A stretch of DNA of 64,000 bases from Paenibacillaceae bacterium (GTDB lineage: Bacteria; Bacillota; Clostridia; Lachnospirales; Lachnospiraceae): contig SVDU01000001.1 in NCBI GenBank assembly GCA_015057705.1, positions 310,001 to 374,000 of the forward strand. The letters run 5' to 3'. Below are positions 1 through 64,000 of the stretch, piece after piece. The stretch's first letter is position 1, and each line of letters opens with the position of its first letter. The notes beneath the pieces are model-generated. The model worked only from the letters and a program-made list of their open reading frames with translations. It did not search any database and was not told the DNA's origin. The position numbers and the translations under genes were made by a program.

Positions 1-340
1 GGTAAAGAGTCAGTTCCTGGAAAAAGAATTCCTCCGTCAGGTTAATTAATTTTGGCAATGTCACCAGTCTGGGATCACAGACAATCCAGTTGATTTTATT
101 TTCCATGCCATAGGAGCGAGGGAGTTCCTTATCCCCAATGAGTAAAAGATTGACAGCTTCTGAAAGCGGGAGAGAGTCAGGCAGGTCGGAGACGTGTGCG
201 ATGTAAACCATATCGGAGCAGAAAGCCTCAGGTAAGCCATCCAGACAACGGCATGATCTGATGGTAAAATCATTACTGATATGACAATGACAGCTGTAAT
301 TCTTTAAAAACTCCGCCAGATTTTTTATGTGCTTTGCCAT
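1..340 (-). CDS. Partial gene (N-terminal 113 codons), possibly a PucR/CdaR-type regulator
   Basis: An uninterrupted minus-strand frame starts at an ATG at 340 and runs off the left edge of the window. An AGGACG ribosome-binding-like stretch lies just upstream (about 344-350). The protein begins MAKHIKNLAEFLKNY and includes a hydrophobic stretch (EAVNLLLIGD) and a motif-like IVCDPRLVTLPKL. The layout, with a short helical start then a ligand-domain-like segment, resembles the N-terminus of PucR/CdaR-type helix-turn-helix regulators, but the DNA-binding C-terminus lies outside the window, so the family is only a guess. It is divergent from the flavin oxidoreductase at 586, which would suit a local regulator. 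Existence of the gene is fairly secure; function is weak. Confidence 0.5.
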   Translation of the reverse strand, partial: MAKHIKNLAEFLKNYSCHCHISNDFTIRSCRCLDGLPEAFCSDMVYIAHVSDLPDSLPLSEAVNLLLIGDKELPRSYGMENKINWIVCDPRLVTLPKLINLTEEFFFQELTLY

Positions 341-420
341 AAACGTCCTCTTTTCATATGAGTTTATGATTCATTATGGAAAATATTATATCACTATTTT
401 TATGAGGGTTCCAGAATGGA

Positions 421-468
421 TTGTTAAAAACAATTAAAAAACAAAGATAAAATTGTTTGATTTAACAA
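421..468. promoter_or_regulatory. Two TTGTT-n-AACAA inverted repeats in the divergent intergenic region
   Basis: Between the two divergent genes lie TTGTT-3-AACAA (421-433) and TTGTT-6-AACAA (453-468). They could be operator half-site pairs for the regulator-like gene on the left. The DNA is very AT-rich, so chance occurrence is possible. No convincing core promoter was recognised in 341-585. Confidence 0.25.
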
Positions 469-585
469 AAGATATCTTAGTAAAACCCATAAGAAACAGG
501 TAAAAGTTTATAGATTCAGACATACCCTTTTCCTTTTGTATTTGATACTATTTTTTCATAGCAACAATAAAAGGAGAGGACAAAT

Positions 586-2580
586 ATGCAGAACAAATAC
601 GAAAAGCTTTTTGAACCGGTTAAAATCGGCAATGTCACATTGAAAAACCGCTTTGTTATGGCACCCATGGGTCCCCAGGGTCTTGGTGACTCCGTGGGAG
701 GATTTAATCAGAGAGGGGTTGATTATTATGTGGAGCGGGCCAAGGGCGGAACAGGGCTTATTATCACAGGAGTATGTTTCGTTGATAATGAAGCAGAGCA
801 TCACTCCATGCCAAGTACTCCCTGTCCCACCATTAATCCCTTGCATTTTACCCGGACTGCAAGAGAAATGACAGAACGGATTCATGCTTATGATGCCAAA
901 GTATTTCTCCAGTTAAGTGCTGGATTTGGACGGGTTGCACCTCCTGTTGATCCGGATTTAAAGCCGGTATCTGCATCAGAGATTATGAACCGCTGGGTAG
1001 ATATCCCTTGCAGAGCTTTAACAAAAGAGGAAATCCATCGGATTGTGAAACGGTTTGGGGAAGGAGCAGCAATTGCTAAAAATGCGGGATTTGATGGTAT
1101 TCAGATTCATGCAGTTCATGAGGGGTACCTGCTTGACCAGTTTGCAATCTCATTTTTTAATAACAGAACGGATGAATACGGCGGGAGCCTGGAAAACCGC
1201 CTTCGCTTTGCAAGAGAAATCGTGGAAGAAATAAAGAAAACCTGCGGGGATGATTTCACAGTTACGCTTCGTTACAGTCCCAAATCATTTATAAAAGACT
1301 GGCGTGTGGGTGCTCTTCCCGGAGAGGTATTTGAAGAAAAGGGCCGTGACCTGCCAGAGGGGATTGAAGCAGCGCAGTTGTTGGAGCAGTACGGGTATGA
1401 TTCCCTTGACGTGGATGTGGGCTGTTATGATGCGTGGTTCTGGAATCATCCGCCAATGTATCAGAAGAAGGGACTTTACATTCCTTATGCAAAAGCAATA
1501 AAAGAGGCAGTAAATGGTCCCGTTATCTGTGCCGGTCGTATGGATAACCCGGATCTGGCTCTATCTGCTATTGAAGACGGAAGCTGCGATTTAATCGGAC
1601 TTGGACGCCCGCTGCTTGCAGATCCTGATTATGTAAATAAACTGCGTTTCGGTCAGACAGAACTGATTCGTCCATGCCTTTCCTGTCACGAGGGTTGTCT
1701 TGGCCGTATGGTTCATTACGGCTGGCTGAACTGCGCTGTCAACCCTGCCTGCGCAAGAGAACGGATTACAGAATTAAAGCCAGTTCTGAAAAAGAAAAAG
1801 GTAATGATTATTGGCGGAGGAGTGGCTGGATGCGAAGCTGCCAGGGTGTTAAGTTTAAGAGGCCATCAGCCAGTGATCTATGAAAAAACAGACCGCCTGG
1901 GAGGAAATTTAATTCCAGGAGGAACACCGGATTTTAAAGAAGATGATCACGCACTGGCAAAGTGGTATGAGAACACATTAAAAGATCTGTCAGTACCGGT
2001 TTATTTTAATGCAGAGGTAACTCCTGAAATGGTTCGCAAAGCCAAGCCAGATACGGTCATAGTTGCAACTGGTTCAAGACCTAAGGTATTCAGTCTTTTA
2101 GATGACAGTAAGGTATTTACAGCCGAAGAAGTTCTTCTTGGGACCAGAGATCCGGGCAGCCGTGTAGTGGTTTTGGGCGGAGGTCTGGTTGGTTGTGAAC
2201 TGGCTTTGTGGCTTAGAAATAACGGAAAAGAAGTTTCCATAGTGGAAGCTCAGAACGGTTTGTTAAAACTAAATGGTCCGCTGTGTTTTGCCAATATCAG
2301 TATGCTTTTATCCTTGATTGAAAGCAAAGGGGTATCCGTCTATACAGGTTCCAAAGCAATTCGTACGACTGAGCAGGGGGTTCTAATTGAGACTGGTGCA
2401 GGAGAAGAGGAATTAAACGCGGATTCTGTTGTGCTTGCAGTTGGTTATGATTCCGAAAACAGACTTTATGATGAATTAAAATATGAAGTCAGGGATCTTT
2501 ACATATTAGGAGATGCAAGAAAGGTTTCCAATATTATGTACGCGATCTGGGATGCGTTTGAGGTGGCATCAAACATTTAA
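586..2580 (+). CDS. NADH:flavin oxidoreductase / 2,4-dienoyl-CoA reductase-like enoate reductase
   Basis: This 664-residue protein has the three-part build of FadH-type 2,4-dienoyl-CoA reductase and clostridial enoate reductases. An Old-Yellow-Enzyme FMN barrel comes first (MAPMG near the start; HAVHEGYLLDQF with the active-site region around residue 180). A 4Fe-4S cysteine cluster follows (CLSCHEGC then C after 11 residues, about residues 365-385), then a C-terminal FAD/NAD(P)H domain with two dinucleotide folds (IIGGGVAGCEAA, VLGGGLVGCELA). These enzymes reduce activated C=C bonds using NAD(P)H; the true substrate cannot be read from sequence. The ATG follows AAAGGAGAGG at good spacing. It is a single-gene unit ending at a strong hairpin. 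Confidence 0.9.
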   Translation: MQNKYEKLFEPVKIGNVTLKNRFVMAPMGPQGLGDSVGGFNQRGVDYYVERAKGGTGLIITGVCFVDNEAEHHSMPSTPCPTINPLHFTRTAREMTERIHAYDAKVFLQLSAGFGRVAPPVDPDLKPVSASEIMNRWVDIPCRALTKEEIHRIVKRFGEGAAIAKNAGFDGIQIHAVHEGYLLDQFAISFFNNRTDEYGGSLENRLRFAREIVEEIKKTCGDDFTVTLRYSPKSFIKDWRVGALPGEVFEEKGRDLPEGIEAAQLLEQYGYDSLDVDVGCYDAWFWNHPPMYQKKGLYIPYAKAIKEAVNGPVICAGRMDNPDLALSAIEDGSCDLIGLGRPLLADPDYVNKLRFGQTELIRPCLSCHEGCLGRMVHYGWLNCAVNPACARERITELKPVLKKKKVMIIGGGVAGCEAARVLSLRGHQPVIYEKTDRLGGNLIPGGTPDFKEDDHALAKWYENTLKDLSVPVYFNAEVTPEMVRKAKPDTVIVATGSRPKVFSLLDDSKVFTAEEVLLGTRDPGSRVVVLGGGLVGCELALWLRNNGKEVSIVEAQNGLLKLNGPLCFANISMLLSLIESKGVSVYTGSKAIRTTEQGVLIETGAGEEELNADSVVLAVGYDSENRLYDELKYEVRDLYILGDARKVSNIMYAIWDAFEVASNI

Positions 2581-2585
2581 AAAGT

Positions 2586-2652
2586 AAAAAATGAGTTTCC
2601 TCCGTACAGGCGGCCAATATGGATTTCTGTGCGGTGAAAACTCATTTTTATT
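2586..2652. terminator. Long bidirectional terminator between convergent genes
   Basis: AAAAATGAGTTT (2586-2597) pairs with AAACTCATTTTT (about 2638-2650). Inside it a second paired segment, CCGTACAG with CTGTGCGG, extends the stem. T-runs occur on both strands, so it can end both the oxidoreductase and the convergent cupin gene. Confidence 0.8.
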
Positions 2653-2653
2653 G

Positions 2654-3034
2654 CTATAGGATGAGCTCCTTATCATTTTTTATGATATTGCGTTTATCAA
2701 CACCGTCAGGTACCATTCTGTAGACCAGGAACCGCACGTCCTCATCAAAATCATTTTCCAGTGTGTGAATTGAATTTTTCACTCTGACGATTGAATTTTC
2801 TGAAACAATCCGGCATTCTGTCTGTTCCGCTTCTTTCCACAAAATTTTTAATTTACCGGAGATTACAAATATAACTTCTTCTATGCTATTGTGTTTGTGC
2901 CATTCCTGAATGGAATGAGGGGGAAGGTTATTGAGATGAATTTCATATTCATCGAAAATAAAATAGTTGACCTTTGTGTGGTTCTCTTTTTCTACATAGA
3001 TCGAGTCTGCTGTATCATAAATTTCCAGATTCAT
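2654..3034 (-). CDS. Small single-domain cupin protein
   Basis: A 126-residue protein with a beta-barrel cupin pattern: HSIQEWHKHNSIEEVIFVISGKLKI holds the H-x-H...E metal-binding set, and a second motif (N/H near IHTLEND) follows. Such small cupins bind a metal and serve as sugar-modifying, sensing or storage proteins; no substrate can be assigned. The start at 3034 (MNLEIYD) is chosen because AAAGGAG sits 7-8 bases upstream; a longer frame to 3109 lacks such a site and adds a non-cupin basic stretch. It lies downstream of the TrkA operon but is separated from it by a terminator, so it probably has its own promoter. Confidence 0.7.
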   Translation of the reverse strand: MNLEIYDTADSIYVEKENHTKVNYFIFDEYEIHLNNLPPHSIQEWHKHNSIEEVIFVISGKLKILWKEAEQTECRIVSENSIVRVKNSIHTLENDFDEDVRFLVYRMVPDGVDKRNIIKNDKELIL

Positions 3035-3120
3035 ATTAACACTCCTTTGTACTCTGTCTTTAAAGAGATTTCTTTTCTTCAGTATAGGCCTGGATTTAGT
3101 GATTTGCAATCAGTAATAAT

Positions 3121-3165
3121 AAAAAGGAACTGCAGCCCGGAAGAATTATCAGTGACAGCAGTTCC
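3121..3165 (-). terminator. Terminator of the ATPase-TrkA operon
   Basis: On the minus strand GGAACTGC (3165-3158) pairs with GCAGTTCC (3133-3126) and is followed by TTTTTATTATT. It lies 12 bases past the stop of the distal TrkA gene. Confidence 0.8.
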
Positions 3166-3176
3166 ATAAAAAATAA

Positions 3177-3836
3177 TTAACCAAATATTTCTTTCAATTC
3201 TTTCCGGCTTCCCTCATCAGTTAATGCCAGAATATCATCCCCCACCAGGATTTGGGAATCCCCTTTTGGAATGACTAAGGCATCATCTCTGGTAATGGCG
3301 ATCAGTACTGTCTTTTTAGGTATGGACAGGTCTTTCAGTAACTGGTTAGCCGCCCTGGCAGACTCTGCGACTTTCATCTGGATAATGGAATAATCACCCC
3401 GTTTTAATTTTAATATGGTGAACATATCCTCTAAATCCATTTCTTCTACTACAAAGTGAGCCATTAAATCGGCCTGATTGACGCCAACATCTACGCCCAT
3501 ACTGCTGTTATAAAGCCAGGCATTTTTGGGATTGTTCACCCTGGCAACCACCTTTGGAACACCAAATTCCATTTTAGCCAGAGTGGATACGACCAGATTG
3601 ATTTCATCAGCATCGGTTACCGCTGCGATAACATCTGCAGATTCGATACCTGCCTGTTCCAGTACAGCAGGGTCTGATCCGAAGCCGTTAATTAATACTT
3701 CCGAAGGCAGTTCTTTTAATAGTTTGTTAAAATTTTTATTCCGATGTTCAATTACCTTTATTTCATGTCCGTTGGATAATAACAGGGAAGCAAGATAGGT
3801 TCCGACCTGGCCCCCTCCTACAATAATCACTTTCAT
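3177..3836 (-). CDS. TrkA-family NAD-binding RCK protein (distal copy)
   Basis: A 219-residue cytosolic protein of the TrkA/KtrA type. It has an N-terminal Rossmann domain (IIVGGGQVGTYLA, acidic residue in VIEHR at the end of strand 2, AVTDADEINLV) and a C-terminal TrkA-C domain (about residues 140-219, ending LALTDEGSRKELKEIFG). RCK proteins bind NAD(H), ATP/ADP or c-di-AMP and gate K+ channels or Trk/Ktr transporters. The start at 3836 (MKVIIVGG) is chosen to match the neighbouring paralogue; AAAGG lies about 14 bases upstream. A longer start at 3863 would add nine residues. It lies 49 bases after the first TrkA gene. No TrkH/KtrB membrane subunit is in the window. Confidence 0.88.
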   Translation of the reverse strand: MKVIIVGGGQVGTYLASLLLSNGHEIKVIEHRNKNFNKLLKELPSEVLINGFGSDPAVLEQAGIESADVIAAVTDADEINLVVSTLAKMEFGVPKVVARVNNPKNAWLYNSSMGVDVGVNQADLMAHFVVEEMDLEDMFTILKLKRGDYSIIQMKVAESARAANQLLKDLSIPKKTVLIAITRDDALVIPKGDSQILVGDDILALTDEGSRKELKEIFG

Positions 3837-3885
3837 AGCGTTCGTGGCATCCTTTCTTTCCATTTTTCACAGTTCGCCTTGTTAT

Positions 3886-4536
3886 CTATATCAGATCCAG
3901 CATGGATTTTAACTTATCCGTTGCAGCTATAATAACTGAAATATACAGGATATCTTCTGCCTCCAGAATTGTACCAAGAGTGGGTAAAAAAGTTTTGTTA
4001 TTCCGGCTGATGGATACAACCTGTATTTCACCCAGCACTGTGATCTCATTTACCTGATGACCGACCAGGAGAGAGGGAACTTCAATGCGAACCAGATTCA
4101 CAGTACCATTTCCAATGTCATAGACACTGTCCAGCTGATGATAGGTCAAAAACTGGGTTGCCCGTTCAATGCCCCAGGAAGTGGTGGATATAGTCTGAAT
4201 ACCAAGTCTGTGATATATTTCTGCCTTTTTCGTATCATATAATCTGGCAACCACATGAGGGACACGATAAATCGTTCGGGCAATTCTGGCGATTACGGCA
4301 TTGATCTCATCGCTTTGCGTGCAGGATACTACGGCATCTACCTTGTCTATCCTGGCTTTGCTTAGAACGTCCCGGTCAAACCCGAATCCCAGAACCTTAA
4401 TTCCTGCGAAATCGCTTCCCAGGCTGTCTAGAACCTCCGGATTTGAATCAATGACTGTTACCTGATGTCCTTTTTTAATTAAATTATTGGATAAGCCGAT
4501 TCCCATTTTTCCTAAGCCAACTACAATCACTTTCAT
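3886..4536 (-). CDS. TrkA-family NAD-binding RCK protein (proximal copy)
   Basis: A 216-residue paralogue of the downstream gene. It has a Rossmann start VIVVGLGKMGIGLS, acidic VIDSN, SCTQSDEINAVIARIA, and a TrkA-C domain from about residue 138 containing VGHQVNEI. The ATG at 4536 follows GAGAGGTG with 5-6 bases spacing; a GTG at 4545 is possible but lies inside the ribosome binding site. The start is five bases after the ATPase stop, so the two are probably translationally coupled. Two different RCK proteins in tandem suggest a heteromeric ring, as in TrkA halves of other bacteria. Here the obvious partner is the P-type ATPase rather than a Trk channel, which is inference. Confidence 0.88.
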   Translation of the reverse strand: MKVIVVGLGKMGIGLSNNLIKKGHQVTVIDSNPEVLDSLGSDFAGIKVLGFGFDRDVLSKARIDKVDAVVSCTQSDEINAVIARIARTIYRVPHVVARLYDTKKAEIYHRLGIQTISTTSWGIERATQFLTYHQLDSVYDIGNGTVNLVRIEVPSLLVGHQVNEITVLGEIQVVSISRNNKTFLPTLGTILEAEDILYISVIIAATDKLKSMLDLI

Positions 4537-4541
4537 AACGA

Positions 4542-7364
4542 TCACCTCTCTATGATTTTAATTTCCTGCCGTTCTTTATTACGCAGCCAAAATTTCCTTA
4601 CCTCTTCAAGCAGTAATACCAGCGGCGGCCAGATGCATAACAGCAGCCAGTCAGAAAGCAGGAGAGGAGCCGTATGGAAAACGGATTGCAATGGCGGCAG
4701 ATAAACTAAGGCAAAGATTAATATAATCTCGATCAGGATTCCTAAGTTAACCTGTTTGTTTTTAAATAATCCCACTTGAAAAGCAGACTGTTTTTCAGTA
4801 CGGCAGTTAAACACAGCTCCAATCTGGCTGAATACAATGGCTGCAAGTGCCATGGTAGTAGCCCTGAAATAAACCGGATTATTTCCGTTGGCTAACGGCA
4901 TATCCGGCCAGCCATTCAGTATATTGACAAAGAAATAGGAAAAGGCAGAGGCCAGAGATCCCAGCATTCCATACCATAAGAACGCTTTTATGATCAGCGG
5001 TCTGTTTAACAGAGTCTCTTTTGGATTACGGGGCGGCTGATCCATAATTCCTTTTTCCGGTTTTTCTGTCCCTAATCCCAGTGCAGGCATCATATCCGTC
5101 CCCAAGTCAATGGTGAGAATCTGCATGACAGTCAGAGGAAGGGGAATCACCCCCCTGGAAAACAGGAACAATGCGGATGGTACGGCCTCCGGCATATTGG
5201 AGTTTAAAATATACAGTAAGAACTTTCGGATATTACTGTAAACAGCCCGGCCTTCTTCAATGGCATGGACGATGGAAGCAAAGTTATCATCCGTTAAAAT
5301 CATATCCGCTGCCTCTTTTGCCACATCAGTTCCGGCTATTCCCATAGCCACTCCGATATCGGCTTTTTTCAGGGCAGGAGAATCATTTACACCATCTCCG
5401 GTTACTGCAACAATCTCACCCAGCTCCTGCAAATTCGTTACAACCCTCAGCTTTTGCTCCGGTGCCACCCGGGCAAAGATTATTTCATCCTTTAAATATT
5501 CCTTTAACTGCTCATCAGACATCTCTTCCAGTTCCAGCCCTGATACAACCCTTGGATTGGTACCTTTTACAATACCAATTCGTTTAGCAATGCTTTCTGC
5601 CGTTAATCCGTAGTCACCTGTTATCATAATAATGCGGATACCAGCGTACCGGCATTCTTCAACGGCTGCAGCTACTTCCGGTCTGGGCGGATCTGCCATG
5701 ACTACCAACCCGACAAAAGTCAGATCCTGTTCTATCAGATCTGGTGTATAGGCGCTCATGGCTGTTGGAATCTTATCTTCTTTTTTCAGAAGGCGGTATG
5801 CCACAGCCAGAACACGTAATCCCTGCCTGGCGTAATTGTCATTGGCCTCCATGATTTCCCTTCGCATCTCTTCTTCCATGGGAGTGACAGACCCGTTTCT
5901 GCGAATGGTATTACTTAGTTTCATGATTTCTTTTGGAGCACCTTTTACGTAGGCAATCAGTCTGGTGCCTTCTATGGTTCTTTGAAGATGATGCACGGTT
6001 GTCATTCGTTTCCGGCGGGATTCAAATGGCAGTTCTCTTAATCTTGGTGTCAGTTCCGCCTGTTTTGCCACGTTAATCCCAGCTTTTTCTGCAACAACGC
6101 CAAGACATGCCTCTGTAGGATCACCAAGCACTGTATAACGGGCAGATTCTTCTCCTGGGGGAAGCAATCTTGCATTGCTGCATAGTGCAGCACCAGTCAG
6201 CAGAAGATTCATATCCTCATCCTCACTGGCTTTTACTGTTTTTCCGCCTGTCATGATCTCACCTTTGGGGCTGTAACCAACACCCGTTACTTCATATTCC
6301 CGGTCTGCAAGCCATAAATGGTTTACTGTCATTTCATTCTGGGTTAAGGTTCCTGTTTTATCCGTACAGATCACGGTAGTGCTTCCAAGTGCTTCCACAG
6401 AAGAAAGCTTTTTCACCAGGGCATTCCGCTTTGACATTCTTTGGACTGCCATGGCAAGAGATAACGTAACAGTTGGAAGAAGGCCTTCCGGAATAAATGC
6501 TACAATCATACCAAGAGCAAAGATAAAGGAGGAGGCCATCGGTTCCTTCACCAGTAACAAAGCTGCTACAAAGAAGAATACGCCAAATGAGATAGCAATA
6601 ACAGAAATTTGTTTTGTTAAACGGTTCAGTTCCTTTTGCAGGGGACTTTGGACTTCTTTCATATTCTGTGTTAATCCTGCAATTTTACCAAATTCCGTAC
6701 GCATCCCAATTTCCATTACAACGGCTTTTCCGTTGCCCTCGGCAACATTGGTGCCTGCAAAAATCAGATTTGGGGTTTCCGCTTTTGTCAGGTCATCTTT
6801 TAATACAGCATCCTTGATTTTCCGAACGGGGTTGGATTCTCCGGTTAAAGTTGACTGATCCACCTGCAAATCACTGCTTTCTATTAATCTGGCATCGGCT
6901 GAGATCTTGTCCCCCTCCTCCAACAGTATAATATCGCCGATAATCAGATCTTCTGCCAGTATTTTCTGTTCTTCCCCGTCACGGATGACGCGCGCATAGG
7001 AAGGCAGCATGTTTCTTAATGCATCTGTGGCTTTTCCGGCCCGGTGTTCCTGCCAGAAGCTGAAAACACCGTTAATGACGTTAACCAGCCAGACAGCCAC
7101 TCCTAATTGGGGCATCCCCGCAAGAAATGCCACAGCACCGCCAATCCAGAGCAGAATCGCCATGAGATGAATAAAATTTCCCAGAAAGATAAGTATTACA
7201 GATTTTTTCTTTTTTTCTTCAATTAGATTTTTGCCAAGTTTTTTTTGCCGTTCTGCCACCTGTGACTGATTCAGTCCACGGACATTGCTTCCTAGTGCAG
7301 CGTAGACCTGATCCGCAGGCAGCTTTGCAATATTCTCTTCCTTACCCTCTTTTTCTGTAACCAT
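4542..7364 (-). CDS. P-type cation ATPase with Na,K-ATPase-like ion-site residues (P2 family)
   Basis: A 940-residue complete P2-type pump: N-terminal cation-ATPase domain, actuator motif TGES, phosphorylation motif DKTGT with Asp335, nucleotide-domain KGAPKE, hinge TGDGVNDS, and about ten membrane segments with a C-terminal block of six. Its transport-site motifs match the animal Na,K-ATPase (P2C) rather than SERCA: M4 has IPEGLLPTVT with Glu293, M5 has SNMPE (Ser722, Asn723, Glu726), M6 has IDLGTD (Asp753, Asp757). Family knowledge makes these the residues that coordinate Na+ and K+. The transported ion is still inferred. ATG follows AAGGA. It is the first gene of an operon with two TrkA genes. 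Automatic annotation may call it a calcium pump. Confidence 0.9.
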   Translation of the reverse strand: MVTEKEGKEENIAKLPADQVYAALGSNVRGLNQSQVAERQKKLGKNLIEEKKKKSVILIFLGNFIHLMAILLWIGGAVAFLAGMPQLGVAVWLVNVINGVFSFWQEHRAGKATDALRNMLPSYARVIRDGEEQKILAEDLIIGDIILLEEGDKISADARLIESSDLQVDQSTLTGESNPVRKIKDAVLKDDLTKAETPNLIFAGTNVAEGNGKAVVMEIGMRTEFGKIAGLTQNMKEVQSPLQKELNRLTKQISVIAISFGVFFFVAALLLVKEPMASSFIFALGMIVAFIPEGLLPTVTLSLAMAVQRMSKRNALVKKLSSVEALGSTTVICTDKTGTLTQNEMTVNHLWLADREYEVTGVGYSPKGEIMTGGKTVKASEDEDMNLLLTGAALCSNARLLPPGEESARYTVLGDPTEACLGVVAEKAGINVAKQAELTPRLRELPFESRRKRMTTVHHLQRTIEGTRLIAYVKGAPKEIMKLSNTIRRNGSVTPMEEEMRREIMEANDNYARQGLRVLAVAYRLLKKEDKIPTAMSAYTPDLIEQDLTFVGLVVMADPPRPEVAAAVEECRYAGIRIIMITGDYGLTAESIAKRIGIVKGTNPRVVSGLELEEMSDEQLKEYLKDEIIFARVAPEQKLRVVTNLQELGEIVAVTGDGVNDSPALKKADIGVAMGIAGTDVAKEAADMILTDDNFASIVHAIEEGRAVYSNIRKFLLYILNSNMPEAVPSALFLFSRGVIPLPLTVMQILTIDLGTDMMPALGLGTEKPEKGIMDQPPRNPKETLLNRPLIIKAFLWYGMLGSLASAFSYFFVNILNGWPDMPLANGNNPVYFRATTMALAAIVFSQIGAVFNCRTEKQSAFQVGLFKNKQVNLGILIEIILIFALVYLPPLQSVFHTAPLLLSDWLLLCIWPPLVLLLEEVRKFWLRNKERQEIKIIER

Positions 7365-7435
7365 TGTGTTATATCCTTCTTTCTCTTAAAAAATGATTTC
7401 GAAGACTTTTTAACTAAATCGTTTCTGAGAAAATA

Positions 7436-7464
7436 ATTGTATACCCTGTAAGATTGCCGCTCAA
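7436..7464 (-). promoter_or_regulatory. Likely promoter of the ATPase-TrkA operon
   Basis: Minus strand TTGAGC (7464-7459), 17-base spacer, TACAAT (7441-7436). It lies about 70 bases upstream of the ATPase ATG. Confidence 0.5.
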
Positions 7465-7533
7465 TAATATTAACAGAATCTATATACTTCCATATATTTC
7501 CTTAATATTATCTTTAAACTGGTCATTATGGCA

Positions 7534-7576
7534 TAAAAAACAGACAGGTAAAAGGAATCTCAACTTTTACCTGTCT
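7534..7576 (-). terminator. Terminator of the RpiR regulator gene
   Basis: AGACAGGTAAAAG (minus strand) pairs perfectly with CTTTTACCTGTCT around a 9-base loop, then GTTTTTT. The upstream arm overlaps the last codons of the regulator. Confidence 0.85.
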
Positions 7577-8439
7577 ATTATATATTTTTGTACATATCGG
7601 TTAAACAGCAAATCAAAAAAGTAGTTAATGCCATAACGGGTATAAACGTTTTGCATTCCATTGGAAATGTAATCGCAGGATTGAAACTTGTCACTCAGGA
7701 AAATAATGGTGTCATAATATTCCTCGAACTGTTTAGCGTGGTTTAATGTAATCAGAAATTTACGTGCCTTCACATCTTTTACGTCATCCTTGGTCGCAAT
7801 GGCATAATTTCCAGACGCAGAGCAGGTAATCAGCAGATCATCTTCCGTAAGAGCGGGAAGAATTCCGGCATTGCCGGAAATATTGGTGACAAGCTTAATC
7901 AGCCTGCCAAGAGAAGTCATCTCCAGCTGGAATTCCTTGGCAGAAGAGCTTGAGGTATCATAATTCAAAATGACAACATTACGGCTGTTTTTGATCAGAT
8001 CCACAAGCAGTTCGATATTTTGCTGGTCGATGGTATCATTGATATCCGTCAGCATGTCAACCATGGAAGTCATGATGTAATCATGAAAAGAGGACTGGTT
8101 GACGAAGTCAATAAATGCTCTGGAATGAACCCGCATATGTCTGATGTTATCCTTCATGTGTGTAAAGCTTTCAAAGCCGATGCTTTTTACGAATCTGTGT
8201 ATTGTACTCCTTGATACATAACAGTAATCGATCACATCATAAATGCTGATTTTATCCAGAATATCAATGCGCTCCAACAGATAATTTGCTAAAACGTAGT
8301 TAATATCGTCTTCGTTGGAATTATTAATGATAGCAAGCAGGGAAGAGGTAATACTAAAGCCCTTGAGACTAAATGCATTTTGCTGTTTTTTATTATTTTC
8401 ATCCATGCCCAGATTATATATCAAAAATAATAGAGACAC
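7567..8439 (-). CDS. RpiR/MurR-family transcriptional regulator (HTH plus SIS domain)
   Basis: A protein of up to 290 residues. The N-terminal HTH_6 domain includes ISIYDVIDYCYVSRSTIHRFVKSIGF with the family's S-x-S/T-I-x-R-F helix. The C-terminal SIS domain spans about residues 130-260 (VVILNYDTSSSSAKEF; LLITCSASGNYAIA) and would bind a sugar phosphate. It is divergent from a beta-glucoside PTS gene and a 6-phospho-glucosidase, so phospho-beta-glucoside sensing is the natural role. The start is uncertain: GTG at 8439 or ATG at 8406 (MDENNKKQQ); neither has a good ribosome binding site. The SIS signature has several hydrophobic substitutions but appears intact. Confidence 0.85.
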   Translation of the reverse strand: MSLLFLIYNLGMDENNKKQQNAFSLKGFSITSSLLAIINNSNEDDINYVLANYLLERIDILDKISIYDVIDYCYVSRSTIHRFVKSIGFESFTHMKDNIRHMRVHSRAFIDFVNQSSFHDYIMTSMVDMLTDINDTIDQQNIELLVDLIKNSRNVVILNYDTSSSSAKEFQLEMTSLGRLIKLVTNISGNAGILPALTEDDLLITCSASGNYAIATKDDVKDVKARKFLITLNHAKQFEEYYDTIIFLSDKFQSCDYISNGMQNVYTRYGINYFFDLLFNRYVQKYIIDR

Positions 8440-8477
8440 AATATAAAATCAGGGTAAAATAATTAAAATTTAAATTT

Positions 8478-8523
8478 GGTTTCATATTCTGAAACCCGCG
8501 GTTTTGTCCAAATCTGATATAAT
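8478..8523 (+). promoter_or_regulatory. Operator (GGTTTCA-5-TGAAACC) and -10 box upstream of the PTS operon
   Basis: A perfect inverted repeat GGTTTCA (8478-8484), tattc, TGAAACC (8490-8496) sits just upstream of a TATAAT (8518-8523). The expected -35 position (8495-8500) has no consensus and overlaps the right arm. The layout suggests binding of the divergent RpiR protein, perhaps as an activator replacing a poor -35. A second shorter repeat, AAACC-CGC-GGTTT (8492-8504), overlaps it. Confidence 0.55.
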
Positions 8524-8621
8524 CTTGGTATGGAAATATATAAGGCGCGCTGGTGTAAATCCAATAGTTTAATGAGGGTATGGTGAAACAAAAAGCAGAC
8601 TATAAGAAGAGGGGAAAAATC

Positions 8622-10016
8622 ATGGCAAAAAAAGATTATGTACAAATATGTGCAGATATAATCAATACTTGCGGAGGCGAATCAAACATTGCTAATGTTA
8701 CACACTGTATGACCCGCCTGCGTATTCAGCTGCATGATGAGACAAAACTGAATAAAGATGAGGCGAAAAAAATCCCGGGTATTCTTAACCTGATTGTACA
8801 GAGCGGAGAGTACCAGTTTGTGATCGGACAGGATGTACCGGCACTTTTTGCAGAATTTAAAAAGCGTGACGGCATTAAAACAGGGGGTGAAGTTCGGGAT
8901 TCAAATGCAGTTAAGCAGGATATAAAAGCTGGCAGAGGAAATGTTTTTGCAGGCATTATGGCATTTATCGGAGGCACATTTTCTCCGGTGATTCCCGTAC
9001 TGATCGCTGGTGGCCTTACGGGGGCCGTGTTAACGCTTCTTACCACACTCTTTGGAGTGTCTTCTGAAGATGGAGCATACAAGATTTTCTATGCTGTAAA
9101 CCAGGCGGCTTTTTATTCCCTGCCGGTATTTATCGGTTTTTCAGCAGCAAACAAATTAAAATCTAACGGATACCTTGGAGCGTTTCTTGGAGCAATCCTG
9201 TTATATTCCACCATCAATAATGCAGAAGCTCTTGACTTCTTCGGCATTAAGGTTGCACAGATCGCATATAACTCAACGGTATTTCCTGTAATCCTTGGCG
9301 TTTTATTCATGTCCGTCATTTATAAATATTTACAGAAGATCATACCAGTTTATCTGCGGACGATCTTTGTACCCCTTATTACCATGCTGGTTACAGTACC
9401 GGTCACACTGATAGTACTGGGTCCCATAGGAAATCTTGCAGGAACCTGGCTTGCAGACGGCGTACTGACTGTTTACAGAGTAGCTCCGGCAATCGCAGTT
9501 ATGATCATTGGTATTACGACTCCCCTTATGGTGTTCTTTGGAATGAACAACGCAACGTATCCGGTAGTCTTCTTATTAATAGCTGAAATCGGTTCCGACC
9601 CGTTAATCTGTACAGGAATGGCTCCGGCTAATGTAGCTGTCGGCGGTGCCTGTCTGGCTGCAGCATTAATTGCAAAGAATGCAGAATCCCGCAGTATCGC
9701 AACAGGAGCCGGTATTACCGCACTGTGCGGAATTACTGAGCCAGGTGTATACGGTGTATTATTTGTAAAGAAATATCCCCTTCTGGGTGCAATGATCGGC
9801 GGTGGTCTTGGGGGCCTCATAGCTGGTTTATTCGGTATGACCCAGTACGTAGTATCAACCCCTGGATTTATTTCAATTCCTGCTTATATCAACCCGGATG
9901 GAACAGGTAAAAACCTGATTGTCTCATTAGTGGTTATGGTGACTGCAGTTACGGTTTCATTTGTAATTACCTTAGTGCTGGGAAAAAGAGCGGAAAAGAA
10001 GGCGGGGGCCAACTAA
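8622..10016 (+). CDS. PTS EIIBC component, beta-glucoside/sucrose class
   Basis: A 464-residue protein with an EIIB domain (residues 1-85; phosphorylated cysteine Cys29 in THCMTRLRI) fused to an EIIC membrane domain (from about residue 105, FAGIMAFIGGTFSPVIPVLIAGG, about ten helices, GITEPGVYGV substrate-site motif). It would import and phosphorylate a beta-glucoside. There is no EIIA domain, so it must borrow one from elsewhere. The ATG at 8622 has AGAGGGGA upstream; the frame can extend to 8580, but that extension has no ribosome binding site. It is followed after 41 bases by the GH1 enzyme that would hydrolyse the imported phospho-sugar. Confidence 0.9.
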   Translation: MAKKDYVQICADIINTCGGESNIANVTHCMTRLRIQLHDETKLNKDEAKKIPGILNLIVQSGEYQFVIGQDVPALFAEFKKRDGIKTGGEVRDSNAVKQDIKAGRGNVFAGIMAFIGGTFSPVIPVLIAGGLTGAVLTLLTTLFGVSSEDGAYKIFYAVNQAAFYSLPVFIGFSAANKLKSNGYLGAFLGAILLYSTINNAEALDFFGIKVAQIAYNSTVFPVILGVLFMSVIYKYLQKIIPVYLRTIFVPLITMLVTVPVTLIVLGPIGNLAGTWLADGVLTVYRVAPAIAVMIIGITTPLMVFFGMNNATYPVVFLLIAEIGSDPLICTGMAPANVAVGGACLAAALIAKNAESRSIATGAGITALCGITEPGVYGVLFVKKYPLLGAMIGGGLGGLIAGLFGMTQYVVSTPGFISIPAYINPDGTGKNLIVSLVVMVTAVTVSFVITLVLGKRAEKKAGAN

Positions 10017-10057
10017 GAAACGAATGACATATTGTATTAAAAAACTGGAGGTGCAAC

Positions 10058-11527
10058 ATGTATTATAAAGAAGATCCTAAATTCCCCCAAAACTTTATGT
10101 GGGGTGCTTCAAGCGCTGCATGGCAGGTAGAAGGCGGAGTTGCAGAGGGCGGAAGAACACCGGCCATGATCGATATAAACAGCACGAGAAAGAAGCCGTA
10201 TGCGGATAATTCAATCGCAGCGGATCATTTTCACAGATATAAAGAAGATGTGGCACTGATGGCAGAATGCGGGTTCAGCTCTTATCGTTTTTCCCTTTCC
10301 TGGTCAAGAATTATTCCTCATTCAGACGGAAAAGTTAACCCGGAAGGAATTAAATTCTACAACGACCTGATTGATGAGCTCATTAAAAACAACATTACTC
10401 CTATCGTGACCATTTACCATTATGACCTTCCAGTATGGGTATATGAGGAATTAGGCGGCTGGAGAAGCAGAAAGACCATTGATGCATTTGAACATCTCTG
10501 CAAAGTTTGTTTTGAAAATTTTGGTGACAGAGTGAAATACTGGTTGTCACTGAATGAGCAGAATATGCAGATCTGCTATGGTCACTGGCTGGGCACAAGT
10601 GTGGGCTGTACGGACTGGGAAAGAGAAAAGTGGGATATTAACCATATCATGAATCTCTGCCATGCAAAGGCAGTTATTCACTGTCATGAAATGGTGGAGG
10701 GCGGAAAAATCGGACCTGTTCCAGGTTATGTTCCCATCTATCCAAAGACCTGTAATCCCGGCGACCAGATCGCTGCCATGAATGCGGAAGAATTAACCCA
10801 GAAGATCTGGAATGACACGTATGTTTATGGAGAATACAGTAATTTTGTAAAAAAATACTGGGAAACCCACGACATTCATCCAGATATCCGTCCAGAAGAC
10901 TTAGAGCTGATGAAGAAGGCTAAAATCGACTTCATATCTGTAAACTGTTATAGAAGCAACACAGCATATGAATCAAAAATTGACAGTGAGAGACAGGAGT
11001 ATGGACTGAATAAGTTTGGTATCAAAGGTCAGATGCAGTGGCCCAATGTCCCCGGTGAATATGCGTTATGTACCAACCCCTATGTGGAATATACGGACTG
11101 GGATTGGGAAATCGATCCCCAGGCAATGCGATATTCGCTCCGTTATCTTTGGAATCACTACAGACTTCCAATGATGATTACAGAAAATGGATTTGGAGCA
11201 AACGAGACCAAGGATGCAGACGGACAGGTGCATGATACAGAAAGAATTGAATTTCTTAGAGATCAGATTTATAATGTGGGGCTTGCCATTGAGGATGGCT
11301 GTGAGGTAATTGCATATAACCCATGGTCATTTACGGATTTATTATCAACTGGTAATGGAATTAAGAAGCGTTATGGGTTGGTTTACATTGATACTACAGA
11401 TGATGAACTGGTTAAGTGCAAGGATGTATCGGAACTTAGCATGAAACGTATTAAAAAAGATTCTTTCTATTGGTATTCAAAATTGATTAAATCCAATGGG
11501 AAAGAGTGGGGCAAAAATATGAGATAA
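10058..11527 (+). CDS. Glycoside hydrolase family 1, probable 6-phospho-beta-glucosidase
   Basis: A 489-residue cytosolic GH1 barrel enzyme. The N-terminal GH1 signature is FMWGASSAAWQVEGG. The acid/base glutamate is Glu167 in SLNEQN and the nucleophile is Glu376 in ITENGFG. The NEQ form of the first motif (instead of NEP) and location directly behind a PTS gene point to 6-phospho-beta-glucosides as substrate, giving glucose 6-phosphate plus aglycone. The ribosome binding site is TGGAGGTG, eight bases before the ATG. The two-gene operon ends at the hairpin at 11533. The C-terminus contains the usual KKRYGLVYIDTTD motif, so the gene is full length. Confidence 0.92.
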   Translation: MYYKEDPKFPQNFMWGASSAAWQVEGGVAEGGRTPAMIDINSTRKKPYADNSIAADHFHRYKEDVALMAECGFSSYRFSLSWSRIIPHSDGKVNPEGIKFYNDLIDELIKNNITPIVTIYHYDLPVWVYEELGGWRSRKTIDAFEHLCKVCFENFGDRVKYWLSLNEQNMQICYGHWLGTSVGCTDWEREKWDINHIMNLCHAKAVIHCHEMVEGGKIGPVPGYVPIYPKTCNPGDQIAAMNAEELTQKIWNDTYVYGEYSNFVKKYWETHDIHPDIRPEDLELMKKAKIDFISVNCYRSNTAYESKIDSERQEYGLNKFGIKGQMQWPNVPGEYALCTNPYVEYTDWDWEIDPQAMRYSLRYLWNHYRLPMMITENGFGANETKDADGQVHDTERIEFLRDQIYNVGLAIEDGCEVIAYNPWSFTDLLSTGNGIKKRYGLVYIDTTDDELVKCKDVSELSMKRIKKDSFYWYSKLIKSNGKEWGKNMR

Positions 11528-11532
11528 AGATT

Positions 11533-11570
11533 GCAAAAACACTGTAGTTGAAAAGCTATGGTGTTTTTGT
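11533..11570 (+). terminator. Terminator of the PTS-GH1 operon
   Basis: CAAAAACACTGTAG pairs with CTATGGTGTTTTTG (two G-U pairs) around TTGAAAAG, with the T-run inside the right arm. Confidence 0.8.
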
Positions 11571-11571
11571 A

Positions 11572-11602
11572 TTGACTCTACAACGATTGCAGACTTTATG
11601 AT
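11572..11602 (+). promoter_or_regulatory. Putative promoter of the MATE gene
   Basis: TTGACT (11572-11577), 19-base spacer, TATGAT (11597-11602). It lies directly after the previous terminator and 37 bases before the MATE start. Confidence 0.45.
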
Positions 11603-11639
11603 ATACTAAAACAAATGAAGTAAAGGATGCAATTGATCT

Positions 11640-12986
11640 ATGGAAAAGAATTTAACTACAGGAAGTGTATTTAAGACCGTTGTATATTTCTCCTTACCGT
11701 ACCTGCTGTCGTATTTTCTTCAGACACTGTACGGAATGGCGGATCTGTTTATCGTCGGTCAATTTAACGGAGTGGACAGCATTACAGCAGTTTCCATCGC
11801 AAGTCAGGTTATGCACATGATAACGGTCATGATCGTTGGTCTGGCAATGGGAGCAACCGTGATGATTGGACGGGCAGTGGGGGCAGGAAAGCATGAGGAG
11901 GTATCTTCTGTTATCGGGAATACAATTGCTTTGTTTATGGCTTTGTCTGTCATAATTATGATGGGACTGCTCCTGGCAGTGAAGCCAATTGCTGCCGTCA
12001 TGTTAACACCTTCGGAAGCATTTGGGGAGACCGTTACATACCTTACAATCTGTATGATTGGAATCCCATTTATTACGGGATACAATATTATCAGTTCTAT
12101 TTTCCGGGGGATGGGCGATTCTAAGAGCCCGATGTATTTTATTGGCATAGCCTGTGTGACCAACATCGTTTTGGATTATCTTTTTATCGGAGTGTTTAAA
12201 CTTGGGGCAGCAGGTGCTGCACTTGGTACAACTTTATCACAGACAATCAGTGTAATTGTTTCACTGATCTTTATCCGGAAGCGGAAAATGGGAATCAGCC
12301 TTTCCCTGAAGGATCTTAAACCGAAAACAGCAGTGATGATTAATCTGCTTAAAGTTGGCATTCCAGTGGCGTTGCAGGATGGATTTATTCAGATCTCATT
12401 TCTTGTTATTACAGTGATTGCTAATAACAGGGGATTAAATGATGCGGCTGCAGTGGGCATTGTGGAAAAAATAATCGGTATCTTATTTCTGGTTCCGTCC
12501 TCCATGCTGTCTGCCGTCTCTGTAATTTCCGCGCAAAATGCAGGTGCCGGGAAACATGATCGTGCCCGTCAGACACTTTGGATTGGAATCCTGATCACGG
12601 TAGTATTCGGTACAATATCAGCGGTTATCATGCAATTTTCTGCTGGATCAGTAATGGGATTGTTTACAGATAATACGAAAGTAATATTGCTGGGCCGACA
12701 GTATATGAGCAGCTATGTCTGGGATTGCATTTTTGCAGGAATTCATTTTTGTTTCAGCGGGTATTTCTGTGCATATGGTTTGTCCGGAATATCCTTTATC
12801 CATAATTCTGTTTCCATTATATGCGCCCGTATTCCACTTGCCTATCTGGCATCAATATACTTTGCAGACACACTTTTTCCAATGGGAATTGCAGCTCCCG
12901 TGGGGTCAATTCTGTCAGTTGTTATATGTATCAGTGTATTTATCTGGCTGAGTAAGCGCCCAGGTAAGTTAAAAGGTTCTATTTAA
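11640..12986 (+). CDS. MATE-family multidrug/Na+ antiporter
   Basis: A 448-residue membrane protein with 12 predicted helices in two homologous halves. MATE features include SLPYLLSYFLQTLYGMADLFIVGQF at the N-terminus, GLAMGATVMIGRAVGAG, and the second-half equivalent SAVSVISAQNAGAGKHDRA. MATE proteins export cationic drugs or metabolites using Na+ or H+ gradients. AAAGGATG lies about 12 bases before the ATG, a slightly long spacing. It is followed after 18 bases by a MerR-type gene remnant, an arrangement typical of a drug-responsive regulator controlling its pump. Confidence 0.9.
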   Translation: MEKNLTTGSVFKTVVYFSLPYLLSYFLQTLYGMADLFIVGQFNGVDSITAVSIASQVMHMITVMIVGLAMGATVMIGRAVGAGKHEEVSSVIGNTIALFMALSVIIMMGLLLAVKPIAAVMLTPSEAFGETVTYLTICMIGIPFITGYNIISSIFRGMGDSKSPMYFIGIACVTNIVLDYLFIGVFKLGAAGAALGTTLSQTISVIVSLIFIRKRKMGISLSLKDLKPKTAVMINLLKVGIPVALQDGFIQISFLVITVIANNRGLNDAAAVGIVEKIIGILFLVPSSMLSAVSVISAQNAGAGKHDRARQTLWIGILITVVFGTISAVIMQFSAGSVMGLFTDNTKVILLGRQYMSSYVWDCIFAGIHFCFSGYFCAYGLSGISFIHNSVSIICARIPLAYLASIYFADTLFPMGIAAPVGSILSVVICISVFIWLSKRPGKLKGSI

Positions 12987-13004
12987 GAATGGAGAAGAAG
13001 CCTA

Positions 13005-13277
13005 ATGGAGAAAAGCGGATTGTTTCAAATCGGTGAAGTTGCTAAAATGTTTCATATAAGTGTTGGAACTCTGCGTCACTATGAGAAGTCCGGGCTCTTA
13101 CAGCCAGAATATACAGACAATGAAACGGGCTACCGCTATTACAGTACTCGTCAGTTTGAATGTCTTAATACAATCCGTTATTTAATTACAATGATTGATT
13201 ACGGGATAACTGACGATACGAAAAAATTTGTTACAGAAATTCAGATACCTATTTCTCATGGCGAAGCACAATCATAA
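13005..13277 (+). pseudogene. MerR-family regulator remnant with internal deletion
   Basis: The first 65 or so residues are a normal MerR winged helix (FQIGEVAKMFHISVGTLRHYEKSGLL, then GYRYYSTRQFECLNTIRYL). After that the coiled coil and effector domain are missing. The last residues, DDTKKFVTEIQIPIS, look like the final strand of a GyrI-like effector domain (family tail K-K-x-x-T-E-I-Q-I-P). The reading frame is intact, so this looks like an internal deletion joining head to tail. At 90 residues it is far shorter than the 250-280 of MerR/GyrI regulators such as BltR. GGAGAAG precedes the ATG. It could still bind DNA, but sensing should be lost. Confidence 0.7.
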
Positions 13278-13323
13278 GTACAAAAACCAGTAAATTACTA
13301 TGATTCATGCTTGTGGAACTGGC

Positions 13324-13361
13324 GGAACTCAGATACCATCTTTTTATACCAGCTGAGTTCC
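13324..13361. repeat. Inverted repeat at the convergent gene ends
   Basis: GGAACTCAG (13324-13332) and CTGAGTTCC (13353-13361) are perfect 9-base arms around a 20-base loop; the right arm lies within the end of the acetyltransferase gene. No T-run follows, so it may be a weak terminator or only a mRNA 3' hairpin. Confidence 0.45.
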
Positions 13362-13934
13362 TAAGTAAGAAGCCAGTTGGGAACGATCATTCCATTCTTT
13401 ATTTAATATTGAAAAAATATAGTCATCATAAAATATATTATTGAGCTCATGATGATTTCTTAAAATTCCATCTCTCTTAAAGCCCATCTTCTCCAATAAT
13501 TGAATGGATTCTATATTAAAGCTGCAAGTTTGAGCATATATCTTATTTAACTCCATTTTCTTAAATAAAATATCAAACATACTTGTAAGAACTTCACTCA
13601 TATATCCGTATTTTCTGAACCTGGGAATCATATAATATCCTAACTCCATACTTCTGTTTCTTGGATTGTAATCGTTAAACGATACTTTGCCCACTAATTC
13701 CACATCCTGTTTTATCCATATGGAAAATATAAGGTTATTTTCTTTTTTAATAATATGATTATAAAATTCAACCAACTCATTTCCTTCTCTTTCTATGATT
13801 GGCCGGCAAGTCATTTTATTTGTTTCGTCATAATTTGTTTCAGCTCTGATCAATAGTAATTCATCTGCAGTAATCTTTTTAATACATAATCTTTCAGTTA
13901 TGATTGGAGATTTTAGATAAATATTATCTATCAT
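13344..13934 (-). CDS. GNAT N-acetyltransferase, RimJ/RimL class
   Basis: A 196-residue acetyl-CoA-dependent acetyltransferase. The N-terminal SPIITERLCIKKIT is typical of RimJ/RimL-like proteins. The acetyl-CoA-binding segment is MELGYYMIPRFRKYGYMSEVL (about residues 95-115) and the C-terminal motif is NIESIQLLEKMGFKRDGIL. Substrate is unknown: protein N-termini, antibiotics and amino acids are all used in this class. The gene is distinctly AT-rich compared with the housekeeping genes. It is transcribed toward the MerR remnant. Confidence 0.85.
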   Translation of the reverse strand: MIDNIYLKSPIITERLCIKKITADELLLIRAETNYDETNKMTCRPIIEREGNELVEFYNHIIKKENNLIFSIWIKQDVELVGKVSFNDYNPRNRSMELGYYMIPRFRKYGYMSEVLTSMFDILFKKMELNKIYAQTCSFNIESIQLLEKMGFKRDGILRNHHELNNIFYDDYIFSILNKEWNDRSQLASYLGTQLV

Positions 13935-14149
13935 ATTTTTATCATTCCCTTTCGCTTTGTTTGTTTTCCTTACTTTTTTCAGAAATATCTTTGTATAAAA
14001 AAAGAAAAACTTTCTCTTATTAACTTTATTGTATCATATTTGATGTTTATCTAATGTATTCATTGACAACCTTCTAATAGATGATATAATTAAAAAAATT
14101 GAACTGCATTTCGGCATCAAGTTGACAATTTAAAGTGATGAGGTATGGA

Positions 14150-15262
14150 ATGAGCATAGAGTGTACAGTTATAAAAGATATTGACTACTATATGGAAAGT
14201 ATAGAATTATTATTTCGAATTATCAATAAAAAATCTTATCAGAACTTAAAAACAGATCTGTTAAAGCGAACAGATGAAAAGAAAAAGGCTGATATCTCTT
14301 ACCAATTAGATAAATTATCATTTATTCAGGAAGAGATTGAAAGAAAAACGGATGTGAACAATCCTGTTATTAAATTCTACTTTACCTCATTCATATCAGA
14401 AAATATATGTATTGCAAAGATATTATATCAATGTGTGAGACATTCCAATTTTTCTGACAATAAGAATGAAGTAATTCATTTTATTAACAATTATATGAGT
14501 ACCATAAAAGATGATAATACCTTAGAACTATCATTTGATGATGTCGACCTAAGAACTACCGTTTATGAAAACAATAAAACAGTATCATTTACAGACAGGA
14601 TTAATAATCTGGAATGTGAACCGGCACAAAAGTGGCAATTATTGGAGTTAATAGAACATTCAAGCAAACATGCGGAAATTCTTTATGAAATTCTTGAAAA
14701 GACAGTTTCAGAATTAAAAAAGCAAGAAATAATATTGTTGGAATTAAAAGAAAAAGCTACGGAATATTGGATGGAATATTTCAAGCAACATAGTTTCTAT
14801 AAGTTAATGAATAGCTTTTATAATATTAAAGAAGACAGTTATCCCAGCAAGCCCACATTTATACGAACACAGATTATGGCTTGCAACCGGGTTATTTTTT
14901 ATGGTAATGACGAAAATGTGGGGGATTATCATATATTGGATGTGGGCATACTATTTGACTGTAATTATAAAGTATCGAAAAGACAATTGAGTAATCAAGA
15001 ATTGAGCAATGGATTAAAGTTATTGTCCGATCCCAGTAAATTTGAAATATTGTGTTTTATTCGGAATAAAAAGGCTTACGGGCAGGAAATTGCGGCAGAA
15101 CTAAAGCTTACCACGGCTACCATTTCCCATCACATGAATACACTTATGAAGCTGGGACTTATTAATATAGAGAAATCAGATAATAAAGTCTATTATCAAA
15201 TGAATAAGGAAGCAGTCAATTATTTATTAGAAGTAACGAAAAATAAATTGTTGGAGGATTAA
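14150..15262 (+). CDS. ArsR-type winged-helix regulator with long N-terminal domain
   Basis: A 370-residue protein. The last 90 or so residues form an ArsR winged helix (LKLLSDPSKFEILCFIRNKKAYGQEIAAEL, recognition helix TTATISHHMNTLMKLGLI, wing NKVYYQMN). The first 280 residues are helical, AT-rich and unassigned. This two-part form is common in Firmicute ArsR proteins next to peptidase or transporter genes. The start at 14150 (MSIECTV) follows GAGGT at 5 bases; ATG at 14138 and GTG at 14135 are in frame but overlap that site. The stop is one base before the next ATG, so it is coupled to the M3 peptidase and probably regulates it and the Opp genes. Confidence 0.8.
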   Translation: MSIECTVIKDIDYYMESIELLFRIINKKSYQNLKTDLLKRTDEKKKADISYQLDKLSFIQEEIERKTDVNNPVIKFYFTSFISENICIAKILYQCVRHSNFSDNKNEVIHFINNYMSTIKDDNTLELSFDDVDLRTTVYENNKTVSFTDRINNLECEPAQKWQLLELIEHSSKHAEILYEILEKTVSELKKQEIILLELKEKATEYWMEYFKQHSFYKLMNSFYNIKEDSYPSKPTFIRTQIMACNRVIFYGNDENVGDYHILDVGILFDCNYKVSKRQLSNQELSNGLKLLSDPSKFEILCFIRNKKAYGQEIAAELKLTTATISHHMNTLMKLGLINIEKSDNKVYYQMNKEAVNYLLEVTKNKLLED

Positions 15263-15263
15263 A

Positions 15264-16937
15264 ATGAAGTTTAAAGAAATGCCATATCAAAGAGTAGATT
15301 TAGAAGAAAAAAAACTTCGGTTTGAAGAAATTATGAAGGATTTCGCAGCTGCAGCAAGTGGAGAAGCTCAGTTTGAGATTCATAAAAGATATTATGAGTT
15401 CAAAGATGAAATTGATACGATGGTCATAATTGCAAGTATCAGACATGATATTGATACGACAGATGAATTCTATGAAAAAGAACGGAATTATTATGATGAA
15501 ATTGAGCCTGAACTGATTGAAATGTATGTAAGATATGCGCGGCAGATGTATGAATCTCCCTATCGGAATTATCTGGAAGAAAAGATAGGAACCGTTGCAT
15601 TTAAGAACATTCAGCTGAATATCAGGTCATTTGATAAAAAACTGATTCCCCTTAAGCAGGAAGAGAATGCACTGACAACCGAATACGATAAATTAATCGC
15701 CAGTGCAGAAATCGACTGGGATGGGGAAATACTGAACCTTTCCTTATTAAGAAAGTATTTAACCCATAAAGACAGGGAAGTACGCCGGAAAGCTTATACA
15801 AAATACAGTTCTTTTTTTGAAGCCAACGGAGACAAACTGGATTCTATTTATGACAAGCTGGTAAAAAATCGTACAAAACAGGCAGAAGAATTAGGCTATG
15901 ATAATTTCGTAGGGTTAGGTTATGACCGTGTACGGAGAAATTGTTATGACAAAGCTATGGTAGAAAATTTCAGAAAGCAGGTAAAGGAATATTTTGTACC
16001 ATTTGCTGAAAAGCTTCATGAAAAAAGAAGAAACAGATTAGGAATTGAAAAGTTATCCTGTATCGATGAAGGTGTTTTCTTTGAAACTGGCAATCCAGAA
16101 CCGGTCGGTACGCCGGAAGAGATTATGACAAGTGCGCAAGACATGTATGGAGAACTTTCCAAAGAAACAAAGGAATTTTTCGATTTTATGTCTGAGAATG
16201 AATTATTTGATGTGCTGGGCAGAAAGAAAAAACGGGCAGGGGGATACATGACCTACCTTCCTGTTTATAACGCGCCTTTCATTTTTGCGAATTTCAATGG
16301 AACCAGTGGAGACATCAATGTAATTACTCATGAATGCGGCCATGCGTTCCAGGGGTATCTGTCAGGGAAAGATCCCATCAAAGAACATGCGGATATCACC
16401 ATGGAAACAGCAGAGATTCACTCCATGTCCATGGAATTTTTCACAGCTCCCTTTATGAACCAATTCTTTGGCAGCCGGACGGAAGATTATAGTTCCATGC
16501 ACTTAGAGGATGCTGCCATATTTATTCCCTACGGATGTATGGTGGACGAATTCCAGCATATTGTCTACGAAAATCCTCAGATGACTCCTGCTCAAAGGCA
16601 TGAAGCATGGATTCAGCTTGAAAAGGAATATCGGCCGCATTTGGATTATACCGGATATCCTTACTTTGAAAAAGGAGGCTTCTGGCAGAAGCAGCCTCAT
16701 ATCTATGACGATCCTTTCTATTATATTGATTACTGTATTGCTCAGATTTGTGCATTCCAGTACAAAATAAGAATGGATGAAAATTATCAGGAAGCCTGGG
16801 ACAGCTACTTGAAACTTTGTAATTTATCAGCCAGTGATTTCTTTACTAATATGCTGAAAGAGGTTGGGTTAGACAGCCCGTTTGAAGATGGGTGTGTAAA
16901 GAGAATTGTTGAGAAACTGGAAGCATTATGTCTTTAA
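15264..16937 (+). CDS. M3-family oligoendopeptidase (PepF-like)
   Basis: A 557-residue cytosolic zinc metallopeptidase. The zinc motif HECGH has His356, Glu357, His360, and the third ligand Glu is in METAEIHSMSMEF, about 28 residues on, as in M3 enzymes. It would cut short peptides of roughly 5-20 residues inside the cell. TTGGAGGATT precedes the ATG. It sits directly upstream of a peptide-type ABC transporter, so the locus imports peptides and cleaves them. Length fits the short PepF/M3 subgroup. Confidence 0.92.
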   Translation: MKFKEMPYQRVDLEEKKLRFEEIMKDFAAAASGEAQFEIHKRYYEFKDEIDTMVIIASIRHDIDTTDEFYEKERNYYDEIEPELIEMYVRYARQMYESPYRNYLEEKIGTVAFKNIQLNIRSFDKKLIPLKQEENALTTEYDKLIASAEIDWDGEILNLSLLRKYLTHKDREVRRKAYTKYSSFFEANGDKLDSIYDKLVKNRTKQAEELGYDNFVGLGYDRVRRNCYDKAMVENFRKQVKEYFVPFAEKLHEKRRNRLGIEKLSCIDEGVFFETGNPEPVGTPEEIMTSAQDMYGELSKETKEFFDFMSENELFDVLGRKKKRAGGYMTYLPVYNAPFIFANFNGTSGDINVITHECGHAFQGYLSGKDPIKEHADITMETAEIHSMSMEFFTAPFMNQFFGSRTEDYSSMHLEDAAIFIPYGCMVDEFQHIVYENPQMTPAQRHEAWIQLEKEYRPHLDYTGYPYFEKGGFWQKQPHIYDDPFYYIDYCIAQICAFQYKIRMDENYQEAWDSYLKLCNLSASDFFTNMLKEVGLDSPFEDGCVKRIVEKLEALCL

Positions 16938-17007
16938 ATATCTGTATAGTATGCGAAAAGCAGTCAGCTGGTCGTTTAATCTATAAAAATTTTTAAGGAG
17001 GGTTGGT

Positions 17008-17043
17008 ATGAAAAAGATTAATAGAGATGATTCAATCCCATAG
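17008..17043 (+). other. Eleven-codon reading frame with a strong ribosome binding site
   Basis: AAGGAGGG (16994-17001) is followed at ideal spacing by ATG and a short frame MKKINRDDSIP ending TAG at 17041. This is the best ribosome binding site in the gap between the peptidase and the binding protein. The same frame stays open after the TAG (from ATG 17044) past the start of the binding protein. It could be a leader peptide, a small peptide gene, or the decayed start of a longer gene. Confidence 0.35.
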
Positions 17044-17119
17044 ATGCCAACAGGCAATATGGGAGTACATAAACGTATCATCAAATATTATAAAAGTGAA
17101 ACGAAAGGGATGAATATTA

Positions 17120-18862
17120 ATGAAATCAAAAAAAATTTTAAGTATGTTAATTGTATCAGGTCTGGTTGTCTCCAGTCTGGCTGGCTGCGGCGGCTCATCT
17201 GGAAAAACCACGGGCGGGAACACTGCAGAAACTCAAAAAACAGCACAAAGTGATAAAAAAGGACCCAATGGAGAGACACTGGCATCCGAACAGGTTGCAC
17301 ATGGGCAGCAATTTAATGTGATTACTTTTGATACTGCACAGGTAGGAGATTCTGAGTCAGGTTCGTTTTTCTTAGCAACCTGTGAAGGGTTATTCCGAGA
17401 GAATAAGGGTGTGATTGAAAATGCAGGCTGTGAAAAATATGAGGTTTCAGATGATGGTCTTACCTATACATTTCATTTAAGAAAAAACAAATGGTCAGAC
17501 GGGGTAGAAGTAGTTGCCAGCCAGTATAAAGATGCGGTAGAAAGAGTGCTGAATGCTGATCTGGCATGTGCCTATTCATTCTTTGCATTTCCAATTAAAA
17601 ATGCAGAGAAATACTACAACAAAGAATGTGGCTTTGATCAGGTCGGTGTAGAGGTTGTAGATGATTACACTTTGAAATTTACGCTTGAAACACCAGAACC
17701 TTATTTTGTCGACAAATTATCTTATACCATGTTTTATCCGATCCGCGTAGATAATATTGAAAAATATGGTGATACATATGGTACCGATGCAATGCAGACC
17801 TTATCCTGCGGGCCTTATATGGTACAGGAATATACAGCCAATCAGAGCACTGTTCTGGTAAAAAATCCGGAGTATTGGGATGCGGAAAATGTTTACTTAG
17901 ATCAGATTGATCTGCAGCAGGTTGATGAAACTGCCACCCAGTTCCAGTTATTTGAAGCAGGCCAGTTGGATTATGTGGCAGCTTCCGGTGACTATTTGAA
18001 AAAATGGGATCAGTCGGCAAGTGAAGGCAAATGTCAGCTTTATACAGACGGAGATGTTGCTTCACAATATTTTGCATTTAATACACAGGAGTCATGTCCA
18101 AGCGGTTTAATGCAGAATACAAAAATAAGAAAAGCAGTTGCTTATACATTTGACAGCCAGACATTTATTGATTCTGTCTACAACAGCAGATATACAGCTG
18201 CTTATGGGCTTGTAACTCCGAACATTAAAGTCGGAGACAAAGAATATCGTTCGGAAGTAGCAGAACCAATTAAAGAGGAATATAGCGAATATGCTAATAA
18301 TCCGGAGAAATTAAAGGCGTTATTCCATGAAGGATTAAAGGAACTTGGAAAGGACACCGATGATTTAAGTACAATTACGCTTCAATTCTTAGGATATGGA
18401 GAAACAACCATTGAAAAAGACATTGAACAATATGTAGTTCAGCGGATTCAGGATAATTTAGGTGTGAAAGTAAATTTAAATATTGTGGGTGACTTTGGTC
18501 TTGCACATGCTGCGCAGGTTGCTGGTGAGTTTGACTTATGTATGCAGGTATGGGGAGCAGATTACAATGATCCAATGACATTTATTGATATCTTCAGAAC
18601 TGGAGGAAGCAGTAACTACGGTAAATACTCAAGTGAGAAATATGATCAGGTTCTGGATCAGTTATCAAAAGAGCAGGACAATGATAAACGTATCAAACTG
18701 TATGGGGATGCAGAAAGCATTCTGATCAAGGATGATGCAGCAATTAAACCTCTTCTTTATCGCGACAAACACAGTTATATAAACAATCGCCTTCATGGTT
18801 TCCAATACCCTGTTTTCGGTGGAAAGCATGAATTCAAATATGCTTATATTGTGGAAGAATAA
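17120..18862 (+). CDS. Peptide-binding lipoprotein of ABC transporter (SBP family 5, OppA/DppA-like)
   Basis: A 580-residue extracellular binding protein. The lipoprotein signal ends SSLAGC with the lipidated Cys23, followed by a Gly/Ser/Thr-rich linker. SBP_bac_5 motifs include YTFHLRKNKWSDGVEV, and a substrate-pocket region DYNDPMTFIDIFRTGGSSNYG. It captures oligopeptides and delivers them to the permeases encoded just downstream. AAGGGATG lies about 10 bases before the ATG. The hairpin after the gene may keep its mRNA more abundant than that of the membrane subunits, as binding proteins are needed in excess. Confidence 0.92.
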   Translation: MKSKKILSMLIVSGLVVSSLAGCGGSSGKTTGGNTAETQKTAQSDKKGPNGETLASEQVAHGQQFNVITFDTAQVGDSESGSFFLATCEGLFRENKGVIENAGCEKYEVSDDGLTYTFHLRKNKWSDGVEVVASQYKDAVERVLNADLACAYSFFAFPIKNAEKYYNKECGFDQVGVEVVDDYTLKFTLETPEPYFVDKLSYTMFYPIRVDNIEKYGDTYGTDAMQTLSCGPYMVQEYTANQSTVLVKNPEYWDAENVYLDQIDLQQVDETATQFQLFEAGQLDYVAASGDYLKKWDQSASEGKCQLYTDGDVASQYFAFNTQESCPSGLMQNTKIRKAVAYTFDSQTFIDSVYNSRYTAAYGLVTPNIKVGDKEYRSEVAEPIKEEYSEYANNPEKLKALFHEGLKELGKDTDDLSTITLQFLGYGETTIEKDIEQYVVQRIQDNLGVKVNLNIVGDFGLAHAAQVAGEFDLCMQVWGADYNDPMTFIDIFRTGGSSNYGKYSSEKYDQVLDQLSKEQDNDKRIKLYGDAESILIKDDAAIKPLLYRDKHSYINNRLHGFQYPVFGGKHEFKYAYIVEE

Positions 18863-18877
18863 ATAGATTTAAAGGTC

Positions 18878-18920
18878 ATACCACATGGCGCATCACTGTA
18901 CGGGGTGTGCTGTGTGGTAT
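18878..18920 (+). other. Intercistronic hairpin between oppA-like and oppB-like genes
   Basis: ATACCACA (18878-18885) pairs with TGTGGTAT (18913-18920), with a further GCGCA/TGTGC segment inside. It is followed by ACTTTATAG rather than a strong T-run. It fits a partial terminator or a 3' stabiliser of the binding-protein transcript. Confidence 0.6.
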
Positions 18921-18944
18921 ACTTTATAGATTAGGAGAATGAAA

Positions 18945-19904
18945 ATGGTAAAATACATCATCCGAAGAGTATTGGAAATGCTGATTACCCTGTATTTGAT
19001 TGTGACGGCTACTTTCTTCTTACTGTCCGCTATTCCTGGAAATGCGCTGACTTCCAAAATCGCCAAATTACCGCAAACGGTGCAGACTAAGATTATAGAA
19101 AAATATGGATATGATAAACCAGTTGCAGAGCGTTATGTAATTACCATGAAAGGGCTGCTGATCAATGGCGATTTCGGAGAATCCATTATCAGACCAGGCG
19201 AAACATTTGCCAAGAATTTAAAGCTTAAACTTCCGGTAACCATCAGGCTCAGTGTTCAGCAGATTTTATTGGGTGTGACGTTAGGCATTTTATTGGGAAT
19301 TATCGCAGCTATGAAGAGGGGGACTTTCTGGGACAAGCTGATTTTAGTCGGGGCCATGATTTTAGTATCCATGCCCTCGCTGGTTATCTCACTTTTGCTT
19401 CAAAAATATTGTGCAAATGGAGCATTCCTGAAATTGCCTATTATTGGCTGGCCGAAAGGAAAAGAATTGTGGTTCGGAGGCTGGAAATACACAATCCTTC
19501 CAACCATTGCCGGTTCCTGCAGTTTTATTGCCTATTATTCAAGACTTACCAAAACCAGTATGCTGGAAAGCATCAATCAGGAATATACCCTTACAGCCAG
19601 ATCAAAAGGACTTTCTGAACTGCAGATTGTGAAAAATCATGTGATACGTAATTCATTTATTCCAATTATCACTGTATTGCCGACTACGGTAGCAGGTATT
19701 TTAACTGGTTCTCTGTTTATTGAACGCGTTTTCTCCATTCCGGGTATGGGACGATATTATATAGAAGCTGTTCAGGGAAGAGATATACCCATTGTCCTGG
19801 CAGGAACAACATTTTATGCCATTATTACGGTTATAACAATGCTGGTAACAGATATTTTATATGTTATTGTGGACCCCCGTATTAAAATCGGTGTTTCGAA
19901 ATAA
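18945..19904 (+). CDS. Peptide ABC transporter permease, OppB/DppB type
   Basis: A 319-residue membrane protein with about six helices. The OppB N-terminus is MVKYIIRRVLEMLITLYLIVTATFFLL, and the BPD_transp_1 domain ends with an EAA-like loop (TARSKGLSELQIVKNHVIRNSFIPIIT) that contacts the ATPases. It forms half of the channel with the next gene. The ATG at 18945 has AGGAG seven bases upstream; an in-frame ATG at 18939 is too close to that site. Confidence 0.92.
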   Translation: MVKYIIRRVLEMLITLYLIVTATFFLLSAIPGNALTSKIAKLPQTVQTKIIEKYGYDKPVAERYVITMKGLLINGDFGESIIRPGETFAKNLKLKLPVTIRLSVQQILLGVTLGILLGIIAAMKRGTFWDKLILVGAMILVSMPSLVISLLLQKYCANGAFLKLPIIGWPKGKELWFGGWKYTILPTIAGSCSFIAYYSRLTKTSMLESINQEYTLTARSKGLSELQIVKNHVIRNSFIPIITVLPTTVAGILTGSLFIERVFSIPGMGRYYIEAVQGRDIPIVLAGTTFYAIITVITMLVTDILYVIVDPRIKIGVSK

Positions 19905-19921
19905 CGGAAAGGATAAAGAAA

Positions 19922-20839
19922 ATGAATTCAATGGTAGATAAAAGATTTGAACTCGCCGACCAGTCTGAGTTTGATGCTGATGAGGTCGTAAGACCGAATA
20001 TCAGTTACTGGCAGGATGCGTGGCGAAGATTAAAGAAGAATAAATTAGCCCTGTTATCAATGGGCGTTCTCCTCATTCTTTTTGTTATGTCTGTAATCGG
20101 ACCTTCCATAAGCGGTCAGAATTATACAACATTAATGCCGGAAATTAAAAATTTACCGCCTGACAGTACCTATTGGCTTGGAACTGATTATTTAGGAAGA
20201 GACCTTTTTTCCCGTTTGTGGAAAGGCTTAAGATTTTCCATTATTGTCGCTGTGGTAGCAGCAAGTCTTAAGGTGCTGATCGGTTGTATTTATGGAGCTG
20301 TTATGGCATACCTGGGCGGTTTTGTAGATGATATAATGATGCGTATTGTAGAGGTATTAAACAGTATCCCGTATCTTATTGTAACTTTAATAATTTTAGT
20401 TGTATTGGGAAATGGTTATTTGCCTCTGTTATTTGCATTGTGTATCACAAACTGGACAAGTACAGCCCGTATGGTAAGAGGTCAGATTTTAAAGCTTCGG
20501 GAAAGCGAATACATCATGGCATCGGCAGCTTTGGGAGCATCGTCAGGAAGAGTAATTATCAAACATTTAATTCCCAATACACTGAGTTTGTTAATTCTGG
20601 ATCTGGCTACATCCATTCCTTATATTATTTTTGATGAAACTGTGCTTTCTTTCCTGGGAATCGGCCTTCAGCCCCCTGCATTTAGTTTGGGAACACTGCT
20701 TTCAGCAGGTCAGGAAGCCATGGCTTTTTATCCTGCCCATTTATTATATCCTAGTATACTTTTATGTTTACTTGTATTGTCATTTAATATTTTAGGCGAC
20801 GGTTTAAGGGATGCACTTGACCCACAGCTTAGAGACTAG
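19922..20839 (+). CDS. Peptide ABC transporter permease, OppC/DppC type
   Basis: A 305-residue membrane protein. It has an N-terminal OppC_N region (YWQDAWRRLKKNKLALLSMGVLLILF), then the motif STYWLGTDYLGRDLFSRLWKGLRFS typical of OppC/DppC, and the BPD_transp_1 core with EAA loop AASALGASSGRVIIKHLIPN. It pairs with the upstream OppB-type subunit. GAAAGGA precedes the ATG at 19922. The gap to the previous gene is 17 bases. Confidence 0.92.
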   Translation: MNSMVDKRFELADQSEFDADEVVRPNISYWQDAWRRLKKNKLALLSMGVLLILFVMSVIGPSISGQNYTTLMPEIKNLPPDSTYWLGTDYLGRDLFSRLWKGLRFSIIVAVVAASLKVLIGCIYGAVMAYLGGFVDDIMMRIVEVLNSIPYLIVTLIILVVLGNGYLPLLFALCITNWTSTARMVRGQILKLRESEYIMASAALGASSGRVIIKHLIPNTLSLLILDLATSIPYIIFDETVLSFLGIGLQPPAFSLGTLLSAGQEAMAFYPAHLLYPSILLCLLVLSFNILGDGLRDALDPQLRD

Positions 20840-20851
20840 GAGGAAATCAGG

Positions 20852-21922
20852 ATGAGTCAGGAACCCTTATTAAAAGTTGAAGATTTAAAAGTTTCTTTTC
20901 ACACCTATGCTGGAGAAGTACAGGCGGTAAGAGGAGTTTCCTTTGATGTAAAAGCAGGAGAAGTATTAGCCATCATTGGAGAATCAGGCTGTGGTAAAAG
21001 TGTTACATCCAGAGCGATTATGTCTCTTGTCAGAGGTCCTCAGGGAGAAATTAAAAAGGGAAGTAAAATTCTCTATGAAGGAAAGAATGTTTTAGAGTTG
21101 AATAAGAAGGAGCAAAGAGCCTTTCGGGGTGGTGAATGTTCCATGATTTTTCAGGATGCCTTAGTTTCCTTAAATCCAACCATGAAAATCGGAAAACAGA
21201 TTATTGAAAATATTGTACAGCATAAACAGATAAGTAAAAAAGAAGCCAGACAGGAAGCCATTCAGTTATTAGAGGCAGTGGGCATTCCCAATCCTGAAAA
21301 GAGAATTGACCAGTATCCATTTGAATTTTCAGGCGGCATGCGGCAAAGGGCTATGATTGCCATTGCGATTGCCTGTAATCCTAAAATCCTGATTGCCGAT
21401 GAGCCTACCACAGCACTTGATGTGACGATTCAGGCACAGATAATGGAGCTGATTAAAAGTCTGAAAGAGAAAAGAAATACGGCAGTGATTCTAATTACCC
21501 ATGATTTTGGAGTTGTGGCAGGTTCTGCCAATAAAGTTGCCGTTATGTATGCGGGACAGGTGATTGAAAGCGGATCAAGAGATGAGATTTTCTACAATCC
21601 ACAGCATCCATACACCTTAGCGCTTCTTGGCAGTGTGCCAAAATTAGAGTGGGCAAATAAACAGCTGTTACAGACAATTAAAGGAACGCCTCCAGATCTT
21701 ATTTCTCCGCCAAAAGGCTGTGCATTTGCAAAACGCTGCAATTACTGTATGAATGTCTGCCTGGAAGAGATGCCTGGGACAACTGATTTTGAAGCTGGTC
21801 ATTATACACGTTGCTGGCTGCATGATCAGGAAGTACCAGAGTCTGTTAAAAAAATGTTCTACGATGACAAAAAGATCATAACTGATAACGAAAATGGTGT
21901 TACAGCAGTAGAGGGTGAATAA
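20852..21922 (+). CDS. Peptide ABC transporter ATPase, OppD/DppD type
   Basis: A 356-residue cytoplasmic ATPase. Walker A is GESGCGKS, signature FSGGMRQR, Walker [13 protein letters not shown], and H-loop THDFG. A C-terminal oligopeptide/dipeptide extension carries the cysteine-rich [15 protein letters not shown] motif, which in this family binds a 4Fe-4S cluster. It powers peptide import with the OppF-type partner. AGGAGG precedes the ATG. Confidence 0.93.
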
Positions 21923-21923
21923 A

Positions 21924-22889
21924 ATGAGTAGTCATGATATTTTAGAAGTAAAACATTTAAAGAAATATTTTAATGTGGGAAAGCATGAACTTTTAAAGGC
22001 AGTAGATGATGTTTCTTTTACTATAAAAGAGGGTGAAACCTTAGGCCTGGTGGGTGAATCCGGCTGTGGAAAGACAACCTGCGGCCGTACGGTTGTAGGA
22101 ATGTACCGCGCAACGGATGGAGAAGTATACTATAAGGGACAAAATGTACATAAATTAAAAGGAAAAGACAAAAAGGCCTTTAACAAAGATGTCCAGATTA
22201 TTTTTCAGGATCCTTATGCGTCTCTAGATCCCAGAATGACCGTTGCGGAAATCATTGGGGAAGGAATTGAAATCCATGAGCTGGCTAAAACAAAGCAGGA
22301 AAAAGAGGAAAAGATCGCTCATCTGCTGGAATTAGTGGGTTTGAATAAAGAGCATGCCAACCGGTTTATCCATGAATTTTCAGGTGGTCAGAGGCAAAGG
22401 ATCGGGATTGCAAGAGCACTTGCTGTTGAACCCAAATTTATTATGTGTGACGAGCCTATTTCAGCACTAGATGTATCCATACAGGCACAGATTGCCAATA
22501 TGCTGATTAAATTTCAACAGGAAATGAAGCTGACTTATCTGTTCATTGCCCATGATCTGGCAATGGTAAAGCATATTTCAGACCGTATCGCCGTGATGTA
22601 TCTGGGCTCGATTGTGGAACTTGCAGATTCTGAAGTTCTTTATCATCACCCCTTCCATCCTTATACGGAAGCATTAATGTCGGCGATACCCATTGCTGAT
22701 CCTAAAATTGAAGACTCCAGACAGAGAATTATGTTAGAAGGTGATGTGCCAAGTCCGATTAACACACCGCCAGGCTGTAAATTCCAGGGCAGATGCCGGA
22801 AAGCGACTGAACAGTGTAAATGTGATGCACCGAAATTAACAGAAGTAGAACCGGGACATTTTGTCGCCTGTCACTTATATAATAAATAG
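21924..22889 (+). CDS. Peptide ABC transporter ATPase, OppF/DppF type
   Basis: A 321-residue ATPase partner of the previous gene. Walker A is GESGCGKT, signature FSGGQRQR, Walker [13 protein letters not shown], and a C-terminal motif [23 protein letters not shown] overlaps the end of the upstream gene and the ATG lies one base after its stop, so translation is coupled. With the four upstream genes it completes an OppABCDF set. Confidence 0.93.
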
Positions 22890-22896
22890 GTTGAAT

Positions 22897-23253
22897 ATGA
22901 TGGAACGTTTAAAGACAGTGGGATTGGATTTTTATAAATGCCTGAAGTACAGCAGTATGGTTAGCGGTATTTTGGCGGTGGTAACAGGTGTAATCAGTTT
23001 TGTAATTTCAAAAGGAAATTTGATCGCTTCTTTAGAAAGCATGAAAGCAATTTTATTTGCAGCCGGAAGTATGGGACTCATAATGGGAGCAGTGTCTATT
23101 TTAAGAAAAGACCGGGAAAATGAAAAAGACTGGTTCGAGTGGAAAAAGAGATTTAAAATATTTTCTTACAGGGTAACCATTAGTGTTATGAGTATTATTA
23201 TTTTGTTATATGGTTGCATAATAGATGAGCTATTGTTTATGTTAAATCATTAA
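22897..23253 (+). CDS. Small membrane protein at the end of the peptide-transport operon
   Basis: A 118-residue protein of unknown family with three predicted membrane helices (about residues 17-40, 53-70 and 87-110) and a charged middle loop (KDRENEKDWFEWKKRF). The start at 22897 (MMERLKTVG) lies eight bases after the ATPase stop; AGG at 22889-22891 is a weak ribosome binding site. Being last in the operon before a strong terminator suggests co-expression with the transporter, but no function can be assigned. Confidence 0.6.
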   Translation: MMERLKTVGLDFYKCLKYSSMVSGILAVVTGVISFVISKGNLIASLESMKAILFAAGSMGLIMGAVSILRKDRENEKDWFEWKKRFKIFSYRVTISVMSIIILLYGCIIDELLFMLNH

Positions 23254-23263
23254 TTAGGGATTG

Positions 23264-23307
23264 AAAAGGCGCTTTGCGGTATTTTTAAATGCTGCAAAGC
23301 GCCTTTT
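23264..23307. terminator. Strong bidirectional terminator
   Basis: AAAAGGCGCTTTGC (23264-23277) and GCAAAGCGCCTTTT (23294-23307) are perfect 14-base arms. It lies between the peptide operon and the convergent MATE gene, with T-runs on both strands. Confidence 0.9.
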
Positions 23308-23324
23308 GCTAATTTATCTAATTG

Positions 23325-24686
23325 TCAGTAGTTTATGTCGGATACCCATTTCACCCTTAATATGAGGATTGTGGTAATAAGTGCAGCCATGTAATTGGAA
23401 AACAGGTTTCCCCAGAATACCGAATAAAAGCCCAGAACATGTTCGGTTGCCAATATAAATATGTAACGCAGAAGCCATACCCGCAGAAGGCTGATAAAGA
23501 GCGTGATCCGGGTTTTTCCCAGGCCGATAAAAGCGCCCTGCTGAACCATACAGATACCAAAGCCGATTACGGAGTAGGTATATATATGAAGTGCCTGGTT
23601 GGCTACGGCCAGGACGGAGGCATCTCTGGTAAACAGCACCGTAAGTTTTGAAGACAATGGGACGACCAGAGCGATTAAAAGTGCAGCAATGATAGCGCTT
23701 ATGATACACCCATCCAGACAGGCCTTTTTTGCCTTATCCGGCTGCCTGGCTCCGATATTCATGCTGACCATAGTGGTGACTGCGGAGCCGAAAGAGGAAG
23801 GCAGTATGAAACATATGGATGTGATGTTATTGGCAATTCCCTGCCCATTTAAAACAACAGCCCCGTACTTTTCCACTTCAATGTTGATCAGAAAGAAGCC
23901 CAGGTTGAGCATCAGACTGGAAAGCATGGCAGGAAAGCCGATGCGCAGTAAAGTATGAATTATGGACCAGTCAAACCGGAAGCCGGTCAGGATAAAGCGT
24001 TCACCAGTTTTTTTGATGAACAATTCAAAATACATCCATCCCGTAATTAAAAAGTTGGATGCCAGGGAAGCCATAACTGATCCTACAAGACCCCAGCGGA
24101 AAACTGCAATAAAGAGGGCATTGAAAATTATTTTTAATATCAGCATGATCACCATCCGGACAAATGTATCCTCCGGCCTGCCATTGGCATTTTTTATGGA
24201 GTTATAAATTGATTCCATAAAGGAAAATGGTGTCACACAGGCGTTCAATGCAAGATAAAGAAAGACATTGCGGGAAATTTCTTTATTTACATGGGCGGAT
24301 ATGGGAAATGCAAGGGCAACTAAAATTGGTGCAAGGAAAAAGCCCAGTAAAAAAGTAAATACGATGATCTGAGTGGAAATCTTCCGGCTGTTTTTAAAGT
24401 CACCATTTCCATTGGACTGGCCGATAATGGCCATTCCGGCCACGCTCACTCCCTGCGCCAGGGCAGAGACCATGTTTACAATGGGGGTGCAGTAGGTGAC
24501 GGCACTTGCCGCATTGGTTCCTACCAGATTGTTAAGAAACAAGCCATCAATGACTGGTATGGCGGATTGGATAAGACCCATCATCAGGGTGGGAATGGAA
24601 AGAAATAAAATGGTTCCAAAGACGGATCCGTTGAGAATGAGATCCCGCCGCTGCTCGGTGCTTTGCTTTAAAAAGTTTGAATTCAT
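23325..24686 (-). CDS. MATE-family efflux transporter (second copy)
   Basis: A 453-residue, 12-helix MATE protein distinct from the one at 11640. First half: GTILFLSIPTLMMGLIQSAIPVIDGLFLNNLVG; GVSVAGMAIIGQSNGNGD. Second half: SSFGSAVTTMVSMNIGARQPDKAKKA. Na+- or H+-coupled export of drugs or metabolites is the family role; substrate unknown. The ATG at 24686 follows AGGTGA at seven bases. It is divergent from the toxin-antitoxin pair. Confidence 0.9.
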   Translation of the reverse strand: MNSNFLKQSTEQRRDLILNGSVFGTILFLSIPTLMMGLIQSAIPVIDGLFLNNLVGTNAASAVTYCTPIVNMVSALAQGVSVAGMAIIGQSNGNGDFKNSRKISTQIIVFTFLLGFFLAPILVALAFPISAHVNKEISRNVFLYLALNACVTPFSFMESIYNSIKNANGRPEDTFVRMVIMLILKIIFNALFIAVFRWGLVGSVMASLASNFLITGWMYFELFIKKTGERFILTGFRFDWSIIHTLLRIGFPAMLSSLMLNLGFFLINIEVEKYGAVVLNGQGIANNITSICFILPSSFGSAVTTMVSMNIGARQPDKAKKACLDGCIISAIIAALLIALVVPLSSKLTVLFTRDASVLAVANQALHIYTYSVIGFGICMVQQGAFIGLGKTRITLFISLLRVWLLRYIFILATEHVLGFYSVFWGNLFSNYMAALITTILILRVKWVSDINY

Positions 24687-24828
24687 GTCGGTTCACCTGA
24701 TTTAGTAGATTTGCGGTAGAGTTTTCGGTCAGTACCGTACAAAATTAAAATATACTCTTGGGGGATTAGAAAGTCAAACGAAAACTAATACTTTTTTTCT
24801 AATAAAGATAGTCCCTGTTACAACATAT

Positions 24829-24867
24829 AATACAAGTCTTGTATTTAATACCGACTTAAAGTATAAT
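24829..24867 (+). promoter_or_regulatory. Toxin-antitoxin promoter with overlapping palindromic operator
   Basis: The -35 TTGTAT (24839-24844), 17-base spacer and -10 TATAAT (24862-24867) form a strong promoter. The palindrome AATACAAG-T-CTTGTATT (24829-24845) covers the whole -35 box. This is the expected layout for autorepression by an antitoxin or toxin-antitoxin complex. Confidence 0.7.
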
Positions 24868-24901
24868 AAGATTAAAATAAAATGTGATAGGAGGAAAAAT
24901 A

Positions 24902-25063
24902 ATGGCAAAATCTAATCTGGTACAAGTATCCGTAAAGACAAATTACACGGAGGCTGAAGCAATACAGGCATTAAGGTCAGAACTGGAAAAAGGAGTTGAA
25001 AGTATGGAGCGTGGTTCCATGTTTACGATTGAAGAAGCATGGAGAGAAATTGACGCTATTTAG
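24902..25063 (+). CDS. Small antitoxin of a type II toxin-antitoxin pair
   Basis: A 53-residue acidic protein starting MAKSNLVQVSVKTNYTEAEA and ending MFTIEEAWREIDAI. GATAGGAGG precedes the ATG. The N-terminal beta strand (LVQVSVK) followed by helices resembles a ribbon-helix-helix or RelB-like antitoxin, which would bind the operator upstream and mask the toxin through its C-terminal helix. Its stop codon (TAG at 25061) forms part of the toxin's TAGGAG ribosome binding site, so toxin translation depends on antitoxin translation. Assignment rests mainly on the neighbour. Confidence 0.75.
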   Translation: MAKSNLVQVSVKTNYTEAEAIQALRSELEKGVESMERGSMFTIEEAWREIDAI

Positions 25064-25071
25064 GAGAACGT

Positions 25072-25407
25072 ATGGAAAATTCAATAAATTATAAAGTATT
25101 CCTGACATCTGATGCAAGAAATGATATTGTACAGATTAAACGGTATATTTTGAACACTTTTAGATATCGGGAAACAGCAGAGGTATTTTCAAAAAATATC
25201 AAATATGCAATATCGAAATTGAGCCCTTTTTCAAAGGCCTATGCTAAAACAGGACTGTTGATTCAAGGGCTTGAAGTATATTATAAGCCGCATAGTACAT
25301 ATCTTATATTTTTTGTAGTAAAAGAAGACAAAGTTATAGTAATACGGATTTTGAAAGACAGGATGCATTGGCAGTCTATTATAAACAGAATCAAATCTCT
25401 AGATTAA
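25072..25407 (+). CDS. RelE/ParE-family toxin
   Basis: A 111-residue basic protein with the RelE/ParE fold pattern: KVFLTSDARNDIVQIKRYILNTF (strand then two helices), followed by strands YYKPHSTYLIFFVVKEDKVIVIRILKDRMHWQS. The final R-I-L-K-D-R-M-H-W block matches the C-terminal active-site strand of this family. ParE members poison gyrase and RelE members cut ribosome-bound mRNA; which applies cannot be decided by eye. The pair stands alone, AT-rich, between a MATE gene and a MarR operon. Confidence 0.82.
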   Translation: MENSINYKVFLTSDARNDIVQIKRYILNTFRYRETAEVFSKNIKYAISKLSPFSKAYAKTGLLIQGLEVYYKPHSTYLIFFVVKEDKVIVIRILKDRMHWQSIINRIKSLD

Positions 25408-25522
25408 AATCTTTTCATCAGTAAATCTTATAAATGCAATATCAAATCGATTTATATCTCCATTAAAAGTTAAAGTCCTATTGACGATCCAAGATATGCG
25501 TATTTGTATTTTAAAATCAAAC

Positions 25523-25551
25523 TTGACAATATCACTAATTAGTGATATATT
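25523..25551 (+). promoter_or_regulatory. marR-type promoter with perfect 20-bp palindrome between -35 and -10
   Basis: TTGACA (25523-25528), 17-base spacer, TATATT (25546-25551). The spacer holds ATATCACTAATTAGTGATAT (25529-25548), a perfect palindrome abutting the -35 and overlapping the -10. The start codon lies only seven bases after the -10. Confidence 0.8.
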
Positions 25552-25557
25552 AAAACC

Positions 25558-26010
25558 ATGAAAAAAAACACTATATCTTATGGAAAAGAAAACGATACCA
25601 ATTTAAAAGCATTTATTGGACTTAGCAGAACAACCCAGGCACTTCACAGAAGAGCGGGTGCCATTTTTAGTCAGGGAGGCCTCACATCAGCGCAGTTTGC
25701 AGTTCTTGAGGCATTGTACCACAAAGGCGATTTAACAATTAACGAGATTATCGACAGTATACTTTCTACCTCCGGAAATATGACGGTGGTAATTAACAAT
25801 CTGGAAAAAGATGCCATGATAGAAAGACATCCCAATCCAAATGATAAAAGGTCCAGTATTATTGCAATCACGCAAAAGGGGAGAGAAAAAATTGAAGAGA
25901 TCTTCCCCAGGCATGTAAAAGATTTAGCAGAGAGTTTTACCGGACTGAATGAAGAGGAAAAGGAAATGTTAGTGCATCTGTTAAAAAAAATAAACACAAG
26001 GAGTGAATAA
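25558..26010 (+). CDS. MarR-family transcriptional regulator
   Basis: A 150-residue winged-helix protein. The helix-turn-helix and wing are LTSAQFAVLEALYHKGDLTINEIIDSILSTSGNMTVVINNLEKDAMIERHPNPNDKRSSIIAITQKG (residues about 40-105), with the family D-K-R-S wing tip. The ATG has no ribosome binding site and lies at the expected transcription start, so the mRNA is probably leaderless. It overlies its own palindromic promoter and is followed one base later by a pirin gene. It likely represses both. Confidence 0.9.
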   Translation: MKKNTISYGKENDTNLKAFIGLSRTTQALHRRAGAIFSQGGLTSAQFAVLEALYHKGDLTINEIIDSILSTSGNMTVVINNLEKDAMIERHPNPNDKRSSIIAITQKGREKIEEIFPRHVKDLAESFTGLNEEEKEMLVHLLKKINTRSE

Positions 26011-26011
26011 A

Positions 26012-27028
26012 ATGAGCAAAAAAATAAAAGCAATTGAAAAAATAGGATTTCAATGGGGAATGGATAGTCCGTTTCTGGCATGTATGCATCACAAGGATCA
26101 GTTCCCGGCAGGGAATGAAGTGCAGGGACCTGCAGTTTCGTTAGCAGGAAGAAATATGGGGAATGATTTTTCCGGAAAAGACGGCTTTAGTATGTATCAC
26201 GGAGAAAAGGTTCCGGGATTTCCAGTTCACCCTCACCGTGGTTTTGAGACTGTTACCGTTGTTCTGGAAGGGATTGTTGACCACTTTGATTCCAAGGGAG
26301 CAGAAGGACGTTATGGAAACGGAGACGTCCAGTGGCTGACTACCGGAGCAGGATGCCAGCATGTGGAGATGTTCCCGCTGATTCATCAGGATCAGGAAAA
26401 TCCCCTGGAGCTATTTCAGATCTGGCTGAATTTACCGGCAAAGAGTAAATTCGCAGACCCGGATTATAAGATGCTCTGGGCAGAAGAGATTCCAGTAATT
26501 AAGCATACCAATGAAAAGGGAAAGATAGCGACAATCCGATTAATCGCCGGAAAATATGAAGACAAAAAGAGCCTGGAGCCAACGAAAAATTCATGGGCAG
26601 CAAGGGAAGAAAATCATGTGGGGATCCAGCTTGTCATACTGGAGCCTGAGGCAGAGTTTCAAATCGCTGCAGGTTCTAAGACCTTAAACCGTAACCTGTA
26701 TTTTTATAAGGGAAGCAGTTCCATCACCATTGATGGCAGGGATATTGATCCTTCCACCCGCATCAAACTTTCAGGAGAAGATCAGATTACGGTGGTGAAT
26801 GGAGATACTACCAGTTACCTTTTACTCCTGGAAGGGGAACCCATTAATGAACCAGTCGCTCAATTTGGACCCTTTGTTATGAATTCTGAGCAGGAAATAC
26901 GAAAGGCATATGAGGATTATCAGAGAACACAGTTCGGAGGCTGGCCATGGCATGATGATGAGCCGGTTCATGATAGGGAGATGGGAAGATTTGCCCGTTA
27001 TCCAGATGGAAGTGTTGTTAAGAGGTAA
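26012..27028 (+). CDS. Pirin-family bicupin protein
   Basis: A 338-residue protein. The N-terminal pirin domain carries the metal-binding motif PVHPHRGFETVTVVLEG, followed by GDVQWLTTGAGCQHVEMFP; a C-terminal pirin_C domain includes EPINEPVAQFGPFVMNSEQEI. Pirins are iron-binding dioxygenase-like proteins, some with quercetinase activity and some acting as redox-sensing co-regulators. The ATG at 26012 has AAGGAGTGA upstream and lies one base after the MarR stop, so the two form an operon. A stress or phenolic-compound response is plausible because MarR-pirin pairs often answer such compounds. Confidence 0.88.
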   Translation: MSKKIKAIEKIGFQWGMDSPFLACMHHKDQFPAGNEVQGPAVSLAGRNMGNDFSGKDGFSMYHGEKVPGFPVHPHRGFETVTVVLEGIVDHFDSKGAEGRYGNGDVQWLTTGAGCQHVEMFPLIHQDQENPLELFQIWLNLPAKSKFADPDYKMLWAEEIPVIKHTNEKGKIATIRLIAGKYEDKKSLEPTKNSWAAREENHVGIQLVILEPEAEFQIAAGSKTLNRNLYFYKGSSSITIDGRDIDPSTRIKLSGEDQITVVNGDTTSYLLLLEGEPINEPVAQFGPFVMNSEQEIRKAYEDYQRTQFGGWPWHDDEPVHDREMGRFARYPDGSVVKR

Positions 27029-27090
27029 TGGATATCAGGTATAATAGATATGATATATGCAGAAGAACAGCAAAATAGCTGGATAGATAG

Positions 27091-27135
27091 AAGGAGCGTT
27101 TACAGTATGTGGTTCATATACTGTGGGCGCTCCTT
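27091..27135 (+). terminator. Terminator of the marR-pirin operon
   Basis: AAGGAGCG plus ACAGTAT pair with ATACTGT plus CGCTCCTTT around a short loop (GTGGTTCAT), with a small internal bulge. Weak T-run. Confidence 0.6.
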
Positions 27136-27251
27136 TAATCAGGCAGAATTTATTAAAGTAAGGGGATTAAAGCAAAGGGGCATACACAGGAAAAAGAATA
27201 AATATAAAATTATATTTCCTATTTTAAGTCACTGAGCCTTAGTCAATAATT

Positions 27252-27299
27252 TAAGGAGCTTTTACCAAATAAAAATCCCCAATTGGTAAAAACTCCTTA
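27252..27299. terminator. Hairpin at the end of the SsuBC-type operon
   Basis: TAAGGAG and TTTTACCAA (27252-27268) pair with TTGGTAAAA and CTCCTTA (27283-27299). It lies 16 bases after the permease stop on the minus strand and may serve both directions; the T-run is modest. Confidence 0.6.
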
Positions 27300-27314
27300 T
27301 TCATAAATTTACAA

Positions 27315-28112
27315 TCAAAACTTAATCTTCTTCTCCAACAAAGATATCCCCTGATACAAAATTGCAGAAACAATACAAAGAATTACAATACTCATCACAA
27401 CCAGATCCATCTTAAACACCTGGCTGCCATAAATAATTAAATATCCCAGCCCCTTATTCGCCGCCAGGAACTCACCGATAATGACCCCAACCAGGCAAAG
27501 CCCGATATTTACCTTCATATTACTAATAATAAGGGGCACCGATCCCGGAAGCAGCACCTTTAACAGCACATCCTTTTTATTCCCCCCCAGAGAATAAATC
27601 AGCTTTATCTTATCCGGATCTGTCTGTGAGAATCCAGTATGGAGTGTCATGATACACCCAAATACAGCCACAGAGATGGAAGCAACAATAATCGTCTTGA
27701 TATTATTGCCCAGCCATACGATCAGGATAGGGGCAAGGGCTGATTTTGGAAGACTGTTTAACATCACCAGGTACGGTTCCAGAACTTCCGATATGCTGCG
27801 GCTGGACCAGAGGAGAACGGCAATCAGGAAGCCGCACACAACCACCAGAACAAAGCTGACCAGTGTTTCCATGACGGTTACTCCGATGTGCATGAAGATA
27901 CTTTTATCCTTTACCATTTCAAGAAAGCAGATGGTAACTCTGGAAGGGGAGCTGAAGATAAAGTCATTGATGATGCCCAGTCTGGCACATAACTCCCAGA
28001 CAGAGAGCAGAAGAACCAGCAGCATGAAGCGCCATACTCTTACGTTTCTGCGGTGCAGTTTCTCTTTTTCAATAAATGCCTGCTGAGCTAACGTAGGGTG
28101 TGTTTCAATCAT
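27315..28112 (-). CDS. ABC transporter permease, SsuC/TauC/ThiX class
   Basis: A 265-residue membrane protein with about six helices. The BPD_transp_1 core includes LNSLPKSALAPILIVWLGNNIKTIIVASISV and the EAA loop IYSLGGNKKDVLLKVLLPGSVPLIISNMKVN, typical of nitrate/sulfonate/taurine and thiamine-precursor permeases. The start at 28112 (MIETHPTLAQQ) follows GGAAGGAG; the frame extends further upstream inside the ATPase gene without a ribosome binding site. It overlaps the ATPase gene by eight bases. No substrate-binding protein is adjacent. Confidence 0.85.
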   Translation of the reverse strand: MIETHPTLAQQAFIEKEKLHRRNVRVWRFMLLVLLLSVWELCARLGIINDFIFSSPSRVTICFLEMVKDKSIFMHIGVTVMETLVSFVLVVVCGFLIAVLLWSSRSISEVLEPYLVMLNSLPKSALAPILIVWLGNNIKTIIVASISVAVFGCIMTLHTGFSQTDPDKIKLIYSLGGNKKDVLLKVLLPGSVPLIISNMKVNIGLCLVGVIIGEFLAANKGLGYLIIYGSQVFKMDLVVMSIVILCIVSAILYQGISLLEKKIKF

Positions 28113-28872
28113 GGTTTTGCAGCTCCTTCCATACCTGATTAAAATAAACAGAAAACTCCGGCATATTTCTGCGGTCCAGAGGTCGGATGTTCTCACTGCC
28201 GAAGGAGATGGGAACAATAGCCTTGATTCTGCCAGGTCTTTTTGTCAGGACGATTACCCGGTCAGCCACACTGATGGCTTCAGAAAGGTCATGAGTAATC
28301 AGGATGGCAGTTTTATGAGTACTTTTTATGATCGTACTGATATCATCACAGACAGAAAGTCTGGTCTGATAGTCTAAAGCGGAGAATGGTTCATCTAATA
28401 ATAGAAGGTCCGGCTCCAGTGCCAGGGTGCGGACCAGAGCAGCACGCTGGCGCATACCGCCGGACAGTTCGGACGGTCTTGCATTTTCAAAACTGCCAAG
28501 ACCGTAAGTATGAAGCATGTTATGAAGCTTCTCTCTGGAACTGCTGTTTCGTTTCTTCTGAATTTCCAGTCCAAGCTCAGCATTTCCCATTATGGTGCGC
28601 CATTCAAAGAGATGGTCACGCTGCAGCATGTAGCCTATATTAACACCTGATTCAGACTTTGGTACGCCGTCGATTAAAATTTCGCCCTCATCGGGAATCA
28701 GCAGTCCGCATAAAAGTGATAACAGGGTCGATTTCCCGCAGCCGGAAGGACCGACTACAGCAAGGAATTCCCCGTTGTCAGCAGTAAAAGATATATTGGA
28801 AAGGGCCAGTGTCTCACCCTCAAGGGAATGATAGGAGTAACTGAGCCCGGAAACTTCCAGTTTTGGTTTCAT
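28105..28872 (-). CDS. ABC transporter ATPase, SsuB/TauB/ThiZ class
   Basis: A 255-residue cytoplasmic ATPase. Walker A is GPSGCGKS, the Q-loop region is IGYMLQRDHLFEWRTI (the family Q-x-x-x-L-x-P/E-W motif), signature LSGGMRQR, Walker B LLLLDEPFSALD, and H-loop ITHDLSEAISVADRVIVLTKRPGRI. This pattern is typical of sulfonate, taurine, nitrate and hydroxymethylpyrimidine importers. AAGGAGG precedes the ATG. It pairs with the downstream permease. The missing binding protein must be encoded elsewhere, and substrate cannot be told. Confidence 0.88.
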   Translation of the reverse strand: MKPKLEVSGLSYSYHSLEGETLALSNISFTADNGEFLAVVGPSGCGKSTLLSLLCGLLIPDEGEILIDGVPKSESGVNIGYMLQRDHLFEWRTIMGNAELGLEIQKKRNSSSREKLHNMLHTYGLGSFENARPSELSGGMRQRAALVRTLALEPDLLLLDEPFSALDYQTRLSVCDDISTIIKSTHKTAILITHDLSEAISVADRVIVLTKRPGRIKAIVPISFGSENIRPLDRRNMPEFSVYFNQVWKELQNHD

Positions 28873-28913
28873 GGGTCCTCCTTATTTGACAGAACTAACT
28901 CTGATATAGTGTT

Positions 28914-28942
28914 ATAATATGTACAAATAAAGGGATTGTGAA
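28914..28942 (-). promoter_or_regulatory. Putative promoter of the SsuBC-type operon
   Basis: Minus strand TTCACA (28942-28937), 17-base spacer, TATTAT (28919-28914), about 42 bases before the ATPase start. No riboswitch was recognised in the short leader. Confidence 0.4.
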
Positions 28943-29026
28943 GAAAACTTTGTCCTCTCTCGTAATCGGAACAATTTAAGAAATTCAAATAATAGACTGA
29001 AATATCAGAAAAAACAAGAAAAAGCC

Positions 29027-29108
29027 TTGCAATGCAAGGAAAAGGGTGTTATACTATTCAAGATAACAAGCATGTTTGACTGATAGAGAGTGGGCGGAAG
29101 TCCACTCT
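29027..29108 (+). promoter_or_regulatory. Promoter and leader hairpin of the rimP-nusA-infB operon
   Basis: TTGCAA (29027-29032), 17-base spacer, TATACT (29050-29055). The 5' leader contains AGAGTGG (29087-29093) pairing with CCACTCT (29102-29108), followed by TTCCATTTTG. A short AGTGGGC...CCACT hairpin ahead of rimP is a common feature in Clostridia. It might be an attenuator answering NusA level, which is inference. Confidence 0.6.
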
Positions 29109-29138
29109 TTCCATTTTGTTTGGAAAGGTGGGAAGAAA

Positions 29139-29606
29139 ATGGCTAAAAGAGAAGAGTATGAGGCAAAGACAGAAAGCTTTTTAATGCCCCTTATGAAAGA
29201 AAACAATTTCGAACTGGTTGATGTGGAATATATAAAAGAAGCGGGAAACTGGTATTTACGGGCTTATATTGATAAAGAAGGCGGAATTACAGTTGATGAC
29301 TGTGAAATTATAAGCAGAAGGCTGGGAGACTGGCTGGATGAAAAGGATTTTATTGCAGACAGCTACATTCTGGAGGTCAGTTCCCCAGGACTTGGCAGAC
29401 CCTTAAAGAAAGATAAGGATTTTAACAGAAGCATCGGAGAAGATGTGGATATTAAGCTGTATAAGCCATTGAACAAACAAAAGGACTTCACTGGTACGCT
29501 GATATCCTTTGACAAGGACACTGTAACCATTGCCCAGGAAGATGGAGCAGAGCTTACGCTCAACCGGCCTGAGATCGCATTGATCCGGCTGGCATTTGAT
29601 TTCTAA
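29139..29606 (+). CDS. rimP: Ribosome maturation factor RimP
   Basis: A 155-residue protein needed for 30S subunit assembly. The N-terminal alpha/beta domain contains NFELVDVEYIKEAGNWYLRAYIDKEGGI and the signature ILEVSSPGLGRPLKKDKDF (about residues 79-97); the C-terminal SH3-like domain follows. The ATG at 29139 follows AAAGGTGGGAAG. An upstream extension to 29076 would cross the leader hairpin and is rejected. First gene of the conserved translation cluster. Confidence 0.95.
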   Translation: MAKREEYEAKTESFLMPLMKENNFELVDVEYIKEAGNWYLRAYIDKEGGITVDDCEIISRRLGDWLDEKDFIADSYILEVSSPGLGRPLKKDKDFNRSIGEDVDIKLYKPLNKQKDFTGTLISFDKDTVTIAQEDGAELTLNRPEIALIRLAFDF

Positions 29607-29635
29607 ACAGTAAGAGATATTAGGAGGATAAAAAA

Positions 29636-30796
29636 ATGAATAAGGAACTGTTAGAAGCACTGAATATTCTGGAAAAGGAGAACAGTATCAGCAAGGAGAC
29701 CCTGTTGGAAGCAATAGAGAATTCCCTCCTTACTGCTTGCAAGAACCACTTCGGAAAAGCGGATAATATTAAAGTCAGCATCAACCGCGATACCTGTGAT
29801 TTTAACGTTTCTGCAGAAAAAGAAGTGGTGGAGACAGTTGAAGATCCTCTGCTGCAGATCAGCCTGGCAGAGGCAAAGATGACAGATCCCAAATACGATC
29901 TCGGAGATGTGATTCATTGTCCTATAGACTCGAAAAAGTTTGGAAGAATTGCCACACAGAATGCGAAGAACGTGATTCTGCAGAAGATCCGCGAAGAAGG
30001 CAGAAAATCACTGTTTAATGACTGGTACTGTCAGGAGCGGGAAGTCGTTACTGGTATTGTACAGAGATATCTGGGAAGAAACGTCAGTATCAACTTAGGC
30101 AAGGTAGACGCCATTTTAAATGAAACGGAGATGGTAAAGGGAGAAGTATTCAAGGCTACAGAGCGAATCAAGGTTTTTGTTCTGGAGGTAAAGGATACAC
30201 CCAAGGGACCAAGAATTTCTGTATCAAGAACTCATCCGGATCTGGTAAAACGTCTGTTTGAGTCTGAAGTAACGGAAGTAAAGGATGGAACGGTAGAGAT
30301 TAAGGCAATCGCAAGAGAAGCTGGCTCCAGAACCAAGATCGCCGTAAAATCCAACGACACCAACGTTGATCCGGTAGGTGCATGCGTTGGTTTAAACGGA
30401 GCAAGAGTGAATTCCATTGTAAACGAATTAAGGGGAGAAAAAATCGATATTATTAACTGGGATGACAATCCGGCTTACTTAATTGAGAATGCACTCAGCC
30501 CGGCAAAGGTAATCTGCGTTGTGGCTGACGAAGTATCCAAAGAGGCACAGGTAATTGTACCGGATTACCAGCTGTCACTGGCAATTGGTAAAGAAGGTCA
30601 GAATGCAAGACTTGCTGCAAGACTTACTGGCTATAAGATTGATATTAAGAGTGAAACACAGGCAAGAGAACTTGGTCTTTTTGAAGAACTTGGTCTGGAA
30701 TATCAGGACAGTGCAAACAACGGCAGCAGCTCCTTTGAGGAAGCGCTGCAGGGTGAATTTCAGGAAGAAGAGTCCGAAGACAGCTACCAGGAATAA
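29636..30796 (+). CDS. nusA: Transcription termination/antitermination factor NusA
   Basis: A 386-residue NusA of the short Gram-positive form. It contains the N-terminal RNA-polymerase-binding domain (MNKELLEALNILEKENSISKETLLEAIE), an S1 domain (about residues 135-200, GIVQRYLGRNVSINLG), and tandem KH domains (IAREAGSRTKIAV; SLAIGKEGQNARLAARLTGYKIDI). The acidic C-terminal repeats of proteobacterial NusA are absent, as is usual here. TAGGAGGAT precedes the ATG. It modulates pausing and termination. Confidence 0.96.
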   Translation: MNKELLEALNILEKENSISKETLLEAIENSLLTACKNHFGKADNIKVSINRDTCDFNVSAEKEVVETVEDPLLQISLAEAKMTDPKYDLGDVIHCPIDSKKFGRIATQNAKNVILQKIREEGRKSLFNDWYCQEREVVTGIVQRYLGRNVSINLGKVDAILNETEMVKGEVFKATERIKVFVLEVKDTPKGPRISVSRTHPDLVKRLFESEVTEVKDGTVEIKAIAREAGSRTKIAVKSNDTNVDPVGACVGLNGARVNSIVNELRGEKIDIINWDDNPAYLIENALSPAKVICVVADEVSKEAQVIVPDYQLSLAIGKEGQNARLAARLTGYKIDIKSETQARELGLFEELGLEYQDSANNGSSSFEEALQGEFQEEESEDSYQE

Positions 30797-30817
30797 TAAT
30801 TAGGATGTGATGGAGAC

Positions 30818-31087
30818 GTGAGTACAAAAAAGGTACCGCTCAGACAGTGTATCGGCTGCGGTGAGATGAAAAATAAAAAAGAGATGATACGTGTTTTAAA
30901 AACTTCGGAAGACAGCTTTGTTCTTGATGGAACCGGGCGTAAGAATGGACGGGGAGCTTATTTATGTCCATCTATGGAATGCTTCAAAAAAGCGGTAAAA
31001 AGTAAGGGATTGGAGCGTTCCTTTAAAATGTCGATTCCAAAAGAAGTTTACGAAGCGTTGGAAAGGGAGATGGAGCAGTTTGGATAA
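30818..31087 (+). CDS. ylxR: YlxR/RnpM family RNA-binding protein (DUF448)
   Basis: An 89-residue protein starting with GTG. The family signature PLRQCIGCGEMKNKKEMIRVLK includes a C-x-x-C pair, and GRKNGRGAYLCPSMECFKKA is the second conserved block. Family members bind RNA; in Bacillus the protein (RnpM) modulates RNase P. A GATGGAG stretch lies just before the GTG. The 3' end overlaps the next gene by eight bases. Position between nusA and infB is the conserved one. Confidence 0.92.
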   Translation: MSTKKVPLRQCIGCGEMKNKKEMIRVLKTSEDSFVLDGTGRKNGRGAYLCPSMECFKKAVKSKGLERSFKMSIPKEVYEALEREMEQFG

Positions 31088-31478
31088 CAGACAGAAAATT
31101 CTGAATCTGATCGGGCTTGCAACGAAAGCCGGAAAGATTTCAAGCGGAGAGTTCATGACTGAGAAATCCGTTAAGGCAGGAAAAGCATCGTTAGTGATCG
31201 TTTCTGAGGAAGCCTCAGACAATACAAGGAAGATGTTTACCAATACGTGTACTTACTATAAGGTACCAATTTATTTCTTTGGAAGAAAGGAAGAACTGGG
31301 TCACGCTATGGGTAAGGAGATGAGGGCGTCTCTTGCTGTCGTGGATAATGGGTTTGCAAAGGCAATCGAGAAACTAATGAATACAAATGCAGGTAGTGAG
31401 TGTGAGAATGAGCCTTCACATCTACCAGTATGTGCTGCAGAATGTGCACAGAATGGAGGAAAGCATGAGAGTTTATGA
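31080..31478 (+). CDS. ylxQ: L7Ae-like ribosomal/RNA-binding protein (YlxQ)
   Basis: A 132-residue protein with an L7Ae/L30e/S12e fold: [45 protein letters not shown]. It probably binds kink-turn RNA. The TTG start at 31080 overlaps the ylxR stop; GGAGATGGAG lies upstream. The C-terminal 30 residues (from about 102, [20 protein letters not shown]) are cysteine-containing and beyond the usual length of about 100, and their coding DNA overlaps the start of infB by 14 bases. The extension may be read-out caused by that overlap. Confidence 0.85.
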
Positions 31479-34400
31479 TCTGGCAAAAGAACTGGGAAAA
31501 GACACGAGTAAGGAGATACTGGATATATTGGAAAAACATAATATAAATTTAAAAAGCTCTTCAAATATCACCGATGAACAGGCATCAATAGTAAAAAAGG
31601 AAGTAGGCGCAGGAAGGGGAACTTCACCTGCACGTACTGAAGCACCAGGCGGTGATGATTCCGAAGCACCAAAGAAAAAAATAGCGGCTGTATTCAGACC
31701 GCAGAATGCACAGATGAAACCACAGGGCCAGGGTACATCAAGACCTGCACAGAAGCCTGCACAGAATATGGGACAGAGAGATGACATGCAGAAAAAGACG
31801 GAACAGACATCAGAGAGTACAGTAATAGATCATAATACAGCAACACGTGAAGAAAGACCACAGGGAAGCTATCAGGGAAATCGTGAAGACAGACCCCAGG
31901 GTCAGGGCGGCTACCAGGGAAACAGACCCCAGGGTCAGAGCGGCTACCAGGGAAACAGACCCCAGGGTCAGGGCGGCTACCAGGGAAACAGACCGCAGGG
32001 TCAGGGTGGTTACCAGGGAAATCGTGAAGGAAGACCCCAGGGTCAGGGCGGTTACCAGGGAAATCGTGAAGGAAGACCGCAGGGTCAGGGCGGTTACCAG
32101 GGAAACAGACCCCAGGGTCAGGGCGGCTACCAGGGAAACAGACCGCAGGGTCAGGGCGGTTACCAGGGAAACAGACCCCAGGGCCAGGGCGGCTATCAGG
32201 GAAATCGTGAAGGAAGACCGGAAGGTCAGGGCGGCTACCAGGGAAACCGTGAAGGAAGACCGGAAGGTCAGGGCGGTTACCAGGGAAACAGACCTCAGGG
32301 CCAGGGCGGCTACCAGGGAAACAGACCCCAGGGTCAGGGCGGCTACCAGGGAAACAGACCGCAGGGTCAGGGCGGCTACCAGGGAAACAGACCTCCAGGT
32401 CAGGGCGGTTATCAGGGTAATAGACCACAGGGTCAGGGTGGTTACCAGGGAAACAGACCTCCAGGTCAGGGCGGTTACCAGGGAAACAGACCGCAGGGTC
32501 AGGGCGGCTACCAGGGAAACAGACCGCAGGGTCAGGGTGGCTACCAGGGAAACAGACCCCAGGGTCAGGGCGGCTATCAGGGTTACGGAAGACCGCAGGG
32601 CGGCGGCTATCAGAATGACAAAGATGGCGATAACAACCGCGGTCCAAGACCACAGGGAGCACGTACCGGAAGAGACGCAGCACCTAAAAATTTTGACACT
32701 CCGATTCAGGCAAAACCTACCAGTAACAGAGCTACGAAGAATAACTATAAAAATGGCAGATTTGATAAAAGAGACAAAGATGACGTCAGCAAGGGAAGAG
32801 CAACAACAAAAGGGGGCAAAGCACCGATTCTGCCTCCGGTTCATGTAGAACCCAAGGTTGAGGAAATCAAGACCATTATCGTACCTGAGATTTTAACTAT
32901 AAAAGAACTGGCAGAGAAGATGAAACTTCAGCCATCTGCCATCGTTAAGAAGCTATTTTTAAAGGGCAAGATCGTTACCCTCAATACAGAGATTGACTTT
33001 GAACAGGCAGAAGAGATCGCTATGGAATACGAAGTACTCTGCGAAAAAGAAGTGAAGATCGATGTCATTGAAGAACTTCTGAAAGAGGAAGAAGAAAACG
33101 TAGAAGATATGGCAGCCAGACCGCCGGTTGTCTGCGTTATGGGTCATGTAGACCACGGTAAAACTTCTCTTCTTGATGCAATCCGTCAGACCAGCGTTAC
33201 CTCCAGAGAGGCAGGCGGTATTACCCAGCACATCGGTGCTTATACAGTTGATATCAGCGGACAGAAAATTACATTCCTCGACACACCCGGCCATGAAGCG
33301 TTTACAGCCATGCGTATGAGAGGAGCCCAGTCTACCGATATTGCTATCTTAGTTGTAGCAGCAGATGATGGAGTAATGCCACAGACAATTGAGGCCATCA
33401 ACCATGCAAAAGCAGCTGAAGTTGAGATCATTGTTGCCATCAATAAGATTGATAAGCCAAGTGCAAACATTGACAAAGTGAAACAGGAGTTGTCTGAGTA
33501 CGAACTGATTCCAGAAGATTGGGGCGGCAGTACGATATTTGTTCCTGTATCTGCACATACTAAAGAAGGAATCAAAGAACTTCTGGAGATGATTCTACTG
33601 ACTGCAGAAGTAAAAGAATTAAAAGCCAATGCAAACCGTCATGCAAGAGGTCTTATCATCGAGGCTGAGCTTGATAAGGGCAAGGGACCAGTTGCTACCG
33701 TTCTGGTACAAAAGGGAACCCTTCGCGTAGGCGATACAGTTACTGCAGGTTCCTGCTACGGAAAAGTCCGCGCCATGATGGATGATAAGGGCCGGAGAGT
33801 AAAAGAAGCAGGTCCATCTACTCCGGTAGAGATTTTAGGCTTAAACGACGTTCCTGGTGCAGGTGATGTCCTCATCAGTACAGAGAATGAGAAAGAAGCA
33901 AGAAACTTTGCAGAAACATTCATCTCTGAAGGAAAGAACCGTCTGTTAGAAGATACAAAAGCGAAGCTGTCACTGGATGATCTGTTCACCCAGATTAAGG
34001 CTGGTAATGTAAAAGAACTTCCTATTATTGTAAAAGCAGATGTTCAGGGTTCTGTAGAAGCAGTAAAACAGAGTCTTGTGAAGCTGTCCAATGAAGAAGT
34101 TATGGTTAAGGTGATTCATGGCGGTGTTGGTGCCATCAATGAATCCGACGTTTCTCTGGCGTCTGCATCCAATGCGATTATCATCGGTTTCAATGTAAGA
34201 CCTGATGTAACTGCAAAATCAATCGCAGACAGAGAGAAAGTAGATTTAAGACTCTACAAGGTAATTTATCAGGCCATTGAAGACGTGGAATCCGCTATGA
34301 AGGGTATGTTAGATCCGATCTTTGAAGAGAAGATCATCGGTCATGCCATTGTGCGCCAGACCTTTAAGGCATCCGGCGTTGGTACCATCGCAGGTTCATA

Positions 34401-34617
34401 CGTAATGGACGGTAAATTCCAGAGAGGCTGCAGCGTACGCATCACCCGTCAGGGAGAGAAGATCTATGATGGTCCTCTTGCATCCTTAAAGAGATTTAAA
34501 GATGATGTAAAAGAAGTTGCTACGGGTTATGAGTGCGGTCTTGTATTTGAGAAATTTAATGATATTATGGAAGATGACATGATTGAAGCATATGCCATGG
34601 TGGAGGTTCCTCGCTAG
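31465..34617 (+). CDS. infB: Translation initiation factor IF-2 with long [11 protein letters not shown] repeat region
   Basis: A 1050-residue GTPase that brings initiator tRNA to the 30S subunit. The start at 31465 ([20 protein letters not shown]) is the IF2_N motif, with GGAGGAAAGC upstream; the open frame begins earlier inside ylxQ. Residues 131-385 are about 21 glycine-, glutamine- and arginine-rich repeats (see separate entry). A second IF2_N segment ([21 protein letters not shown]) lies near residue 475. The G domain begins at GHVDHGKT (from residue 560) with DTPGHEA and NKID, followed by domains II, III and IV. The C-terminus is complete. It is longer than typical Firmicute IF-2 (700-950 residues) because of the repeats. 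Confidence 0.96.
31855..32619 (+). repeat. In-frame tandem repeat (33 to 42 bp units) within infB
   Basis: About 21 units encode [11 protein letters not shown], some with NREG or NRED spacers and Q-to-P or Q-to-E changes at position 3. Units differ mainly in third codon positions (CCC/CCG/CCA, GGT/GGC, TAC/TAT), so the protein is more conserved than the DNA. Because units are multiples of three bases, all six frames stay open across the region, which creates long false reading frames. Confidence 0.95.
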
Positions 34618-34635
34618 GAACACTCCCCTGGAACG

Positions 34636-34675
34636 TTCAAAAGATGAGCCCGTTAAAACGGGCTGGTCTTTTTGA
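34636..34675 (+). other. Very stable infB-rbfA intercistronic hairpin
   Basis: TTCAAAAGA and AGCCCG (34636-34652) pair with CGGGCT and TCTTTTTGAA (34659-34675) around TTAAAA, with a TG/GG mismatch between the two stems. The right arm contains TTTTT, so it may act as a partial intrinsic terminator or as an RNA-processing site between the two genes. Confidence 0.7.
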
Positions 34676-34704
34676 ATATGAGGGCAGACAGCGAAAGGAA
34701 TAAA

Positions 34705-35067
34705 ATGCGTAAAAACAGTATAAAAAATACCAGAATTAATATGGAAGTACAGAAGGAATTAAGCCAGATCATCCGTCTGGAAATCAAGGATCCAAGAATT
34801 CATCCAATGACTACCGTTGTTTCGGTTGAGGTAACTCCTGATTTAAAATTCTGTAAGGCATATATCAGCATTCTGGGCGACGAAGAAGCAGGAAAAGCAA
34901 CCATCGAAGGACTGAAAAGTGCAGAAGGCTATATTCGCCGGGAGCTTGCCCGGAGAGTCAATCTGCGAAATACACCGGAGATCAAATTTATACTGGACCA
35001 GTCCATTGAATATGGAGTGAATATGTCCAGACTCATTGACGAGGTTACGAAAGACATCAAAGAGTAA
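34705..35067 (+). CDS. rbfA: Ribosome-binding factor A
   Basis: A 120-residue KH-like protein for late 30S maturation and cold adaptation. Motifs are NTRINMEVQKELSQIIRLEIKDPRI and VSVEVTPDLKFCKAYISILG, then RRELARRVNLRNTPEIKFILDQSIEYGVNMSRLIDEV. The ATG at 34705 has AAAGGAATAA upstream; a longer frame to 34672 would start inside the hairpin. It follows infB as in most Firmicutes. Confidence 0.95.
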   Translation: MRKNSIKNTRINMEVQKELSQIIRLEIKDPRIHPMTTVVSVEVTPDLKFCKAYISILGDEEAGKATIEGLKSAEGYIRRELARRVNLRNTPEIKFILDQSIEYGVNMSRLIDEVTKDIKE

Positions 35068-35079
35068 GGAGGTGCCATT

Positions 35080-36030
35080 GTGAGTTTCCTTGAAACAATT
35101 CTCAAAGATGTAAAAAATGTGGCAATTATTGGCCATGTAAGGCCGGATGGGGACTGTATCGGTTCCTGTCTGGCTGCTTATAATTATCTGGAAGAAAATT
35201 ATCCGGATATTCATGCAGTGGTTTATTTAGAAGAACCATCTGTGAAATTTTCATATTTAAAAAATATTGACCGCATTGTCAGTGACTTTGGCAGAGATGA
35301 AAGTTATGACCTTTGTATCTGCTTAGACAGCAGTGACACGCTTCGTTTTGGCGAGGCGGTTAAGTACTTAAACACAGCGAAAAAGAGTCTGTGTGTCGAC
35401 CACCATATAACCAATATTGGTTATGGAACCGAGAATGTAGTAAAAGGCGATGCAAGCTCCACCTGTGAAGTTTTATATGGTCTCCTTGATGAAAGCAGGA
35501 TCAGCAAAGCAGTGGCAGAGTGCATCTATACCGGAATTATTCATGATACCGGTGTTTTTAAGTATGACTGTACATCAGCTAAAACCATGGAAATCGCGGG
35601 AAAGATGATGGGAAAAGGAATTAATTTTTCCAGCATTATCGATGACAGCTTTTACAGAAAGACTTATATCCAGAATCAGATTTTAGGGAGAGCTTTATTA
35701 GAGAGCATCACCTTTCATGACGGCAAATGCATTTTTAGTGCCATCAGCAAAAAAGAAATGGATTTTTATGAGGTCGGCAGCGCCGATATGGATGGAATCA
35801 TTGACCAGTTAAGAATTACAGAAGGCGTGGAGTGTGCTATTTTTATCTATGAAACTGCATGCAGGGAATACAAGGTGAGCCTTCGTTCCACCACAGAGCT
35901 TGATGTAAGTAAAATTGCCGTTTATTTCGGCGGGGGCGGACATAAAAAAGCAGCCGGCTGTACCATGACAGGAAGTGTTCACGACGTGATCAACAATCTG
36001 TCGGATCAGATAGCGAAGCAGCTTAATTAG
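35080..36030 (+). CDS. nrnA: DHH-family phosphoesterase, NrnA-type nanoRNase/pAp phosphatase
   Basis: A 316-residue protein with the DHH domain (IIGHVRPDGDCIGSCLAA; LCICLDSSD; SLCVDHHITN) and a C-terminal DHHA1 domain ending in GGGGHKKAAGCTM. NrnA degrades 2-5-nucleotide RNAs and c-di-AMP/GMP breakdown products and dephosphorylates pAp. A GTG start at 35080 follows AAGGAGGTG. The position between rbfA and truB is standard in Clostridia. Confidence 0.93.
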   Translation: MSFLETILKDVKNVAIIGHVRPDGDCIGSCLAAYNYLEENYPDIHAVVYLEEPSVKFSYLKNIDRIVSDFGRDESYDLCICLDSSDTLRFGEAVKYLNTAKKSLCVDHHITNIGYGTENVVKGDASSTCEVLYGLLDESRISKAVAECIYTGIIHDTGVFKYDCTSAKTMEIAGKMMGKGINFSSIIDDSFYRKTYIQNQILGRALLESITFHDGKCIFSAISKKEMDFYEVGSADMDGIIDQLRITEGVECAIFIYETACREYKVSLRSTTELDVSKIAVYFGGGGHKKAAGCTMTGSVHDVINNLSDQIAKQLN

Positions 36031-36042
36031 GAGATACAGGCA

Positions 36043-36948
36043 ATGGCAGACGGTATTATTAATGTGTATAAAGAAAAAGGCTTTACCTCTCATGACGTCG
36101 TGGCGAAAATGAGAGGTATTTTAAAACAGAAAAAAATTGGTCACACAGGAACGCTGGACCCGGACGCAGAAGGAGTGCTTCCTGTCTGCCTTGGTAAAGC
36201 AACCAAACTGTGTGACATGTTAACAGATAAAACGAAAACCTATGAGGCAGTGCTCCTTCTTGGCATGGAGACGGATACCCAGGATACTACAGGAACTGTA
36301 TTAAATACGTATCCCGTAGAGTCAGGGGAAGAAGAGGTAAAGGCTGCAGTTATGAGCTTTCTGGGTCATTATGACCAGGTTCCCCCCATGTATTCTGCAT
36401 TAAAGGTAGATGGAAAGAAGCTTTATGAACTGGCAAGAGCGGGAAAAGAGGTAGAACGGAAAGCAAGACCTGTGGAGATTCTGGATATCCGGATTGAACG
36501 GATGGAACTTCCCAGAGTGACCATTACAGTCAGCTGTTCCAAAGGAACCTATATCCGCACACTCTGCTATGATATCGGTAAAAAACTGGGATGCGGCGGA
36601 TGCATGGAATCCCTGTTAAGAACCAGGGTGTCAGACTTTGTGTTAGAGGACAGTCTTACACTTAGTCAGATCGAACAGTTACGGGATGACGGCAGCCTGG
36701 GAGAGCACATCCTTGCAGTGGACAAGGTGTTTTCTTCCTATCCCCAGCTGGTGATGAAAGAGGAATTTGACAAACTGGTCCATAACGGCAATCCTTTTAT
36801 GCGTAACCAGGCAGAAGGAGAATACCAGATCTCTGATGGTCCTGTCCGTGTTTATGACAGTAGCATGGAGTTTATCGGAGTTTATGAACCAAATGGGGAA
36901 GGAAGTCTTTTAAAGCCTCAGAAGGTTTTTCTGGGAGGAAGCAGATGA
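36043..36948 (+). CDS. truB: tRNA pseudouridine(55) synthase TruB
   Basis: A 301-residue enzyme making pseudouridine 55 in the T-loop of tRNAs. The N-terminal motif GIINVYKEKGFTSHDVV and the catalytic block KIGHTGTLDPDAEGVLPVCLGKATKL contain the active-site Asp (in GTLDPDA). YSALKVDGKKLYELARAG and SCSKGTYIRTLCYDIG are also conserved, and a C-terminal PUA-like part follows. TTAGGAGATAC precedes the ATG. Its stop overlaps the ribF start. Confidence 0.96.
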   Translation: MADGIINVYKEKGFTSHDVVAKMRGILKQKKIGHTGTLDPDAEGVLPVCLGKATKLCDMLTDKTKTYEAVLLLGMETDTQDTTGTVLNTYPVESGEEEVKAAVMSFLGHYDQVPPMYSALKVDGKKLYELARAGKEVERKARPVEILDIRIERMELPRVTITVSCSKGTYIRTLCYDIGKKLGCGGCMESLLRTRVSDFVLEDSLTLSQIEQLRDDGSLGEHILAVDKVFSSYPQLVMKEEFDKLVHNGNPFMRNQAEGEYQISDGPVRVYDSSMEFIGVYEPNGEGSLLKPQKVFLGGSR

Positions 36949-37904
36949 TGGAATATATCACTGGGACCAGAGTGTTTCAGATCAAAGAGCCAGCTGTGGT
37001 GACTCTGGGGAAATTTGACGGACGTCACAGAGGCCATAAAAAATTATTGCAGCGAATGCTGGAAATTAAGAAAGAAAAGGGATACAGGACGGCAGTATTT
37101 ACATTTGACATGTCTCCCGGCACTCTTGTAAACGGAGTTCTCCAGAAGGTAATCACCACCAACCTGGAGCGAAAAAACAATCTGGAGAGAGTAGGAATTG
37201 ACTATCTGGTGGAATACCCTTTTACTAAAGAAACGGCCAGAATGGAGCCAGAAGAATTTGTAAAACAGATTCTGGTGGGACAGATGAATGCCAGAACCAT
37301 TGTTGTGGGGACAGACTGCTCCTTCGGACATAAGGGCGCGGGAGATGCGGCATTGTTAGAGCAGTTAAAAAGCCGGTATGGCTATGAACTGATTGTGATT
37401 CCAAAAGAGCAGGACGAGCACCGGGATATCAGCAGCACTTACGTCAGAGAGCAGCTGGATCTTGGAAATATGGAAAAAGCCAATGAGTTGCTGGGAGAAC
37501 CTTATGCCATTCACGGTGAGGTGGTGCACGGCAACCATATCGGCGGAGCCATCCTTGGATTTCCAACTGCCAACATCCTTCCTCCTCCGGAAAAACATCT
37601 GCCTGTATTTGGGGTTTATGTGTCCCGTGTTTATGTAGATGGAACTTATTACGGCGGTATTACCAATATTGGAAAAAAACCCACAGTAGAGGGGATTTCT
37701 CCAGTAGGTGCAGAAACTTACATTTTTGGTATAAATCAGGATATTTATGGAAAGACTATAGAGGTACAGCTTTTACACTTCATCCGTCCGGAACGGAAAT
37801 TTGAGGGGCTTGAGCAGTTAAAAGAACAGATAGGAAAAGACAGGGAACTGGGATTAGAATATTTGAAGAACCTGCCTGGAACAGAAATCACTCAGTTGCA
37901 GTAG
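36945..37904 (+). CDS. ribF: Bifunctional riboflavin kinase / FAD synthetase RibF
   Basis: A 319-residue enzyme converting riboflavin to FMN and FAD. The N-terminal nucleotidyltransferase domain has VVTLGKFDGRHRGHKKLLQ, where family members usually have GNFDGVHLGH, so a K and an R replace common residues. VVGTDCSFGHKGAGD and ISSTYVREQLDLG follow. The C-terminal flavokinase domain has GEVVHGNHIGGAILGFPTANI and NIGKKPTV. Its ATG (36945) overlaps the truB TGA. Last gene of the translation cluster. Confidence 0.94.
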   Translation: MMEYITGTRVFQIKEPAVVTLGKFDGRHRGHKKLLQRMLEIKKEKGYRTAVFTFDMSPGTLVNGVLQKVITTNLERKNNLERVGIDYLVEYPFTKETARMEPEEFVKQILVGQMNARTIVVGTDCSFGHKGAGDAALLEQLKSRYGYELIVIPKEQDEHRDISSTYVREQLDLGNMEKANELLGEPYAIHGEVVHGNHIGGAILGFPTANILPPPEKHLPVFGVYVSRVYVDGTYYGGITNIGKKPTVEGISPVGAETYIFGINQDIYGKTIEVQLLHFIRPERKFEGLEQLKEQIGKDRELGLEYLKNLPGTEITQLQ

Positions 37905-37962
37905 GAAAAGGGCATTTTCACCGCCCGTTTCACAATTAAAAAACTTGCGAAGGAAAGTGCAT

Positions 37963-39006
37963 ATGACTGACAAAGCATGGAAAGTACTTGGCTTTGCCAT
38001 CGCCTGCGGGTGTGCCGTATGGATGGGAACAGCAGATGTACAGGCCGCAAGAACAGAGACTGATGTCAGGACCGGATCGCCTGTAGCAGGCGTGGAGGTC
38101 TATATGGATCAATATCAGCAATCCAGAGAGCAGAAGTCGACGGGGAACACGGCCGGTCTTACGCAGGAAAAAGTGAGGTATGGAACCTTCAATACTATTT
38201 TTAACAACCTTGGAGTAGCAGTTGTGGAGGATTCCTTGAACATCAGGAAAGAACCAAAGAACGATGCGGAAATCGTAGGGAAATTAAGAAGCCACTCTGG
38301 CAGCAGTGTGCTGTCGGAAGAGAATGGCTGGTATAAAATAAAATCAGGGCAGGTAACCGGTTATGTATACGGAAAATACTTAGCCACTGGGCAGGAGGCC
38401 AGAGCAATCGCATATTACGATATGCAGCTGATGCTCCGGGTAGACATCGAGACCCTTCGTGTCCGCAAACAGCCTGATACGAATTCAGAAATTGTTGGAA
38501 GAGTTCATGAGGGCGAAACGTACCGTTACATTTCCCGTAACGGAGGCTGGGTCAAAATTCAATACAACGGACAAATTGCGTATGCCTATGCGCCGGAGAA
38601 CGCTACCATTGCCTATACCATTCCGGAGGCAGAGAAAAATGGGGATCTGCGGACCCAGGTCGTAAGCTATGCGGTGAAATTCGTTGGAAATCCATACCGC
38701 TGGGGCGGAACAAACCCCAATACAGGTGCTGATTGCTCCGGCTTCATTCAATACGTAATGGAGCATGCGGCAGGCGTCCAGCTGGATCGTACCTCCAGGC
38801 AGCAGGCTGCCGAGGGGCAAGCGATTCCGTCTTCCAGCATGGAACCGGGCGATCTGTTGTTTTATTCAAGCGGCAGGGAAATCGATCACGTTGCCATGTA
38901 TATCGGGCAGGGAAAAATTGTTCATGCGGCCAACCGCAGAAGCGGGATTAAAATTTCCTCCTGGAATTACAGAAGACCGGTTACCATACGACGGGTAATC
39001 GACTAA
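37963..39006 (+). CDS. Secreted NlpC/P60 cell-wall endopeptidase with two SH3 domains
   Basis: A 347-residue exported protein. A signal peptide (hydrophobic VLGFAIACGCAVWMGTADVQA) cleaves near AQAA-like VQA. Two bacterial SH3 domains follow (VVEDSLNIRKEPKNDAEIVGKL, about residues 87-140; VDIETLRVRKQPDTNSEIVGRV, about 162-215). The NlpC/P60 domain has catalytic Cys258 in DCSGF, His309 in DHVAMYIG and His321. It cuts peptidoglycan stem peptides. The ATG at 37963 has AAGGAAA upstream; a TTG at 37945 is less likely. The unit ends at a strong terminator. Confidence 0.93.
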   Translation: MTDKAWKVLGFAIACGCAVWMGTADVQAARTETDVRTGSPVAGVEVYMDQYQQSREQKSTGNTAGLTQEKVRYGTFNTIFNNLGVAVVEDSLNIRKEPKNDAEIVGKLRSHSGSSVLSEENGWYKIKSGQVTGYVYGKYLATGQEARAIAYYDMQLMLRVDIETLRVRKQPDTNSEIVGRVHEGETYRYISRNGGWVKIQYNGQIAYAYAPENATIAYTIPEAEKNGDLRTQVVSYAVKFVGNPYRWGGTNPNTGADCSGFIQYVMEHAAGVQLDRTSRQQAAEGQAIPSSSMEPGDLLFYSSGREIDHVAMYIGQGKIVHAANRRSGIKISSWNYRRPVTIRRVID

Positions 39007-39010
39007 TTAA

Positions 39011-39060
39011 AAACGCAGACAGGTGTTTGACAATAAGTCAGATATCTGTCTGCGTTTCTT
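39011..39060. terminator. Bidirectional terminator between NlpC/P60 gene and liv operon
   Basis: AAACGCAGACAG (39011-39022) pairs perfectly with CTGTCTGCGTTT (39046-39057), then CTTGTT on the plus strand; on the minus strand the hairpin is followed by TTTAATTAG. Confidence 0.85.
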
Positions 39061-39061
39061 G

Positions 39062-39772
39062 TTAATCTTTCTTTTTTCCCAGATAAGCAGCTTTTACCGA
39101 TTCATCTGCAAGAAGCTCTTTACCAGGTCCTGACATGGTGATCCGTCCTGTTTCCAGTACGTATCCTACGTCAGCTGTATGAAGCGCCATATTGGCGTTC
39201 TGCTCGATTAAAAGGACTGTCACACCCTTTTTATTGATCTCCTTAATGATTGAGAAGATATCCTTTACAATCAGTGGTGCAAGACCAAGAGATGGTTCAT
39301 CCATCATAAGGATTCTCGGGTGGCTCATAAGAGCTCTGGCAACTGCCAGCATCTGCTGTTCTCCTCCGGAGAGTGTTCCGGAAAGCTGCCAGCTTCGTTC
39401 CTTAAGCCGTGGAAATAAATCATAGACCCAGTTAATATCCTCATCCAGATTGTCATTTCTTAAATAGGCTCCGATTTTAATATTTTCGATTACTGTCATA
39501 TCCGGAAATACCCGTCGTCCCTCTGGAACCAGTGCAATTCCCTTTGCAACAATATCCGGTGTATCCATACCGATTAATTCCTGACCGTCCAGCGTGATGC
39601 TGCTTCCGGCAGAGGGCTTTGCAAGACCTACGATGGAGCGGAGAGTGGTGCTTTTACCAGCTCCGTTTGCCCCGATTAAGGTCACAATGCTTTTGTCCGG
39701 TACTTCAAAGGAGATTCCTTTCACGGCTTCAATTCCGCCGTAGTTTACTCTTAAGTTATCAATCTTCAGCAT
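39062..39772 (-). CDS. livF: Branched-chain amino acid ABC transporter ATPase LivF
   Basis: A 236-residue ATPase of the LivF type. Walker A is GANGAGKS, signature LSGGEQQM, Walker B ILMMDEPSLGLAP, and LLIEQNANMALHTADVGYVLETGRI is the family C-terminal block. It powers uptake of leucine/isoleucine/valine or related amino acids. The ATG at 39772 follows GGGGGTGA; a GTG two codons upstream is possible. It overlaps livG by 14 bases. Last gene of a five-gene operon. Confidence 0.93.
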   Translation of the reverse strand: MLKIDNLRVNYGGIEAVKGISFEVPDKSIVTLIGANGAGKSTTLRSIVGLAKPSAGSSITLDGQELIGMDTPDIVAKGIALVPEGRRVFPDMTVIENIKIGAYLRNDNLDEDINWVYDLFPRLKERSWQLSGTLSGGEQQMLAVARALMSHPRILMMDEPSLGLAPLIVKDIFSIIKEINKKGVTVLLIEQNANMALHTADVGYVLETGRITMSGPGKELLADESVKAAYLGKKKD

Positions 39773-40625
39773 CGTCACTCACCCCCAGATATGCTTCAAT
39801 TACCCGTTCGTTATTCTGGATTTCTTCCGGAGTACCCTGTGCGATCAGTTTACCGAAATCCAGAACGTAGATGCGGTCGGAGATCTGCATAACCAGATCC
39901 ATATGGTGTTCAATCATTAATACAGTCAGGTGGTAGGAATCCCGGATCTGTTTGATAAAATCAGTCAGCTCCTGGGTCTCCTGAGGATTCATTCCTGCAG
40001 CCGGTTCATCAAGAAGCAGAAATTTTGGCTCAGTAGCAAGGGCTCTGGCAATTTCCAGGCGTCTTTGAAGGCCGTAAGGAAGAGAAGAGGCAATTTCATC
40101 TTTTAAATGAAGTAAGTTCTGCTCTTCTAAAAGAGCGGAGGTTTCTTCCCGCATTCTGGCTTCTTCCCTGCTGTTTAAACGCAGAGTCGCAGAGAATACG
40201 TTCTGTTTTGCCCTCATATGCTTTGCAATCAGTACGTTGTCAAACACAGTCAGCTGACCAAACAGCCTGATATTCTGAAAGGTACGGGCAATTCCTTTTT
40301 TTGTAATGATGTCCGGTGTATTGCGTACGATGGAGAGCGGTCTTGGTTTTACTTCTCCCAGATACATTTTCTGCATCTTTCCCTTTGGAGTGTTGGAGAG
40401 AATGGTTTCTCCCATAAAATCCACCTGTCCGAAGGTGGGTTCATAAATACCGGTCACACAGTTAAATGCAGTTGTTTTTCCAGCACCGTTAGGGCCGATT
40501 AAAGCAACGATTTCTCCCTCATTTACGTCGAGAGTTAAGCCGTTTACCGCCACAACACCGCCGAACTGCATGGTAACATCCTGCATATGAAGTACATTTG
40601 CACGGGTTTTTGCTGTCGCTGACAT
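39759..40625 (-). CDS. livG: Branched-chain amino acid ABC transporter ATPase LivG
   Basis: A 288-residue ATPase. Walker A is GPNGAGKT, the LivG-specific insert follows (about residues 78-130, IITKKGIARTFQNIRLFGQLTVFDNVLIAKH), with a degenerate signature SLPYGLQRRLEIA, Walker B FLLLDEPAAGMNP and MIEHHMDLVMQISDRIYVLDFG. The start ATG overlaps the livM stop by one base, giving coupled translation. Partner of LivF. Confidence 0.94.
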   Translation of the reverse strand: MSATAKTRANVLHMQDVTMQFGGVVAVNGLTLDVNEGEIVALIGPNGAGKTTAFNCVTGIYEPTFGQVDFMGETILSNTPKGKMQKMYLGEVKPRPLSIVRNTPDIITKKGIARTFQNIRLFGQLTVFDNVLIAKHMRAKQNVFSATLRLNSREEARMREETSALLEEQNLLHLKDEIASSLPYGLQRRLEIARALATEPKFLLLDEPAAGMNPQETQELTDFIKQIRDSYHLTVLMIEHHMDLVMQISDRIYVLDFGKLIAQGTPEEIQNNERVIEAYLGVSDDAED

Positions 40626-41728
40626 TATGTGTTTTCTCCCTTCTGTGCTTTATTTTTCTTTTTTAGTCTGCCAGGGATTCCTTTTATCAGCCGGAACAGT
40701 CCATTCCAGGAAAATTCGTTGCTACCCATAATACCTCTGCGGTAGAAGAGTACCACTGCCATAAGAAGAATGGAGAAGATAACCATACGAAAGCCGGAAC
40801 GGAACAGTGGAATCTGAACGCCTGCAATATAAAGTGGATTGTCAAAAAATCTCAGCCATTCCCTGCCTGCAGTAACCAGGAATGATCCGATTACGCTGCC
40901 GGTAACACTTCCGATACCGCCAAGAACCACGATCAGCAGAATATCATAGGTCAGGTTAATGGAAAAGGTCTTGGATTCAATGGAACGCATAAAGATGGCC
41001 AGAAGACCTCCGCCTACACCAGTGAAAAACGAGGAGATAATAAATGCCAGCTCCTTATAACGGAACAGATTCAGTCCCATGGCCTGTGCTGCCACTTCAT
41101 CTTCACGGAGAGCCTTAAATGCCCGGCCGTAAGAGGAATTGATCAAAAGTACCATTAAAAGGATACAAAGGGCACAAAGTCCGAATGCCACAAACAGGTT
41201 TGGAAAACCCGGAATGCTCTTTAAACCGTAGGAACCGTTTGTCACCTTGTTTAACTGAGGGGCTGCGATGACTGCACGGATAATCTCGGAAAATCCCAGA
41301 GTGGCGATTGCCAGGTAATCGCTTTTTAAGCGGAGAACCGGAATACCGATCAGTGCGGCGACTCCTGCCGCAAACAATCCTGCAATAATCAGAGCAAGCC
41401 AGTAAGGACAATGAAGATTTGCCAGGAAAGGAGCGATACCATCTACATAGTAAACGCTGGCTCTGGTATCAACCGGGATGGTAAGAATGGCTACCGTATA
41501 TGCCCCGATTGCCATAAAACCAGCTTGACCAAGGGAGAACAGACCGGTAAAACCAGTGAGTAAGTTCATGGAAACGGCTACCACTGCATAAATGGCGCTT
41601 CGTTCCAGTATAGAGATCTGATAGCTGTACTGCGCACTGTTCGCCTGTAAAAAGCCAAGGATACCGATGATGAACAATAAGGCGATCAGAGTATAAAGCT
41701 TGTTTTTGGAAAATGCTTTCTTTTTCAT
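40625..41728 (-). CDS. livM: Branched-chain amino acid ABC transporter permease LivM
   Basis: A 367-residue membrane protein with about nine to ten helices. Motifs include AVVAVSMNLLTGFTGLFSLGQAGFMAIGAY and the conserved ATLGFSEIIRAVI and EDEVAAQAMGLNLFRYKELAFIISSFFTGVGGGLLA (ATPase-contact loop). A basic C-terminal tail ends KKKNKAQKGENT. The start at 41728 (MKKKAF) follows GAGGTG; an extension to 41767 has no ribosome binding site. Confidence 0.92.
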   Translation of the reverse strand: MKKKAFSKNKLYTLIALLFIIGILGFLQANSAQYSYQISILERSAIYAVVAVSMNLLTGFTGLFSLGQAGFMAIGAYTVAILTIPVDTRASVYYVDGIAPFLANLHCPYWLALIIAGLFAAGVAALIGIPVLRLKSDYLAIATLGFSEIIRAVIAAPQLNKVTNGSYGLKSIPGFPNLFVAFGLCALCILLMVLLINSSYGRAFKALREDEVAAQAMGLNLFRYKELAFIISSFFTGVGGGLLAIFMRSIESKTFSINLTYDILLIVVLGGIGSVTGSVIGSFLVTAGREWLRFFDNPLYIAGVQIPLFRSGFRMVIFSILLMAVVLFYRRGIMGSNEFSWNGLFRLIKGIPGRLKKKNKAQKGENT

Positions 41729-41738
41729 AGATGACACC

Positions 41739-42620
41739 TCACACTTTATCGGTTGTCTTCTCACCAAACAGGCCGGTAGGCTTGATCAGGAGAATGATGA
41801 TTAACAGAACAAAGGTAAATGCGTCGCTGAACGTGGAATACCCCATGGCAACCAGGGCTGTTTCCCCAAGTCCCAGGATAAATCCGCCGATTACAGCGCC
41901 GGGAATACTTCCAATACCTCCGAAAACTGCTGCTACGAAACATTTCAGACCAGGTAAAGAACCGGAGAATGGAAATACGGTCATACGGTCTGTAAAATAC
42001 AGAATAGAGCCTACAGCAGCTAAAAGAGAACCGATGGCAAATGTAAAGGTGATAACGCGGTTGATCTTGATTCCCATTAAGGAAGCAGTATCGTAATCCT
42101 TGGAAACGGCACGCATTGCCATTCCGATTTTTGTTTTATTAATGAGAACGATCAGGGCATATACAATGATTAAAGTAAGTACTGGTGTGAGAAATGTTAC
42201 GAAAGATGCAGAAAGGCCGCCGATTTTAAAGATCTTCTTTAAAAACGGAATTTCCGGATAGCCCTTTGGCAGTGCCGTAAATAAGTAAGTAGCCAGGTTC
42301 TGCAGCAGGTAGGAAACACCGATTGCAGAAATCATAACGGACATTCTTGGTGCGGTACGTAAAGGACGGTATGCCACCCGCTCAATGGAAACACCTAAAA
42401 AAACGGTGATGAGTAAGACGATGGGAATGGCGATATACCATGGAAACGTAGCCATTGCGAAAATCATAAAATAGCCTGCCATCATAAAGATGTCACCGTG
42501 TGCGAAATTGATGAGCCGCAGGATGCCGTAAACCAGTGTGTAACCAATGGCAATCAGTGCGTAAGCACCGCCTAAGGAGATACCGGTCAGGCACTGCTGT
42601 AAGAAGGTTGAAAGACTCAT
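41739..42620 (-). CDS. livH: Branched-chain amino acid ABC transporter permease LivH
   Basis: A 293-residue membrane protein with about eight helices. LivH signatures are GISLGGAYALIAIGYTLVYGILRLINFAHGDIFMMAGYF at the N-terminus and AMRAVSKDYDTASLMGIKINRVITFTFAIGSLLAAVGSIL with the ATPase-contact loop. It forms the channel with LivM. AGGAGGC-like sequence precedes the ATG. A hairpin lies between it and the binding protein upstream. Confidence 0.93.
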   Translation of the reverse strand: MSLSTFLQQCLTGISLGGAYALIAIGYTLVYGILRLINFAHGDIFMMAGYFMIFAMATFPWYIAIPIVLLITVFLGVSIERVAYRPLRTAPRMSVMISAIGVSYLLQNLATYLFTALPKGYPEIPFLKKIFKIGGLSASFVTFLTPVLTLIIVYALIVLINKTKIGMAMRAVSKDYDTASLMGIKINRVITFTFAIGSLLAAVGSILYFTDRMTVFPFSGSLPGLKCFVAAVFGGIGSIPGAVIGGFILGLGETALVAMGYSTFSDAFTFVLLIIILLIKPTGLFGEKTTDKV

Positions 42621-42683
42621 GTGGCAAAATGCCTCCTATCTGTTTAGTATGGAATATACATAAAATCAGCCTCCAAATGGAAC

Positions 42684-42711
42684 GAGTGGGGAAAGAATTA
42701 CGTCCCCACTC
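42684..42711 (-). other. Hairpin between the binding-protein gene and livH
   Basis: GAGTGGGG and CCCCACTC are perfect 8-base arms around a 12-base loop. No T-run follows, so read-through with 3' protection of the binding-protein mRNA is more likely than full termination. Confidence 0.6.
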
Positions 42712-42746
42712 ATCCGTTCGTGACTGCTTTGTCGCGGTATGTGCGT

Positions 42747-43925
42747 TTATTTTACTGTAGTTGTTGTTAAGAATTTGAACTTGCCGCCTTCAACGGTCTT
42801 AATAAATGCCATATCTTTCTTTGCGTCGCCGTTTTCATCGAAGGAAATGTTTCCTGTGACACCGTCAATGGTAACACCCTTTAATGCATCGCGGATTGCG
42901 GTGCCATCTGTGGAGCCAGCCGTTTCAATTGCCTTAAGAGCGCAGAGGTAAGCGTCATAACCAAGAGCTGATACGGCAGGAATGATTTCGTCCTGTTTCT
43001 GTTCTTTTAAGTAGGTCTTAAATCCGGAGATGAATGCAGCAGCCTCATCGTTAGCCGGTTCTGCCTCATCAAAGAAAGTAGAAAGCACGATGCCATTGGC
43101 AGAGTCGCCTGCATTTTCAATGATGGTTGAGTTCTCCCATGTATCACCTGCGGCAATGGTTGCGGTAATTCCAAGCTCGCGGGCCTGCTTAATAATAAGC
43201 GGAGCCGATGTAATGGAAGATGGTGCAAAGATGATGTCAGGGTTCTGTGCCTTGATATTGGTTAAAATAGCCTTGAAATCTGTCTGGTTGGTCTGGAACT
43301 GTTCTTCACTAACAATGGTTCCGCCAAGTTTGGTAAATGCTGTCTTAAAGAAAGAACCAAGTCCGGAGGAATAGTCGTCACCAAGCTGGGTGATAATGGC
43401 CGCTTTCTTCGCTCCGTTGTCATTAGCATAGTTGGCCATAACAGTTCCCTGGAACGGATCTAAGAAGCATACGCGGAAATAGAAATCGTTGCCCTGAGTA
43501 ACCTGAGGATTGGTACAGGAAGCTCCTATTGCAGGAATCTTTGCATCTGCGAAGATCTGTCCGGCTGCAATGGATACACCAGAACCATAGCTGCCCAGTA
43601 CAACGGATACTTTTTCGCTGACAAGCTTCTGCGCTGCGTTTACGGCTTCTGTCTTATCAGATTTATTATCAACCTCCACTAATTTAACCTGAAATTCCTC
43701 TCCGCCGATCTTCACGGTTGGATGAGTCTTGTTTGCATAACGCATACCTAATACTTCCTGCATTCCGCCGCCGCCGTTCTCTCCGGTGGTTGGTTCAAAA
43801 ACTCCGATCTTGATTACCTTCTCACCGTTATCCTTTGCAGACTGGGGACTGGAACTGCATCCGGCGATTACACTGGCGCTTAAGCATGCAGCCATAGTCA
43901 GTGCAAATACTTTTTTCAATTTCAT
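42747..43925 (-). CDS. livJ: Branched-chain amino acid-binding lipoprotein (LivJ/LivK-like)
   Basis: A 392-residue extracellular binding protein. The lipoprotein signal MKLKKVFALTMAACLSASVIAGC has lipidated Cys23. Periplasmic-binding type 1 fold motifs include IKIGVFEPTTGENGGGG, EVDNKSDKTEAVNAAQKLV, VVLGSYGSGVSIAAGQIFADAKIPAIGASCTNP and VTGNISFDENGDAKKDMAFIKTVEGGKF, as in LivJ. The start at 43925 has AAGGAGGAT upstream. First gene of the liv operon. Confidence 0.93.
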   Translation of the reverse strand: MKLKKVFALTMAACLSASVIAGCSSSPQSAKDNGEKVIKIGVFEPTTGENGGGGMQEVLGMRYANKTHPTVKIGGEEFQVKLVEVDNKSDKTEAVNAAQKLVSEKVSVVLGSYGSGVSIAAGQIFADAKIPAIGASCTNPQVTQGNDFYFRVCFLDPFQGTVMANYANDNGAKKAAIITQLGDDYSSGLGSFFKTAFTKLGGTIVSEEQFQTNQTDFKAILTNIKAQNPDIIFAPSSITSAPLIIKQARELGITATIAAGDTWENSTIIENAGDSANGIVLSTFFDEAEPANDEAAAFISGFKTYLKEQKQDEIIPAVSALGYDAYLCALKAIETAGSTDGTAIRDALKGVTIDGVTGNISFDENGDAKKDMAFIKTVEGGKFKFLTTTTVK

Positions 43926-43943
43926 AATTTTATCCTCCTTTTT

Positions 43944-44023
43944 GTGTGTCTCATGCAAAAACAAGTGTCTTCCGTGCAGACACACGTTGCATTATATTAT
44001 AGCAGAAGATGAGAAAAGTGCAA
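43944..44023 (-). promoter_or_regulatory. Promoter and leader hairpin of the liv operon
   Basis: Minus strand TTGCAC (44023-44018), 16-base spacer, TATAAT (44001-43996). The leader of about 60 bases holds an inverted repeat, AGACACAC (as GTGTGTCT, 43944-43951) pairing with 43978-43985, which lies just before the ribosome binding site and might control translation. No T-box or amino-acid-sensing RNA was recognised. Confidence 0.6.
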
Positions 44024-44058
44024 GAAAAAAATGAAAGAAAATAATAATATAAAGTAAA

Positions 44059-44107
44059 TTCTTATTTTAAGAATAAGAAAATGTGGTAGTGATTTGCACC
44101 ACTACCA
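44059..44107. repeat. Two tandem hairpins in an AT-rich intergenic stretch
   Basis: TTCTTATT-5-AATAAGAA (44059-44079) is followed five bases later by TGGTAGTG-8-CACTACCA (44084-44107). Both are perfect. They sit in the 493-base gap between the divergent liv operon and the secreted-protein gene. Apart from these and the two promoters, nothing coding was seen in the gap. Confidence 0.55.
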
Positions 44108-44293
44108 TTTGTAGGTAATTATAAGGCTAAAGTAAATAATTTTGTCTTATATATACGATAGGGAATATTTTATAATATCGTACAAGTATTGTTATATGAT
44201 TTTTGCTTTACGTATACATTACTTAGATCAAAACATAAATTATAGTATAATTTTATTTATTCATCAAAAATAATAAATAAATTAATTAAAATA

Positions 44294-44322
44294 TTGACAT
44301 TGTAAATAAAAAAATATATCAT
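44294..44322 (+). promoter_or_regulatory. Putative promoter of the small secreted protein gene
   Basis: TTGACA (44294-44299), 17-base spacer, TATCAT (44317-44322), giving a leader of about 90 bases. Confidence 0.5.
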
Positions 44323-44418
44323 ATACTTATGATCGACTATAAAGAATGAAACTTGATAAATATTAACAATAATATATAATATTATTATTAATCAGCAATT
44401 TTGCCATGGAGGGATATA

Positions 44419-44898
44419 ATGAGTAAAAAAAGATTTGTTGTAATGTTATGTTTAACTTTTTTAATGTGTTTTCCATTAACTGCTTTTGCAGCAACTGTTA
44501 ATGTGGGAGTTTCTACACAACCACCTATTATAAATGAAGATGTAATATTTAAACCTGATGATACTTCAACCCCTAGTAAAAGTGCACTTTATACAATTGG
44601 TGATAAGCATTCAGTTACGGGTTCAGCAACACATAGTGCTTTATACACCAATAAATGCTTTAAAGGCGTAACTTCAATTTCTTATAAAATAACTAATAAT
44701 AGATCAGGAGATCTAAAAGTTAGATTATGTAGTTATACAAATTCAGGTAATGTAAACTATGGAATAAAAACAATAACGATACCCTCAAAAGGTACAACAT
44801 CAGGTAGTTTTTCTGAGTTAAGTAGTACTAAATATTATTTTATTGAATTTTCTGCACCCTCAAATTTTAATGGAACTATTTATGGAAATAGATATTAA
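44419..44898 (+). CDS. Small secreted protein of unknown function
   Basis: A 159-residue protein with a clear signal peptide (MSKKRFVVMLCLTFLMCFPLTAFA, cleaved before ATVNVG). The mature part of about 135 residues is rich in Ser, Thr, Asn and Tyr, with alternating patterns (SISYKITNNRSGDLKVRLCSY; YYFIEFSAPSNFNGTIYG) suggesting a beta-sandwich. The string SALYT occurs twice, about 20 residues apart. Two cysteines (KCFKG, RLCSY) could form a disulfide. The family was not recognised. GGAGGGATATA precedes the ATG. Codon use is AT-rich compared with the housekeeping genes. It is flanked by its own promoter and terminator. Confidence 0.75.
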   Translation: MSKKRFVVMLCLTFLMCFPLTAFAATVNVGVSTQPPIINEDVIFKPDDTSTPSKSALYTIGDKHSVTGSATHSALYTNKCFKGVTSISYKITNNRSGDLKVRLCSYTNSGNVNYGIKTITIPSKGTTSGSFSELSSTKYYFIEFSAPSNFNGTIYGNRY

Positions 44899-44907
44899 GC
44901 GGTAGGT

Positions 44908-44970
44908 GGTACTCTAATAGTAAGACATAGTAGAAAATACTTAGTTGAACTATTAGAGTACCTTTCTTTT
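44908..44970 (+). terminator. Terminator of the secreted-protein gene
   Basis: GGTACTCTAATAGT (44908-44921) pairs perfectly with ACTATTAGAGTACC (44949-44962), followed by TTTCTTTT. Confidence 0.85.
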
Positions 44971-45062
44971 AATTTAGGTTAAACCTTACATAACTAGTTT
45001 TTAATTTTGGTTGTTTTACTATCAGGTTTACTAAGAATATAATTACTTTAAGAGGTGATAAG

Positions 45063-45917
45063 GTGAATACATTTGCTTTAAAATTATTAGCTTTAATTTT
45101 TATGACAATAGACCACATTGGTCTCTTTTTTCCAAATGCTCCAATCTGGTTTCGATATATTGGAAGGATGTCTGCTCCCATATTTGTTTTTTGCATGGTA
45201 ACAGGTTTTTCGCATACAAGGAATAAAAAAGTCTATCTGCTGCGTATGTATCTGTTTGGCTTAGGAATGGGGATATTGGATTACATAATAAACTGCTTTT
45301 CCAATGGTGATTATATAGACAATAATATATTTGTAACCTTATTTTCTATTGCAGTGATTATCCAATTATATGAATGTATACGCGAAAAGCATCCTAAAGG
45401 GAAAACTTATTTATTGTTATATATTATTTGGCAGCTTATTGGTATTATAGTCTGTTATTATGTTGACATTTACACTGACAATATAATTTATTTATTTGAA
45501 GGTTTTATGGGAAATATGTTCTTCAATGAAGGGGGCTTTATTTTTGTATCCCTAGGAGTACTTTTATATTTTATAAAGGATAATAAGAAATATACAGCGG
45601 TTTATTATACTCTTTTTTGCTTCTTATACTCTTTCATCACTATGGCTGGAATAGCTCCCAGAATTTTGACTAGATTAAACTATTATCATTATGATACACT
45701 TTTTTATATATCAAGTTTTATTTTTCCTATCTTAGGATTTCCTGTTATCGGTATAGATCGATATTCAATTCAATGGATGATGATAGGAGCTCTGCCATTT
45801 ATTTTATTATACAACGGAAAAAAAGGGAAAAGTATGAAGTACTTTTTTTATATTTTTTATCCCGCGCATATCTTATTATTCTTTATTCTAAGTAAGGTGT
45901 GTCTGTATGTAAAATAA
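45063..45917 (+). CDS. TraX-family membrane protein
   Basis: A 284-residue protein with eight to nine predicted helices. The N-terminus (ALKLLALIFMTIDHIGLFFP, YIGRMSAPIFVFCMVTGFSHTRN) is the TraX signature. TraX was named for F-pilin acetylation on the F plasmid, but chromosomal Firmicute homologues are common outside conjugation loci and may be acyltransferases; no conjugation gene is nearby. The GTG start at 45063 follows AGAGGTGATAA. The DNA is AT-rich, like that of the secreted-protein gene. Confidence 0.85.
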   Translation: MNTFALKLLALIFMTIDHIGLFFPNAPIWFRYIGRMSAPIFVFCMVTGFSHTRNKKVYLLRMYLFGLGMGILDYIINCFSNGDYIDNNIFVTLFSIAVIIQLYECIREKHPKGKTYLLLYIIWQLIGIIVCYYVDIYTDNIIYLFEGFMGNMFFNEGGFIFVSLGVLLYFIKDNKKYTAVYYTLFCFLYSFITMAGIAPRILTRLNYYHYDTLFYISSFIFPILGFPVIGIDRYSIQWMMIGALPFILLYNGKKGKSMKYFFYIFYPAHILLFFILSKVCLYVK

Positions 45918-45954
45918 AAAAAGAGCCCGCCTCTCAGTGAGAGAGTGCGGACTC
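45914..45954 (-). terminator. Terminator of pyrG
   Basis: On the minus strand GAGTCCGC pairs with GCGGGCTC (with CTCTC/GAGAG inside), followed by TTTTTTTATTTT. It lies 22 bases past the pyrG stop and overlaps the end of the convergent TraX gene. Confidence 0.8.
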
Positions 45955-45975
45955 CATATTAATAATGAATACATT

Positions 45976-47577
45976 CTACCTATGATTAACAGAAGCGCGA
46001 ATGAATTCCCTGAACAGGGGGTGAGGCCTGTTGGGTCTTGATTTTAGTTCCGGGTGTCCCTGGGTTGCGATAAACCAGGGGTGTTCCGGAATTTCTATCA
46101 TTTCCACGATACGTCCATCTGGTGAGATACCGGATAATTTCATACCTGCTTTGATTAAATCATCACGGTAATCGTTATTTACCTCATATCTGTGTCTGTG
46201 ACGTTCATGAATTAATTCCTCTCCATAAACTTCAAAGGATTTGGATGACTTGTCCAGGACACATGGATAGGAACCAAGGCGGAGGGTTCCGCCGATATCT
46301 TCAATCCCGTTCTGGTCAGGCATTAAATGAATGACCGGATGAGTGGTGGTTTCATCAAGCTCTACAGAATGAGCATCACTAAAACCGACTACGTGGCGGG
46401 CGAACTCCACGATCGCCATCTGCATGCCGAGGCAGAGACCGAGGAACGGAACGTTGTTTTCTCTTGCATAACGGATTGTGGATATCTTGCCTTCGATTCC
46501 GCGGCTTCCAAAACCTCCGGGAACCAGAATTCCGTCTACATCACCGAAGTATTCGGAAGCGTTCTCATCGGTAACAAGCTCTGAATCCACCCACTTGATA
46601 TGAACGTCTGCGCGGCTTTCGACTCCGCCGTGCTTTAAAGCTTCCACTACAGAAATATAAGCGTCGTGAAGCTGGATGTATTTTCCTACAAGAGCTACGG
46701 TTACTTCATGCTCCGGATGTTTCCAGTTGTCGATCATTGCGGCCCAATCCTTTAAATCAGGTTCCGGGCATGGTAAATGTAAGCTCTCGCATGCAACCTG
46801 AGCCAAATGTTCTTCTTCCATTACAAGAGGGAGTTCATATAATACTTCCACGTCTAAGTTTTGTATAACGTGTGTCTTGGGAACATTACAGAATTGTGCG
46901 ATTTTGCTGCGGATTCCGTCATCAAGGGGCAGTTCGGAACGGCATACGATGATGTCGGGCTGGATACCCATTCCCTGTAAATCTTTTACACTGGCCTGGG
47001 TTGGTTTTGTTTTCAGTTCGCCGGAAACTTTCAGATATGGAACCAGGGTCACGTGGATTAAAATCGCATTTTCGTGGCCTACTTCGTGTTGGAATTGTCG
47101 GATCGCCTCTAAGAAAGGCTGGCTTTCGATGTCACCTACCGTTCCGCCTACTTCTATAATAGCTATCTCAGTATCGGAGGAATTGTGGTTGCGGTGAAAA
47201 CGGCTCTTTATTTCGTCGGTAATGTGAGGGATAACCTGTACGGTGCCTCCCCCGAAATCCCCGCGCCGTTCACGGGTCAGTACGTTCCAATAAACTTTAC
47301 CAGTGGTAACATTGGAATTCTTTGTTAAGCTTTCGTCGATAAACCGCTCATAATGACCAAGGTCAAGGTCTGTTTCTGCGCCGTCCTCTGTGACGAAGAC
47401 TTCTCCATGCTGAACCGGATTCATAGTACCTGGATCAATGTTGATGTAAGGATCGAATTTTTGCATTGTTACTTTGTAGCCTCTGGCTTTCAACAATCGT
47501 CCAAGCGATGCTGCGGTAATACCTTTGCCAAGTCCGGATACAACGCCTCCGGTGACAAATACGTATTTCACTGACAT
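45976..47577 (-). CDS. pyrG: CTP synthase PyrG
   Basis: A 533-residue enzyme that aminates UTP to CTP using glutamine and ATP. The N-terminal synthetase domain begins [29 protein letters not shown] with the P-loop, followed by [15 protein letters not shown] and GGTVGDIES. The class I glutamine amidotransferase domain starts near residue 290, with the nucleophile Cys in FLGLCLGMQ and ATQGHPE with the catalytic His/Glu. AAGGAGGTT precedes the ATG. Full length. Confidence 0.97.
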
Positions 47578-47627
47578 AACAGTGTAACCTCCTTCTGTGA
47601 TGGTATGGGGATATTTTCAAAAAAAAT

Positions 47628-47656
47628 ATTATACGTCTTTTTTAATAAAAAATCTA
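47628..47656 (-). promoter_or_regulatory. Putative pyrG promoter
   Basis: Minus strand TAGATT (47656-47651), 17-base spacer, TATAAT (47633-47628). Transcription would begin in or just after a run of eight T residues. The leader is too short for an attenuator like that of Bacillus pyrG. Confidence 0.45.
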
Positions 47657-47780
47657 GTGGTAAATTAAAAAAACTAAGATAATTAAGTGGAAACATTTAC
47701 TATGAATATTATGTCCTGAAATGGTCAAAGAAATCATCTCAGAGGCTAATAAAAATTTGTCCAGATATTAACGTTCCTTA

Positions 47781-47808
47781 TTGACAAGCGAAAAAATAAT
47801 GATATACT
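47781..47808 (+). promoter_or_regulatory. Promoter upstream of the BMP lipoprotein gene
   Basis: TTGACA (47781-47786), 16-base spacer, TATACT (47803-47808). Transcription should begin near 47815. Together with the pyrG promoter it accounts for most of the divergent 343-base gap. Confidence 0.75.
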
Positions 47809-47846
47809 AATAAATGTATTTTACATTAAATAAGGGTATGACAATT

Positions 47847-47886
47847 GCGTCAGGTGAGCCATTGGTCCTTCCTGACGCATTTTTTC
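47847..47886 (+). terminator. Intrinsic terminator in the bmpA leader (attenuator or small RNA end)
   Basis: GCGTCAGG (47847-47854) pairs with CCTGACGC (47871-47878), followed by ATTTTTTC. It lies between the promoter and the ribosome binding site of the lipoprotein gene, with no plus-strand gene just upstream for it to terminate. Confidence 0.75.
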
Positions 47887-47920
47887 ATGGTCCCAGCTGA
47901 TGTTTAAGGAGGAAAAGTCT

Positions 47921-49195
47921 ATGAAATTGAGGAAAATGATCGGCCTTGCACTTGTAAGTGTAATGGCACTGTCCCTGTCAGCGTGCGGAGGTTCTGCTCC
48001 GAAAGCAACTACTGCAGCAGAGAAAACAGAGACACAGGCTTCAGAAGCTGGCAAGACAGAGTCGAAAGCTGAAACCACAGAAGCTTCCAAAGGCGGCATT
48101 GCCAAAGAAGATTTAAAAGTTGGATTTATCTATGTTGGTGATGAGAACGAGGGCTATACGGCAGCTCATTACAAGGGAGCCATGGAAATGAAAAAGGCTC
48201 TTGGTTTATCAGACGATCAGATCATTATTAAATGGAATGTACCGGAAGATGAAACCTGTAAGGATGCAGCAATGGATCTGGCTGATCAGGGCTGTAACAT
48301 CATTTTCGCCAACAGTTTCGGACATGAATCCTATATGCTGGAAGCTGCAAAAGAGTATCCGGATGTACAGTTCTGTCACGCAACCGGTTTTCAGGCTGCA
48401 ACAAGCGGACTGAGCAACATGCACAACTACTTTACAAACGTTTATGAATCACGTTATGTATCCGGTGTTGTTGCTGGTCTTAAGTTAAATAAGATGGTAG
48501 AAGACGGCAAAGTAAATAAGGATGCAGTAAAAGTTGGTTATGTAGGCGCTTATCCTTACGCAGAGGTAATCAGTGGTTATACTTCTTTCTTCTTAGGTGT
48601 TCGTTCCATATGTCCGGAAGCAACCATGGAAGTTAAGTATACAAACAGCTGGGCAAGCTTTGATCTTGAGAAGGAAGCAGCAGATGCCCTTATCTCTGAC
48701 GGCTGCGTATTAATCAGCCAGCATGCTGATACAACCGGTGCTCCTACTGCATGTGAGGCAGCAGGCGTTCCTATCGTTGGATATAACATTTCCATGATCG
48801 CAACTGCTCCTAAGACAGCACTTACTTCTGCTTCCATCGACTGGGGCCCATATGTAACTTATGCAGTACAGAGTGTCATTGACGGCAAGGCCATTGAGAC
48901 TGACTGGTGCCAGGGATACAAAGAGGGAGCAAACTCCATTACAGAACTGAACAAAGATGCTGTAGCTCCTGGAACAGAGGAGAAGGTAAAAGAAGTGGAA
49001 GATGCCATCAAGGCAGGAACTCTTCATGTATTTGATACCTCCACCTTCACTGTAGGCGGCAAAAAACTGGAGACCTATAAAAAAGACGGAAGCGATGTTG
49101 AGTATATTAAAGATGGTTATTTCCATGAATCTGAGCACGGATCCGCACCGGCATTTGATATTTTAATTGATGGCATTACTACCATCGATAAATAA
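47921..49195 (+). CDS. BMP-family nucleoside-binding lipoprotein
   Basis: A 424-residue extracellular binding protein of the Bmp/PnrA/NupN family, which bind purine nucleosides. The lipoprotein signal ends LSLSAC with lipidated Cys22, followed by an Ala/Thr/Glu linker of about 50 residues. Family blocks are KVGFIYVGDENEGYTAAHYKGAMEM, ADQGCNIIFANSFGHESYMLEAAKEYPDVQF and ADALISDGCVLISQHADTTGAPTACEAAGVPIVGYNI. The start at 47921 follows AAGGAGGAAAAG. It heads a four-gene transporter operon resembling Bacillus nupNOPQ. Confidence 0.92.
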   Translation: MKLRKMIGLALVSVMALSLSACGGSAPKATTAAEKTETQASEAGKTESKAETTEASKGGIAKEDLKVGFIYVGDENEGYTAAHYKGAMEMKKALGLSDDQIIIKWNVPEDETCKDAAMDLADQGCNIIFANSFGHESYMLEAAKEYPDVQFCHATGFQAATSGLSNMHNYFTNVYESRYVSGVVAGLKLNKMVEDGKVNKDAVKVGYVGAYPYAEVISGYTSFFLGVRSICPEATMEVKYTNSWASFDLEKEAADALISDGCVLISQHADTTGAPTACEAAGVPIVGYNISMIATAPKTALTSASIDWGPYVTYAVQSVIDGKAIETDWCQGYKEGANSITELNKDAVAPGTEEKVKEVEDAIKAGTLHVFDTSTFTVGGKKLETYKKDGSDVEYIKDGYFHESEHGSAPAFDILIDGITTIDK

Positions 49196-49216
49196 GATTT
49201 CGCCGGATATAAACTG

Positions 49217-49248
49217 AAAGCGGCGCCAGACTATCTGGCCCGCTTTTT
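49217..49248 (+). terminator. Partial terminator after the binding-protein gene
   Basis: AAAGCGG and GCCAG (49217-49229) pair with CTGGC and CCGCTTT (49234-49246), followed by TTGGG. It probably lowers expression of the downstream membrane and ATPase genes. Confidence 0.7.
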
Positions 49249-49302
49249 GGGTTGTATGAGACAATGGAAAAATGAGGAAAAAATGAAACGGAGGTTAGCC
49301 GG

Positions 49303-50832
49303 GTGAACGAAAATAATGCCATTGAACTTAAAAATATCACAAAACGGTTTGGCCAGGTAGTTGCCAATGACAAAGTCTGCCTGTCATTAAAAAAAGGAGA
49401 GATTCTCTCAATTCTTGGTGAAAACGGAAGCGGAAAGACCACTCTCATGAATATGATTTCGGGTATTTACTATCCGGATGAAGGACAGATAATGATTCAT
49501 GGGAAAGAGGTCACCATACGGTCGCCGAAAGACTCCTTTGATCTGGGAATTGGTATGATTCATCAGCATTTCAAACTGGTAGATGTGCTTACTGCAGCAG
49601 AGAACATCATTCTGGGACTGCCTGGAAAAGAGATTCTGGACCGGAAAGCAGTGAATGACAAGATCAATGAACTGACCGGAAAATATGGATTTGATCTGGA
49701 TCCAGACCAGAAAATCTACCGAATGTCCGTATCCCAGAAGCAGACAGTTGAAATCGTAAAGATGCTTTACCGCGGAGTTGATATTTTAATTCTTGATGAG
49801 CCTACCGCCGTTTTAACCCCTCAGGAAGCTGACCGTCTGTTTGCCGTTTTGCGCAATATGAAAAAAGCAGGTCATTCCATTATCATTATTACACATAAAC
49901 TCAACGAGGTTCTTTCCCTGTCTGACCGGGTGGCTGTTTTAAGAAAAGGACAATACATCGGCACCATTGAGACGAAAGATGCCACAGAAGAATCCTTAAC
50001 CGAGATGATGGTTGGAAAAAAGGTGAGCTTAAACATCGAGCGTCCAGACCCTGTAAACCCGAAAGAACGTCTCAATGTAAAGGGACTGACCTGTATCAGC
50101 AGGGAAGGGGTAAAGACGTTAAACAATGCCTCCTTTACTGCTAACAGCGGTGAGATCCTTGGAATCGCTGGCGTGGCAGGAAGCGGGCAGAGAGAACTTT
50201 TAGAAGCAATTGCAGGCCTGGTTCCTTCCGCAGAAGGTTCCATTTCCTATTATCCACCGGAGGGCGGGGAAAAGGAACTGACTTCCATGTCAGCTGCAGA
50301 GATCGCCAGAATCGGAGTCCGTTTATCCTTTGTTCCCGAGGACCGTCTGGGAATGGGACTTGTGGGAGCAATGGATATGACAGACAATATGATGCTTCGA
50401 AGCTACCGGAAGGGCAGACCGTTTTTTGCTGACAGAAAAGCACCAAAGGGTCTTGCCGAGCGTCTGATTGAAGAGCTTGAGATTGCTACTCCCGGAACGT
50501 CTGTGCCGGTACGGAAGCTTTCCGGAGGTAACGTTCAGAAGGTTTTGGTAGGTAGAGAGATCTCTCTGGCTCCGGCAGTTATGCTGGTTGCTTATCCGGT
50601 ACGCGGACTTGATATTCACTCCTCTTACACCATTTATCATCTTCTCAATGAGCAGAAGAGGCAGGGGACTGCAGTTGTCTGCGTAGGAGAGGATCTTGAC
50701 GTATTGATGGAGCTTTGTGACAGGATTCTGGTTATGTGCGGCGGAGAAATCAGCGGCATTGTAGATGGAAGAACTGCCACAAAAGAAGAAATCGGAAAAC
50801 TGATGATGAAGACAGGAGGAACACAAGGATGA
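49303..50832 (+). CDS. Nucleoside ABC transporter ATPase with two ABC domains (NupO-like)
   Basis: A 509-residue double ATPase like Bacillus NupO/YufO. The first domain has Walker A GENGSGKT, a signature MSVSQKQTVEI and Walker B ILILDEPTAVLTP. The second domain has the degenerate Walker A GVAGSGQRE (no Lys/Ser-Thr pair), LSGGNVQK signature and Walker B-like VMLVAYPVRGLD, as in RbsA-type ATPases. The GTG start at 49303 follows GGAGGTT. Its TGA overlaps the next ATG. Confidence 0.92.
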   Translation: MNENNAIELKNITKRFGQVVANDKVCLSLKKGEILSILGENGSGKTTLMNMISGIYYPDEGQIMIHGKEVTIRSPKDSFDLGIGMIHQHFKLVDVLTAAENIILGLPGKEILDRKAVNDKINELTGKYGFDLDPDQKIYRMSVSQKQTVEIVKMLYRGVDILILDEPTAVLTPQEADRLFAVLRNMKKAGHSIIIITHKLNEVLSLSDRVAVLRKGQYIGTIETKDATEESLTEMMVGKKVSLNIERPDPVNPKERLNVKGLTCISREGVKTLNNASFTANSGEILGIAGVAGSGQRELLEAIAGLVPSAEGSISYYPPEGGEKELTSMSAAEIARIGVRLSFVPEDRLGMGLVGAMDMTDNMMLRSYRKGRPFFADRKAPKGLAERLIEELEIATPGTSVPVRKLSGGNVQKVLVGREISLAPAVMLVAYPVRGLDIHSSYTIYHLLNEQKRQGTAVVCVGEDLDVLMELCDRILVMCGGEISGIVDGRTATKEEIGKLMMKTGGTQG

Positions 50833-51932
50833 GTAAAGGAAGGGAACCGGTTTTTCAGATGACAAAGCGGGAAGCCATAGAGCCATGGAAGGCCTGGCTG
50901 ATCCGTCTGATTGCCGTGGCACTGTCTCTGGTTGTCTGCGCAGGTGTTATTATCGCTCTGACGGGGCTGAATCCGGTGGAGGTTTATAAAGGAATTTTTG
51001 ATGGAGCAGTGGGAACCAAGCGACGTGCGTGGATGACCATTCGTGATACGCTGGTACTTCTTTGTATTGCAGTTGGTATTACACCTGCATTTAAGATGAG
51101 GTTCTGGAATATCGGAGCAGAAGGACAGATACTCATCGGAGGCGTGACATCTGCAGCTATGATGATTTATTTGGGAAATACCCTTCCTCCTGTTATTTTA
51201 TTTCCTTTAATGTTAGCAGGAAGCGCTCTGGCAGCACTGGTGTGGGCAATCATTCCGGCATTTTTTAAGGCTTACTGGAATACCAACGAAACACTTTTTA
51301 CCCTGATGATGAATTACGTTGCCATGCAGGTTGTCACCTTTGGAATCATTTTCTGGGAAAATCCCAAAGGCTCCAACTCCGTAGGTACCATTAATTCCGC
51401 AACAAAGGGAGGCTGGCTTCCCAAGCTGTTCGGTCTGGAATACGGCTGGAATCTGGTGATTGTACTGGCTCTGACTGTGGCCATGTTTATTTATTTAAGA
51501 TACAGCAAACAGGGATATGAAATAGCGGTTGTGGGCGAAAGCGGCAACACTGCCAGATATGCCGGAATTAATGTAAAGAAGGTAATCTTAAGAACCATGG
51601 CGATTTCCGGTGCAGTCTGCGGAATTGCAGGCTTTATCATTGTAAGCGGAGCCAGCCATACGATTTCCACCAGTACGGCAGGAGGCAGAGGATTCACCGC
51701 CATCATCGTATCATGGATGAGTAAGTTTAATACCTTTGCCATGATTTTAGTATCCTTTTTCCTTGTTTTCATGCAAAAAGGTGCGGGTCAGATTGCTTCC
51801 CAGTTCAATTTAAACGAAAATGCTGCCGATGTAATTACGGGTATTATTCTGTTCTTCATCCTGGGCTGTGAATTTTTTATTGATTATAAAGTAAGAATCA
51901 GAAGCGCAAAACAGGCTGGGTCAGAAGAATAG
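50829..51932 (+). CDS. Nucleoside ABC transporter permease (NupP-like)
   Basis: A 367-residue membrane protein of the BPD_transp_2 family with about nine helices. RFWNIGAEGQILIGGVTSAAMMIYLGN and VVGESGNTARYAGINVKKVILRTMAISGAVCGIAGF are typical of NupP/YufP. The start at 50829 (MSKGREPVF) follows GGAGGAACACAAGG and overlaps the ATPase stop (ATGA). A long upstream extension in the same frame lies inside the ATPase gene and is rejected. Confidence 0.92.
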   Translation: MSKGREPVFQMTKREAIEPWKAWLIRLIAVALSLVVCAGVIIALTGLNPVEVYKGIFDGAVGTKRRAWMTIRDTLVLLCIAVGITPAFKMRFWNIGAEGQILIGGVTSAAMMIYLGNTLPPVILFPLMLAGSALAALVWAIIPAFFKAYWNTNETLFTLMMNYVAMQVVTFGIIFWENPKGSNSVGTINSATKGGWLPKLFGLEYGWNLVIVLALTVAMFIYLRYSKQGYEIAVVGESGNTARYAGINVKKVILRTMAISGAVCGIAGFIIVSGASHTISTSTAGGRGFTAIIVSWMSKFNTFAMILVSFFLVFMQKGAGQIASQFNLNENAADVITGIILFFILGCEFFIDYKVRIRSAKQAGSEE

Positions 51933-51947
51933 GAAGGAGAAACGTTC

Positions 51948-52928
51948 ATGGGATTTTTGGTAATATTTATTCAAAAAGTCATTGGTCAGGGAATCGGAAT
52001 CCTTTATGGAGCCCTGGGAGAAATTCTGACGGAAAAATCCGGTAACTTAAATCTTGGAATTCCGGGCATGATGTATATGGGAGGAATTGCCGGACTGATC
52101 GGCGCCTTCCTTTATGAAAATAACACGGCTCAGCCAAATGGTCTGGTTGGCGTTATTATATCATTCTTATGTGCATTTTTATGTGCGGCACTGGGTGGTC
52201 TGATTTACAGTATTTTAACTATCACCCTTCGTGCAAACCAGAATGTAACCGGTCTTGCACTGACCACGTTTGGTGTGGGTTTTGGTAACTTTTTCGGCGG
52301 TTCCTTATCAAAGCTGGCTGGCGGAGTTGGACAGATTTCTGTTGCAGTGACTGGAGCGGCGTTTAAGACACCAGTACCAGGACTTTCCAAACTGGGTGTG
52401 ATCGGTCAGGCGTTTTTCTCTTATGGCTTTTTAACCTATCTTGCCATTATTTTAGCCATTTTACTTTCCTTTTTCTTAAATAAAACCAGAAAAGGACTGA
52501 ATTTAAGAGCAGTTGGCGAAAGCCCATCCACAGCAGATGCAGCGGGAATTCATGTGACTGCTTACCGGTATCTTGCCACCTGTATCGGAGGCGGTTTAAG
52601 CGGACTTGGCGGACTTTACTTTGTTATGGAATATTCCGGCGGAACCTGGACAAATAATGGATTCGGTGACAGAGGCTGGCTTGCCATCGCTCTGGTTATT
52701 TTCGCTCTCTGGAAACCGGTAAATGCCATCTGGGGTTCCCTTCTGTTTGGAGGTCTTTACATCCTTTATTTATACATTCCGGGACTCAGCCGAAGCACAC
52801 AGGAAATCTTTAAGGCACTGCCTTATGTAGTGACCATTGTTGTATTGATAATAACAAGCCTTAGAAAGGAAAGAGAGCATCAGCCACCGGCTAGTCTGGG
52901 GCGGGCTTATTTCCGGGAAGAACGTTAA
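51948..52928 (+). CDS. Nucleoside ABC transporter permease (NupQ-like)
   Basis: A 326-residue membrane protein of the BPD_transp_2 family. ALGEILTEKSGNLNLGIPGMMYMGGIAG near the N-terminus and LNLRAVGESPSTADAAGIHVTAYRYLATCIGGGLSGLGG are the conserved blocks. It forms a heterodimeric channel with the previous gene. AGGAGAAACG precedes the ATG. Last gene of the operon; no clear terminator was found before ftsH, which has its own promoter. Confidence 0.92.
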   Translation: MGFLVIFIQKVIGQGIGILYGALGEILTEKSGNLNLGIPGMMYMGGIAGLIGAFLYENNTAQPNGLVGVIISFLCAFLCAALGGLIYSILTITLRANQNVTGLALTTFGVGFGNFFGGSLSKLAGGVGQISVAVTGAAFKTPVPGLSKLGVIGQAFFSYGFLTYLAIILAILLSFFLNKTRKGLNLRAVGESPSTADAAGIHVTAYRYLATCIGGGLSGLGGLYFVMEYSGGTWTNNGFGDRGWLAIALVIFALWKPVNAIWGSLLFGGLYILYLYIPGLSRSTQEIFKALPYVVTIVVLIITSLRKEREHQPPASLGRAYFREER

Positions 52929-52992
52929 AAATTTTTTCAAAATGTGAATTCCATCCAGTCCGCGTGTTTATAAGTATTTAATAATTCTTTTC

Positions 52993-53021
52993 TTGATTTA
53001 TGGGGAGAATGACAATATAAT
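52993..53021 (+). promoter_or_regulatory. ftsH promoter
   Basis: TTGATT (52993-52998), 17-base spacer, TATAAT (53016-53021), 52 bases before the ftsH ATG. No CIRCE or other heat-shock operator was seen. Confidence 0.65.
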
Positions 53022-53072
53022 GATAGAGGTATAGAATGGGTAGAAACTATCCGGATTGGAGAATTTACACAG

Positions 53073-55058
53073 ATGGATAACAAGAATCAGAATAACAAAA
53101 TGCCTAAGAATGCCCAGGCCATCGTTATCTGGGTTACAGCGTTTCTGATTGCGGTAGCAGGCATCTCGTATCTGCATAATGCCATAACGACGAGGACGAA
53201 TAAAGAATTAAGCTATGATATCTTTATGAATATGGTAGATCAAAAACAGGTGGAATCGGTTATTGTTGAGGATACCAGAATCACCATTACTCCTAAGAAG
53301 ACCTGGGAGGAATATAAGCCGGGTGTCAGCTATTATACGGTAAGAATGGACAACGATTTAAACCTGGCAGAGCGTCTTCGTACTGCTGGCGTGGAAACCG
53401 TAAGGACACGCCGGGATGGAAACTTTTTCATCCAGACCATTGTCAGCTATCTTCTTTTATTTGCAGCAATGGGCTTCTTACTGAACTTTATGATGCGCCG
53501 TGTAGGCGGCGGCGGACTGATGGGCGTTGGTAAGAGCAATGCCAAGGTCTACGTCCAGAAAGAAACAGGAATTACCTTTAAAGATGTGGCAGGTGAAGAT
53601 GAAGCCAAGGAATCCTTAACAGAGATCGTTGATTTCCTTCATAATCCCGGAAAATATACAAAGATCGGTGCCAAGCTTCCAAAGGGAGCCCTTTTAGTAG
53701 GCCCTCCCGGAACAGGAAAGACGCTTCTTGCCAAGGCAGTTGCAGGTGAGGCTCATGTTCCTTTCTATTCCCTTTCCGGTTCAGATTTTGTAGAGATGTT
53801 TGTGGGTGTTGGTGCTTCCCGTGTCCGTGACTTATTTAAGCAGGCACAGGAATCCGCTCCCTGTATTATATTTATTGATGAGGTAGATGCCATCGGTAAG
53901 AGCCGTGACTCCAGATTTGGCGGCGGCAACGACGAGAGAGAGCAGACCTTAAACCAGCTGCTTTCCGAGATGGACGGTTTTGATTCTTCCAAGGGCCTTC
54001 TGGTTCTGGCAGCTACTAACCGCCCGGAGATCCTGGATCCCGCACTCCTTCGTCCCGGCCGTTTTGACCGCCGAATTATCGTAGATAAACCGGATTTAAA
54101 AGGCCGTGTGGACATCTTAAAGGTTCATGCAAAAGACGTACTTTTGGATGATACAGTAGATTTGGATGCAATTGCACTTGCAACTTCCGGTGCTGTTGGT
54201 TCCGATCTTGCCAACATGATTAATGAAGGTGCCATTCTGGCAGTAAAGAACGGACGTCATGCAGTATCCCAGAAGGATCTGTTTGAAGCAGTTGAAGTTG
54301 TCTTGGTTGGTAAGGAAAAGAAAGACAGGGTTCTTAATAAGGAAGAGAGACGGATCGTATCCTATCATGAAGTTGGTCATGCCTTAGTCAGCGCACTTCA
54401 AAAGGATGCAGAACCGGTGCAGAAGATCACCATTGTTCCAAGAACCATGGGAGCGCTGGGATATGTAATGCATGTGCCGGAGGAAGAGAAGTTCTTAAAC
54501 TCCAAGAAAGAGCTTCACGCCATGCTGGTTGGTTATTTAGCCGGACGTGCGGCAGAGGAAATTGTATTTGATTCCATTACCACTGGAGCAGCCAATGATA
54601 TCGAGCAGGCCACCAAGGTTGCCCGTGCCATGATTACCCAGTACGGTATGTCAGATAAATTCGGACTGATCGGTCTTGCTACGAAAGAAGATCAGTATTT
54701 AAGCGGAAGAATGGTTATGAACTGTGCAGAAGCAACTTCCTCCCAGATCGATGAAGAAGTCATGAAGATGTTAAAAGAGGCTTATGAAGAAGCTAAGAAT
54801 CTTCTGATGGAAAACCGTGATATCATGGATCAGATTGCAGAATTCTTAATCGAGAGAGAAACCATTACAGGCAAAGAATTCATGAAGATCTTCCGTGAAG
54901 CAAAAGGAATTCCGGAACCGGTGAAATCAGACGAAGAGTCAGGAGAAGACGAATCATCTGAGGAGCCAAAAGACGGACTTACCGATTGGGTGAAAGAGGA
55001 AGTTAAGGCAAAAACAGAAGAATTTCGTGGTGACACAGAGGACAAAACGGAGTTATGA
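53073..55058 (+). CDS. ftsH: ATP-dependent zinc metalloprotease FtsH
   Basis: A 661-residue membrane protease for quality control of membrane proteins. It has an N-terminal helix (about residues 13-30), an external FtsH_ext domain, a second helix (about 125-145), and an AAA+ domain with Walker A GPPGTGKT (210-217), Walker B FIDEVDAIG and second region of homology ATNRPEILDPALLRPGRFDRRI. The M41 peptidase domain has zinc motif HEVGH (432-436), with Val where most FtsH have Ala, and ANDIEQAT. An acidic tail ends EDKTEL. Ribosome binding site GGATTGGAG is weak and far (about 14 bases). Confidence 0.95.
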   Translation: MDNKNQNNKMPKNAQAIVIWVTAFLIAVAGISYLHNAITTRTNKELSYDIFMNMVDQKQVESVIVEDTRITITPKKTWEEYKPGVSYYTVRMDNDLNLAERLRTAGVETVRTRRDGNFFIQTIVSYLLLFAAMGFLLNFMMRRVGGGGLMGVGKSNAKVYVQKETGITFKDVAGEDEAKESLTEIVDFLHNPGKYTKIGAKLPKGALLVGPPGTGKTLLAKAVAGEAHVPFYSLSGSDFVEMFVGVGASRVRDLFKQAQESAPCIIFIDEVDAIGKSRDSRFGGGNDEREQTLNQLLSEMDGFDSSKGLLVLAATNRPEILDPALLRPGRFDRRIIVDKPDLKGRVDILKVHAKDVLLDDTVDLDAIALATSGAVGSDLANMINEGAILAVKNGRHAVSQKDLFEAVEVVLVGKEKKDRVLNKEERRIVSYHEVGHALVSALQKDAEPVQKITIVPRTMGALGYVMHVPEEEKFLNSKKELHAMLVGYLAGRAAEEIVFDSITTGAANDIEQATKVARAMITQYGMSDKFGLIGLATKEDQYLSGRMVMNCAEATSSQIDEEVMKMLKEAYEEAKNLLMENRDIMDQIAEFLIERETITGKEFMKIFREAKGIPEPVKSDEESGEDESSEEPKDGLTDWVKEEVKAKTEEFRGDTEDKTEL

Positions 55059-55082
55059 TGGTTTGACCGTTTCACAAACTGA

Positions 55083-55111
55083 TTGTAACAAATGGAGATT
55101 TTTGGTATAAT
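55083..55111 (+). promoter_or_regulatory. Promoter upstream of the jetABC operon
   Basis: TTGTAA (55083-55088), 17-base spacer, TATAAT (55106-55111). Transcription should start near 55118, upstream of the hairpin at 55156. Confidence 0.6.
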
Positions 55112-55155
55112 AAGGGCAATAGCCTTGAATCAGATACAATAAGGAACGAAGAATC

Positions 55156-55200
55156 AAACGGCTGTCATGTAGGATGATAGCCGTTTCTTTCTGTCTGTTT
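55156..55200 (+). terminator. Intrinsic terminator between ftsH and jetA
   Basis: AAACGGCT and TCA (55156-55166) pair with TGA and AGCCGTTT (55174-55186), then CTTTCTGTCTGTTTTT. It could be the ftsH terminator, but a promoter lies between it and ftsH, so it also lies in the leader of jetA. Confidence 0.75.
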
Positions 55201-55242
55201 TTATAGAAATAATGAAGCGATGGGAGATGAGTCAAAACAACC

Positions 55243-56604
55243 ATGATACTGATGAATGAGATACCGGACCGTTTCTGGGGACTGTTTCGTTCCATAAACC
55301 GGTCTACCTACATAGAAGCCCTTTTAAGAATTAATGAAGAATATGAATACAGCAACTACTTTTTAAGCCGTGAGGTGTGCCTGCAGGTTTTAGAGGAGTA
55401 TTTTGTCCAGAAACGTCTGGTGATCTGGCAGGATGAGCTGGAAGATGAGGCAGATGAATTGCTGCCCCCTGCTTCCAGAGTATTAAACTGGCTTTTGAGG
55501 GCAGGCTGGCTTCGCAAGGTAGATGATTATGCCTCCATGACGGTGAATATCGTAATTCCTGATTATGCCGCTGTCATGATTGAGGCATTTTTTAAGCTTT
55601 CCAGCGACGAAGAGGATGAGACACAGATCTATATTCAGAACATTTACGCCATTCTTTTCTCTTTGAAACATGATCCCAGGGCGGGAATCAGCCTTTTAAA
55701 TACGGCTTATGTTAATACGAAGCGGCTCAATAAGTCTTTGCAGGATATGCTGCATAACATGGATAAGTTTTTTGCAAGTCTATTGGAGCAGAAAGCGTAC
55801 GGAGAGTTGTTAAAAGAGCATCTGGAAGGTTATGTGGAGGAGATCGTAAAAAAGAAGTACCACATTTTAAAGACATCGGATAACTTTTATCTTTATAAAA
55901 ATGATATTAAACGGTGGATTGGCAGTCTGCGGGACGATATTGGTTGGATGGAAGAAACGAGCCGGCGAAGCGCTAATCGGGTGACTGCCGCAGATGTGGC
56001 TGAAAAGCTGGATCAGATTGAACGGGGATTTGATCACATCGAACACCGGATTTCCAATATGGACAAGGAACATTCCCGCTACATCCGCGCTACGGTAACA
56101 AGGCTAAATTATCTACTTAATCAGGAGGATAACATGAAAGGTCTTGTGATCCGGTTGTTAAACCATTTATCTCTTGTGGATGATTCGGAGGAAGCCATTG
56201 AAAAAGCGGGGAATTGTATGAACTTATCCCAGATGGCCATTCTTTCTGACAAATCCATTTACAAAAAGAGAAAGAGCAGAACGGAGTTTAAGGAAACGCT
56301 GGTGCCGGATGAGGAACCTACGGAGCTGACTGCAGAGGAGATTCTGAATTTAAACCGGGTGAAGAACCGTTACAGCAGGAAGGAAATTGAAAGCTATATT
56401 GAATCACGCATGGTAGATGGGCGTATGGAGGTCAGGGAAGATACCATCCGCACACCGGAGGAATTTGAAAAGCTGATTCTGGCTTATGATTATTCCATAA
56501 GGAGAAAAAGTCTTTATCGGGTGGAGGATATGGATCCGGAGCTGGTTGATAATGGTAAGTACCGTTATCCCCGGCTGGTATTTGTAAGGAGGAATGAAGT
56601 ATGA
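55243..56604 (+). CDS. jetA: Wadjet/Mks system kleisin-like protein JetA (DUF5716 type)
   Basis: A 453-residue helical protein resembling Wadjet JetA of the DUF5716 type: an N-terminal winged-helix-like start (MNEIPDRFWGLFRSINRSTYIEALLRINEEYEYSNYFLSREVCLQVLEEYF) with a long helical middle (DKLDQIERGFDHIEHRISNMDKEHSRYIRATVTRLNYLL). In solved Wadjet complexes JetA is the kleisin that bridges the SMC heads. The start at 55243 has only a distant GGGAG; ATG at 55252 (MNEIPDRF) is also possible. Its TGA overlaps the next ATG, so the three jet genes form one operon. Family call is by overall pattern and by gene neighbours. Confidence 0.8.
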   Translation: MILMNEIPDRFWGLFRSINRSTYIEALLRINEEYEYSNYFLSREVCLQVLEEYFVQKRLVIWQDELEDEADELLPPASRVLNWLLRAGWLRKVDDYASMTVNIVIPDYAAVMIEAFFKLSSDEEDETQIYIQNIYAILFSLKHDPRAGISLLNTAYVNTKRLNKSLQDMLHNMDKFFASLLEQKAYGELLKEHLEGYVEEIVKKKYHILKTSDNFYLYKNDIKRWIGSLRDDIGWMEETSRRSANRVTAADVAEKLDQIERGFDHIEHRISNMDKEHSRYIRATVTRLNYLLNQEDNMKGLVIRLLNHLSLVDDSEEAIEKAGNCMNLSQMAILSDKSIYKKRKSRTEFKETLVPDEEPTELTAEEILNLNRVKNRYSRKEIESYIESRMVDGRMEVREDTIRTPEEFEKLILAYDYSIRRKSLYRVEDMDPELVDNGKYRYPRLVFVRRNEV

Positions 56605-57251
56605 CAAATGAAGAATATACTGGCTCAATCAGCCAGATTCCATATTATGACGGGCTTTTACAGGGAGAGAAGGCGGAATTAAGAGATGCCATACGGCTGC
56701 TGTTAAAACAGACCTTTATCTTGGAACATCGGTATGACAAGCGTTCCAGCCGGTTTATTTATAACCAGGAATTTAAAGTCTGCAACAAGCACCTGGAGTT
56801 TATTCGGGCGTATTTAGCAGTCAGCGGTATTAATGTGCTGGAGAACAGCCAGCTGGGACTGATCTATATACAGGGTGAGGACACCATGGGAGAAAAGCTG
56901 CCAAAGCTTGCTACTCTTTACATACTGGTGCTGAAGTTAATTTACGATGAGCAGATGGCGGCAGTTTCTACCAGCATCAATGTTTATACTACCATAAGCG
57001 AGATCCACGACAAGCTTGGCAATTACCGGCTTTTCAAAAAGCAGCCTTCTGTTACGGAGATCCGCCGTGCCATCGCTCTGCTGAAAAAATATCAGATTCT
57101 GGAGCCCCTTGATGTGCTGGAAGATTTAGATGGGGACAACCGCATGATTATCTACCCCAGCATCAATGTGGTTTTATTTGGCGATGACGTAAGGTCTCTG
57201 CTGGAATCATTTGAAGAAGAAGGAGACAGCGATGACGAATCAGAATTTTGA
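56601..57251 (+). CDS. jetB: Wadjet/Mks system KITE protein JetB (DUF4194 type)
   Basis: A 216-residue protein of the DUF4194 (MukE/MksE-like KITE) type. It has a winged-helix pattern: LRDAIRLLLKQTFILEHRYDKRSSRFIYNQEFKVCNKHLEFIRAYLAVSGINVL, then LPKLATLYILVLKLIYDEQM and SVTEIRRAIALLKKYQILEPLDVLEDLDGDNRMIIYPSINVVL, with an acidic C-terminus. It would bind the JetA kleisin as a dimer. Its ATG overlaps the jetA stop and its end overlaps jetC by 20 bases; GTAAGGAGG lies before the ATG. Translation is coupled through the whole operon. Confidence 0.85.
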   Translation: MTNEEYTGSISQIPYYDGLLQGEKAELRDAIRLLLKQTFILEHRYDKRSSRFIYNQEFKVCNKHLEFIRAYLAVSGINVLENSQLGLIYIQGEDTMGEKLPKLATLYILVLKLIYDEQMAAVSTSINVYTTISEIHDKLGNYRLFKKQPSVTEIRRAIALLKKYQILEPLDVLEDLDGDNRMIIYPSINVVLFGDDVRSLLESFEEEGDSDDESEF

Positions 57252-60200
57252 GGCATTGTCCAGGATACTTTTAAATAACTGGCATTATATTACCCGTAAG
57301 ACTCTGTCTTTTCATGAAGAAATCAATTTCTTCACCGGGCATTCCGGCAGCGGAAAATCAACGGTTATTGATGCCATGCAGATCCTGCTTTATGCCAATA
57401 CCGACGGAAGAGGATTCTTTAATAAGGCGGCTGCCGATGATTCGGACCGAAATTTGATCGAATATCTGCGGGGAATGGTCAATATCGGAGAAAATAATGA
57501 ATTTGCCTATTTGCGGAATCAGAATTTTTCCACTACCATTGCTCTGGAGTTAAAGCGCACAGACAACGGGGAATGCCAGTGTGTGGGAATTATCTTTGAT
57601 GTGGAAACGTCCACCAATGATATATCAAGGAAGTTTTTCTGGCACAAAGGTCCGTTATGGGAAAATGAATACCGAACCGGAACAAGAACCATGACAATTG
57701 ATGAAGTGACTTCTTACCTTCAGGTTCATTATGAGAAAGATGAGTATTTTACCACCTCCCACAATGAACGGTTCCGCAGACAGCTGTATGATGTCTATCT
57801 GGGGGGATTGGATTCGGAGAAGTTTCCTCTGCTCTTTAAGCGCGCAATTCCGTTCCGCATGAATATCCGGCTGGAGGATTTCGTAAAGGAATATATCTGC
57901 ATGGAACAGGATATTCACATAGAGGACATGCAGGAAAGCGTTATGCAGTATGGGCGGATGAGAAAGAAGATCGAGGATACCTTTGTGGAGATTGGGTATT
58001 TAAAGGAAATGAGATCTCTCTACGATTCTGTACTGGAAAAGGATGAAGAGATCCGGTCAAACACCTATTATTTCCGCAAAATGGAGATTCTGGACTATCA
58101 GACCCGAATTCAGGCGCTGAAGGATAAGATCCGTCTTTCAGGGGAGGAGTATACCCGTCAGGAAGAGCGAAAAGTTGGGCTGGATGTTCAGATTAATGAT
58201 CTGACAAAGCAGGGAGAAGAGCTACTCCGCCAGATTTCTTCTACCGGATATGAGGACTTAAAGAATCAGCTGGAGTCAGCCAGGGAGCTGGTGAACCATT
58301 TAAATAAAAGTGTGGTAAAGTGGCAGCAGACGGCAGAACGTCTGAATGCATGGATTGATGAGGAATCCACCTCCAACCAGACCATCTGGGACATTGAGGA
58401 ATTTGAGAAAAATACCATTGATGAAGAGAAGCTTGCCAGATTAAAGAAATCCATCGCCCAGATGCAGGAGGAGACGGAAGATACGAAAAAAGAGGCAGAA
58501 AGCCTTTTGAGAGATATTAAGAAACGGGAGCGCCAGACCAGTGAGGAACTTACCCAGTTAAAAGCAGGAAGCAAGGCTTATCCAAAGCATGTGGAGCGGG
58601 CGAAAACATTTCTCCAGCAGCGTCTTCTTCAAAAGACAGGCAAGGCAGTAGAGGTTCACGTTCTTGCGGATCTTTTGGATATCCGGGATGAGAAATGGAG
58701 AAATGCGGCAGAAGGATATTTAGGCAATCACAAGCTGTCTCTGGTAGTTGCACCCGCTTATGCAAAAGCAGCCATGGAAGTCTATGAGGAACTGGATCAG
58801 AGTGAAGCCTTTCATGTGGCAGTTCTGGATACTGAGAGGGCAGGAGAGAGCACCCATGAGGTTCTTACCAATTCACTTGTGGAAGAAGTGATTGTAAGAG
58901 AGTCTTATTTGCAGCCTTACCTGGATTTGCTTCTTGGAAAAGTGATCAAATGCGAGAGCCTGGAAGAACTCCGCAGCTGCCGAATCGGTATCACGCCGGA
59001 ATGTATGCTGTACCACACTTTCCGCTTACAGCACATAAATCCCGATCATTACACCAGATTTGCCTATATCGGCAAGGATAGTGTACGCCGAAGAATCCGT
59101 TTGCTGGAAAAGAATCTGGAAGCCATGGAGGCGGAGAAGAAGCCGCAGGAACTGATTATAGGGGAATGCAGCCGCATTCTTTCTCTGGAAGCTTTAACGG
59201 AAGGAACAGAGGTTTATGCAGAGTGGCAGCAGGAAATCGCTTCGTTTAAAGAAAAAGAGAAAGAAATCCGAAAGCTGGAGCAGAAGCTGGAAAAGCTGAA
59301 AGCCCAGAATGTGGAGGAATGGGAAAAGGAACGGGAAGCCATTTTAGGCCTTTGTGAGGGAAAACGTGCCGAGTTAAGGGCGTTAGACCGTCTCATGGGA
59401 GACCTTCAGAGAAAGGCAGAAGAGTTCCAGCGTGAAGCGGTGCAGTTAGAAGAAGAACTGGTGGCGAAGGAACGGGCATTGGAGGCCGACCAGGAGTTGG
59501 AAGGAGTATTAAAAACATCTCTGGAGGGCAATGAAACTCCCCGCTATGACCGTTTAAAAGACCGCTACTTCGCTCTTTTAAAGAGAGCAGAGGAAGCCCG
59601 GGAAGAGGCGTACCGCCTTCTTATCTCTGCGAGAGGCGAGTATGTGCGTAAGTATCCCAACCGGAACTTTTCACTGACTGCTGAGGACAATCAGGAATAT
59701 GACCGTCTTCTGGAGATCATGGAGTGCGCAAATCTGGAAGAGTATAAGAATATGGCAGCAGAGCAGGCCAAGTCCGCAGTCCTTCATTTTAAAGACGACT
59801 TTATGTTTAAAATCCGAAGCGCCATTCGGGATGCGCTGCAGAGAAGGGATGAGCTGAACCGGATTATCAACAGACTGGATTTTGGAAAAGACAAGTATCA
59901 GTTTGTTATCGGAAAGAACAAGGGACCGGATGGCAGGTACTATGACATGTTCATGGATGATTCGCTGGAAATAAACCCTTCCCAGCTGACGGATTCTCTG
60001 GATAATCAAATGAATCTTTTCACCATGGAACATGAAAACCAGTACGGGGAATTAATTAATGATCTGATTAATATCTTTATTCCGCCAGAAAATGCAACTC
60101 CGGAGCAGATGGAAGAAGCAAAGCGGAATATGGATAAATATGCGGATTACCGCACTTATCTGAACTTTGATATGCAGCAGCTGATTCAGAATGAGGATGA

Positions 60201-60621
60201 GGTTATTAAGATCCGTTTAAGCAAGATGATTAAGAAGAATTCCGGCGGAGAGGGGCAGAATCCTCTTTACGTGGCGCTTCTTGCCAGCTTTGCCCAGGCA
60301 TACCGGATTAATGTGCCTCAGAAGATTCAGAGAAACCCAACCATCCGTCTTGTAGTTCTTGACGAGGCATTTTCCAAGATGGATGGGGAAAAGGTGGCAA
60401 GCTGTATCGAGCTGATCCGCGGCCTTGGTTTCCAGGCCATTATCAGCGCCACCAATGATAAGATTCAGAACTATGTGGAAAATGTAGACAAGACCTTTGT
60501 TTTCGCAAACCCCAACAAGAAATCCATCTCCATACAGGAATTTGAGCGGGAGAGCTTTCCCCAGCTGATGAGGGAACTTGATGAGGAAGATGAGGATGCA
60601 GGTGGCGTGGCTGGAGAATAG
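57232..60621 (+). CDS. jetC: Wadjet/Mks system SMC ATPase JetC
   Basis: A 1129-residue SMC-like ATPase related to MukB/MksB/SbcC. Walker A is GHSGSGKST (residues 36-44). The two coiled-coil arms lie at about 250-470 and 640-860, separated by a hinge-like globular region (about 480-640). The C-terminal head has the ABC signature SGGEGQ (1004-1009) and Walker B LVVLDEAFSKMD with Asp1044/Glu1045. In Wadjet, JetC extrudes DNA loops. AAGGAG lies seven bases before the ATG at 57232, inside the end of jetB; a TTG at 57211 is less likely. All ATPase motifs look intact. No jetD follows: the next gene is an unrelated lipoprotein on the other strand. Confidence 0.92.
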   Translation: MTNQNFEALSRILLNNWHYITRKTLSFHEEINFFTGHSGSGKSTVIDAMQILLYANTDGRGFFNKAAADDSDRNLIEYLRGMVNIGENNEFAYLRNQNFSTTIALELKRTDNGECQCVGIIFDVETSTNDISRKFFWHKGPLWENEYRTGTRTMTIDEVTSYLQVHYEKDEYFTTSHNERFRRQLYDVYLGGLDSEKFPLLFKRAIPFRMNIRLEDFVKEYICMEQDIHIEDMQESVMQYGRMRKKIEDTFVEIGYLKEMRSLYDSVLEKDEEIRSNTYYFRKMEILDYQTRIQALKDKIRLSGEEYTRQEERKVGLDVQINDLTKQGEELLRQISSTGYEDLKNQLESARELVNHLNKSVVKWQQTAERLNAWIDEESTSNQTIWDIEEFEKNTIDEEKLARLKKSIAQMQEETEDTKKEAESLLRDIKKRERQTSEELTQLKAGSKAYPKHVERAKTFLQQRLLQKTGKAVEVHVLADLLDIRDEKWRNAAEGYLGNHKLSLVVAPAYAKAAMEVYEELDQSEAFHVAVLDTERAGESTHEVLTNSLVEEVIVRESYLQPYLDLLLGKVIKCESLEELRSCRIGITPECMLYHTFRLQHINPDHYTRFAYIGKDSVRRRIRLLEKNLEAMEAEKKPQELIIGECSRILSLEALTEGTEVYAEWQQEIASFKEKEKEIRKLEQKLEKLKAQNVEEWEKEREAILGLCEGKRAELRALDRLMGDLQRKAEEFQREAVQLEEELVAKERALEADQELEGVLKTSLEGNETPRYDRLKDRYFALLKRAEEAREEAYRLLISARGEYVRKYPNRNFSLTAEDNQEYDRLLEIMECANLEEYKNMAAEQAKSAVLHFKDDFMFKIRSAIRDALQRRDELNRIINRLDFGKDKYQFVIGKNKGPDGRYYDMFMDDSLEINPSQLTDSLDNQMNLFTMEHENQYGELINDLINIFIPPENATPEQMEEAKRNMDKYADYRTYLNFDMQQLIQNEDEVIKIRLSKMIKKNSGGEGQNPLYVALLASFAQAYRINVPQKIQRNPTIRLVVLDEAFSKMDGEKVASCIELIRGLGFQAIISATNDKIQNYVENVDKTFVFANPNKKSISIQEFERESFPQLMRELDEEDEDAGGVAGE

Positions 60622-60643
60622 TCATTTGCCTGATTAGATAACG

Positions 60644-60689
60644 AAAAAAATACCTTGCCCGGCTTTTTTGCCGATGCAAGGTATTTTTT
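60644..60689. terminator. Bidirectional terminator after jetC
   Basis: AAAAAAATACCTTGC (60644-60658) pairs with GCAAGGTATTTTTT (60676-60689), with CGGC/GCCG inside. Run of T on both strands. It closes both jetC and the convergent lipoprotein gene. Confidence 0.9.
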
Positions 60690-62655
60690 ATCCCCAGGCG
60701 GGGACTGCCAGATAAAATGCTGTATCAGGATTCCCATCCCAGGCTGCTTCCTTTACCCATCCCCAGGCTCCGGCCTCGTTCATAACCAGGATATAGGAGT
60801 GTCCGTCCTTTACTGCCCAGCCGATAGGGCAGACTGTTTCTCCAGGACTGACAGAGAAAGCGGGGGTATCTCCTTCCATAGAAGTTGTGACAGGAAATGT
60901 ATGGGATACCACATAATAATTCTCCGGATTCTGATGAAGAAACGAGTTGGTGATCATATCATAATTCTTATTGAAATAAACATTCTGCGGTACTTCCATT
61001 AATTTCCCGTCTTCATAAGACCAAATAAGATCTATGAAGTAACACCCAAACTGGAGAGTAGATCCCATAAATGGAGTATCTGCAGATACTTTTAAAATTC
61101 CATCTCCCTCCGCTGTTAATCCTCCCTCACGGAAAAGAGATCCATTTCCTCCGCAGACCGGACCTGCCAGATCTCCAATCAACTCCAGACTGCCGTTTTG
61201 GTAACGAAAGAAGCTGTATGAGAAAAGGGAATCGGAATCCTGGGTTATATCCAGGTGAAGCTCAATTTGCTGATCCTTTTTATTAAGGTCCAATGCCGTC
61301 AGACTGATGTTGCCCCTTACATTTTCAGGAATCGAGGTCTGGCTCTTGCCATTAATAGAAAGTTTGAGGCTTTTCTCATAAGAATCTTTCGGATCTTCAG
61401 TGCTGCTCCAGCGAATGGTTTCGCAGACACCATCACCATCTAAATCCAGTAGATAATCTTTGTCTGGTTTCAAGGTAACACCTTCATCAGTGATTTCTTT
61501 GTCAGGTAGCTGACTTTCCGCTGTCTTAATCAGCTCCAGATTTTTCTTTTCAATCTCATTTAGAACATCCTCTTTGAAATCAGCGGGAGACGTCTCAGCG
61601 TGATACCATGATTTACTGTTGAAATATTCCTGCAGATCTGCTGCATCAAATTTCCTGCCATGGCGGGCATAGATTTCGTTTCTTGCCAGTCTCAGCATTG
61701 ATGGATCAGCCTCCAGCAAATCTCCTCCCGTGAGATAGCCTGTGCTGCTTTCCGGAAATATATAATCTGGTTGTGCTGTGGCATTTACGGCTTCATCTTC
61801 TGATTTTTGCGCAGCAGCCATGAGCTGTTTCCCATAATCATTGAGTTTATCTTCGATCTGCTTATAAGGGATCAGCGTTTCCGGTTTGGGAGAAGAGCTG
61901 ATTTTCCCCCCATTCCACTGAGAGGATAATAAAATTCCTTCCTTTAAAAGTGCAAACTGGCTGAGGTCGGAAGACATGATCTGGTTCAGAAGGGTGGCGC
62001 TAAAGCCTGCAGATGCCTGATCTGCCGCAGCCTGGGCTAGAGCCAGCTTTAATCCCTCCGGATCATCGGAAAGAGCAGATAGCGTAATCCTCTTTCCATT
62101 TTCCACATCATAAGAACTTAAAAAGGCAAATGTATCATTGCGGTCATTTCCCCTGATATCGGTTCCGTTCTGCTTCAGACTTAAAAGTCTTCCGTCATTT
62201 CGCAGTACCTGATAATCAAAGGTGTAAAGGTAATTTTTCTGTGGATTACCGGCTTTTGCTGGTGGGATTTCCATGGTATCACTGATGAAATTGTTTCGCC
62301 TGGTGTTCTGATCATTCTCTCTAACGTTACGGTTGATGAGATACTGGGAAGTGGGGGTATCAGGAATGATTACCTCCGGCACCCGGCTGTTCCAACGGTA
62401 AATCAGGGCTCCGCGGTCGGTATATTTCTCACTGGTAACCGTAGTCCAGGTTTTTACTGTTACCGGACTGACGCTATTTTCTGTATTTGTTTTTACAGCT
62501 TCCGTACTGCTTTCTTCTTGTGTTGCAGTATCCTGTTTTGTGGTGGATCCAGACGGCTGGGAAGGGGTCTCCCCCAACCGGGAATTCATCCTACATCCGG
62601 ATGCGGTTAAGGAAAGGGCTAGGAGTATAACTGGAAGCAATGGATGTGGTTTCAT
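60688..62655 (-). CDS. YARHG-domain lipoprotein of unknown function
   Basis: A 655-residue exported protein. The signal MKPHPLLPVILLALSLTASGC has a lipobox with lipidated Cys21, followed by a Ser/Thr/Glu linker. Residues about 65-280 resemble a DUF4163/DUF3298-like extracytoplasmic domain (LYTFDYQVLRNDGRLLSLKQ). A YARHG domain lies near residues 325-380 (LARNEIYARHGRKFDAADLQEYFNSKSWYH). A beta-rich region with a calcium-loop-like DLDGDGVCE follows, then an SH3-like end (GAWGWVKEAAWDG). No enzyme motif was seen. GAGGAATGAAG precedes the ATG. The role is probably at the cell envelope. Confidence 0.8.
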   Translation of the reverse strand: MKPHPLLPVILLALSLTASGCRMNSRLGETPSQPSGSTTKQDTATQEESSTEAVKTNTENSVSPVTVKTWTTVTSEKYTDRGALIYRWNSRVPEVIIPDTPTSQYLINRNVRENDQNTRRNNFISDTMEIPPAKAGNPQKNYLYTFDYQVLRNDGRLLSLKQNGTDIRGNDRNDTFAFLSSYDVENGKRITLSALSDDPEGLKLALAQAAADQASAGFSATLLNQIMSSDLSQFALLKEGILLSSQWNGGKISSSPKPETLIPYKQIEDKLNDYGKQLMAAAQKSEDEAVNATAQPDYIFPESSTGYLTGGDLLEADPSMLRLARNEIYARHGRKFDAADLQEYFNSKSWYHAETSPADFKEDVLNEIEKKNLELIKTAESQLPDKEITDEGVTLKPDKDYLLDLDGDGVCETIRWSSTEDPKDSYEKSLKLSINGKSQTSIPENVRGNISLTALDLNKKDQQIELHLDITQDSDSLFSYSFFRYQNGSLELIGDLAGPVCGGNGSLFREGGLTAEGDGILKVSADTPFMGSTLQFGCYFIDLIWSYEDGKLMEVPQNVYFNKNYDMITNSFLHQNPENYYVVSHTFPVTTSMEGDTPAFSVSPGETVCPIGWAVKDGHSYILVMNEAGAWGWVKEAAWDGNPDTAFYLAVPAWG

Positions 62656-62792
62656 ATATCTTCATTCCTCTCTTGTGGTTTATAATAATTATACCATGCT
62701 TTTTTTTCGAAAGACAGTTTTACCATAATTTTATTCCAGACGAGAAAAGCATGTTGGATTCTAAGAAAAGCATTCAGAATTAAAATATTTAT

Positions 62793-62832
62793 CGAACAAA
62801 TGTTTGCAATGCGGTTCATGTTGTGCTATAAT
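62793..62832 (+). promoter_or_regulatory. uvrA promoter with LexA (SOS) box
   Basis: CGAACAAATGTTTG (62793-62806) fits the Gram-positive LexA/DinR consensus CGAACRNRYGTTYG at every position. It overlaps the -35 TTGCAA (62804-62809); 17-base spacer; -10 TATAAT (62827-62832). uvrA should be induced by DNA damage. Confidence 0.85.
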
Positions 62833-62862
62833 GGGAAAAACCGGTTGCTGAGTAACTACAGG

Positions 62863-62888
62863 TGCGGACTTCATATCATAAGTCCGCA
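62863..62888 (+). other. Perfect hairpin in the uvrA leader
   Basis: TGCGGACTT (62863-62871) pairs perfectly with AAGTCCGCA (62880-62888) around CATATCAT. No T-run follows, so it is not a terminator; it may stabilise the mRNA 5' end. Confidence 0.6.
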
Positions 62889-62937
62889 TTCGATTGTTGT
62901 GAGATTAATAAATTTCAGGATATAACAGGAGTACAGT

Positions 62938-64000
62938 ATGGCAAAACAGTATATTAAGATAAGAGGTGCCAATGAGCACAACCTAAAGAACGTGAGTCTG
63001 GACATTCCCAGGAATGAGCTGGTTGTATTAACCGGTCTCAGCGGTTCCGGGAAGTCTTCCCTGGCCTTTGATACCATTTATGCTGAAGGTCAGAGGCGGT
63101 ATATGGAGTCTCTTTCCTCCTATGCGCGGCAGTTCCTTGGTCAGATGGAGAAGCCGGACGTGGAGAGCATTGAAGGTCTGTCACCGGCCATTTCCATTGA
63201 CCAGAAGTCGACCAACCGCAACCCTCGTTCCACAGTCGGTACCGTTACGGAAATTTATGATTATATGAGGCTTCTTTATGCCAGAATCGGTATCCCCCAC
63301 TGTCCAAAGTGCGGAAGAGAGATTCGCAAACAGACCATTGACCAGATGGTGGATCAGATTATGGAGCTGCCTGAGCGGACCAAGATCCAGCTGCTGGCTC
63401 CGGTTGTCCGCGGACGGAAGGGAGAACATGCCAAGGTTCTGGAGAGTGCCCGCAAGAGCGGATACGTAAGAGTCCGTGTTGACGGCAGTCTCTACGAGCT
63501 TTCAGAAGAGATCAAGCTGGACAAGAACATCAAGCACAGTATCGATGTGGTTGTGGACCGTCTGGCTATCCGTGAAGGAATCTCAAAGCGTCTTACCGAT
63601 TCCATTGAGACCGTGATGGAGCTGGCAGGCGGGTTGATGACCGTTGATGTTATTGACGGAGAGCCCATTCATTTCAGCCAGAGCTTTTCCTGCCCGGACT
63701 GCGGAATCAGCATTGATGAAGTGGAGCCAAGAAGCTTCTCCTTTAATAACCCCTTTGGAGCATGTCCGGACTGTTTCGGTCTGGGATATAAGATGGAGTT
63801 TGATGAGGATTTAATGATTCCGGATAAGAGCTTAAGTATTGATCAGGGAGCCATCACAGTGCTGGGCTGGCAGTCCTGTACGGATAAGGGAAGCTATACC
63901 CGTGCAGTCTTAGATGCTCTTGCAAGAGAATATAAGTTCAGTCTTGATACACCTTTCGAGGACTACTCACAGGAAGTTCATGACATTCTGATCCATGGAA
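62938..64000 (+). CDS. uvrA: Excinuclease ABC subunit A (partial, runs off the right edge)
   Basis: The first 354 codons of UvrA, the damage-recognition ATPase of nucleotide excision repair. The N-terminus MAKQYIKIRGANEHNLKNVSL, Walker A GLSGSGKSS (residues 33-41), DTIYAEGQRRYMESLSSYARQFLGQMEKPDVESIEGLSPAISIDQK and the first zinc-finger C-x-x-C (Cys122, Cys125) are all conserved. AACAGGAG precedes the ATG. The gene is open to the end of the window. It is preceded by an SOS box. Confidence 0.96.
   Translation, partial: MAKQYIKIRGANEHNLKNVSLDIPRNELVVLTGLSGSGKSSLAFDTIYAEGQRRYMESLSSYARQFLGQMEKPDVESIEGLSPAISIDQKSTNRNPRSTVGTVTEIYDYMRLLYARIGIPHCPKCGREIRKQTIDQMVDQIMELPERTKIQLLAPVVRGRKGEHAKVLESARKSGYVRVRVDGSLYELSEEIKLDKNIKHSIDVVVDRLAIREGISKRLTDSIETVMELAGGLMTVDVIDGEPIHFSQSFSCPDCGISIDEVEPRSFSFNNPFGACPDCFGLGYKMEFDEDLMIPDKSLSIDQGAITVLGWQSCTDKGSYTRAVLDALAREYKFSLDTPFEDYSQEVHDILIHG

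Follow-up and report, generated by a model that had tools for sequence, protein, structure and literature searches.

A jetABC operon of type I Wadjet ancestry that lacks jetD in a Lacrimispora-like genome, a candidate nuclease-free SMC complex

The window (the whole stretch of DNA that was analysed, 64,000 nucleotides) contains an operon for the three motor subunits of a type I Wadjet, JetA, JetB and JetC, from which the nuclease gene jetD is missing. On balance, we favour the explanation that an ancestor lost jetD and that selection has maintained jetABC ever since as an SMC-kleisin-KITE complex without a nuclease, an assembly that resembles MksBEF. According to this explanation, the ancestor would have carried a type I jetABCD operon, from which jetD was lost and jetABC retained. 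JetABC without JetD would still hydrolyse ATP and extrude DNA loops, without cutting, and the job under selection would be a cleavage-independent one on DNA, namely the organisation and segregation of the chromosome or of another replicon alongside SMC-ScpAB. Wadjet is viewed as a sensing motor whose purpose is to activate a nuclease, and near-housekeeping selection on the motor after many losses of that nuclease implies a JetD-independent function.

Organisation of the jetABC operon

The features of the locus are the following (coordinates of the window).

55243..56604, + strand: jetA, kleisin subunit, 453 aa; PADLOC JetA1, 788 bits
56601..57251, + strand: jetB, KITE subunit, 216 aa; PADLOC JetB1, 356 bits
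57232..60621, + strand: jetC, SMC ATPase, 1129 aa from the ATG at 57232; PADLOC JetC1, 1688 bits
57337..57363, + strand: Walker A motif of JetC, GHSGSGKST, invariant across 16 aligned JetC proteins
60241..60258, + strand: ABC signature of JetC, SGGEGQ, invariant across the same 16 proteins
60346..60366, + strand: Walker B motif of JetC, RLVVLDE, 6 of 7 residues invariant in the 16 proteins, the acidic D and E included
60622..60644, no strand: vacant jetD position; where congeners carry jetD, its frame of about 1.2 kb begins within the last 35-38 bp of jetC
60645..60689, no strand: bidirectional intrinsic terminator, common to the convergent gene, with perfect 14-nt arms at 60645-60658 and 60676-60689
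60688..62655, - strand: YARHG-domain gene (Pfam YARHG, 2.6e-24), convergent flank outside the system, with an N-terminus read as lipoprotein-like

An earlier note, made from the letters alone, had assigned three overlapping genes to the JetABC families, and this assignment was borne out by very strong Pfam and PADLOC type I scores. The three ORFs are uninterrupted; jetA and jetB are joined by an ATGA overlap, jetB and jetC overlap by 20 bp, and an in-frame TTG at 57211 provides an alternative start for jetC that would give 1136 aa. In Pfam, JetA matched PF18982 (DUF5716) with 9.7e-144 over residues 2-434 of 434, JetB matched DUF4194 with 5.8e-18, and JetC matched SbcC_Walker_B and AAA_29. The PADLOC JetA1, JetB1 and JetC1 matches each cover nearly the full length of the protein. 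The proteins of the window correspond to these models and not to JetA2 and JetB2 (DUF2397/DUF2398) or JetC2 of type II, the best JetC2 model scoring 32.7 bits against JetC among the matches listed. JetA, JetB and JetC of Wadjet type I were all found in the locus, and JetD was not.

The ATPase motifs of JetC had been described as intact, and the alignment of the protein with 15 relatives (44-74% identity) confirmed this. A profile built from the 16 JetC proteins matched the JetC of the PDB (8as8_A) at 3.9e-17. The AlphaFold model of JetB (pLDDT 83.4) gave its best alignments with JetB and MukE chains, and that of JetA aligned best, at large rmsd, with the kleisin chains of MukBEF and Wadjet, a result to be read at domain level (pLDDT 71.5, pTM 0.41). 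A search of solved structures with the jetA sequence returned zero relatives, and so did one with an alignment of JetD.

Only 66 bp separate jetC from the YARHG gene, which leaves no room for jetD and agrees with the absence of this gene from the locus claimed before. The bidirectional terminator that closes the operon is also real (-24.9 kcal/mol, z -6.66); it was registered by folding and not by a terminator scan restricted to loops of 8 nt or less. The YARHG gene lies 3' of jetC in 7 of the loci of the best 80 of 178 relatives. Upstream of the operon stand ftsH and an ABC-transporter operon, and downstream uvrA starts at 62938. Between ftsH and jetA (55156-55186), a 13-pair hairpin with a T-rich tail was observed, which is possibly the ftsH terminator; such matches are no commoner than in shuffled sequences. 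Promoter-like sites in the scan showed no excess either (6 versus 9.0 in shuffles).

Distribution and excision of jetD among relatives

Relatives of the locus were taken from a scan of named records, and the best 80 of 178 were retained, the more distant ones being left out. The nearest relatives belong to Lacrimispora (L. defluvii, L. xylanisolvens and L. amygdalina), and the source genome is Lacrimispora-like. Two contigs labelled as Paenibacillaceae MAGs (L061 and L062) carry a locus 99% identical to that of Lacrimispora and are probably mislabelled or misbinned. Using a JetD profile (23 seeds), jetD was detected at 18 of these 80 loci, was absent from 59 and remained unclear at three, where contigs end too soon. 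It was located within 1 kb of jetC in 17 of the 18, and 7 kb away in the other one (L100). In these comparisons, jetD-less means that jetD is not near jetC, and three rows of this class carry jetD elsewhere. At one locus (L089, 7736-8089) a jetD remnant of 117 aa stands straight after jetC with jetABC intact, apparently a loss in progress.

Because the top-ranking Lacrimispora loci nearly duplicate one another, counts of lineages weigh more than counts of loci. At equal cost, the JetC tree (FastTree, 88 rows, 83 of them scored) required at least 13 changes of jetD status. When only losses were allowed, 17 were counted on it, or 14, 10 and 9 after collapsing the branches below 80, 95 and 99, respectively. 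It is most likely that the locus family once had jetD, the jetABCD operons of relatives, some of them at the same place, pointing to several losses. In a sample of 150 genomes of the family, jetD was beside jetC in 4 of 17 members of the clade versus 24 of 27 other JetC places (Fisher p 1.7e-5); these counts were sorted by hand, with G003 (contig end) and G029 excluded and G026 (jetD 7 kb away) scored as not beside. The class sample (293 genomes, also sorted by hand) contained 28 JetA places past the cut-off, 17 with JetD_C within about 7 kb, seven with none listed, two of which belong to this genus, and four unclear because of their contigs. These counts indicate that jetD-less loci are concentrated in this clade, though not confined to it.

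Within the genus, a set of 25 genomes, which overlaps the 80 loci, was compared. A jetC match was obtained in 24 of them, the exception being a genome 67% complete, and in 22 of 22 genomes of good quality; the gene is undivided in 21 of these and split in two in G206. Of 20 genus loci inspected, 16 had ftsH at most 3.2 kb upstream of jetA or had uvrA downstream; in the 80 loci, ftsH- and uvrA-like genes are found in 13-14, as synteny among close relatives. These data sustain the view of the earlier note that the operon has a resident setting. In this set jetD adjoins jetC in two genomes, G207 and G216. Its frame starts 35-38 bp inside the end of jetC in both, alike with a genome of another genus (G033, JetC 73% identical), where jetABCD is followed by uvrA.

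The comparison of G207 with its congener G208 is the most direct. The two are 96% identical up to the final codons of jetC, after which G207 has 1266 bp with jetD and G208 has 35 bp, and then the same hairpin and downstream gene follow in both. This indicates a clean excision of jetD between these congeners, with the terminator of the operon retained. Three other genomes (G204, G205 and G218) match G207 on both sides of jetD, the hairpin stretch itself not aligning. The two jetABCD congeners and the jetABC-only sister species from which jetD is cleanly excised constitute natural test pairs. A tblastn search for jetD remnants 3' of jetC in the genus gave chance matches only (E 0.12 and above).

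One important question is whether jetD was lost or gained. A loss-only reading of the genus tree needs 4 to 6 losses, depending on its basal fork, and at equal cost three changes suffice; equal-cost parsimony also permits regains of jetD, both among these three and among the 13 of the wide tree. Gain instead of loss is disfavoured by the common overlap of jetC and jetD, by the congruent deep groups of JetD and by the retained terminator. The trees of JetD and JetC (20 loci) have their deep groups in common, and the pairwise identities of the two proteins are correlated (rho 0.66, or 0.78 in a set of 18 loci, for which the JetA value is 0.83). Recombination could nevertheless have restored jetD in single cases. 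Between G207 and G208 the dS of jetC was 0.29 versus 0.54-0.64 in jetA and jetB, and between loci L086 and L087 the dS of jetD was 0.05 versus 0.47-0.55 in jetA, jetB and jetC, which suggests that the jetD end was probably exchanged between lineages in the latter pair. In L086 and L087, the similarity of jetD and of the flank 3' of it far exceeds that of jetABC, and small ORFs separate jetC from jetD.

Flanking ORFs of the 80 loci were also clustered in search of a replacement effector, and no clade-wide recurring family was found except jetD itself (18 loci). The next most frequent family was a generic ABC ATPase, at 17 loci and at scattered distances.

Selection on jetABC and the whereabouts of JetD

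Omega was calculated by the Nei-Gojobori method, with saturated pairs dropped. In jetD-less pairs the values were 0.03-0.10 for jetA, 0.01-0.11 for jetB and 0.03-0.11 for jetC; jetD-bearing pairs gave 0.02-0.13 for the same three genes. For comparison, ftsH gave 0.035-0.057, uvrA 0.014-0.044 and jetD, where present, 0.10-0.15. These ratios indicate strong purifying selection on jetA, jetB and jetC without jetD. As JetABC seems to be under similar selection whether or not jetD is present, a job independent of JetD probably existed before the losses. No region of JetABC significantly freer to vary after the loss of jetD was detected in 171 sliding windows over 16 jetD-less and 7 jetD-bearing pairs (best p 0.01 uncorrected, none surviving correction), and this test gave no sign that the motor was retuned for a new role. 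The IFDR string, considered as a marker because a review describes JetD as touching IFDR at the N-terminus of JetB, was found in 0 of 82 JetB rows; missing from jetD-bearing and jetD-less JetB alike, it cannot tell them apart. The repeated loss of jetD with the motor kept in relatives suggests that this motor may have a useful job of its own.

That job could in principle still be defence. JetABC alone might act on plasmid or phage DNA without cutting it, small circles being extruded, compacted or silenced, and part of the defence would then not need jetD. The window encodes an intact motor, the part that recognises small circles, the predicted kleisin and KITE models match Wadjet chains, and the similar selection with and without jetD also fits; nevertheless, the presence of jetC in 24 of 25 genus genomes stands against it, since near-universal carriage within a genus would be more than is generally expected of a defence gene. 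We consider this explanation unlikely, and published assays also oppose it: plasmid suppression in Bacillus subtilis is reported to require all four subunits (PMC10586767), and in Corynebacterium glutamicum the deletion of mksG is reported to affect plasmids in the same way as that of mksB or mksF (PMC10123090).

A second explanation, which we regard as quite improbable, is that a nuclease encoded elsewhere in the genome, either a recognised one or one that escapes recognition, partners JetABC. The whole-genome search for JetD proposed in the earlier note gave a divided result. In the source genome (4.53 Mb, 98% complete), PF09983 (JetD_C) had no match at E 0.001, with C. glutamicum positive as control, and a profile of 18 clade JetDs had no match at E 0.01, with G033 detected as positive control. 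No type I JetD was found, therefore, and the cutting step of Wadjet I would be impossible with the genome's own parts. In contrast, PF09664 (DUF2399), which forms part of type II JetD, matched the source genome at C25:61147-61590. Around this match lies a complete type II Wadjet (JetA2 640, JetB2 444, JetC2 1472 and JetD2 434 bits), arranged as JetA2-JetB2-JetC2-JetD2 on the minus strand at 8133-16140 of L226 (source genome C25:53000-70000). It would thus be wrong to say that the cell has lost Wadjet defence, and it may still possess a Wadjet plasmid defence of another type. This JetD2 is one candidate for a partner encoded elsewhere; it sits, however, with its own JetA2, JetB2 and JetC2, and its best alignment to clade JetD is 31% identity over 87 aa. 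Among the 25 genus genomes, to which the search was applied, PF09664 matched eight; five of these matches were strong (E 1e-25 or below) and three weak, and two of the weak ones fell on the type I JetDs of G207 and G216. Strong JetD2 matches in 5 of 25 genomes versus jetC in 24 of 25 indicate that JetD2 is no conserved partner of the type I motor, so that the case which the earlier note named as refuting, a jetD elsewhere co-conserved with this jetABC, was not found.

The same explanation may apply to a few relatives. Among the 50 genomes whose locus lacks jetD, PF09983 matched 21, ten of which gave E values under 1e-10; in seven of these ten the match was near a second JetA. In the remaining three (G171, G182 and G197), the match is a JetD of the clade type at another place, and no second JetA was found. 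The clade JetD profile was run on 49 of the 50 jetD-less genomes and on G046, whose jet places are the same as those of the fiftieth. Solo clade-type jetD genes away from jetABC, with one JetA per genome, were seen at L169 7956-9122, L170 208-1449 and L171 1415-2668. Frames of 340-370 aa, such as G208:C1:3005056-3005496, give weak JetD_C/DUF2399 matches in many genomes and may represent another TOPRIM-like family.

JetA was found in all 50 jetD-less genomes. At five loci with jetBC only (L111, L114, L116, L123 and L129), a full-length jetA was located elsewhere in each of the five genomes; in the four that were read out, it was about 9 kb upstream of jetB (G196 and G192) or on another contig (G185 and G183). 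The split of jetA from jetBC, with jetA full length, was seen in Sporofaciens, Dorea-labelled and other Lachnospiraceae genomes (L228, L229, L230 and L231). Retention of all three motor genes after breakup of the operon argues that the complex is in use.

It is very doubtful that the operon is a decaying Wadjet remnant, with jetD lost as harmful and jetABC on its way out: repeated loss of jetD, the remnant in L089 and jetC in pieces at 3 of 80 loci and in G206 and G223 would agree with it, but jetA persists in genomes where it is separated from jetBC, every good-quality genus genome has a jetC match, and the window's clade (8 genus rows) lacks jetD throughout despite divergence of JetC to 76% identity (G210), with jetC as a single ORF in 7 of 8 and omega of 0.03-0.06 in the pairs tested. 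Of the broken genes, that of G206 is probably from the same genome as L088, one of the three fragmented loci; another genome, G215, matches JetC residues 1-568 only.

Comparison with known SMC systems

In Wadjet, JetABC extrudes DNA and JetD cuts when the extrusion of a small circle is completed, as described in PMC10586767 and PMC12647877. The operon of the window shares families, fold and gene order with Wadjet type I (JetABCD, also MksBEFG or EptABCD), in which jetD lies directly 3' of jetC in relatives; it differs in that jetD is missing from the operon and type I JetD from the source genome. The type II Wadjet on C25 has the same architecture, nuclease included, and its sequence is very distant from that of jetABC in the window.

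Several points count against the favoured explanation. From what is reported, plasmid suppression in B. subtilis needs the complete set, the Stenotrophomonas maltophilia variant without jetD was judged probably inactive (PMC11680222), deletion of the whole jetABCD in Clostridium cellulovorans left growth and cell morphology unaffected (PMC12287153), and MksBEFG of C. glutamicum had no effect on chromosome folding (PMC7083940). The same C. cellulovorans study reports that conjugation into this species rose by about five orders of magnitude upon deletion of jetABCD. From our own data, the lack of any sign of re-tuning, the regains that parsimony permits, the fragmented jetC genes and the 3 of 50 jetD-less genomes with JetD elsewhere also count against it.

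The S. maltophilia precedent (PMC11680222) means that the absence of jetD is not new in itself. There, jetABC is conserved without jetD, together with a recBCD operon, and is the commoner Wadjet I variant; that observation concerns one species, whereas here many independent losses across genera are accompanied by evidence of continuing selection. In the open-licence literature we found no account, for Lacrimispora or for Lachnospiraceae, of a Wadjet without jetD, and none of losses that recur while selection is maintained. Tentatively, and with somewhat less than even confidence, we extend the favoured explanation to these related Lachnospiraceae: their type I JetABC would be primarily a resident, nuclease-independent SMC complex and JetD an accessory weapon repeatedly shed. 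Wadjet would then have become a condensin-like machine independently in many lineages, or have been one as well from the start. This would bear on the proposal, made in PMC10586767, that MukBEF and MksBEF descended from a Wadjet-like defence system.

The closest functional parallel is MksBEF of Pseudomonas aeruginosa, likewise a three-subunit, MukBEF-like SMC complex, which is reported to act in chromosome segregation as a second SMC beside SMC-ScpAB (PMC7485682). In the source genome, a nuclease-free set of SMC, kleisin and KITE subunits was found beside SMC-ScpAB (ScpA, 2.2e-38), and ScpA was present in 12 of 12 genomes searched; JetABC would therefore be a second SMC in the manner of the P. 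aeruginosa complex. It may likewise have a condensin-like role on the chromosome. By sequence, the motor of the window is a JetC1-type Wadjet, and its likeness to MksBEF is one of subunit set.
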